Source: Metellina segmentata | Lineage: Eukaryota > Arthropoda > Arachnida > Araneae > Tetragnathidae | Length of the DNA: 64,000 bases | Reading direction: 5' to 3' | Assembly (NCBI GenBank): GCA_947359465.1 | Contig: OX375874.1 | Location: 94,249,172-94,313,171 of the forward strand | In this document: positions 1 to 64,000 of the stretch, piece by piece | How the letters are laid out: each line of letters starts with the position of its first letter | How positions within the stretch are numbered: position 1 is the stretch's first letter | Notes under the pieces: generated by a model | The model's database searches: none | Told to the model about the DNA's origin: nothing | Seen by the model: the letters and a program-made list of their open reading frames with translations, nothing else | Made by a program: the position numbers and the translations under genes

Positions 1-1160
1 TAAGTCATGGAGAAAAAACTACAGGTTGTAAAGTGGAGTTATGTGCGTGAATACCTTAAAGAGTCAACAATTGCTTAGGTTTTCAGAAAGATTTGGGTAC
101 AAGTTGAGTTAACGAAAAAGCAACCATTCCATATCCATAAATCCTACGTTATGCAAGAATTCACTGTAACTCTATATTTCATCACAAACATATTAATTCT
201 TGCAAAACTCCTGAATGAAATTTATACAAGAAAATTCAGTGAAGGATGAATATAATTAGTTAGACAAAATGTATGAATTGGACTTATACTTTGTATATAT
301 CTATTCTAAAACTATGCAAATTCTCACAGCAAAAAATATATTTTACACATTTTTGATCCACTTTCTTTAAGTTAAATAAAAAAAAATTAGTTTTTGTCAT
401 TGGCATAAAAGTTTCATTACTGTTGTAATAGTTCCGTTCTTCCGTATCGTAAGCACTACTTTAACATTCTAAACAAAGTTTCAACTCTAGAGCTGCTTAA
501 AATGATAATCATCAGTTAGATGCTTTTCAGGAGCAGTAGGTTGAACCACATTTGTTTAAGCTTTAATTCCCACTTCTGTCACGCGACAGTCTACTTAGTG
601 GCACGGGAATTCTTGAAGTGTTATAATATATACATTAGTTTCTGATAGATTAGTGAGATGACAACATAGAAAAGCACTCGCGTGAATAAAACTTTGCTTA
701 AGAACACAGACTTTATTACCTACTGATGTTCATACTTGTGTGTAGTATAATTATATTTTTCTGGTTCTATATTCTAAATTTCCTAGAAGCGATTGCAAAA
801 TTATATTTTAGTTTCTTTGCATATAGATCCAATAGATTTAGTGCACTAATGCTCTTATTACCGTCATTCGTTACTAAAATATCGTTGTTATGTTCATGTT
901 CTTGGTATTGGGATATTAAGCAATCCAGAATTTATAAAACAATCTAATAAAGTGTTTTCAGTGTCAAGAGATTCCGACTCTTGTTCACCAGCTCCAAGCA
1001 CACGACCTCAGCCTTTAATTTCCTTTTCAGATACCGTTTGAACCCTCTTGTTTGAATATTACTGTCTGGGAGAAATTGTAATTTCCTTAAAATGTCCTTT
1101 TCATTTATAGCTTCAGCACCATAGACATATTTTATTTAACCCTGTATGCAGCTGCTACGA
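1..1160. other. No gene recognised
   Basis: AT-rich sequence. Short open frames (for example 726-947, hydrophobic) show no codon bias, splice context or family resemblance. The missing 3' exons of the RasGEF gene could lie here or to the left of the window, but none was found. Confidence 0.4.
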
Positions 1161-1162
1161 TA

Positions 1163-1751
1163 TACGAGGGCTGTTCAATAAAGAATGATCATAAATTAAT
1201 AAAAAATAATGTTATGTACTAATCCTCCAATGGTCATTCTGAAAGTACTCCGCATTACATGTAATGCACTTATCCCACCTCTTTCACAGTCTTAAAATGC
1301 ATGATTTAATGCACTTTTTGACAGGTCCTTCAAAATCGCCTACGCAACTTTTACCACTGTCTGTGATGATGAAAATTCGCTTTTTCCGGAGGAGTTTCTT
1401 CATATTCGGGAAAACAAAAAAATCGCATAGCTACATCAGGACTATATGGAGGATGGGGAACACATATGACATTGGTTTTTGAAAGGTCTGACGATTTTTT
1501 GAGGAGAAAACAAATTTTCAATGCAGTCTATTGCACTTCGCGTGTCACGTCCAATTTTGTCGTTGGCGAAAGTAAAACTAGGCGTTCTTGGCCGGCTGCC
1601 AAGGCCTCATCAATAACGTCATGACCCTGAAATTTACGCTTTCTATTCTCTAACTATCCCGCTACACATTCAATATGAATTTTATTTTTCTTGATTAATT
1701 TTTAATCACCTTTAAAAAGTTATGATCATTTTTTACTGAACAGCCCTCGTA
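1163..1751 (-). mobile_element. Internally deleted mariner element with TIRs and TA duplication
   Basis: Terminal inverted repeats begin TACGAGGGCTGTTCA at the left and end with the complement at 1751. TA dinucleotides flank both ends (1161-1162 and 1752-1753), as expected for Tc1/mariner insertion. The minus strand between them encodes a degenerate mariner transposase C-terminus: a CDFFVFPNMKKLL block, then SCILRLWKRWDKCI with one stop, then a terminal NAEYFQND-like end. The catalytic D-D domain is missing. At 589 bp against the usual 1.3 kb it is a deletion derivative. Confidence 0.8.
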
Positions 1752-1753
1752 TA

Positions 1754-2290
1754 TCAGCCCTCCAAATCCGATCTTTTTTCCAAATGAAGAAAAGGCAGGA
1801 ATGAATAATTCAAAGGCCATGCTTAAAATTTAAACCAACAGTCCCTAATGGTAACCTTTTTATGTGCACAGAACCCTGTGACCAAACTATTTGTAACTGG
1901 ACCCTTGGACTGCTTTCGTCATAGCAAACCTTTACGATTTCACTACTTTTGTACCCCATTCTATAGAAATGAGGATTCACCTAACCAATCCTTAGATGTT
2001 AGATTAGCAAACGAGGCCATAAGATACAATATCCATCAGCCAAGTCAATTTTTTACAGAGTAAAAATGTGCCTACTAGTCGACATATGGTTCATCTGTTT
2101 TGAAGCTCTTGTCAATAGAAATGTTAAGTCTATTTTATACAACGCGTATGCCTAAGAAAACAAATTATCTGCAAAGCCAAGTTCTCTAAGTATGTATCAC
2201 TTTCAAACATTGTTTATAAGTAACAATTATCAATATCTTAGCTTTGTACGAGATGGATACTCATTCATAAGTATGTTAGGTGAGTAGTTA
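1754..2290. other. No gene recognised
   Basis: The short open frame at 1848-2063 resembles no known family. Nothing else could be supported. Confidence 0.3.
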
Positions 2291-2590
2291 ATAACGTCGA
2301 TTGGTAACGGTCCTCAATCAATACTTATGGCAAAAAATCAATTACAACCCCTCAATATTTTGAACCATAATCAGTTGAAGTGGTAAACACCTGAGCTGGT
2401 ACCACAATGTCCTAACTTCCATACCACACCAACATGAGGACATTTGAGGTTGCCACACATTTTACGTACACAAAACCTCCCGTACGCAATATTTTTTGGT
2501 TGGATCTAATTCCGAAATCGCAACCCTCCGGTTTCTAGTGTGTTACTCTTCTATATCAGCTACTTGGACTCATTCTTTTATTGAAGTGTG
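2290..2590 (-). repeat. tRNA-derived SINE, diverged copy (family A)
   Basis: Shares the blocks TTTTGAACCATAATCAG, CTGAGCTGGTACC, CTTCCATACCACACCAAC and CGCAACCCTCCGGTTTCTAG with the copies at 4000, 6240, 42215 and 43560. Read on the minus strand, the right end resembles a tRNA head (A-box then a GCGA-TTCGAAT-like B-box), so the element points left. Confidence 0.6.
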
Positions 2591-2599
2591 ATTGTAATG

Positions 2600-2950
2600 A
2601 AACGATTTAATACGCTCTAAGAATACGAGAGTCAGTTTGGGGTTGTAGAATGTTTATTATATCTTTCGCAAAACATTGGTTTGTTATCAGACCGAAGCCA
2701 TCCCCAAAATAGCCTGCTGGACAAGCAGAGTACTTTTCGACATCTGGTCTTCTAAAACTATGCGAGATGCTACCCTTGTGCCCGCAGTAATTTTGATATA
2801 TATACAAACAAGAGGGGTGGACGAGCACAAGGGGGCAACCGCAAGAATCTTCGGATCAAAGACGTCGGACGGCACTATGCAGATGGTAGTTATCCAGCTT
2901 TCGGCTTTCCTGGAAGAGAACACAAATTTGCATGAGATACACCATTGAGT
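2600..2950. other. GC-richer segment with overlapping open frames on both strands, unidentified
   Basis: The plus strand is open at 2676-2948 and the minus strand at 2687-2923 and 2607-2828. Base composition is clearly richer in GC than the flanks. The minus strand has a polypyrimidine-CCAG acceptor-like site at about 2912, so part of this could be a coding exon. One minus frame contains CPAGYFGDGFG with several cysteines. I recognise no family. It could be a diverged exon of the RasGEF gene, an unrelated exon, or a fragment of a mobile element. Confidence 0.25.
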
Positions 2951-4000
2951 TTGAATCAGTATCTTTTAATTAATTATTCATTCGGCAGTGTTCCTCGGTA
3001 CTTGGAAGTCCATAAAAGGTACTTAAAACGTATTAAATTTGTCCAATCCTTGAATTTTACCCAGACCTTTTTTCTTACAATGTTTACCGGCAATCTAAAA
3101 CTTCTAAATTCGTATATTTTAGTCTTTTTCTTCTTTAAAGTTACACATATTGATTATATTTATTAAAATTTCATTTCATTTCTTGGAATTTGATGAATAT
3201 TTTTCGCTTAAAATTTAATTTCCTGGACTTTATTCGTCAAGTTTTCATCGCTCGGAGAGGAAAGCTAATCTCTATCAAAACAAGGTACTTTACATTTCGG
3301 TGGAAGATCTTGTTTGTTGGTGGTTTGGCTTCTAGGTTCGCGGCGTCAGCGCAATATTTGAGGAAGATGGGCCAAACACGAAAGAAATAGTCGCCAAATT
3401 ATGTATACATATATACACAAAGAAAGCTTATTGATACAGGAAAGGAATTGACTCTGAGTGGAAGTACTTGAAAAGTCCTTGAATTTGTATAAAGTCAGAT
3501 TGGGAACACTTTTCTGACTCACTGTTATTTAAAGTTTGTTATGAACGATATTTCTTGTCATCATAATATTGCTAATGTTTTGATGACGACAACATGAAAG
3601 TCTAATCAGTTCTTCTTGCTTTGACTAGATATCTTGCCATCATGGTCTGGGTAAGATGAGTAATGACTAGATATTTCGTAGTGACACTCACTAGATTTTA
3701 TAATCTAGATGCTTCAAGCCTCTTCTATAATATTCATTAAGTACTGCTTTAATTTGTGTATAGATTCAATCTAATTCGTCGACTTTGAGGATATACTAAT
3801 TAACTAACCATAATCGTTTTTTTATTCACATTTGTTTAAATACTATTTACTAATTTTCAGGTTAAAACATAAAATTATTTATACTGTTAAACATATCCTA
3901 AAGAGTTTACAAAGGGATTGCATTTTTGACCATCATGAAAGTAAGAAAAAAGCTACTTCAGATAACCGTCAGTTAATGGTAATTATTTAACGATAGTATC
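2950..4000. other. No gene recognised
   Basis: AT-rich. It contains repeats of the type TGACTAGATAT...GTCAT around 3540-3710, which recur at 10540-10940. No coding region could be supported. Confidence 0.3.
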
Positions 4001-4265
4001 AATTCCAAAGGGAAAGATCCGAGCACAACAACTCGTCATTTTGAACCTTGGCCAGGTAACAAGGTCAACACGTGAGCTAACACCTAACCCTCCAAACTTC
4101 CACACCGTGTCAACGTAAGTGCATTAAAGGCCTGGACATATATAACGTGCACTAGCCCCTTCGTAGACGATGGTCTTTGGTTGGATAAAGTTTCAAAGTC
4201 GCAACCCTCCGATTGCTGTTTCGTGACTCTTACTACTTCTCTAACGCGACCCCGTCAGTTAACGA
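4000..4265 (-). repeat. tRNA-derived SINE copy (family A)
   Basis: Blocks in order: GGGAAAGATCC, ATTTTGAACC, GTGAGCTAACACC, CTCCAAACTTCCACACC, GGTTGGATAAAG and CGCAACCCTCCGATTGC. All are shared with the other family A copies in this window. The tRNA-like end is at the right, so the element is on the minus strand. Confidence 0.65.
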
Positions 4266-4721
4266 GTGTCTGTCTTAAAGCGACGAGAGATGACATTAAA
4301 TCCGTGCTTACATCTAAATCAGAACTTCACTCCATCTTTCACATCTTCACAGGATGCATATGGTATTATTATCTTTTCATGTTTTGTAGTTGGAGGAAAA
4401 GAAAATCAGGTGAAGACGTTGTCTTTGCAATTTGATATAGGTGTGGATATTTGTGACCTGTTTATTGTAGCTATGGCGACCAAATATGACATCTAATTCT
4501 CAGGTTCCAAGTTTAAGCTCAGGCTGAAAACAAGAATATGAATGGAATGAAATAAAACAAAATTTTAAGTGATTCACAATGTATCCCTTAAAATTTGAAC
4601 TGAGCATATGAATATCACTTTATATTAAACTGAAAAGTCAGCATATAAATGTTAATTACCCCATTCAATCGAAGATGTCGTTAAGTATTTATAAATGTGC
4701 AATGTAAATATGATTAGTAGG

Positions 4722-4925
4722 TAGTTAATGAAAGTCGCTCAGGGGTTATTGGAGTAAGGTGTCAAAACCGAATGAAAAGATTCGAGGATAACATCTAGTA
4801 ATTTTGAAGAGAGAGAGACAAAGAAAAAACATTTGAGCGTATACGTCGGAATTTGATCAGAACGAGGGTCAAATTCGCAACTTTCGGATTTTTTATCTGT
4901 TATCCTGCCAACTGTGCTACCACAT
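4722..4925 (-). repeat. Diverged SINE copy (family A)
   Basis: Begins with GTAGGTAGTTAATGAAAGTCGC, the tail-side motif of family A (compare 6244-6265). It ends with CGCAACTTTCGGATT and a CCTGCCAACTGTGCTACCA end, the complement of a tRNA A-box region. It is heavily mutated. Confidence 0.5.
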
Positions 4926-5235
4926 ATTTTCAGTTACTCTTCCGATTCATGGCACCCAGTGCAGCTTCAGTAATTTTTTACTGTTTTGTTTCTGTTCTTG
5001 CAAGCGTTTTATTTTTGATAATCGGTTCGGGGTATATCTCTTGGCCTATCTTATCATTTTCTCTTAGCCAGGTCGTTTCATTAGAAAGCAGTAACTGGAA
5101 CTTTACTGTTACTTAAGTATTTTTCAATCAATTTTTTTCTATTAGTCGTCGTTGTAAGAGGGGTAGGAGTAATTGATTATTATGATCTGTATTTTAATTT
5201 TACTCTAAAAATAATTTTTTTAAATGTGAACTCAC

Positions 5236-8200
5236 CTCAAACCAATAGCCCTGACGTGTCTCATATTGTCCACAGTGTAGTTAATGGACCTTAGGTAATC
5301 CTGTAGCCAAGACAGTTCACCAATGAAATCTGAAAAAAGAAGTCTTAATAAATGCGTGTTCTTCAGGTTCTGATCATAGATGTGAAATATAGTAGATTGA
5401 ACATTGCGATTCAAAGCTGCTTCAAAACGCATGAACAATCTATGGACAAGTAGTCTGTGCTTCTGTAAAACATTTATTTGGTTTGCCGTTTTGCCATCTC
5501 ATAGCCTGTCATCGTATAGCTGTATAACATCTTACGATAGGGTAGTGTGCGAATCAGCATTTCTATAGTGGTGACAAGGGTAGTTAAATCACCCTAACGT
5601 CTACTGCCATCAGATGATCCATAAGTGAACCAATTTTACTTTGTACATTAACTTAACACACGCACACATGTCACAGTCATATGTAGGTCTATGTATGCCC
5701 TAATTAATTTAATAATTTCTGAAGGTTCAATGAGAAACATAATTTTTAAAGGGGTCTATGGTCTATTTTAAAAAAAAAGCATAACACTGAACATTTGGAA
5801 TCGATTAATTCTGCCTTATAAAAATTAATATAATTGCGTGCAATACATTAAATGTTAAAAATTGAAAATATTTTTAGATTAAAAAAATCTATGAAATGAA
5901 ATTTACCATATTTGGAGGTTTGCAGATATTCGACGAAATAACAGGTAAAATTGATACTTTCGTCGTCATGCATTGAATTCAACATCATATCTGCAAGAAA
6001 GAAAGATGAGTTGGTTTTAAAATTAATTGTTTTATGATGTGTCCTTATGTCTTCCTCTCTGGTATCAACCCCAAACCGTCGCCAATAACACATTGTTTTG
6101 CTCCAGTGCTACCTTAATTCAACTACCTCCCTCTGCTTTCCTTTGAATTGAATTCAAAAGATTTGGAATGATTCCATCTTTCCAAATAAGAATTTTCATT
6201 AAGTCCAGAAGGTCCGAATTGATTAGGAGTTAGGTTGGAATTTGTGTAGGTAGTTAAGTAAAGTCGCGCTGGATCAGTTGAACGGGCTATTTGTAACGGC
6301 CTGGGATCAATCCCAAAAGCAAAGATTTCAAGACCACGGTCAGATCGATGAACTACGCCTCGAACCACAGTCAGATAACAAGAACAACACCTCAGCTGGC
6401 ACCCTACTCTCTTAAATTCCTCGCCACGTTTATGTGGGGTCTGTTAAGGCCACGACAGTTTCAACATGCCTTAGCCACTGTATGCACGATTATCTTTGGC
6501 TGCACCTAATTTCGATCTCGGTACACTTCGTTTTCTCATCCGTTACTCAATCAACTGGGCTTCCACTGCTCCCACTTCTCTAGGACTCTGTATGTCAGCA
6601 TGTGAATTTTATAGGAAACTTCCAACTCAATGTATTATGAAGATTGATAATATTTAATAGCATCGTTCCATAGAATTCTACTAATGTCCTATATTTTTTA
6701 TCAAGAAAGAAAATCTTAGTGTGATAAACTTCCTTTTGTTATATACTTCTTTTAATCGGAATATAAAAAGCATTATTTTAGCACTCATTTAAAAAAGTTT
6801 AACCCTTTAGTAACGAATTTTTTGAACGATTTCCGTCGTCGTGTGTTCATGTTCTTACATCCCTAAAATGAGGAGCAGTAGAGTCTTTCCAAAGGATTCT
6901 GATAACCAGAAAAAACCAATAGGATCATTCCAAATTACTTTATTCAATAATATTATACATTAGAATCGTTCCAAGGGTCGTATTAAAAATAAAGGAGCAA
7001 TAAAAATGTTCTAAATTATATTGTACTGTCGGTGAGGAGACAATAAAATATTCCCAAAGTATTCCTTTGAAAGGAAAGGACTAATAGGATAGTTCCAAGT
7101 TATTTTGTTTTACATATTAATACAATAGACACTTTCCAAAAAATTACATACCACGAAAAGGAATAATTATATGTTTAAAATGCACCTATAATTGAAAGAA
7201 TCAAATAATTCGTTCAACTAATCTGTATGGTTATTTAGTTACTAAATGTGCTGAGAAAATAGCAATATTGCTCAAAAATATCTAGACTCCTAAAAGTTTG
7301 ACAGCAAATTCTGATACACACCTATGTCGGGTATGCATCTAACCCCATACGAGTTCCATGCGTCCCACATCATTTCTTCGACATTCTGGCAGTTGGAATA
7401 AATCCGATGCAGTTTTTTATAGCATCTCCTATTCTTGGAGGACAGATTCTGGAAGAATAAAAAACATGTCGTGTATCATTAAAATAATAAGCATTCATAA
7501 AACTAGTCAAAATTACGAAATTTCAATTAAGCATATTAACCAACCTACTTTAGAACTTTATGGACACAATGGAGCGTACTTTTAGTGGCTTAAGTCCTTC
7601 TTATGTCTTAAATACACTAAAAATGTAGTTTTTAGCCCTATGAGTGGTTTACACGCAAATTTAACTTTGCAAATTGTAGTCTTTGTTCATAACTTCTAAT
7701 CAATCTGTACCTTTTTTGTTATGATAGAAATTTTAAGAAGCATTCTTTTTTAAGTAATGGATCAATAGAAACCATCAAAATCGTTTTATTAAAAAAGAAA
7801 TATAGAATGGAAAATTCCAAGAAAACTACGTCTTTTCTTAGTTTAACTAGCTACTGTTACCTAATCTTAATAATTATCGACAAGACGCTTATATGATCGA
7901 GCGTCTACACTGGTTGGAGTCTTGAGGGGAAATTCAAGGACGTTAAAAATCAAAATTGATTTCTCCCTCATATATACGTTAAGGATCGTTGCTTTTGATT
8001 CAAGTTATATACATTAGATATCTAATTCTTTAGATATTTTTATTGGCATTTTCCGGACCTGAAATGACCACATGCCAAAGCTTTAACCTTATGCTTGGAC
8101 AAATTAAATTTTATCTTTTTGCCACCACAAGAATGGATTTGTAAACCACATAGAATTACCATGATGTACCATTCCACGTAGGATGGATTCATACTACCAA

Positions 8201-11200
8201 CCAACTTACATACATCCACATATTCTATGCACAAACCGTTCATAGAGTTGCCTCATATTCATTCGAAGAGAACAATCATCCATCCTTAAACCCTGATCCT
8301 GGTTGTCTCTATGAAGTTACTCGTTATTTGAAGAAAACTTACTAGATATTTTTCATTGTCATGATAAAAAAATTGACAGCTTAATGACAAAATTGGATAG
8401 GCCTTGTTTTATGAGATATCTTGTCGAAACCACTTGAATTCCCGTTCGATTCCGAAGCCAGCACCCTGATTACTAGACCAATTTGTTGGATCTGCACCAC
8501 TAAATGTTAGATTTAGAGTATAGTATGTTACCTTCCATGTGGAAGCCAGTCTCTGGATGGGCTCCACGAGCAACCCTTCCATTATCGCCTTCGTTGAATG
8601 TAGATTCTTGTGCTTGTGGAGGCGATGTGCAATAAGGATAAAATTTTTAAGCACAGTTGATCGTAACTCCACGGTAGGCGTGTTTAGTAAGGTATCCTGC
8701 ACCCAGGTGCTCAACTGTTGAATAATAAAAGAGTTTATACAACATGAATTAGGAACAGAGATTTAAAACTTCTAGAAATGCTTTTATACAAAAATCTACT
8801 CACAGAAACGAATCCTCCAAGAAGTTTTGATATATTTGGGGATTTTCGCCAGTCTTTTCGTGCACTGTGTTGCACCTCCTGTAACATTCGAAATTGTATG
8901 TTGTTAAAAACGTAATTTCAGTGGAAAAAGAAACTTTCTACAGAATTATAGTCAAGCGTAAACAAATTATTAGAAAAGACTAAAAGAAGTTGTGAAAACG
9001 ACAAACTGGTCTATGTTCACCAGCATCTGGACAAAGCAGAAGTATTATAACGCATCTAATACCCCCGTGAGAAGAATATATTAAATTAAAACAAATGTTA
9101 ATGAATCCCCTATTTTCCATCTAATCTAACGAGGGAGTGACTTGACGTCCACATTAACATCAAATGGCTGAAGAACATTGCTTATAGCAAAAGCCAGAGC
9201 TACAAAACTACTGGCATGTGTTATTTAACTCGTATTGTGAGACTCATGAGAACTTCATAACCCGCAGAAATTCACTTTTCTTTTTCATATTGCATGCATA
9301 GTATGATACTGTATGATAGTATTTATATAATTTATATATAGATATAGACATAGACATGTGCAGATGTAATAATGTATAGATGTGCTTTAACGTTCTAGAT
9401 AGATAACCACAACTATTTAAACTGGTACAAAATATTATGACATTAGACAAGTGTGCGTGATGGTGTTTGTTAGCAAGCATTACATTAACCTGGAAAAGTT
9501 TAATTTGATTGATTCATATTCCATGAAAAAATGTGACCATAATAACAGGAAACGTTATGACCTTGATAGATTGAAGAATTTGCCGTAATGGTATTTTTGC
9601 AAAAAAATCTTCTAAACATTTTGCTTTCTCTAAATGGAAGCTATATACTTTGGTCTACTTAGAATCAAACACTGAATTTCTTGTAATTATTTTAAAAGCA
9701 AAATTTCTGATGAACAACTGTAATGAATTCCTTTACCTCGCGAGTGACATCTTTAAATATTTTTAAGTCGATGAGGGTCAACTGGTCCTGAAAATTAAAA
9801 TATAACATTAATAATATAAGATGCAACGGGATCCATCAGCTACTTTGAATAAAATGCTTATAACACAATGCTATTATCCTTTTGATGATATTTCATGTTC
9901 ATGAACTTCAAAACATCCTTATGCACACAATAACAATAACTCGTATTAATCAAGTTTGAAAGAACTTACTGCGATGTCTTGGGGTCTGTAGCTTAAAAAA
10001 GCACCCACTACTGGTGGTATTGGTAGATAGTCCTCCTGAGGATAAACAAAGTTATTAATAATTCAACCCATTCATAGAGTGAGGTTTAGAGCACTTTTCT
10101 GGCATAACACCAGTACAAAAATTATAAGTCTTGACAAAAAAAAATGCATGTAAAATATTCAAAATCAGCTTTTTCACTGCACATTATCTATATTTCTATG
10201 AAATACTTTGTGAAAGTTTCAGAGCAGACCATGCATGTAACTGCAGCGAGATAAGCCTTTTTGCCATTTTTCTGTGTGGGCCATATGTTGTCCCTCAAAA
10301 ATACTTTGATCATGATGACAATTGATTGAAAGATACTTGATTTATTTACTGAATATGGAATATTAGAAACCGAATGTTTAATATTTTATTTACCACTGCC
10401 ACAAATATCCCGATAACTAAACTTTTAACCAAATGCAGTTAGTTTTCTTTCCAACCTTGATGCATAATTTAATATTTATGATACCTAAACCTATACACTT
10501 TCCCCTTTTATTCAGCTTCATTCCTTCAACCCTAATGTTGGACGTGTTGACGATGTACCTCGTCATTAACAAAACTGACCACATCTTGATGGACGGGATT
10601 ACTTGTCATTAGAAAAAATGCCCTGACCTTACGTCATTATCAACGAGGAACACATGGTCAAATTGTAGTAACATGACCAGGAACGCACTTTCTACTTTGA
10701 GTTGTATTAGAAATAAAAGTTAACACCAATAAGAACACGAAATACTGCTTTACATTTTTACTTGAATCTTATTCATTTTGAGGGTAGAAACGCGCATATT
10801 GTGATGGTGATATTCATCACAAATGGATTAAACCTACTGATGGTTCTCTCGACGAAATGTATCGTCATTAGCAAAAATGACACCCCTTGATGGACAAGAT
10901 ATCTAGTCATTTGTCAAAATGACCAGATCGCGATCAAGTCATTATTTTTTTATCGATAATATCATGAGGACGAGTTATCTGAGCAAAAGCAAAATCGGTC
11001 AGAACTTGATACACGAGATTTCTCGCAAAAACTACTATGGGGTATTACTGTATCCAGTGTTTTTGTATTCCATTTCTTCTTTCATTTCATTTGAATCCTC
11101 TTATTAAAAATCACTGTCTCAACTATAATTGTCACTTCTTTGCCAAAAAATGTTCGGGTGTGATATCAAATCCATACCATGATAAAAATTGTTGTTTAAG

Positions 11201-12893
11201 ATGAGTTTACTTACAAAATCTGAGGCTGCGTCGATTTCTCCCACAGAGTCTTCTTCGACGTTGATGGTAAAACTGAAAGAATTAAAACGTTTCAAGCTCT
11301 ATGACGCTGATCTGTATTAGAGACTATAATCATAAAAACTAATTCAGTTGAATCATTGAACAAGACAAAACAGTTTTTTTTCTCGAATGTCAAGGCAGTA
11401 CAATTGCGAAGACAAATACAAATGCAAAACAATACAATACAACACAAAGTACAGAGTTGACCGAGGTCATTTTAGCCTTATACAAGGCCAGAAGTGATGG
11501 TCACTTGTGAAGGGGCACCCAGTGGGTGGACAATCACTGTCCCTAACATAGGACAGCACAATTTACACCCATGTCCTAACCCCGGATTCGAATCCGGAAC
11601 CTTCCTATCCAGAGGCCAACACCTTGACCACTAGACCGGTTGGTCGGCAAGACGAAACAGTAATAACCATGTAATCATTATAAGAGGTAAAAGTCATTAG
11701 TTTTCAAGGACTTTCTATTGAGCAGGATCGCATTGGTTTACTTTATGGAAAAGCAAAACTTTTAAGTGAATCAAAAATATTAATAAATAAATAATAATAA
11801 ACACGTAAAAAAATAAATAAAACAAGTAAGAATTGGTGCATAAAATAAATAAGTAAAAATAAATAAATAAGTAAATATTATTGAGTGTGATTTCTGTAGA
11901 AAGGCATTATTGTGGTGTTTTGCAGAGGGTTTGACCAATGAATGTATTCTTCCATGTGAAAATTTTTAATATATAAACGAAAATGTTTTGCTTTCACTGT
12001 TTTGGAATTACAAAATCCCCCAAAAGCGGATTTTTTAAAGAATAAAAAGGAATTTTCACCTTCTCAATGCTTCAGAACGAAACCCGTTCGTTGCAGTGGG
12101 GTAGTATAAAAAAGTTTTACCAATCACGGGGTATTCGTGAAATGCAATCAAGGTGCACCAAGAGTAGCCAATTCGATAACAGCCATAACTGCGTTACCCG
12201 TGGTATTGGTTTGCTTCGCAAAACGAATATAAATTCGTAGCCTATTGGATAACAGCCACTACAGCGTTTCCAAATGCGGCCAAGATCGAATTGGGAGAGA
12301 TCTATTCGGCTTGACGTCACAATCTCAAAAATTTCCTTCGCTGGAAGCGTTTGAAGGCAGAAAAAAATATGAAAGTTATAATTTACAAAATATTTATTCC
12401 ACAAAAATTGAACAAAATTTTCCCACAAAAATTGCAAAGAATTCGGATAACCTGTGTGCCAAGTTTCATGATTGTAAGAGCTATAGATTCGTCAGGATAG
12501 TACATAGAGACACGCAGATACGCAGACAAACACTTCATTTTATATTATTAGAGATAACCACTTTGTGGATCATTTGTATAATTATTGATGTTTAAATGTA
12601 ATTTCTTACAAAAATAATGCGAGGAGATACAAGGTAAAGTAAGAGAGACAGAATATACATATATAATCAACTTCGTTGCATTTCAAGCAAATAAATTTAT
12701 TTAATGACCAAGACAAAAGAGTTATCTGACATGACCAAGACAAAAGAGTTATCTGACATGACCAGTTGCAATGGCTACCTCATTTCAGCCAGTTAAATTA
12801 GATATTTTCCACTCACGAGCTCTCAAAGACAAAATAAAGTAATATTGTAAACACTTACAGTTTCTTAAATCCCTTCCAGAATCGTTGGGCCAT
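5236..12893 (-). CDS. RasGEF-domain protein (guanine nucleotide exchange factor), 9 exons, 3' end not found
   Basis: Nine minus-strand exons with GT-AG borders and matching phases: 12859-12893 (start), 11215-11272, 9970-10035, 9737-9787, 8804-8878, 8532-8714, 7322-7448, 5907-5990 and 5236-5329. Together they give 257 codons plus two bases. The ATG at 12891-12893 has an in-frame TGA seven codons upstream, so it is probably the true start. After about 30 residues the RasGEF catalytic domain begins (ADQLTLIDLKIFKDV). It continues with SPNISKLLGGFVS and the long exon LRSTVLKNFILIAHRL...NLHSTKAIMEGL...IQRLASTW, which is the family's central helical core, and ends with FVEYLQTSKYDFIGELSWL and QDYLRSINY. 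Family members load GTP onto Ras-like GTPases at membranes. The spacing resembles RalGPS-type GEFs more than SOS, and no REM domain is visible. The sequence is divergent: the usual Asn-x-x-Ser/Thr before the Trp is replaced. The last exon ends mid-codon with a good donor, so at least one more exon lies at lower coordinates or outside the window. Confidence 0.85.
6240..6585 (-). repeat. tRNA-derived SINE copy (family A)
   Basis: Best-preserved family A copy of the left part. It carries GTAGGTAGTTAAGTAAAGTCGC, GGGATCAATCCCAAAAGC, CTCAGCTGGCACCCTAC, GGCCACGACAG and a right end CAACTGGGCTTCC (complement of a tRNA-like A-box). It lies inside the intron between RasGEF exons 7 and 8. A small inverted fragment of the same end is at 6093-6120. 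Confidence 0.65.
8532..8714 (-). CDS. RasGEF core exon (exon 6 of the RasGEF gene)
   Basis: Phase-0 to phase-0 exon of 61 codons, with acceptor TTCAACAG and donor GTAACA. It encodes helices of the RasGEF catalytic core. The stretch LHSTKAIMEGLLVEPIQRL followed by STW matches the family pattern of N(F/L)x(S/T)xxAIxxGL...(I/V)xRLxxTW, and is the most diagnostic part of the gene. Confidence 0.88.
11443..11652 (-). repeat. tRNA-derived SINE (family B) with clear A and B boxes
   Basis: On the minus strand the element starts GCCGACCAACCGGTCTAGTGG, an A-box-like region. About 35 bases later it has CCGGATTCGAATCCGG, which contains a perfect B-box. A body then follows that is not part of any tRNA. 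The same head end, CCGGTTGGTCGGC, occurs at 42528-42541. It lies in the first intron of the RasGEF gene. Confidence 0.7.
11757..11880. repeat. Low-complexity (AATA)n-like simple repeat
   Basis: Irregular runs of AATAAATAAATAATAATAA-type sequence over about 120 bases. Confidence 0.7.
12173..12565. repeat. Interspersed repeat of unknown class, shared with 24735-25420
   Basis: Contains GGTTTGCTTCGCAAAACG near its left end and AATTCGGATAACCTG, TGTGCCAAGTTTCAT and ATAGATTCGTCAGG near its right end. The same motifs in the same order occur at 24741-24760 and 25309-25370. The unit also repeats GATAACAGCCA...GCGTT internally. Class not determined. Confidence 0.55.
12709..12762. repeat. Perfect 27-bp tandem duplication
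   Basis: A unit beginning AAGACAAAAGAGTTATCTGA and ending CATGACC is present twice in direct succession. It lies just outside RasGEF exon 1, in its first intron. Confidence 0.85.
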
Positions 12894-12899
12894 TTTCAA

Positions 12900-13285
12900 T
12901 CTTTGAAGAAATCAACAGCTCAAGGGTAAAGACTCAAGAAGCAATAAGATGAGTTCGTGAAAGAAGTTAATTCAAATCCTTAGAAAATCGATTGAAATTC
13001 AAAATGAAATAACAGAAGTTTGCAGTTTCAACGCTAATAGCACAAAAACTTTGCATGAAATGAGAGCAAATACAATATCTTATTTTACTGTTCGAAAAAA
13101 CCATTGTTATTAAAAGCAACGTAACAATATGCAAAATAGTACTATTTGAACATTCAATGGTCTCTACGCGAGAAGGTATTGTTGATTTCCATTGTTTAGA
13201 GTTCTTATAATGGATTTCGGTAACTAATAATGAGACGGTGCCAACAGAGGAAAATTTTATAATTATAAATATATATACAGGGGTT
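12900..13285. promoter_or_regulatory. Upstream region of the RasGEF gene
   Basis: About 390 bases 5' of the RasGEF start codon, with no other gene. The 5' UTR and promoter are expected here, but I see no convincing core promoter motif. Confidence 0.3.
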
Positions 13286-13289
13286 TTAC

Positions 13290-14110
13290 AAAATAATGTG
13301 AAAAACCTGTAAAAAGAAAAAAATTTTATTAATAGGCCGTTGGTCCTCCTTTTGCATGAATTGCAGCTTGTATCCGACGTGGAATTGACAAATACAAGTC
13401 ACGTACAACATTCAGAGGGATACGTTCCCACACAAATTACAAAAAAGTCCCTAATTCAGAAAGTGTCCTTGAGGGGGGAATTGACTGCGCATCTTGTTTT
13501 CCAAAATATCCCACAAAGGTTCAGTGATATTAAGATCAGGGGACAGAGTGGCCCGGTGAGGTGCTCCATTTCATCGTCGTGTTCATAAAACCAGTCTCGA
13601 GCAATTCCACTGGTGTGAATGGGGGCATTATCATCTTAGAAGACGGGTTGTTTTACAGGAAACACAATTTACACCATTGGGTGAAGATGGTCGGCCAGAA
13701 GACTGACATAATCCTCTTCTGTCACACGGCCATTCAAAACAACAAGTGAGCCAAGACACGATGTGTGGTGGCGTTCTCCAAACGTAAACACGTCCATTTG
13801 TCGGGAATAATGTGAACGACGATTCGTCTGACCATATTACATTCTCCTGTTATTGTTGTGTCCTACTTTTATGATCGCGACACCATATTCGTCGCTTCAA
13901 GGCATTGCTTTATGTAATTAATGGTTTTGAAATAGCTGCGCTACTATGAATATTTGCCAGAGGCAGTTCACGCCGGATAGTATTTGATGAAACTGCTTCA
14001 TGTAGATGTGTTTCATCTCAGATGTTATATCGGATGCTGTTGTCTTGTGTTTTATTTAACACAATCCGCCTCAGAACCCATCTGTTTCTATCATTCAGAT
14101 TCGATTTTCA
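13290..14110 (-). pseudogene. Decayed Tc1-like transposase
   Basis: The minus strand encodes fragments of a Tc1 DD34E transposase in shifting frames. Read from right to left there is a VIWSDESSFTLF block (first catalytic Asp), a VWRTPPH block, FQDDNAPIHTS (second Asp), and a CPLILISLNLCGIFW block where the PDLNPIEHLWD signature has decayed. It has many stops and frameshifts. The left edge near 13278 reads ACAGGGGTTTTACAAAATAA, a possible inverted-repeat end. Confidence 0.8.
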
Positions 14111-14394
14111 ACTACTGTTGTGCTTTTTAGGTGAGGTTTTTCCCTGTTTCAAATATGCTTAGATTAGATAAGATATGATTAGATTTTTGTTTCACTACAG
14201 TGCTAAGAATGAAGAATCAGAGAGTTCATTTTTGTCATATTATGCTCTTATATTTGAAGAAAGCAAAAAATGCTAGTCAGACTGCTCGTAAAATTTGTAC
14301 TGTATAGTACTACATAGTGCTGATTCTGAGTCCACAAAACGGCTCATTACTTGAGATGAGAAGTGTATACTATACAATAATGTTACAAGGAAAA

Positions 14395-14965
14395 GATCAT
14401 GGGGTAAGTCAAATTAAACTCCACATGTAACAACGAGAGGGGACTGCATTCCAAAAAAGTAATGCTTTCTGTATGGTGGGACTACAAAGGAATAGTTTAT
14501 TATGAAATGTTGCCATAAAATCAGACAATAAATTCCGAAAAATACTGTTCTCAAATGGCAGTATTAAAACGGAAATCGAAGCAAAGTGGCTAGAACTGAC
14601 CGATCGTCGATGTGTTGTCTTCCAGTATGACAATACTCGGCCCCACATTTCGCTGAATGTCATACAAAAACTTATTGAGTATGTTTGGGATGATTTGTGT
14701 CACCCCATATATTCACCAAACCTTGCCCTCTCATATTTTTACCTCTTCAGGTCACTTCAAAAATTTTTAAACGGCCTGGAGTTCAATTCTTTGGAGACTG
14801 TCAAACAGCACCTCTTTAACTTCTTTACAAATAAACCTAAGGATTTTTAAGGAATTTTTCAACTGCCAGACAGATAGTAAAAAGTCATAGAACAAAATGG
14901 GGTAAATAAAATTTTCCTATGTTTTTGTACTGCTTTGTTGGTATTCATTTTAATAAACGCGCAGA
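14395..14965 (+). pseudogene. Decayed mariner transposase, C-terminal half
   Basis: The plus strand encodes, with frameshifts, a VWWDYKGIVYYEMLP block, a decayed VVFHHDNARPH block, PYIHQTLPSHIF (a relic of PPYSPDLAPSDY), and a SLQ-FLNG / LTSLQINLRIFKEFF / KS-NKMGK ending. This order is typical of cecropia/Mos-type mariners. The N-terminal half is missing or unrecognisable. Confidence 0.78.
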
Positions 14966-17090
14966 ACTTTCCGGATGACCCAATATAAAAATTGATGTGT
15001 GAATGTATGCATGTTCCAGCATAACTCTGGAACGCCTGGAGTAATATGAACCAAATTTGGAACACATATGACTTACTATCAGAGAAAAAGTAATGTGGGG
15101 GGTATGACACCACTAGTGGTGGAGTTTGAAGTGGGTGACATGTAAACATAATCAAAAACAACCGATATTAGTATCGAATCCATAGTTTTCGTGGTCGTTT
15201 AGATGAATAGTGACACTCCCGATACCGTATAAGTCCATATTCAGCTCCTTTCAGCATGGGAGGTGAGAAGGGGTAAAAATTACATTGTCCAAAATGACCG
15301 AGATTAGTGTCGAATCCATAGTTTTCGTGGTCGCTATGGTGATAGGTGACAGTCCCATGATAACATTTTATAGTCGAATATACTCTGTTATATACTATAG
15401 TTTTATACTCTGTGAACCTTCTGGAAATTCATCATTTGTAAATATCTCCTACTTTATTACAATTGAATGAAATTCAAAATGATCTACCGCATTTTGGATA
15501 AATATTTAAATAGAAATATAAGTGTTTGGTTCTATAATGCAAGACATTGGTATCCCAGGGAACGAAACGGTTGACGATTTACCAGTTGACAAGACCTGCG
15601 TGAGGAAATATAAATTATATAACCTTCGTTCATGCACCAAGTCTTTCTTTCAGTGCACCGAGTATTAAAAAAAGAGTCAGTCTCTAAACATCTCATCCTA
15701 CAATGAATGTCAGTAGCCAAGAAATCTTTTACCACTCTACAATAGCTGGAAAATTATTTTTGCACGAACTTCATGTGTTGGTGTTGAACTTATCTAGCAC
15801 AATGGGATAAGTACCAACCAACCAAAATGCACAACTATACGAATTTCTATAAATTTGAATATTCAACACTTGGGTAGACATGCTTTCAATATCAACTCTT
15901 TAAAAACTCAAACTCTCTCGTTCAATCGTTATTAACATTTAAAATTCGAAATCATACCTTGCTTGAATGAATTTAATTGATCAAAATTTTAATATACATA
16001 TGTATGAAGTAGATAAACTGTCTGAAACAGCAAAACTCCGACCTCTGAGCTCTGGGGAAAGAGATTTGAACAGCTTGTTCTGTCCGAAATTTCTAGTTCA
16101 TCCCACTATTTTCAGCTCTCAGTCTTATCTCCATTGTGGAAATTAAATTCAATATAGAACATTTCACAGGAGAGGTCAATTTTTAATCAGACTTTAATCA
16201 ATACAAGACGTTAAAAGCTTTCACGAGCACAGCTATCGGAAGAGAATATTAGCAGGTGTAACAGATAAACCTCGAAAAACTGTTTGACGACGCAACAAAA
16301 CTGCTGAGAGAAGAGAGTTGAGTGTTAGTTTGCTTGAAGCATCAAAAACTTTCGGGTAAAGATGGGTTGTAAAGCTTTCTTATAAAACAGAATATGATCC
16401 ATTCAAAACAGTCTGGGAGTAGTTTCGTTCTCTAAACTAACAAAAATCAATACAAATATTTCTAAGAGCAAGATATTTCAAAATAAGAAACCTCTTATAA
16501 AAAAATATTAAAATACGAGCTTACGTTAGCTCTATATATTCCGTAAAAATGGTTTGCATTCGGAAAACAACTCTAAAACTACATTTTCAATTTCATTTTT
16601 GGAACACTTCTTTTCTAGCGATTCTTATCTGCTTTAAATGTTCAAGAAAAAAGCTTCGGGTGAATTGAAATTATTACTTGCCCGATTAAGTAAAGTTTCG
16701 TCTTTTTTGGTGGAATCGAAAAACCTCACATGAGAAAGTGTTAAATAACATATACATATCGTAAGTAACTGGAAACAATCAGCGAAATTGAAGTTTAGCG
16801 TTGGAAATTTAAAAATCTAATTTGATATTTATTGGAATTCTGAGCATTTTGTTTTTAAATTTTGATTTTGGTGTTTTTACTCAACAGTTTCATGTATGAA
16901 CTAGAAACATTGAATTTCAAGAGTTCAGATCAATCTATATAACTAATACTTATAATGCAATCAATGCTAAGAGCATCTTTATTTGCTTTATTTAACCTGC
17001 TTTGTTTTGTACCTTTGACAACTTTTAATTGGGAACTCAAGCATTTGAAATTTAATTTAGTGTTCTATTTCATACTAATGGAATGATTTT
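14966..17090. other. Repeat-derived intergenic DNA, no gene
   Basis: 15005-15145 carries ATGTTCCAGCATAACTCTGG, the pattern of an interspersed repeat end. 15161-15222 and 15297-15358 are direct repeats sharing TCGAATCCATAGTTTTCGTGG. Nothing was recognised from 15360 to 17090. Confidence 0.4.
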
Positions 17091-17095
17091 TGTTC

Positions 17096-17398
17096 CAGAT
17101 AATGGTAAGACCAACTTCAACAGTGTGGAGTTATTACACATCAGAGTTTTTCCATGGCAATAAAAAGACTGCTAAATTCAGGTATTGCAACAAGAAGTAT
17201 CTGGTACCAAATGCTACTAAGATGGCAAAGTATTTAAAAAAAGGCGTTAAAAAACCCCAAATAATGTCTTTCCCTATATATTCTTTGGCAAATGCCGATG
17301 AACCTTCAGTTATTGTGGGATGCCAAGAGGTGATAACGGACTTTGAAACTATGTATATGGATCCAGGACTATCAGAATCTACAAGTAGATCCTCTTAA
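17096..17398 (+). pseudogene. hAT-type BED zinc-finger fragment
   Basis: After an acceptor-like TTGTTCCAG, an open frame reads MVRPTSTVWSYYTSEFF, then KFRYCNKKYLVPNATKM, then AKYLKKG. This matches the BED finger that starts many hAT transposases. However, the first Cys of the C-x-x-C pair is Phe, and the His and Cys of the closing H-x3-C are Tyr and Gly. Zinc binding is therefore predicted to be lost. The frame stops after 102 residues and no catalytic domain follows. Confidence 0.6.
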
Positions 17399-17779
17399 TA
17401 TTGCGTTGTTTTTTTCAGCTATTAATCCCTCATTAAAAGCTTACAAGTGCCGGTGCCAAATTGAATCATCAGTAAAGTAGAGAGTAAATTGTAACTGCTT
17501 TATATAAAGATAATATGAAATGTTTACAAAAGTATTGTTTTTGATGCAAACATTCATCTTATTTTTTGCTGCTAGGTCTCGGAACAAAACCATCACATCA
17601 ACATTCATCTGGATTTGAATATAAATGCTGATGTTGTTTATACAATAAAAATAAAGCGATATTTTCCACCAAAAAAGAAAATTTAAATTTTATTGAAACA
17701 ATTTTCCAGGTTGTAGTTTTATATATATGGGATTTTCTCTTTATAGTTTAACTTAGCATCAAACCAAAAGAAGCCACAA

Positions 17780-17915
17780 AATGTGAAAAAATGGTTGGTT
17801 TAGTTTATTCCCAATGTTCCCCAAAGTTCCGGGTTTATTCCCCAAAATTCCCGTGTTTATTCCCCTCTTCCAAAATTCCCGGGTTTTTTGCATCACTAGT
17901 TCCAACACACAAACG
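17780..17915. repeat. Repeated TTCCC/GGGTTT motif block, probable hAT end
   Basis: Four imperfect copies of TTCCCAAAGTTCCGGGTTTA-like sequence end in GGGTTTTTTGCATCACTAG. This resembles subterminal repeats of hAT elements and may be the 3' end of the element whose BED fragment is at 17096. Confidence 0.4.
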
Positions 17916-17922
17916 CAAGATA

Positions 17923-19169
17923 CACTACCCTACAATAATGACCGGACGTCAGAAGATTTGTATAAAATCCGACTGCATGTCGAATTTTATGCAAATCCAG
18001 TGCTCGCACGTGACCTGTTAATGTTAAATACGACATGCGAAGTGCTAACGTCGTTAGTTCTGTGTGAAATTGTGACAATATGTCGAAACTAAAGGAACTC
18101 AGTGACTTTCAAGGAGGGGTTATAGTTTGTTGTCACATTAGTGGCAAGTCTATTCGCGCAATTGCGGTAGAATTATCACAGCCTTGGTCAACTGTTGGTG
18201 ATGTCGTGAAGAAGTGAAGGACTACGGGAGTTGGGACACGAACTACACACGTCGTCCTCGTAAAACTGACAGAACAGGATAGGCCTGTCCTGAAGCGTGA
18301 GGTTCGTAAAAACCGCAAGAAACCGCTCCGAATCATCAAGAGTGAGTTTCAACAGGCAGCAGGGGCTGCGGTGTACCCCAATACTTTGAGGAAAAAATTG
18401 CACGCCCTCAATATCCACGGATGTGTTGCCTCACACAAACCAAACATCACCTCATCCAACAAAGCCGGCAGACTCGCTTGGTGTTTGCAACGTCGGAACT
18501 GGACTATGGACCACTTGAAAACTGTTTTATGGAGCGACGAGTCACGCTACACTCTCTTCCAGTTGGATGAGTGCGCTTGGATTTGGCGAATGCCAGACGA
18601 ACGTCTGTTACCCGAGTGCATCGTTCCATCTGTCAAGCTTGGTGGTGATGGTGTACTTGTTTTGTTTTTTTCGTGCTATGGCCTGGGATCTTTGTATGTT
18701 GTTCCTGGTAAATTGAACCCTGACACCTCCATGAACATTTTGGACAATCAAGTTCTTCTTACGCTCTGGAAATTTTATGGAAATGACAAACTTTACTTTC
18801 AGGTCGACAACGCTCCATGTCAGGTTGCAGCCTCTGTCAAGTAGTGGTTTCAAGATATGGTTGTAAAACGTCCTCCCTGGCCTGCTCAGAACCCCGACCT
18901 AAACCGCATAGAATATTTGTGGGACGCGTTAGAGCGACGCTTACGGACCATGGAACCATGTCCGAAATCTACAGCTGAGCTGGCGGCATTCTTGCAGTAG
19001 GAATGGACACAAATATCCATAGCTGTGTATCAAAACCTTGTTGAAAGTATGCCCAGAAGGGTTGTTAGTGTAAATTGCACCATGTGGGGGACCATCCCCC
19101 TTTTAAAGCATGTATTATTTCCCTTATACCATCACATCTTGTTGTCCGGTCCATTAATGCAGGGTAGTG
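17923..19169 (+). mobile_element. Near-complete Tc1-like transposon
   Basis: Inverted repeats CACTACCCTACAATAATGAC (left) and the complement ending CAGGGTAGTG (right, with 1-2 differences) bound a 1247-bp element. TA target duplications are at 17921-17922 and 19170-19171. It carries one transposase frame. It sits just beyond the RNase H end of the chimeric gypsy fragment. Confidence 0.9.
18080..19100 (+). pseudogene. Tc1 transposase with three nonsense codons and no frameshift
   Basis: One frame runs from ATG 18080 to the right end. It has an N-terminal helix-turn-helix (SGKSIRAIAVELSQPWSTV), then WSDESRYTLF, VDNAPCQ and PDLNRIEYLWD. The second Asp and the Glu are 34 residues apart (DD34E). 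Only nonsense codons break the frame: TGA at 18215, TAG at 18842 and TAG at 18998. Each is explained by a single C-to-T change from CGA or CAG, so the copy is young. Confidence 0.9.
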
Positions 19170-19212
19170 TATGAAAGAATATCTATTGTATATTACACCA
19201 TCAGAAATCTTA

Positions 19213-19475
19213 CTAATTTTCCTCATACATTCGGGATAAAGTATCAGCAATAGTGTTAGATTTATCCTGGTTTGTGAGCAATTGACATCTGGAAACGAGA
19301 GAGAGAGCCAGAGACCACCTCTGTAATCGGGCATTCTTCGGAATTCCCTCAGTCGAAAATTTCAAAGGGTTATGGTCAGTATACAAGAACACAGGAGTTC
19401 CATAAGTCCAAACTTCGAATATTCCAAGAGCCCATACTACGGCATATATGCCAATTTCTCTCTCTCTAGTGCCAA
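19213..19475 (-). pseudogene. gypsy RNase H fragment
   Basis: The minus frame EREIGIYAVVWALGIFEVW, then TDHNPLKF, RLQRWSLAL and KSNTIADTLSRMYEEN is the C-terminal half of a Ty3/gypsy RNase H. It is fused in frame to the end of the kinase segment. The TDHNPL catalytic region is kept. Integrase should follow, but 44 bases later the Tc1 at 17923-19169 begins. Confidence 0.85.
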
Positions 19476-22396
19476 TTTTGTTTGAGCAACTGTCAGTTTT
19501 TGACTTTTTCACTGTATTCAGTTGCGTGTAGTCTCGGGAGGCAAGCACATTGACGTTTTCGTCGTGGACGAGGCTGTCGTCGACCAATGTCTTATATTTT
19601 GGTTTGTCGACAGAGGAGGTCAGTTTGGCCTCTGAACTTAAGGAGCCCACGGATGAATCCCAAGAGATGTTGTCATTGTCTGTGACCTGTCTCGATGCTG
19701 AGATACTGGTCATTGCTTCTACAGGGAGCATCCTCGCTGTAATCTTACGCCGGTTACACACACGGCGGATTTTTACGAACGGCGGAATTTTTCGAAATAA
19801 ACACGTTTATTCGATAGAATATCTATCGCAAATGGCGCGAAATGAGTACTTGCGTCATTTCACGGTTATGTGTGCATAGTTGGGCTTCGGTGCCGCAGCG
19901 GCGCCGCACGTTGAAAAATTGGCTGTGTGCACCGGGCATTAGGTTTCGCAGCTACCGGAGGAAGTTTCTTCTAAATGACCAAAGCTGGTGCAACTGTACT
20001 GAAACAAACTGCGCCGAAAAGGTCCTGGTTTAACTTGCGACGAATGATGCCACTGCTGGATGGATGAGGAATCGGAGCGAGAGAACACGACAGGGGTAGA
20101 AGCTGCTACCCGTTTCTGGTATGTAATGACTACATTACTGACTTGAGCGGGTCCGGGCATTGGTTGGGAAGCTTCAGTGGCTGAAAACACAAATCTGCTA
20201 TTTCAGTGAAGGGAGCTGATCCAAACAAGTCTGTGGGATGATCGGTGACGTCGAGTCGACGTCACGAGTGTAGTACAGAAACTTTTATTACAAGGAGTAT
20301 ACTTCAAGCATGGTAAACTTTTCAAAAGCAGTTTCAATGTTTGAAACGATATCCGCTAAAAAGATTCCGTGAGCGCTTCCGAAACTCTCCGAACTACGAG
20401 GCACGTCCGCTCCTTCGACAAGAACGTCTATCTTCTTTTTCAGCGAAATTTTGAAGCTATCCTTCTGCACCTTGAAAGAGTTCTTGAAAGGCACCTGTGC
20501 AAAAACATCGCCTTCCTTAATCTCTTCGCACAGCAGAGGGGCTTTTCCTAGATTCGAATAGCCACTCAAGCGTTTGAAGGGAGCGGCACCAAACGCGTCA
20601 AGACTTCGGGGATTTTCAATGGGTGAAGCGGGAGGCGTGATAGATGCCATGGGAGATACAATAGACGACGAATTTCTATCCTTTTTGCTGCCTGTCAGGA
20701 TAGTTTCATTCTGATTCTGGTCTGATTTCTCATCGAGTAACGGTCGAACACCCTCGGTGTTGCCAAGAAAGACATCTGGAATACTATGTTCAATGACGGG
20801 AGATTTCTTACTCTTTTCAGTTCTAAACTCAGCAGCACTCGAACTCTTGTCAATAGGAATACTGTCTTTAACACCCTGGCCTCATTATCAGAAGCTGACT
20901 AGCCCTCTTCTACGATGAAGTCGACTCTTTCTCGTAGATCGTTAGCTGAACCTATCGAATCGCTATCCTCCTATACTGCGGGAAACTCCAAAGTACTAGC
21001 AGTACAATTCACACCCGGGGATTAGCGTAAGGAACTTTCTACGCAGAGCTATTTACATCGACAATCTCTAAAGGAGATTTCATTTCAAAATCAATGTTCA
21101 AATGCTTCACATATTTAGAGCTATCTTCAGCGGGTGTTCTGGTAAACGAAGCTGTGAACAAATCTTTCTCAGAACGGCTACTGTGCAAACTTTGACTGCC
21201 TTCATGAGAAGCACTGGAATTCTCACTACTATGTCTGTGCCTCACTTGCAGCTCTATATTGCTTTCTTCTGAGTATAAAGGTGCATAGCTTGTAATATCA
21301 TGATCCAGTAGATCAGAAGATGCTAAGGGCAGTTGATTGGGTCGTGAAGGGCAGACTCATATATTCATTTTAGGAGGACCACCTAAGTTAAATGGAGCAG
21401 CACCAAATAGATCAGGTTCTGTCAACTCCGATGTACTCATGACTAGACTTTCGCGGCTTTTTACATTAGATATACTACTCTGAGAGCCACGTCGGATTTT
21501 ATCGAATTCCTGTCCAAAAATTTTGGTACTCAGTCAAGTTAGAAACAGCCGTTGTGCTAACAAAGGGGTTCCATTCAGATAAATCACTTAGATGCTTTTG
21601 CTTAGAGGTTGCTATTGATGGTTCATCAGTGGCTACAACAATATGATTCTAGGATGTTTCATATGGAGATAGGGTATAATTTCTCTTTTGCAACATTTTT
21701 ATCGAAGGCAGATGTATCACACGCATTTCTCCTGTGGTGGCTGTGTTGACTCGCATGGGAGACAGAGGTGGAGTCACCGAGATTATGTTGTGAGGCGAAA
21801 TCTCTGGGACGAGCGCCACGACCAGGTAGCTCCGGTACTCGTCAGAAGCAGGTGGCTGGATAATGCAGACCATATGCTGAGGTGTTGGCATGACAACTGA
21901 TTCTAGAGTGGGCAAATCTGTGGCAGAGGACTTACGATGAGTGACTAGCTGAGAGGCATCTGGTAACGACATCACTGCCGCTGCATGAGCTGTAGTAGGC
22001 TTTTTGCAGTTGTAGGTGTGGCTTGGGGTAGGAGGGTCAAACTTCCAACACTGGGAGGAGCTTGGGAACCCTTAGGTCGTTGACGAGTAGCCACTGAATT
22101 TCCTTCTCTACAGGAGTAGAGGCAGGCTTTTGCTGTTTGGCAGTTTATTTCTTAGCTTGAGTTCCAGTTTGAGGAGATGGTAATTTTTCAAGTTCTGGAA
22201 TGGGTGAGTTTTTTAAATTTGGTACAGGACTTTCTTTACCGGCTGCTTTGAAAGTAACAAAAGAAACTCGATATATATCTGATCTTTTCTAAGGTACTAC
22301 TTCTAGCATATACCTGATTAAGGAATGAATACTTTTAGAATAACTGGAGTTAGTTGGAATGTTAAAATTTCCACCTTATAGCTAAAGCACTTTCAC
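19475..22396 (-). pseudogene. Captured AAK1/BMP2K-like (Numb-associated kinase) segment, intronless
   Basis: Begins in the kinase C-lobe: GESALAI-like, NFNIPTNSSYSKSIHSLIRY, MLE, then SDIYRVSFVTFK. The conserved post-kinase linker SPVPNLKNSPIPE follows at about 22199-22250, then an RQRPKGSQ block. Downstream are VTPPLSP, SEWNPF, a FDKIRRGSQSS block, and DLFGAAPF / DAFGAAPF / DVFAQVPF motifs typical of AAK1/BMP2K tails. These kinases phosphorylate the AP2 mu subunit in endocytosis. Several frameshifts and stops occur, but no introns over nearly 3 kb, which points to an mRNA origin. A 191-bp MITE interrupts it at 19748. The source gene is not in this window. Confidence 0.82.
19748..19938. mobile_element. 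PIF/Harbinger-like MITE, 191 bp
   Basis: Ends CGCCGGTTACACACA and (complement of right end) TGCCCGGTGCACACA form inverted repeats. TTA is duplicated at 19745-19747 and 19939-19941. A 3-bp TTA/TWA duplication is the PIF/Harbinger habit. It is inserted in the captured kinase segment, so it is younger than the chimera. Confidence 0.65.
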
Positions 22397-23180
22397 GTAG
22401 TAGATACTATATAAAACTGTCTAATGTTATCAAAGGTCTCCTCACGTTTCAGTCTCAATATAACAGGATCTGGTATTTGTTCTGAAAAGCGCATCACTTC
22501 TTCAGAATATATGTAGCAGAAAATAACAGCATTTCACATTTTTTGCACAGTTGCTTGTGTATGCGTATTGATTGGTATTCATATCCTTGAGTGGATACCA
22601 TCACATCTGCTTCATCCAAGACAAACACTTCAATTTTCTTTAGGTCAAAGAACTTATGACTTATCAAAAACTTTACCTGGAGTTCCAACCAAAAATTTTC
22701 TTTAATTTCGTGACCTTTCTCAAGATGCTCGCCTAGAATTGCAAACCGAATACAGATATTAGGGCAAAATTATGCCATCTTTTGAGTCACATTTCTTGTT
22801 TGTATTGCAAGTTCATACGTAGTGAAAGAGCAAGCATATGAGGGCATTTTAAATTTGGGTTAACTCGTGACAGCGAAACCAATTCAAATGCTGCAGTCTT
22901 GCCTGTTCCTCTTTGAGACTGGACAACTATGTTTATTGGAGGATGGGTAATCAAAAGCGGTATGACAGTTTCTTGAATTTTTGAGGCTGGTTGAACCCTA
23001 TTGTATAGACCCCTTTCAGCAACTCGGGGCGAAAATTGAGCTCTTCAAATGATCTAGCCGAATGCAATGGAGAGTTTGGGTTGTTTCGTATTGTTTCAAT
23101 TCCACTTGCTACCTGAACCAACTGAGTTCGGAAAATTTTTTGTAGTGGGGACAATTCGGCTGCATTTACTTCTTCAGAGT
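22397..23180 (-). pseudogene. Captured DDX19 fragment
   Basis: Corresponds to 35172-35973 of the intact DDX19 gene (residues about 56-321: N-terminal extension, Q motif, Walker A region, DEAD box, SAT motif). At 22575-22658 only two bases differ over 84. Elsewhere identity is about 90%. Small indels (for example the shortened stretch at about 22660-22670), stops and loss of exact motifs make it non-functional. Parent exon 1 covers the whole region, so the fragment alone cannot show whether it came from RNA or DNA. Confidence 0.9.
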
Positions 23181-23946
23181 TCCGTTTGGTCTTGAGACTA
23201 AAACCACAGGAGCTGCTGCTGCATAGGGTGATTCGCATTCTTCAAAAAAATCTTTTTCGAGTAAATCATCGTAGTTCTTTTCTTAACATTTCCTTTTTCC
23301 TAGTAATAATCGATATGGTGGAACTCCTAATGGTGGATGATTATTTGTGTTGATGTGGTGTTTGATGAAAGGTAGTGTCGTACTCTTCCAGTAAAGAATT
23401 GAGCTCGTCTCTGGTCTACTAGCAAGTGTTGACCTTCTTCTTGGCGTAGCAAACAAGAGTTCATGTAGATAATTTTCACATCCATCGAAGCTGTTGCACC
23501 TGCTTCTTTCACAAAACAGAAATTCTTAACTGGATCGTCATTGAAACGCCAGGAATTTTCTTTTAAATTCAAGACGATTCCTGCATTTTGGAGGCTTCTA
23601 GCAGAGTCCTGTTTCCTATAGCTGTGGGTAATGCCATTAACGTAGTTTGAAATTTTCGACCTTCGAGTTCGATGGTCACACAGGTCGTTCTGGCTTTCAC
23701 TTGTTTTCAGACCATCCATAAGGGATATGGTGAGATGGGTTTTCTGGAAAGTTACTCCATTTCCTTGTAATATCCGATACATAATCTCTTCTGCAATGGA
23801 ATGGCTCGCTCCACTGTCTGCAACTGCTGTATCCGATATATCATTGACCGATACCCGAGAACAGCAAATTATTTCGGAGACAATAAAAAGGAATGCAGCT
23901 GGACACTATTCAAGTTGACAAACTTTAGCTCCAGATGTGCAGATTG
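23181..23946 (-). pseudogene. gypsy protease and N-terminal reverse transcriptase
   Basis: The protease reads TAVADSGASHSIAEE, then a GNGVTFQKTHLTISL block and FLQNAGIVLNLKEN (with one shift), which is a retropepsin fold with DSG active site. The linker and RT start follow: FIKHHINTNNHPPLGVPPYR, one stop, then DDLLEKDFFEECESPYA and PVVLVSRPNGTL. This matches the start of the gypsy RT palm. The next RT residues are replaced by DDX19. Upstream of the protease is CTICTSGAKVCQLE, possibly the end of gag/pol spacer sequence. Confidence 0.82.
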
Positions 23947-23976
23947 TACATTGGGACTTGATGAGTAAAGGTGAAC

Positions 23977-24513
23977 TAGAGTGCCTATATAATGAGTGGC
24001 GACAAGGGACCAAATTTGGCCCATTGCGCATGCGCGGCAGCCATTTTTCTACCAGAATCATCTCAAAGAATGTTGCTGGGCGAATTAATCTATCATTTCA
24101 AGGAGAACAAAAAGCATATGATTGTTATATTATGTATATATTCGCTTTAAATGAATCATATAAACGCTCAATTACATGCGTAATTGATGAGATGGATTGC
24201 ACACGCGCTAACTTAGATTGCGGGAAACACCATGCTGTTCAAAAAACAGCTATTTACTTAAAAAGTCTTCAAATTTATACTGACAAAACACTAAAATAAT
24301 AATAAATAAACATTCTAGAACACGAAATGGAACATGAATAAGCTATGTTTTCTTTTTAATTTAATATACACACGTTTTTCTCGAACACACAAAAAGTTCA
24401 CATGTTAAGTCTACGGGAGCTAGGAAAAGACTGCATCCGGCGGTAGAAAAGGTATCTAAGCCAATCAGAAAGTGTTTCCCGTATGTCGCCACTCTTATTA
24501 TATAGGCACTCTA
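23977..24513. mobile_element. 537-bp TIR element with 8-bp target duplication
   Basis: Inverted repeats TAGAGTGCCTATATAATGAG and complement TAGAGTGCCTATATAATAAG bound the element. AGGTGAAC is duplicated at 23969-23976 and 24514-24521. The 8-bp duplication fits hAT or P superfamilies. A 120-codon open frame (23937-24299, plus) spans much of it, with a CVIDEMDCTRANLDCGKHH stretch near its end. I do not recognise it. The element is inserted near the gypsy protease side of the chimera. Confidence 0.8.
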
Positions 24514-25720
24514 AGGTGAACAAATGTCAATGTCATGTTGACTGTGCTGCCCTCTATTGAGGAAGTGAGATATTAATCACATCATTGCTACAAAGCTATG
24601 AAGCAACACACACACTGTTGAGTTATCTTTTATTCTAGTGTTTATAATAAAACACATTTTTTTGACAGTTCAATTTTTACTGATGATGCAGTTAATGTTT
24701 TCATTCATTCGCAAACCAAATTATTTTTTCTGAACTGTGGTTTGCTTCGCAAACTAACACCACGGGCAACGCCGTAATGGCCTCGTCATTGTCAAATCCG
24801 TCGAAATTTTCAATCGATATTTTCCGATACCGATTTTACAAAATAGAACTGAACAATGCCAGTCAAAACATATTTTATTTGTTTTGCTTTTCTACGCTGT
24901 GGAATGGTTTGAACGTAGGAAATTAAATCTGTGATTTCTCGAATCAAACGAAGGTCCTCCGCGTATAGGATAAAATATAAAAGTTTCAATTTAAAAATTA
25001 TTAATTTAAGGAAAATCATATTTTAAGGTATCGATTTAATGTTAAATTTTCCGCGGATTTCAAATCCGTTGAAATTTTTACTCTATATTTAACGATTTAG
25101 AAGATAGAAAAAAGAACTATATAACTAAATTTAAAACTATTTGTTTTTTAGTCTCCTGACAAATCGTTCCTCCGTAAAATCAAAAGGAAGCGGTTGAAAT
25201 AAATTCAGAATCTGCCATCTCTTTATGCTATAGCCATTCTAAAGAAAACAATAATTTAAATTCATTTTAAAATGTTCTAGATTGAATTTTAAAATTTGGC
25301 GCGACCAAAAAATTCGGACTACCTGCGTGCCAAATCCCATTACTGTAAGTGTCATAGATTCGTCAGGACTTTATGCGCAGAAAACAGACAAACATTTCCT
25401 TTTGTAACCGATTGTTTTAGGAAGGATTAATAATAAACTATTTATCACATTGTCAAGTCAGAAATTGAAAGTATTTCATCAATTTAGAATTAAATACAGT
25501 GTAAAGAGGAACAATGTTTTAGCTTTTTACCATGCACCAGTCATGAGAATGCAAAATTTTAAAAAATTGGAAAACCAAAATGTGAAATTAAATACACGCG
25601 AGTCCGGTCTGTGTGCACAGGATTTTGCAACAGTAAAAATTAAAATTAACAACTCGTGCATGCTTGAGGAACAATTTGTACACTATGGAGTTGGTGAGCA
25701 ATGGGCGGATCCCCCTAGTA
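24514..25720. other. Repeat-derived DNA; includes copy of the 12.2-kb repeat
   Basis: 24735-25420 carries GTGGTTTGCTTCGCAAACTA and AATTCGGACTACCTGCGTGC...ATAGATTCGTCAGGAC, which match the repeat at 12173-12565. The open frame at 25450-25749 has no recognisable family and runs into the hAT below. Confidence 0.5.
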
Positions 25721-27317
25721 CAGGGGTCGGCAACCTGCGGCTCTTTTGATGTAAAGTTGCGGCTCTCCAGTTCCATACGAAAAAATTAATAATTTATCAT
25801 CAAAACCCTTAAAAAATAAGAAAATATATTTTTAAATACCTAATTTCTCAATAGCCTATACTTTCATAATCGTTAATTACAAATATCTACGCTTAACATG
25901 ACAGTAATGAGATAAATTTGAACTATGGTTTTGTTCTTAGAGATGAGACTCCGTGACCATGTTTATCTTTCAGCCAATTGCATTCCATTTTCGTCTCACC
26001 CAAACAGCGTCTAGAGTCTAGACAACACGTCTAGATGATGAGATGGTGAGTGCGTCAAAGATTGTTTTATACGTGCATCTGAAGAACTGTTTCGTAATTT
26101 TAAAAACAAAGCAGAAATTATGAAAAAAATCAAAGATTTGCCATTATTTGCTAAAACAGTACAAGATAGAACTGCTAAAATGTCTTCAAATGTACCACAT
26201 ATGCAAGTGGAAGACATTCAACTGGCCTTTGTCTTATCACTTGCTATAGATGAGTCTTGCGACATAAAAGACACGGCACAAGTTACCCTTTTCGTCAGGT
26301 ATCTGTCGTCCCAAGATCCAAAAGAAGAATTGCTAGGAGTGCTACCGCTCTCAGGGCAAACTCGTGGAGAAGAAATAGCAAATGCTGTGCAAAAATGCCT
26401 GGAAGACAATGGAATAGATATAAATAAAATCGTTTTTATAGCAACGTTTATGTGATGGAGCCAGAAGTATGAAAGGAATACATAGAGGGGTAACATCAAT
26501 TCTTCAGAAAAAAATAAACCACGAAATTCTAACGTTTCACTGCATAATTCATCAAGATAAGCACAAAGCAAAACATTGCAATACGTTGAGTGAAATAAAT
26601 ACATTCTTCAATGAAAAAAAGCATTGACCATCCCGAACTGGAAGAAGACAAATGGCTGCAAAAATTCAACTTTATGGTAGATACCACAATGAAACTAAAT
26701 AATCTAAATCTAAAACTGCAAGGAAAGTGCAAACCAGCCTACGCCTTGCTTGAAGAAGTAGTTTGTTTCGAAAAAAAAATTACTTATTTGTGTTGAAGAC
26801 ATGGAGAGCGGTAAATTACTTCATTTTAAAACTCTGAAGCAATATCACGATGAGACCAATGCAACTATTGACACGAATTACTTCAGCATAGCTTTAAAAA
26901 ACATGAAGGATGGATTCGCTGAGAGATTCGAGCAATTCAAAACAAACAATAGTACTCTCACGTTCATAATAAATCCTCTCAACACAATTACAAATGAGAG
27001 AAACATTGAGCCATTTGGAATTGATGCTGGATCGCTTCAAATGCAATTGCAAGATTTGAAAACCAAAGACTTGTGGAGTGGCAAGTTCACAGAACTCAAG
27101 AGCAAGTTAGAAGAGTTGGAGGTCCAGAAATGCATGCACATCGCGCTTCACAAGTGGACAGCTCTAAAAGAAATTCCGCGAGTTGAGGCCCGCATATTCG
27201 GCGCATGGAATAGTCTTCCAGAATGCTACAGTGAGGTGAAAGTGGCTCTTTAAAAACTGGGAAATTTTGTAAATTGGAACTTTTGGCCCTTCCATTTCAA
27301 TAGGTTGCCGACCCCTG
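25721..27317 (+). mobile_element. hAT transposon with 8-bp target duplication
   Basis: Ends CAGGGGTCGGCAACCT and (complement) CAGGGGTCGGCAACCT are identical over 16 bases. CCCTAGTA is duplicated at 25713-25720 and 27318-27325. The element is 1597 bp, shorter than autonomous hATs of 2.5-4 kb. It carries a broken transposase. Confidence 0.93.
26120..27253 (+). pseudogene. hAT transposase (Charlie/GTF2IRD2-like), broken
   Basis: Plus-strand frames read [15 protein letters not shown] (hAT catalytic strand with Asp), [18 protein letters not shown], then DGARSMKGIHRGVTSI after a frameshift at about 26455, and FHCIIHQDKHKAK. Later frames 26611-26796 and 26801-27253 carry FKTLKQYHDE and NYFSIALKNMKDGFAERFEQ, as in the GTF2IRD2/SCAND3 type of hAT. 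Stops and frameshifts separate four frames. The BED finger and the C-terminal dimerisation motif are missing. Confidence 0.85.
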
Positions 27318-27585
27318 CCCTAGTAGACCTGGACGATGTTCAAACTTTTACATCGCGATACATCGGCATTCTAACATCACAATATCGTGATGTTAACCAT
27401 GCATTTTATATATAGTAAATGTAAAACCTTGTTCCTATATCACCATATATATATAATTGTTATTAAGTTCTTTTTTTCCCTTGGTTATTAAAAATCGTGG
27501 TAGGAAAAAAATAACAAGTAAAGATCTATGTTGTACATTTAAGAAGCATGCATGATTTAAAACAAGGTTTTGCATATATATCTGT

Positions 27586-30500
27586 TAAGGTGCATCAAAC
27601 GCCCCATCTTTTTAAAAATTTCATGGAAATGGTCTGTCTCTGTGTTATTTTTGTTCGAAATGCAAAAAAAATATTATATGTAAAAGTTTTGAAAAATTGC
27701 ATAACATCTATGTGGTCCACCGGTCCAGGAATGTACAGTAAAAATGGAAATTCTGATAAACAAAGCATCATGCGTAAAACAAATTTTTTTTCAACATATA
27801 TTCTAATGAAATAGTGCAATTAAGATTGTTTTGTGATAGAATAAAATAATATATTATCCTTGTAGCTAATTTTCTAATTTCAATTTAAATTCATACAAGT
27901 ACATTCAATTTAAGAATCAGTCAATTTTGGTCATTTTCGCAGATTTCTCCGTTTTTGTCGATCTTGTTCGACAACCTGCAGAACATTTTGGTAATGATCT
28001 TCACATTTTGACGATTGTATGAAATCAGTACTTAACTTGACCCCTCTTTCTGCAGTCATTGACAACATTCAATGCTTGTAACTTTGTGAATGATGTGGTA
28101 TAAGATGTAGAACTTAACCAATCTGAAACATATTCTATTTAAAAATTTGATTCTAGTTCAAGCAGACAAAATAAAAACCAATAATTTGCTCCAAGTAAAT
28201 CAGAAAAAGTTGTATTTAGAGTGAGATTTTTTGGAAATTTGGGTTTTCCAAAATCCATGCCATATCTACCTTGCAATTTAAAAACAGTATTGGTGGAATT
28301 TAGTTTTGTAGCTAGCATAGTATTAGCAATGGCTTTTTGTTCGTGTGGTGGAACTTTGTTGCTCCAAAGGGTAAGTTACACTATCTCTTCTGTAAGATAC
28401 CAGTAGTGGTTTTCAAAGGTGCTAATTGTACTTTTAGATATAATGGGATGGACAGCCTAGTACAATAAGAGAATGAAGTATTTGTAGGTCGTTCCAAGGG
28501 GTATTTATGGCAGATTATCCTCCAGGTGCAGTAGATGAGAGTGACAAAGTTAGCAAAGTCACATAGTTTGGCAACCTGTTGTTTTACAGTTATTGTGCCA
28601 GCAGGTAGTTCCTGTATTTGCCTTCTCAAGAAAACAAATTTTAACTGTGTATAAGAATTTGGCCATCCAACATGCTTTCTGCAAGGCTCCTGAACTATTG
28701 GGAAAGTCTAGGTACAAAGGGCAAAGCTTTATGAACTCCACATTGTCATCTCTGTTTTTTCCTGAATTGATGGCAGATGTTGCTGTTGGGATTGCATTGT
28801 CTCCAAGACCATCAACTATGCTTCTCGCTTGTATATTCACTGACTTTCAGTCAAAAGGTTCCAATTCACTATCAAAATATTCAAGATGATCAAAATTGTC
28901 ACGAAATTAAACAAGGTTATATCTGGTGACTTGGAAGCCTCGATCTTTAAGTCATCAAACACGTGGGATAAAATGACTTCTCCAACATGATGGCAGCAAG
29001 TTGACCAAAGAAGCGCACATCCCAATTTCTTTAGCGCACTGACGCAGGCAGCAGTAACATGACCTGTGTTGGAAGAAGTTGTGTCAAATGTCATGTTCAC
29101 AATTGTGTGTGCATTGCCAAGAGGTGAGCTGCTCATATATTAAATTAGCAATGATTGGGCCACATTTACGATCAGTTCCTTGGGAATATTGAACTGGCTT
29201 ATCGAGAATCTTTTGCTGCTGAACGTTTCCAACGACAATGGTGAGACGTTCTTCAGTTTTGTACTTATTGGACAATGATGTTGAAAGTTTTGAATCCAAA
29301 TGCAGTTGTATATTTAGGAAAGCACCACTGTTCCTTGTAGGTAGTTGAAATCTTCATTGCATCTTGATCTATCTGCTGTTGTGTAAGATGCTGCAATTGT
29401 AGATGTCTCTCCTCCTACTTATGTAATTAATGCTTTTGTATATGCTGCTTGTTGTGTTGGACTCATATTTAAATATGTTGCTAGTGAAACAAGATTAGCT
29501 TTCATCATAATATCGTGTGGAATGAATAATGTCAATCCTGTTCTTTTATTTTGATGATGACTTTGAGTACTTGTTGATCGTCCTTCAAAAGGGAAATTTT
29601 CCACATCATTTGTATCACTTTGTTCATCGCAATCATCATCGATAGAGCTGAGAATATCACGTAATATTAAGTTGGATTCTTCTATTCACTTTTTCCCTTC
29701 TTATTTGTTGTAGCGGTAGACACTGTTCTTTTTGTTTTGAATTTTTCCACAAGACATTTGTCATGTGATCCAAATGTTGCCAAACGGTCACTTTGCATTG
29801 ACTGATGGAAGGCAAGGTCTTCTTTGTTCTGTATTTGTTTTTCTACATTCACAGGCCATTAAGAAAATGTTAATGCTAGATTATATTCCATCTGTTTCAA
29901 CTTGTCCATAGTATTTGGTGCAGATCTTCGATTAAAGGGTATCCCTCTTAATTTTGCACTGTCATCAAGAAGTTTTATAAGTTTTTCACAAGCTTTTCGT
30001 TCACTGATTATTGGGATTCTTGCTTTTTCATGAAACAGCTTTGCTTGGGAAAGGACTAGTATTGTAGATTCCCATTTAGTCCTAATTTCTTGGACACCTT
30101 CAATATGATACATCATACACCTAAAAACTTGTAAATTAGTTGGAAGTTTGGAGCCATTTATTTTTGAATCATCACAAGTTATCTTGCTTCCAAGACCAAA
30201 AATATTTGAAGTCTGTCTGGTTTCCATAGGAAAATCAGAACAAAAAGTTAAGTTAAAGTTAATCCAGTGTACACTGTCCAAATCAGAATCAAACTAGCAA
30301 TAAATAAAAGTTGAAAATCAGTTCATAATGAAAACAACAGGAAATGTATTGTAAATAAAGTTAAAGCTGCAGTCACTAGTCTAGTCACATGGTTTTGGCA
30401 ACAACTTTATCTTGGTTGTAATTGATGATGATGCTGATACAGAAAATCTAAAATTTCAAAGTTGTCGTGGGCCTCCTAAAACTGTTTGAAAAACAAAAAA

Positions 30501-30592
30501 AAAATTGGTATGGTAACTTTTTACGGGTAATGGAACATTTTGAGACTGGGGACAAACTGATTTGTTTCTAGAGTGGTGTTTGATGCACCCTA
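27586..30592 (-). mobile_element. 3.0-kb hAT-like element with perfect 8-bp target duplication
   Basis: Ends TAAGGTGCATCAAACGCC and (complement) TAGGGTGCATCAAACACC. ATATCTGT is duplicated at 27578-27585 and 30593-30600. It encodes a transposase-like protein on the minus strand and is inserted into the outer element at 27328-31234. Confidence 0.88.
28380..30281 (-). pseudogene. Broken transposase-like protein with FDTTSSNTG and CCHH motifs
   Basis: Minus-strand frames in order: 30281-29859 (NLQVFRCMMYHIEGVQEIR, KARIPIISERKACEKLI, a proline- and Arg-rich SAPNTMDKLKQME end), 29604-29419, 29136-28837 (NMTFDTTSSNTGHVTAACV, ALLWSTCCHHVGEVIL, then SPDITLFNF), 28840-28559, and 28629-28381. I recall similar proteins, mostly uncharacterised, in arthropods and cnidarians. 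The D...CxxH arrangement suggests a RNase H-fold transposase related to hAT. Stops and shifts separate the parts. The exact superfamily is not established. Confidence 0.6.
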
Positions 30593-30960
30593 ATATCTGT
30601 GTGCGTGTGTCCCCCACACACCATATATGCTCAAGTAGATTCAAAATTAGCTTTAAAGAAAAACTTCAGCATAAATAGAAATAAAGGGGCATATGATTCC
30701 TCTAAGTAATGATGACAGCATATATGACCTAGATTGCCACAGAAAAGGATGCAAATGGATTGTGATTGTAACATCAAGAAACAAGAATGGGTTTTTGGAA
30801 TTCAACTTAAATGTGCAAAATAATTTTTGTTTAAATTATACTGAATTTCAATTTCGCTAAAAAAAATAATTTGGAATCGAAAGTCATCTTCAGGACACAA
30901 ATGACTTTGAGAAATTCCTCATTAATTAGGCGCTGAGCGATAACATTGTGACATCGGAAA

Positions 30961-31160
30961 ACCGTGAGATCTGCGCTAGCTAAGGAATGCCTGTGTAAGA
31001 TCGGAAAAAATCGCGATGGCACGATGACCGCGAGATCTGCGCTAGCTAAAGGATACCTGTGTAAAATCGCAAATAATAGAGACGATTCACGATGACCGCG
31101 AGACCTGCGCTAGCTAAGGGATTACTATGTAAGATCAGAAAAAATCGCGATGTCACGATG
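30961..31160. repeat. Three subterminal tandem repeats of 66-68 bp
   Basis: Units 30961-31026, 31027-31094 and 31095-31160 each start ACCG(T/C)GAGA(T/C)CTGCGCTAGC and end CACGATG. They lie just inside the right end of the outer element. Subterminal repeats of this type are often transposase-binding sites in hAT elements. Confidence 0.85.
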
Positions 31161-31234
31161 CGTCGCCATCGTGAAACCGATGTGGTTGTCGTCCTCGCAC
31201 CGATTTTTCACGAAAAATCGATACATCGCCCAGG

Positions 31235-32425
31235 CATACCCACTAGTACATACAAACGTCACTAGGACATCCGGTTCTTAAAAGCTTGAAATATACTCAT
31301 TGGCTAGGAACACTAATGGCGTCATATTCTTAAAAACGGCCAAAATCATGTTAGGAAAACGCTGAAAATTACTAAAAAGCGGAAAAACATGAAAAATACA
31401 TAAAAAAGGGGAAATCCGCGGAAGATTCTCATGCCTGCCATGCACATGATTCCCAAACATGTTTGTTATAGCATAGGTTGGTTTTTAATAGTATACAATA
31501 AATATTTTTTTATCAAGAAATGAGAAAGCAATTATTACAAAACTATTTATTAGACATTATAAATTTGTAATAAAAATTCATCATACATTGAATGAAAATA
31601 ATTTTTTAGTCAGGAAACTAATACATTGTAAGAAATTATGGACGAAAATGAATTTATCAAATAAACTTGTCTAGATGAAAGATGAAGCTACATTTTGAAC
31701 AAATCAATCACTGTGAATAGGCAAATATATAACACATACAGATTTAAAAACATTTAAATTATGATAAAAATGCAGACAGGTAATTGAGAATCTTGTAACA
31801 AAATAGATTGATGATGGTAGGCATTTATGTTCAATGAATTTTCAGCATTAAATAAGTGACCTCAGGTTTCAATTAATTTAATGACTGCTAATTTAACTAC
31901 TACAGTGACCTACCCATTTTCAATAACCAGCAATTTGTTAAAACAAAAAAATAAGTATAGAGCTTGTATTTTACCTACTTATGAGTAAATCCGTTTGCAA
32001 TTATCATGGTTCACTATGTCAATATTTCTTTACTGTGCCTTGTGTCTAACAAAGCAATGCTTATAAGTGACATGACATAACTTTATTTTCATTTTTACCA
32101 AACAAGTACTATAGTTAAGGAATCGTTTAATTTTTCATTATCGGCAATAGCAATTGTGTATTCTCATACAGTGCATAGAATTGTAAATATGTGAATAAGA
32201 TTTTTTGAAATACATTTAATTTACATGTATTAAATTTCTAGCAGGCAGTTATAAGTAAAAGTTTGGTAAAGAATGAAAAAAACTTGAACATAAAAAATAA
32301 CACTGATTTTAATAATCCTTAAAATTCAATAAAAGTTCTAACCAATATAGTATTTTATATTATACTCAATCATGAAATATAGCAATCCTAACATCAGGAC
32401 TTAGTCTCGATTATCATAAAAATAC
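31235..32425. other. AT-rich region downstream of DDX19, no gene
   Basis: 31240-31480 looks repeat-derived (ACGGCCAAAATC...GAAAAACATG). From 31490 to the DDX19 poly(A) signal the sequence is simple AT-rich DNA. No coding region was recognised. Confidence 0.4.
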
Positions 32426-32431
32426 ATTATT

Positions 32432-32437
32432 TTTATT
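32432..32437 (-). terminator. Candidate poly(A) signal of DDX19
   Basis: AATAAA on the minus strand, about 265 bases after the DDX19 stop. In this AT-rich region other copies exist further down, so the site actually used is uncertain. Confidence 0.35.
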
Positions 32438-32699
32438 TGATATTCTGATTAAATTACTTTTTGACACATTTTCTTGATAAAAAAAAAATTTGTAAATGAA
32501 TACATTTTGAAAAAAGATAATATTTCATAAAACATTTTTATCGCTAACATAATCTAAAGCATGCAAAATACTTATATTCAACATTTATGATTTATAGATA
32601 TAACAATAGCAAAAATGCTTCTTGAAACATTTAATTTTGTCAAAATTAATTCTTATTAGGACATAACAAGTTAAAACTATGTTTAGCAAAATATAATTT

Positions 32700-35600
32700 C
32701 TATCTTTTTGCCATTTTCTCCAAATCATCAATCTCATTAGCATCTACTTTTATAATAGCTTTGCCAAAATGTTGTTCTATTTGTTTAAGAATATTCATTG
32801 TCTTGTTACCATCAACCAAATTAATGGCAAGGCCAGATTTTCCAAATCTGCCTGTTCTTCCAATGCGATGTAGATATGTTTCACAGTCCGCTTCATAATT
32901 TTGGTTCATTGGCAAATCAAAGTTTATTACTACTGTAACCTGTTCTACATCTATTCCCCGAGCACAAACATTAGTTGTAATGAGAACCTGCAAGAGAAAA
33001 TAGATAAATTACAAACACTAAACATTATTTTTCCACTTCCCTTAAACCATTCAGTTGAATATCAAAGTAAAAAAAAAAAACGCAGTTATTTGTCATAAAT
33101 CTATTATACAATACATGTGTGCAAAATAAACTTTTGATAGTTCCACCCGTTATGCAATAAATAGTAAGTATTTGAAAAATGAGGGCTTTTTAATCTATGA
33201 TGTAACAATGAAATTCACTTTGTATCTTCTTAACATTACTTAACAAAATTAATTAGTATGCTAGATTCGCATTATGACAACCCTGAGGAAGACCTTTGCT
33301 CCAGTGAGGTTATATAAAATATAATTAGTCAGATATCAAACATTCCCCTGAAGGTTTTCTAGAAATGAAAAGGAATGTCAATTTTCACAGCTCAAATTTT
33401 CTTTATTTCAAAAGAAAAAAAAACCTGTTGTTTGAGAAACTATCAGTAATGAACTATAAGAGATATTTAATGAAAAAATTATGTAATAAACATAAGAGTT
33501 CCGAAATGCTTATAATATATAAGAAACAAGAGGTGTTTTACTTGGGCCCACAATAATGTCTTGAAGTTGGTGCTATTGCATCCCAATCCATACAACATTC
33601 CACCCTTCGGTCTTTCAAAGTAAAATCAGTTATCTTCATTAAAAAATGGTCACACTTCAGATCTTACCGAGTGTGTATGGCAGCCTTCTTTCCTAACAAG
33701 GTTTCACACCTTTTCATAGAGCATCTGACCCAATGTCTATTGCCGTCTCGTAGGTTAGGTTTATGATGCAAGCCCTTTTGTAGGAGCTACACTATAAGAA
33801 AGAACTGTTGGGGCCTTCTCAATTGGTCGTTATATCACAGCGCATCGTTCAATTGAGGGTCGTTGTAAAGCAAGTGTACTGTATTACAAGCTGAACAATC
33901 AACTCAGGTACAAGATGAACGAATGAAATTTTGTTTTATAAAACCTGGACCTTGTTTAAGTGTCCTGCATAAGGATTTGTGTTGTCCAGGCCCAGTTTGA
34001 TAGGCAAAAAAGATCTCTGAAAGGCAACTACTAATGAGAAAAGTGATTGGTCTGAGATAGTCATTAGGTTTAACGAATAAATCTCAATCACTAGATTAAG
34101 TACATTCATACCTATTTTACATGATATGGTTATATTAAATGCATTTCACTAGAGTACTCAACTAAAGCTAAAGAAAAGGTATATAACATTTGTCTTTGAA
34201 TTGTGATAATTTTTTTAAACAATTTAGTGGGGGAGGGGGGATCAAAACATTTTAGCAACATGAACCTAAGTAACTTGGATTCCTAAGGCCATTCTGTATA
34301 ATTGACTGTTTTTAAACTATTTTAGACATAAATTTACATTACAAAGTTTTAGAATCCCCAATTACATCAAGCTTTTTAATGGGCACTACATGTGTTATTA
34401 AGAAGATCTTTTTTGGCTTTTAGATTTTTATGTAAATATAACTAAATATCTAGTGTATTCAACTATTACACAAAAAATAACATTTTTTTTTATTAAATGA
34501 TACTTCTGTCTTTTGACTTGAGAATCTAGATCAAGATAAAATTATTAATGTAACTGACAGAGTTCACCTTTTAAGCTTTAAAACCAAGGTCCTTTACAGC
34601 TACTTTTCAATTTTTAAATGTAAATTCAATATAAATCGCAACAGATTAGTTTGTGAGTGCACAGGTGAACAAACTTTCAAGAGATGGATCAGATTAATTT
34701 TCAATAAAACATGTATAGAACCCTTGATTTTTTTTGACACTTGACCTTGTACAAGAACACTAATCTCATTTTTGAATGCACATGAAATAGGTTAGGCAGT
34801 ACAATAAAATCTATTTTTAATTAGCTTGATTTTAAATAGATTAGTTTGTAAAATCTAAAATGAAATATCCTGCTTTTTTCAGTCATGTGGGAACCCCATA
34901 TTCGATATGCACTAGAAAATACAAATAAAAGGGATGGAAATGAAAATGGAACGAAACATACCTTTTCTTTTCCTTCTCTGAATCTGTTTAATACAGAAAT
35001 CCTTTGGTCAACTGTAAGGTCTCCAGAGAGAAGAGCAACATCATGACCTTCTTTTGCCATTTTTTCTGCCAGCCATGCAGCTGTTTTTCTCATATGACAG
35101 AAAATCATAGCCTGGCCAATTGAAAAAGTTCCATATATGTTACAAAGAGCTTCAAATTTTTCCTCTTGTGTAGTAGATACTATATAAAACTGTCTAATGT
35201 TATCCAAGGACTCTTCTTCTCGTTTCAGTCTCAATATAACAGGATCTGATATGATTTGTTCTGAAAACCGCATCACTTCTTCAGAATATGTAGCAGAAAA
35301 TAATAGCATTTGACATTTTTTGGACAGTTGCTTGTGTATGCGTATCGATTGGTCTTCATATCCTTGAGTGGATACCATCACATCTGCTTCATCTAAGACA
35401 AACACTTCAATTTTCTTTAGGTCAAAGAACTTATATTTCATTGCCCAGTCAAAAACTTTACCTGGAGTTCCAATCAAAAAATTTTCTGTAATTTTGTGAC
35501 CTTTCTCAAGATGCTCACCTCGGATTGCAAACCGAATACGGATATTAGGGCAAAACTGTGCCATCTTTTGAGCCACATTTCCTGTTTGTATTGCAAGTTC

Positions 35601-36131
35601 GTACGTAGGTGAAAGAACAAGCACATGAGGGAATTTTAAATTTGGGTTGACTCGTGACAGCGAAGCCAGTACAAAAGCTGCTGTCTTGCCTGTTCCGCTT
35701 TGAGACTGGGCAATCATGTTCATTGGAGGATCGGCAATCAGAAGCGGTAGGGCAGTTTCTTGAATTTTCGATGGCTGATTGAATCCCATAGCATAGACCC
35801 CTTTGAGCAACTCGGGACGCAAATTGAGCTCTTCAAACGATTTAGCCGAATACAATGGAGAGTTTGGGTTGTTTCGTATTGTTTCAATTTCACTTGATAC
35901 CTGAACCAACTGAGTTCTCAAAAATTTTTGCATTAGGGACAATTCGGCTGCATTCACTTCTTCAGAGTCGTCTGTTGTATCTGCTGGTTTGGGCTCATAC
36001 TGAGCAGCAGGGACAGGTGGAGGAATTGGAGGCGCATCATCCGTGTTGAGATTAGATACAGCACTAATGCGAGCTCTTTCTTGAAGGTCAGCACTCAGAC
36101 CCCAGTCATCAGTAGAAGAAGCCATGTTCAT
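32700..36131 (-). CDS. DDX19: DDX19/DBP5-type ATP-dependent RNA helicase
   Basis: Two exons, 34962-36131 (390 codons) and 32700-32987 (95 codons plus stop), joined by a 1974-bp GT-AG intron in phase 0. The protein is 485 aa against about 478 for vertebrate DDX19. Motifs: [11 protein letters not shown]-motif (115-124), [11 protein letters not shown]alker A (141-150), PTYELA (175-180, with the Tyr typical of DDX19), GTPGK, DEAD (247-250), SAT (279-281), [30 protein letters not shown] (395-403) and [10 protein letters not shown] (430-439). DBP5 is activated by Gle1 with IP6 at the cytoplasmic face of the nuclear pore, where it releases export factors from mRNA. Translation could also begin at the Met codon two residues later (MASST). 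The gene looks intact. Reading past the exon 1 donor gives a false 436-aa frame. Confidence 0.97.
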
Positions 36132-36499
36132 TCTAAAATATGTAATTAATAGTTTAAAGACTTAATTAGAATCCTGTCTCCAAACACAAATAAATTTTAT
36201 ATTTTCTTATAACACTTCTTACATCAAGAAATGTAACTACCAAAATTGAATTCAAAAACAAATTTTATAAAATTGTATGGTTTGTTAAGCCTACTGTCGG
36301 TATCTCAAACATAGTGATGAATCATCCAATATAAAACACCAGCCATCAGAAAGGGTAGGTTGGTGGTTGATTTCATGAATCAAGGCCATATTCGGCCCAG
36401 CAGAGGCAAACATCAACTAAACAGTCGTACACATAAGTTTTACTAACACAGAAGAAACAACCCAGGGAAGAATAGAATTTGTACTGCCTCCTGCCACCA
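36132..36499. promoter_or_regulatory. Upstream region of DDX19
   Basis: 368 bases between the DDX19 start codon and a MITE. It presumably contains the 5' UTR and promoter. No distinctive motif was recognised. Confidence 0.35.
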
Positions 36500-37284
36500 C
36501 AGGGTGGCAACAAAATCCTTGAAAAAAAGTTCCCTGATATTTCCATGATAGCCTCAAAAAAATTTCCATGATTTAACAATTCCCGTAAGAAATGTAGTGA
36601 TCCGTGATTGGTATCAATATACAGTAACCACACAACACTATTTTTAAATATTTAGGGTCAGAGGGTGTAAAAGGATCATTCTCCACAAATATTTTGTATT
36701 TTTTCTCTACAGATATTTTAATTGTTATTGTAAGGGATGGAACCCTTAATGGAACTCTTATAATTGCAATTGAAAAAGATGGAGAAAAAACGCAAAATAT
36801 TTTGATTATGAACTTTTTACACCTGACCCTACATTATCATACTATTCATCAAAACCAACTGCAAATATACATAAAAAATTCTACAAAAATGTAACTGCAA
36901 ACAAAAATAACTAATCTAATACACAAAAAACATAATTAGTTACACAAATTTCAAATTGTATACCACCAGTTGTATCGCTAGCCTCACGGCGACTAAGACG
37001 CTGCGGCCGTGAAAAAAACGGCGAAGGCGGTTTTAGCGGTGTTTAAAAATTACGACGCCATGGTTCTTTATTCAAATTACAATTTCGGCAAATACGATTT
37101 ATTCGATTCTCAAAAGCACTCGTAACAGTGCATCTCTAAATAAGCGATAATGATAGCCGTTTAAGTTGTCAAAATTTCCCTGATTTTTTGTAAAGTTTGG
37201 ACATTATCAATGAGATTTTCCTGATTTTTCCAGAATTAAAAAGTTCCCTGATTTCCCGGTTTTCCAGGTTCTGTCACCACCCTG
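36500..37284. mobile_element. hAT-type MITE copy 1 (785 bp)
   Basis: Begins CAGGGTGGCAACAAAATCC and ends GTTCTGTCACCACCCTG. It matches the element at 61845-62535 along its length, including TATTTAGGGTCAG, CTCACGGCGAC(T)AAGACGCTGCGG and CCTGATTTTTCCAGAATTAA. The CAGGGTGG ends are hAT-like. No coding capacity. Confidence 0.8.
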
Positions 37285-37450
37285 CACCAACTTGAAATTT
37301 GCAAATCCACAGAGTCACCTGAGGGGGAAAGAAGCAACAATGTCCGAGAGCCAAGCAAAGGAAAGAATGCTCACCAGTCATGTCCCATACAATGACTGGT
37401 TAAGAGAAAACTGCAAAATAAAAACATGCAGTTGGGACACTTATATTGTA
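37285..37450. other. No feature recognised
   Basis: Short spacer between the MITE and the foldback structure. Confidence 0.3.
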
Positions 37451-38040
37451 TAATTAAGATGAAGGCATAAAATTTCTAGATACCTGAGACTGCAACAGCT
37501 TTTTCAAAGCTTGGTTTTGGAATCTTTTCTTTATTTATATACTCTTTATTGGTTATATAAAATAATGCGATGGATGGCAAATTTTTCAAACCCCACTGAA
37601 AAAGTGTTAGAATTTGGTTTTCTAATGGATATTAGAGGCTGGCTTTGGTAGCAAGCCTTTTACTATACCTCCTACTCAATCACAAACTCCCTTCCCATGT
37701 GATGTGGCATAACAGTGCCACTCAGCCTCAAGTCCATCAAAGTCCTCTTTGTGAAAGCAAAGGTTCAGAAAATTCTTACGATAATTGTACTGCAGAGCAG
37801 AAGTATCTGAAAAATAGTACAGCTTTTTCAAATCTCTACTATTGATTTGGCAAATAATTTCTCACACATAGGATTAACTTTTTGGACTGTGTATGTGTGT
37901 TAACACCAAATTTGAAAATGGAAGGGTACAGTAAAAAGGCTTACCACCAAAGCTAGCCTCCAAAATCCATTAGAAAACAAAATTTTTACACCTTTTCAGT
38001 GAGGTGTAAAAAATTTGCCTTTATCACATTTTTTTATGTA

Positions 38041-38978
38041 CAGAGGCTGTTTGCACATTTTTTAGACGATTTTGGTTAGCGGTAATAAAAAATTGTTTGC
38101 TGCAAAAGAAATAATTGCAGTTGTACTATGTTTTTAAAAGTCAAAATTATTGCCTGTGGCTCGAGAGGTTAGTTTGTATTCAAAATGGAGTTTTTAACGA
38201 AGCAGTGGTTCGAAGGCTATATAAGAACACAGGACATGTTGCCGAATTCTAAATGAAAAACACTTATGCAAAGAAAAATGGAAAAAAATTGTCACAATAG
38301 ATGAATCGTGGGTGTATTTAAATTATTACAGCATAAAAAAAGCCATTTATTATCTTAAAAAGGGGAGAAAAAAATTTAAGTACATGGTTCACATAATCGA
38401 AAGAAAGTTTTTCTAAGGAATTCCTGATTGTAGCTGGTTTTTCATAAAATGGCAAGTTAAAAAGAAAGAGATTGGAAAAAAATGTCAAGATTAACTCCAA
38501 ATACTATCTGGAATATATTTTATCGCCAATTTTTCTGAATGAAATACCATCGCTTTACCCACAGTGCGATCAATCTGTGGAACTCCATCAAGACAAAGCT
38601 AGCAGTCACATCAAAATCCACTGTAAATTTCTAAAAGAAATGGAACAAAAAACCTGTATTAAGGCCATACCCTTCACTGATATCCCTACTAAATCTCCCG
38701 ATGTATCACCCATGGATTTTTGTGCTTTTGGACTCTTAAAATCTACATTATCCAAACGTCGTCCCACAACCCTTACAGGACTCTGGAAAACTGTTCAAGA
38801 GGAATGGGATAGAATACCTCTTCTGACACTTCAAAAGGCATTATCCTGGAAATTACGGTGTTGAAAGATAGTTCAGAATAAGGGCTATTAAATAGAACAT
38901 TTAAAACAAAAGAATTTTATGTAATTTAGTTTTGTGAATACAATATACATTGTTTAAAAAATGTGTGAACAGCCTCTG
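38041..38978 (+). mobile_element. rosa-like (DD41D-type) Tc1/mariner element
   Basis: Ends CAGAGGCTGTTTGCACATTT and complement CAGAGGCTGTTCACACATTT. TA is duplicated at 38039-38040 and 38979-38980. The plus strand encodes KWKKIVTIDESWVYLNYY (first Asp), LHQDKASSHIKIH (second Asp), then IPTKSPDVSPMDFCAFGLLK (third Asp) and LQKALSWKLRC. Forty residues separate the second and third Asp, close to the DD41D spacing of rosa elements. At 938 bp with a shift near 38470 and a short N-terminus it is defective. Confidence 0.82.
38472..38864 (+). pseudogene. rosa-like mariner transposase, C-terminal frame
   Basis: Longest intact frame of the element above, ending in the family-type LQKALSWKLRC. The first catalytic Asp (TIDESW, about 38300) is in another frame, so the protein is split. 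Confidence 0.75.
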
Positions 38979-39009
38979 TAACCAATGAAGAGTATATTTT
39001 ACAAAGAAA

Positions 39010-39480
39010 AGATTCTAAAACCCAGCTTTTAAAAAGCTGTGTCAGTCTCAGCGACCCATACATTTTATGCCTTCCTTCCTCCAGATCTAAATAAGGTCAA
39101 AACCAAAATTTATTCATTTTCTGATGATTCAGAAACACATAGGGTACAGATGAGCCCTGATGATAAAGACATTCCATTTGAAGAAAATGTGGGTTTTGTC
39201 GATTGTGATTACTACAAAGAATGGTGGTTGGTGCATGTCGACTCAAAAGACAATGTTGAAAAGGAAATTTGTTTGTTTCCTTTCTTCACCCAAAAGGACC
39301 ATTGCCATCATTCACATATCCTAGAAGAGCAGATACCTTAGCACTGCCAATGAGCTATATTTTGTGCAAATTACATCCAACCATAGACACAGGTAGAACC
39401 TACCAAGTTCTAGCAAATGAGATGGCTGAAGCAGCACAAGTTTTGGAAAAAACCCTGTTCATTGAGTGTAAAGTAAGTTG
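39010..39480 (+). pseudogene. Fragment of a transposon-associated domain (WW-V-D ... FLHPKGP)
   Basis: Two overlapping frames read VDCDYYKEWWLVHVDSKDNV, then (after a shift) SFLHPKGPLPSFTYPRRADT, then PMSYILCKLHP. I recall a similar small domain, with W(W/Y)xGxV and F(M/L)HPxGP blocks, in invertebrate proteins linked to repeats. It has no assigned function that I know. A GTAAGT follows at 39473, so it could be an exon. It adjoins the right arm of the foldback. Confidence 0.4.
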
Positions 39481-41250
39481 AATTTGCTGTTTAAATAAAA
39501 TAGTGTTGGTTAAAAGATTAATTTTTATCTAGGGTAAACAAGTAACGAATTAACACAATTTTCACGCATCACAATACAGATAAAAAATTATTTTAATATG
39601 ACATCATAAAAAAAACATCATGACACTTTGTACACAACTTACAACTGAAGTTTATTGTAAAATATATTTTTTTCATCAAAACTAAAAATTCCAATTTTTT
39701 TTTTTTTAAATAAAGTTTTTTTTTTTTTTTTAATATAAAGTGATGTGGTACACTCAATATGCCAAATGAAAGCCCTTATAATTTTAAAGAAAATGGTACA
39801 AATTTGAGCTTTCTAGGACAAACTGTTTTTGAGTCGCATGCTTTTAAATATATCAAAATACGTTGCTAAAAACTGGTGTTTTTGAATTTTTCAAAACTTT
39901 ACAACTCAAAAAACAACAATGGAAAAATATTCAAACATTTTTTTTATCTACTAAGCTAATACTATCTCATACAAAAAAAAATTATAAAGATCTGAAGACA
40001 TCATGTTTTGACTATTGATTGATTTGGTGTGCAATGAACCCATTAAGTAACATACCCACAAGGAAAGTTTCACTGAAACAAGAGAGAAATCCACCACACG
40101 GCTTGGGATAGCTGATTGCAGTCTTTTGCGTTACAAGGGTTATACTTGGCAAAGCTATGTGAAACATGAGACAGACAATGCCAAGAAGTGAACAAACAAA
40201 TGCAATTAAAATTAGAAACACAGAAAGTTGGTTAATTGTTTCAGGGCTTTAAGGCGCAAGGATCATAGAACCTTGAAACAACAGTGTGGCTATACTACTG
40301 CAGACACAAGACATACAATATCAAGTAATAAACACACACAATAAAAGGTTTCTAGTGCAGTGGACAAATCCCCTGAGCCATGACAGCCCCATCATGGCTA
40401 CAGTGTATTTGCTAAATAGTCTTTTACCAAGTTAAAAGGAAAACCAAGAAAATAAACAAATGTTGAATTAAGCGTCTCTCCCATTTTTTTATTTTATTTA
40501 ACTATAAAGTGATCATTCAAAGTTAGGACACAAAAATAAGGACTCAAGGATTAATTATGTTATTACAGGTACATTCTTTTTTATATTTCTGTCAACCTGG
40601 TACATTTTAAAGCAATGACTATATCATTTTAATCTTCACAACATAATGCTCATAAATTTTCAAACTTATCCCGTTTCTCTGGTATTTTGAATTTTCGTGA
40701 TAAAAATTTGCAGTTTGCTCGAATTATTAAATGTGTATCAATAAAATGCCAGTGAGAGACATGAGATCTTAACAAGCCCGTCTTCATTGATACGGTTAAA
40801 ATATGACACAATTCCCCGACACTGTCCACTATCTGATTAATACAATTCTTTTGCAAAGAAAGTTTATTTTACAGAAAATCTGTGATGTCGGTATGCATTA
40901 AAGCCGGTATCTTCTGTGATCTGGAAAATTGTAAGTAACTTGGAAGATTCTCAAACAAAAAAGACAAAAGTGAACTTACCAAATATATAGCAAGACTTTG
41001 AATTGAATAAAACACCGACCTTGTTTGAGTGGAATAAGATAATTTACAATTTACAACAAATAAAATAGGCTAAACACCGTACACATGCGGTCTGAAAGAT
41101 GCCAATTAATGTCATGAACAAGATAAAAAAAAAAAGAAACACTTGCGTCTAGCCGCAGGAAAAGAGCTTAAGTTTGGCTAATATGCACAGTCGGGCTCTT
41201 ACGAACTAAAAAACTGCGCACGCGCATAATTGCAGGATGAAACAGGCTCC
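39481..41250. other. Repeat-derived and unassigned DNA
   Basis: 39690-39732 holds poly(T)/poly(A) tracts. About 40235-40430 resembles the GGCACAAGG...-type repeat at 47835 and 59390. A 68-codon minus frame (40650-40856, containing GELCHILTVSMKTGLLRSH) is unlike random AT-rich sequence, but I cannot identify it and see no clear splice partners. Confidence 0.35.
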
Positions 41251-42096
41251 TCAATCCCATGATAGTACTTTACGCAAGTCCAACTTGATTGGCTAATCGG
41301 ATCACATGACCTAGATACGTATGTCATCAAGGTTTATAGTTGTTGGCGATTTATCTCTTCCTTTCTGCTTTCTTCTTTTCTTTTCAGATCCATGGCTATG
41401 GGTGGGTAGAGGTGGGAGCCGAAAATTGTATCCTTTTATTATATAAGTTAATAATTATATAAGTTAGTGTTTTATGTATGCTTTTTGTTACATCAGAATG
41501 GTCCTAAGCCAGCTGTGGATACGACACCATCATCCTAAAGCAGAGGGGCGGAAAAATATCAGCTGGTAGTGAGTTCAGGAGTGGTTCTTAGATTATTTAT
41601 GTAAAATCAACGGAAGCTTGGAAAAATATGAAAAGGGTATTAAAAATTAGGAAAAGTAAATTAGAATGAAAAGGAATTAAATTGGAATTTTTTTTTAATA
41701 ATTTGGAGGATCTAAAAATTTCTCCGCCAGCAGGGTTCGAACTCGGGAAGTCATTCTCCGCTGCTGACGCTAATTTGAAGGTGAGTGACTTTATGATGCT
41801 TCACGAGAAGAAGCTCTTTAAAGTATAAGTACCCTTAATATGTATAAGTTGGCAAGAAATACTACTAACAACAACCATACAACATATATATGAGGAGCAA
41901 ATCAGAGTCAACTTGTCGGACACTTACGCTGTACGCTGAGGCGCTATTGTATGTATTGTATTTCTACGAAACAACGCGCATATTCAAAATCAAATAGTTA
42001 CTGCAACAATCAGATTGGCGAGATATCCAAGTGAAGCCAAGCCTGTGAAACTAGCCAATCAAGTTGGACTTGCGTAAAGTACTATCATGGGATTGA
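41251..42096. mobile_element. 846-bp element with perfect 45-bp terminal inverted repeats
   Basis: Bases 41251-41295 (starting TCAATCCCATGATAGTACTT) and 42052-42096 are exact reverse complements over 45 positions. The interior is non-coding and includes AGGGTTCGAACTCGG at 41732-41746, a tRNA B-box-like word. No target duplication is obvious. Superfamily unknown. Confidence 0.8.
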
Positions 42097-42214
42097 GCCG
42101 CTTCTATGAAATTTAAGTGACTTTTATATTTAGAATCTGCCATGAATTGTCAGTCCTTTCAATTCAGGAAGAGTTCTCGTTTGTATTTTGTAATTAATTT
42201 TTAATTTTTTTATT

Positions 42215-42545
42215 AACGTCGTACTAGAGCAACACAACGGGCTATTGACGACGATCCAGGATCAATCCCTTAAGGGAAAGATCCCAGGACAACACCTCGT
42301 AATTTTGAACCAAGGTCAGATGACGAAGTAACACCTGAACTGGCACCTCACTCTCCAAACTTCCACACCAACCAACGTAAGTACTTGCGACTACGACAGA
42401 TTTAAGATGCACCAGCTGTCTCTACACCATACGCTTACAAACACCCAGAATCGAACCAGGAACCTTCCGTTCGAGAGGCTAATACCTTAACCACCAGACA
42501 TGTTAATCGGCTAACTTTAACCACTATACCGGTTGGTCGGCGCAC
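42215..42545 (-). repeat. SINE copies (families A and B) joined
   Basis: 42219-42400 matches family A (CGTACTAGAGCAACACAACG, GGATCAATCCCTTAAGGG, ACACCTGAACTGGCACCTC, CTCCAAACTTCCACACC). It is followed by CAGAATCGAACCAGGAACCTTCC and ACCGGTTGGTCGGC, the tRNA-like head end of family B. This may be a composite SINE or two adjacent insertions. Confidence 0.6.
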
Positions 42546-43559
42546 CCATGGTGGGAGTCACTTGACACTATGATTTCGCATCTAGGCATCGTTTCCATAA
42601 CAACCAAACTAGGTAGAAGTATGTATAATACCGCGCACGGAGTTGTTCCACAGTATTTCGCACATCCTTCTTGGTGTCCAGATTCAGATCAATTAGACTG
42701 TCTGAATGTTCGTCAAAATTGGAAACATGTTTCTTTTTTTCAACGTTTTATTTCCTAAGGCATCCTTTTGCCTATTCAAACTAAAGACTTGGGTTTGAGC
42801 CATAATGAGAGCTGCTTCAAGAACAATTCAATCCACGGAACTCCAATTAAATTCAAATAATGCCCGTGAAATAAGCTCCGGTTCGACGGACCAAGTGATG
42901 AGGAGGCCAAATTGCCCGTTGGCTAAGTCCCGCCTAAGTGATTGGGGACCTGGTCGATGGAAAATTCCTTTGGATTCAAATAGTGGACTGTATGAGGTAC
43001 TAGAGATAGCTACTATAAGTAAAATTTATTTACAATTAATTATTTACACGATGATTTGGATTGGAGCAATCCTCTTTTCCATACAAGAGGTTGGGAGCAC
43101 AGTAGGTGTGCGTCCTCTGAGTTCGAATGTTACCAAGCGTCTGAGCACAAGACGGGAAATATTTTGGTGAAGCTATCGCCTCATTGTCGAGCTTGCAGAT
43201 CGCCAATTCAGCCATAGACACCAGGCTCCAACACATACAGCAAATACATAGTTCAGCACACATAACTACAGAATGAACGCGGAGATCAGAAGCTGTGCGA
43301 TCTCTCTCGTACTGTTGCCACTTATCAAATGAAAATATAACATTAACTAGTGTGCAAACGATAATACGAAATATATAACAGTAATTAGTGTACAGACGAT
43401 AATATAGCAGTAACTATTGTTTAAACGATAATCCGAACTACTTTTTCAAATAAATCTGTACCCAAGGAGTTAATTAACATCGCCCTGTAGCAATAGGGCG
43501 AACCCAGTGGAAAGATGAGAACACCACGTAATTTTGAACCACGGTGCACTATCACGGAT
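42546..43559. other. Unassigned, probably repeat-derived
   Basis: A plus frame at 42805-43170 and a minus frame at 43036-43263 overlap and resemble no family I know. 43339-43432 contains three imperfect 30-33-bp tandem units (TAAC(A/T)(G/T)TAA-TAGTGT-CA-ACGATAAT). Confidence 0.35.
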
Positions 43560-43910
43560 CATCTAGGTTCTTTGATGTTTTAATTAATGTCGTACTGGAG
43601 CAACACAAAGGTCTATTTCCGCATATCCTGGATGAAAACCGAAGGGGAAGACCCAAGGACAACACAATAGCCCAATGTGCTGCTCCAGTATGACGTTAAT
43701 TAAAAAATGTGTACTATATCTACCGAGGACACCAAGTAATTTTGAACCACGATCAGATGACAATGTCACACCCGATTCTCCAAACTACCTTACCAAAGTG
43801 AGGACATTTAAAGCCATGACAGATTTAGCGTGAACCAGCCCCATTTGTATGCACCGATCATTGATTGGATTTGAACTCTGCAACCTGTCAATCTTTTAAA
43901 CAGTTGAAAA
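43560..43910 (-). repeat. SINE family A copy with an internal inverted segment
   Basis: Has TTAATTAATGTCGTACTGGAGC at about 43572-43596, its complement GCTCCAGTATGACGTTAATT at about 43681-43701, then AATTTTGAACCACGATCAGA and GGATTTGAACTCTGCAACC. The inverted piece suggests one SINE inserted into or rearranged within another. Confidence 0.6.
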
Positions 43911-44094
43911 CGCAAAAGAAAATATTCTGTGTTTCATTGCTGAAGATTACATCTGCTCCGACATGTGTAGACTTGGAAACATGGACGTACTCGCTATGTT
44001 TAATGTTTTGCATATTCTTTAGGGTTCACTGACAGGAACAATGATAATTCGCCTTTTATACACATGCCATTTCCAACGTCAAATTCCCTTTGCC

Positions 44095-44215
44095 GTGGTC
44101 TTCTGACCTTGGTTCAAAATAACAAGGTGTTGTCCTGGAATCTTTCCCTTCTTGATTGATATCGTAACATTATTAGCTCGTGCCTTGTTCCAGCGCCACA
44201 CTAATTCAACTACCT
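44095..44215 (+). repeat. Inverted SINE family A fragment
   Basis: Carries complements of family A blocks: CTTGGTTCAAAATAACAAGG, GGAATCTTTCCCTTC and CACACTAATTCAACTACCTA. The orientation is opposite to the other copies. Confidence 0.6.
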
Positions 44216-45555
44216 AGCCAAATTTGAAATGGGGCACATTAAATATTTCGTAACTATATCTACTACTACAAAAGAAATGTAACAATGATAGCAATGCGTG
44301 GAAGTCTGGAGATTTGGCCAGCTCGTCTGTTGACCTCGTGATCAGGCTGTACAATTACAAAGTGTTGCTCTTTTATCTTTCCCTTACTGGAGAAAAATAA
44401 CGACCCCTCACAACCTAAAGGTGTAGCTGTATTTGTTCCTATCCTTACAAAAGATGTTCCGAATGCTGCTCCTGCAACTCCCATTCATCCCCAACAGTCG
44501 TCTACTTGATATTCCGTGGATAGCATTCTGTCATACCCAACCTTCCCTTGATGACTTGTTCTTGGTGAGGACAAGGGCACCTCCCATTGCTCCCATTTCC
44601 TTTTTACCCGTGGATCCTTTCCCGACCGTCATTAGAGGACACTTGGATTTGTTACTCATCGAATTTCTCTAAATCCAAACCTAATTCATCCTTCAAAGTT
44701 AATATGCAATTGAATTTATGTCACTATTATTTCAATCACTGGAGCAAAAGGGCTGTAGTCAACAAAGGACTGTTGGCAATGCAAGCTTACACATACAAGG
44801 TTTACCACTTAGGACAAAATAAAAGCATGTTGAAACATACTAGACTTGGAAAAACAATTCAGAGTATGTACGTACGTAGGAAATTTGAGTTACCATGGTA
44901 TATAAATAAATTATACTTTCTTTTATAGTCCTAAGCAGAACACAACTAACGTACATAGTAAATTTATTAACTTTGAAGTGGCTGAGTCATGTAGCGTGAA
45001 AGATTAAGTAATGTGTGTGGATTGCCAACACTTGCTTTTAAAACAAAACCTGTTAAGTCACAGGTTTTGAAAATTTTTCAATTAAGAATAAGATTCCAGG
45101 TACTTTACTATAGAGTAATTTAGCATTTCTTTGAATAAAAAGTATTATCAAAAAATATATTTGTCAATGAGTTGTAGAACATACAATTTAATAAAAAATT
45201 GTACATTCAAAAAAGGGATTGACTTTCTCAAGTTCTGTACAAGTTAGAGTTTTATTCTGCGACTCAAAAGTTCATCAGGACAAAAATCTTAATAAAGCTG
45301 TTGTAAGAAATACTTAACTACAAATAGCTTTAAAAGTAATGTCTGTGTGGTCAGTCTAAACAGGAAAATCTAGTTTGATATGTTAATTTAGAAAGTTATA
45401 AAATAAAAAATTCCGACTTCACAACTTTCCAAATCTTTAGAAACAAAGTTCTTTGAAAGTAATAAAATTAAAAAATGATTTCTTAAATAGACAGCATAAT
45501 TATTAACACAAAATGAAGGTACAGATGAGAAAGAACGAGAGAATGACCAAATATT
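44216..45555. other. No gene recognised
   Basis: Short frames at 44433-44928 have no family resemblance. The rest is AT-rich sequence downstream of TXNRD. Confidence 0.35.
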
Positions 45556-45558
45556 TCA

Positions 45559-45564
45559 TTTATT
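45559..45564 (-). terminator. Candidate poly(A) signal of the thioredoxin reductase gene
   Basis: AATAAA on the minus strand, about 250 bases beyond the SECIS element and 510 beyond the stop. It is a plausible end of the 3' UTR, but not the only AATAAA in this AT-rich DNA. Confidence 0.35.
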
Positions 45565-45808
45565 TTCATCATAGTACACCTTTTAAATGTTCATGATAAA
45601 AAGCAGGTTGAATCAAAAATCGTAAAAAAATACTTTGAGGTGCTCTAAAAATTAATTTAAATAAAACATTTTTAAAAGTAAAAACAACTTGGTTAAGGCA
45701 TTGTAAAAAAACAGAAATAAATAACACATGGTATCTTTAATGTATTTTAAAATTCAAGATATCTAATTTCACTGAACAAGTAGATCATATACCCTAATCC
45801 AACAATTG

Positions 45809-45882
45809 CCTTTGGAGACATCCAGCTTTTCTATCCACAGTAGTGGTTTATAAAAGAGCCTTCATTAAGTTTTATCCATAAG
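45809..45882 (-). promoter_or_regulatory. SECIS element (form 2) in the thioredoxin reductase 3' UTR
   Basis: On the minus strand: a lower helix CTTATGGA with TCCAAAGG; an internal loop; the non-Watson-Crick core TGAA (5', 45862-45864 area) opposite GGAT (45820-45823); an 11-pair upper helix GGCTCTTTTAT / ATAGAAAAGCT with one mismatch; an AAA bulge; then a mini-stem CCAC-TACT-GTGG. This is the form-2 SECIS layout. It lies about 200 nt after the in-frame TGA of the TXNRD gene, in the right strand and place to direct Sec insertion through SBP2 and eEFSec. Folding was done by eye. Confidence 0.88.
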
Positions 45883-45907
45883 CAAATATCAGTTCATACA
45901 TGTCACA

Positions 45908-46074
45908 CCCACTACTGCCAAAGGATTTATGTTCAACCCCCAGTTATTTTAACTTTTTTAAATCAAACATTTTTAATGCAATTAAAAAGAACTACAATAC
46001 AGAAAGTTTATAACAAATTAAAGTTTACTGGAGAGAGAAACATAAATCCTTTTTAAAGATATGGCAGTAGTAGG
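45908..46074 (-). promoter_or_regulatory. Long hairpin immediately after the TXNRD stop codon
   Basis: The arms 46037-46074 and 45908-45934 pair over 27 positions on the minus strand (CCTACTACTGCCA with TGGCAGTAGTGGG, and AGGATTTATGTTTC with GAACATAAATCCT). There is one 11-nt bulge and a loop of about 100 nt. The first arm begins three bases after the TAA and nine after the Sec TGA. It could act like a Sec redefinition element, or it may be a relic of a foldback insertion. Confidence 0.6.
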
Positions 46075-46076
46075 AA

Positions 46077-63918
<17,842 letters not shown>

Positions 63919-64000
63919 CTGAAAATATATATTGCAATATTAATTTTTTTACATTCATTATTTAGTTAAAGTACTGTAATAGCAGTTAATGAGCATTAAC

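Follow-up and report, generated by a model that had tools for sequence, protein, structure and literature searches.

How did one stretch of spider DNA come to carry pieces of gypsy retroelements and of two unrelated host genes, all reading in the same direction? In the window, i.e., the whole 64,000-nucleotide stretch of Metellina segmentata DNA that was analyzed, the minus strand reads from a gypsy nucleocapsid, protease and reverse transcriptase (RT) start into DDX19, then into AAK1/NAK (a Numb-associated kinase) and finally into gypsy RNase H. This order on one strand had been proposed in a first-pass annotation and is confirmed at 23178-23963, 22397-23180, 19498-22396 and 19170-19505. The locus is most likely a decayed mosaic retro-insertion joined from four templates, namely two gypsy families and two host genes, and is interrupted by three later insertions (a 537-bp MITE, a Tc1-like element and a 192-bp MITE). 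The extent originally assigned to it, 19213..23946, is too short, as an LTR end is found at 24592 and extra gypsy B sequence continues down to 17899. In the direction of reading, the features are:

24514..24592, minus strand: first 79 nt of the gypsy A LTR (U3), starting at the LTR terminus TGTAGCAATG; 91-93% to seven kin loci (L037-L043)
23977..24513, no strand: 537-bp MITE, a later insertion with an 8-bp target duplication AGGTGAAC and 20-nt inverted ends (95%), present in many copies
23957..23963, minus strand: join 0, LTR to gag nucleocapsid knuckle; common word CATCAAG (7 nt), found in the L040 LTR and in the L004 and L006 nucleocapsid
23178..23963, minus strand: gypsy family A, nucleocapsid knuckle, protease and RT start; 73-86% to L004-L007 in matched stretches
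23178..23180, minus strand: join 1, gypsy A to DDX19; common word ACT (3 nt), frame shifted
22397..23180, minus strand: DDX19 fragment, 784 nt, frameshifted; 714/801 columns identical to 35170-35968
22396..22397, minus strand: join 2, DDX19 to AAK1; 0 shared bases, frame shifted, in the interior of exons in both parents
19498..22396, minus strand: AAK1/NAK fragment, end of the kinase C-lobe plus tail, nine exons spliced together by comparison with the parental gene
19747..19938, no strand: 192-bp MITE-like piece within the AAK1 part, a later insertion with TTA at both edges
19498..19505, minus strand: join 3, AAK1 to gypsy B; ~8-nt overlap AGTCAAAA (AGTCAGAA in L010 and L012), frame shifted
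19170..19505, minus strand: gypsy family B, RNase H, by identity to B kin
17921..19171, plus strand: Tc1-like element splitting gypsy B, a later insertion at a TA target
17899..17922, minus strand: probable end of gypsy B (24 nt) on the far side of the Tc1-like element; L013 87.5% over 24 nt, L014 88.9% over 18 nt
16791..17898, no strand: left-truncated copy of a high-copy repeat, adjoining the 3' side of the mosaic

The 537-bp MITE is presumably hAT-like, a label that we attach to it from its 8-bp duplication.

The AAK1 part is a spliced copy of an mRNA from a gene on another chromosome (parent on C5, mosaic on C2). The parental gene was matched over nine exons, and 8/8 of its GT-AG introns are absent from the copy, which bears out both that the kinase part is intronless and that a kinase gene with introns exists elsewhere. 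The parental splice reads open over 917 codons. Both ends of the piece are truncated within coding exons, and its 3' side passes straight into gypsy B. A LINE-made processed pseudogene was considered for this part and rejected, as there is no poly(A) end and AAK1 stops inside a coding exon, directly at gypsy B. A protein search with the AAK1 tail gave 140 candidates, 0 of them at E <= 0.001.

The DDX19 part has its donor on the same strand, 12 kb away, where two coding exons of the host gene are found:

34959..36116, minus strand: long host DDX19 coding exon, open throughout, the donor
32709..32990, minus strand: next coding exon of host DDX19

The fragment lies entirely within one exon of the sole close DDX19 match, so that DNA, pre-mRNA and mRNA are indistinguishable as its source; the span holds 0 parental introns and their absence is uninformative there. 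An mRNA origin is plausible. The first-pass annotation had two host mRNAs captured and inserted in trans, which holds for AAK1, while the DDX19 piece fits DNA, pre-mRNA or mRNA alike and its gene lies in cis. The chance of a random insertion within 12 kb of either donor is 4 x 12 kb / 1.665 Gb, or ~3e-5. Segmental or tandem duplication of DDX19 was rejected, since a self-comparison of the window pairs both places over the DDX19 piece only, with no wider DNA. The closest relatives of the donor exon are found in Caerostris extrusa (76%) and Araneus ventricosus (74%), and a DDX19B-like entry of Argiope bruennichi shows 67% identity to it.

The mosaic pieces adjoin to the base, with neither foreign sequence nor a poly(A) run between them. 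Breakpoints in the host parts fall in exon interiors, never at splice sites, and a search at the host-gene joins for introns, a poly(A) run or signs of separate insertion found none. Microhomology at these joins amounts to 3, 0 and ~8 nt, i.e., two of the three carry shared words. The word ACT had been recognized correctly at the first of them. The last join had been placed at GAGAGAGA, but this GA run falls within the gypsy part; AAK1 homology extends to 19498 and gypsy homology to 19505 (L010, L012), with AGTCAAAA as the overlap. Nor do the pieces run codon-to-codon into one another, as the reading frame changes at 3/3 joins. No other copy of the chimera was found in the genome, and no further copy of either host part occurs among 3/3 and 8/8 first-look genome candidates, all of which were scored.

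On both sides of the host parts, the same LTR element was sought and not found. To judge from sequence similarity, the right gypsy piece (A) and the left one (B) belong to different families: 5/6 A-B locus pairs have no blastn match and the sixth matches over 56 nt. Identity of the RNase H piece to B kin is 62-72% for four of them (L010-L013), 67% for L015, 41% for L014 and 35% for L016; among the A kin it is 27% (E 0.1) for L007, with no match in L004-L006. The earlier picture of one gypsy element with its RT replaced by host sequence is thus abandoned. A hybrid A-B family that could have served as frame was also rejected: among 38 other places of the A piece (46 rows, many of them 70-71% matches of ~160 nt to related families) and 39 of the B piece (41 rows), the nearest approach is 1.1 Mb, for the best 40 of 48 and 45 candidates scored. 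The probable continuation of gypsy B at 17899-17922 matches weakly by itself (L013 E 0.018, L014 E 0.78), but its position is the exact continuation of gypsy B in both loci. Beyond it, seven gypsy B kin give only scattered matches of 13-51 nt (E 0.005 or worse) to the left of the Tc1-like element.

Where LTRs are concerned, a terminus is present at the right end of the mosaic (24592). LTR similarity begins at TGTAGC in 7/7 kin, within 1 nt (6 nt in L037); three of the seven end in CATACTACA, with lengths of 264, 290 and 321 nt, and three (L037, L038, L042) have a 4-bp repeat of flanking bases. Past the MITE, LTR sequence resumes in 23957-23976, and the subsequent join to the nucleocapsid could equally well be a later deletion. 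Pieces of the seven kin were also run against the window in search of a second LTR; apart from the right end, they matched only through the protease piece of L040 and over two short stretches, 23 nt at 58.1 kb and 25 nt at 40.1 kb. A second LTR or target duplication is not visible because the left end is cut by the later repeat. In another gypsy A copy (L006/L040), an LTR contains 102 nt of that copy's protease in sense orientation (94% identity to the protease), with GAATTT at the entry point in LTR and protease alike. In our reading, products of the gypsy A family do show switch-like joins.

Divergence from the parental genes is equal in the two host parts. At codon positions 1 and 2, DDX19 differs at 35/523 (6.7%) and AAK1 at 137/1791 (7.6%; Fisher P = 0.51). 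Private differences amount to 36/461 (7.8%) in gypsy A and are fewer than in the host parts for gypsy B (5/143; 3.5%) and the LTR piece (2/62; 3.2%), the latter two being small counts from only those columns that agree among kin.

The spliced AAK1 and the four sense pieces are best explained by template switching during reverse transcription, as had been suggested, though not within one gypsy element. We consider it probable that this is one decayed mosaic made by RT template switching across at least four sense RNAs. Minus-strand synthesis would have copied gypsy B, spliced AAK1 mRNA, DDX19 RNA and gypsy A in this order, with the RT jumping inside each message and using short shared words at two of three joins. 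Presumably, one RT made all switches in a single event, DDX19 entered as RNA and the gypsy A machinery performed the integration, the product now beginning at the gypsy A LTR terminus. The switch onto DDX19 may have taken place in a virus-like particle, or in the nucleus at the target near DDX19. Counted against template switching are the cis DDX19 donor, the lack of a shared base at join 2, the lack of a demonstrable 3' LTR or target duplication, and the fewer private differences of gypsy B and the LTR piece. The donor at 12 kb is unexplained under particle-only models. One tentative possibility is that synthesis of the mosaic cDNA was completed in the nucleus at the insertion site, where the RT or a repair polymerase switched onto a nascent or chromatin-bound transcript of the neighbouring DDX19 gene. 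Among the readings considered, such capture at the target site predicts both that all parts lie in sense and that a donor lies no more than 12 kb away.

Alternatively, gypsy A may have resided near DDX19 and a break in its RT region may have been patched with DDX19 DNA copied from nearby, with cDNA of AAK1 and with a stretch of gypsy B, akin to class 2 templated sequence insertions or break-induced template switching. This directly accounts for the 12-kb donor. Class 2 insertions are described as showing microhomology but neither target duplication nor poly(A) (PMC5110952), and in yeast retrotransposon cDNA goes into breaks (PMC10802722). Nonetheless, chance alone would give all four pieces their single orientation in only 1 of 8 cases, DNA copied in from nearby would rarely fall entirely within a coding exon and in sense, and no greater age is measurable for gypsy A than for the host parts, although this last test is weak; we regard such repair as rather unlikely. 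Still less probable is that gypsy A, gypsy B, an AAK1 processed pseudogene and a DDX19 duplicate came to abut by accident. The region is indeed full of later insertions (MITEs, Tc1-like element), but the base-exact abutment, the truncation of AAK1 inside coding exons at both ends and the equal divergence of the host parts speak against independent nesting.

An assembly artefact is very improbable. The joins are known here from the assembled sequence alone, but the host pieces are 8.2% and 9.9% substituted relative to their parents and are therefore not parental DNA joined by mistake, the mosaic itself has received later transposons, and the whole lies within a 138-Mb contig. Least probable of all is a domesticated fusion gene: at present an open stretch of 197 codons connects the AAK1 tail with gypsy RNase H, yet the frame changes at every host-gene join, 10/11 indels in DDX19 and 21/27 in AAK1 are not multiples of three, and no second copy was found. 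The artefact was rejected on the divergence from the parents and the fusion gene on frames and indels.

A literature search on spider mosaics or nascent-transcript capture yielded nothing on point among the matches listed. Several known systems do resemble the mosaic. In LTR-mediated retroposition (Tan and coworkers, as reviewed in PMC5408686), host mRNAs of invertebrates and vertebrates are reported to be copied into LTR-retrotransposons at short similarities. Similarly, the AAK1 part is intronless and two joins show short similarity (3 and ~8 nt), but the mosaic has two gypsy families as flanks, two unrelated host genes in a row and a donor 12 kb away. Class 2 insertions (PMC5110952) and RNA-templated break repair (PMC12065846) share with it an RNA-derived patch, microhomology and the lack of poly(A) and of a visible target duplication; the mosaic differs in its LTR terminus and four joined sense pieces. 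As an animal case, it appears to record, in one insertion, switches among four unrelated templates, with base-level identification of both host parents. The cis donor raises a testable question: do retroelement-made mosaics take RNA from the neighbourhood of their target? Maize Bs1 is likewise a single LTR element with pieces of several, in its case three, unrelated host genes; it is described as giving rise to a chimeric gene that is transcribed and translated, whereas the mosaic is frameshifted, found once and has one LTR end (PMC13317346, PMC5408686). The complex LTR elements of Triticeae join two parental elements in one insertion by abnormal template switching, as here, but fuse retroelement sequences, whereas the mosaic holds two host genes between its retroelement parts (PMC1950507). 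The best explanation is that the mosaic is a relative of Bs1-type and complex-LTR insertions.

The window sits on contig C2 of the 1.665-Gb genome and carries a decayed minus-strand insertion, referred to here as the mosaic, in which pieces of two Ty3/gypsy families (gypsy A and gypsy B) are joined to fragments of two host genes. Its parts, its later insertions and the adjoining repeat are as follows.

79 nt starting from the LTR terminus at 24592, minus strand: gypsy LTR piece, 5'-most part of the mosaic
23963-23178, minus strand: gypsy A nucleocapsid knuckle, protease and RT start, by comparison with kin
23180-22397, minus strand: DDX19 fragment of 784 nt, between gypsy A and AAK1/NAK
22396-19498, minus strand: AAK1/NAK fragment, beginning within the kinase C-lobe and reaching the late tail
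19505-19170, minus strand: gypsy B RNase H, 3' part of the mosaic
Within the mosaic: later insertion of a 537-bp MITE, target duplication AGGTGAAC
Within the mosaic: later insertion of a 192-bp MITE-like piece
Within the mosaic: later insertion of a Tc1-like element
16791-17898: high-copy 1.1-kb repeat adjoining the 3' side, 91-96% identical to 39 kin listed

Another 24 nt of gypsy B probably lie on the far side of the Tc1-like element. The adjoining repeat is truncated here at its left end, beyond which all seven kin examined run on. A repeat roughly 600 nt long occupies 24792-25408, just right of the mosaic, and at least 39 other copies of it match at 75-82% identity. Open plus-strand stretches at 26042-27253 resemble a transposase-derived remnant; a Pfam search of 26042-26455 only gave no convincing match.

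The kinase part, which we take to be AAK1/NAK from its match to a human sequence, has one parent gene, on contig C5 (22625910-22639778), in which nine exons match in the same order. Each of the eight introns, which range from 84 to 2368 nt, can be given GT-AG boundaries, with the acceptor of the fourth ambiguous within about 12 nt, and all are missing from the copy. The spliced parent reads open for 917 codons, and both breakpoints fall within coding exons. No second copy of this part was found in the genome search (8/8 candidates scored). The kinase part of the mosaic is derived from RNA.

The DDX19 donor lies only 12 kb from its copy. The fragment matches window positions 35170-35968 (714 of 801 aligned columns identical), inside an open coding exon (34959-36116) on the same strand, one of two coding exons found for the gene. 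The parent is intronless over this stretch, so the source could be mRNA, pre-mRNA or DNA. The three genomic candidates, all scored, are the fragment itself, the nearby gene and a 63% match on contig C1. Solved DDX19B/DBP5 chains and named spider DDX19 proteins support the name. Among the latter the exon comes nearest to those of Caerostris extrusa (76%) and Araneus ventricosus (74%), and we treat the host as an orb-weaver-like spider on that ground. A random insertion would, by arithmetic, fall this near either donor in about 3 of 100,000 cases. A repeat pair (72% alike) occupies 36502-37284, just upstream of DDX19, and 61848-62535, near the window end.

The first-pass annotation had seen a single gypsy element around two captured host mRNAs; the flanks instead belong to two families. 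Two gypsy A kin run on beyond the first join, L004 as PKPNGTVRLCVDYRKLN and L005 alike, and in the gypsy B locus L011 the RNase H counterpart of the mosaic piece is preceded by KKDGTIR*CRDYKGLN (more damaged in L010). The mosaic RNase H is 62-72% identical to gypsy B kin L010-L013 and 67% over 46 aa, 41% and 35% to L015, L014 and L016, versus 27% (E 0.1) to gypsy A locus L007. Blastn at E 1e-3 left five of six A-B locus pairs unmatched and aligned 56 nt in the sixth. A hybrid A-B family was not found among the scored candidates (best 40 of 45 for the A piece, best 40 of 48 for the B piece), since the nearest A and B places, among the 38 and 39 listed with the mosaic excluded, are 1.1 Mb apart. 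Among the matches listed, six to the gypsy B RNase H fall within 0.4 Mb (C11:3.0-3.4 Mb of G000, the genome searched). The LTR piece meets the nucleocapsid knuckle at the word CATCAAG; gypsy A LTR and protease are assigned to one family because they adjoin in locus L006 (also L040).

The gypsy A/DDX19 join shares ACT, the DDX19/AAK1 join has no common word, and the AAK1/gypsy B join shares AGTCAAAA, which L010 and L012 carry with one mismatch. The join word proposed earlier, GAGAGAGA, proved to lie within gypsy B, where L011 has a similar run. All three joins alter the reading frame in the present-day sequence, so no fusion protein is apparent. Against their parents, DDX19 and AAK1 differ at 35/523 and 137/1791 of codon positions 1 and 2 (P = 0.51) and at 15/112 and 83/458 fourfold sites. 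Private differences in the gypsy A piece (36/461) are in line with the host parts, and those of gypsy B (5/143) and the LTR piece (2/62) are lower, on small counts. These data allow a single event for the whole mosaic and do not prove it.

Reverse transcription accounts for the spliced AAK1, the shared orientation of the parts and the breakpoints inside exons, with the enzyme presumably switching among unrelated packaged RNAs at short similarities. Such switching is described for LTR-mediated retroposition (PMC5408686), and the same route is proposed for complex LTR elements (PMC1950507). Gypsy A offers an independent, switch-like product: in L006 (C10:37.517 Mb) an LTR contains, at 959-1062, 102 nt of the locus's own protease in sense orientation, 94% identical to the protease at 1607-1708. 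Packaged-RNA switching does not explain the closeness of the DDX19 donor. Patch repair of a resident gypsy element near DDX19 (compare PMC5110952) accounts for that nearness but leaves orientation, exon content and the two gypsy families unexplained, and we consider it unlikely. A switch at the target onto the neighbouring DDX19 transcript would account for both proximity and orientation; we consider it unlikely as well. RNA has been reported as a repair template in human cells (PMC12065846).

The mosaic would work like a Bs1-type capture, Bs1 containing pieces of three host genes (PMC13317346). The mosaic differs from that type in one tested feature, namely that its flanks do not come from the same element.
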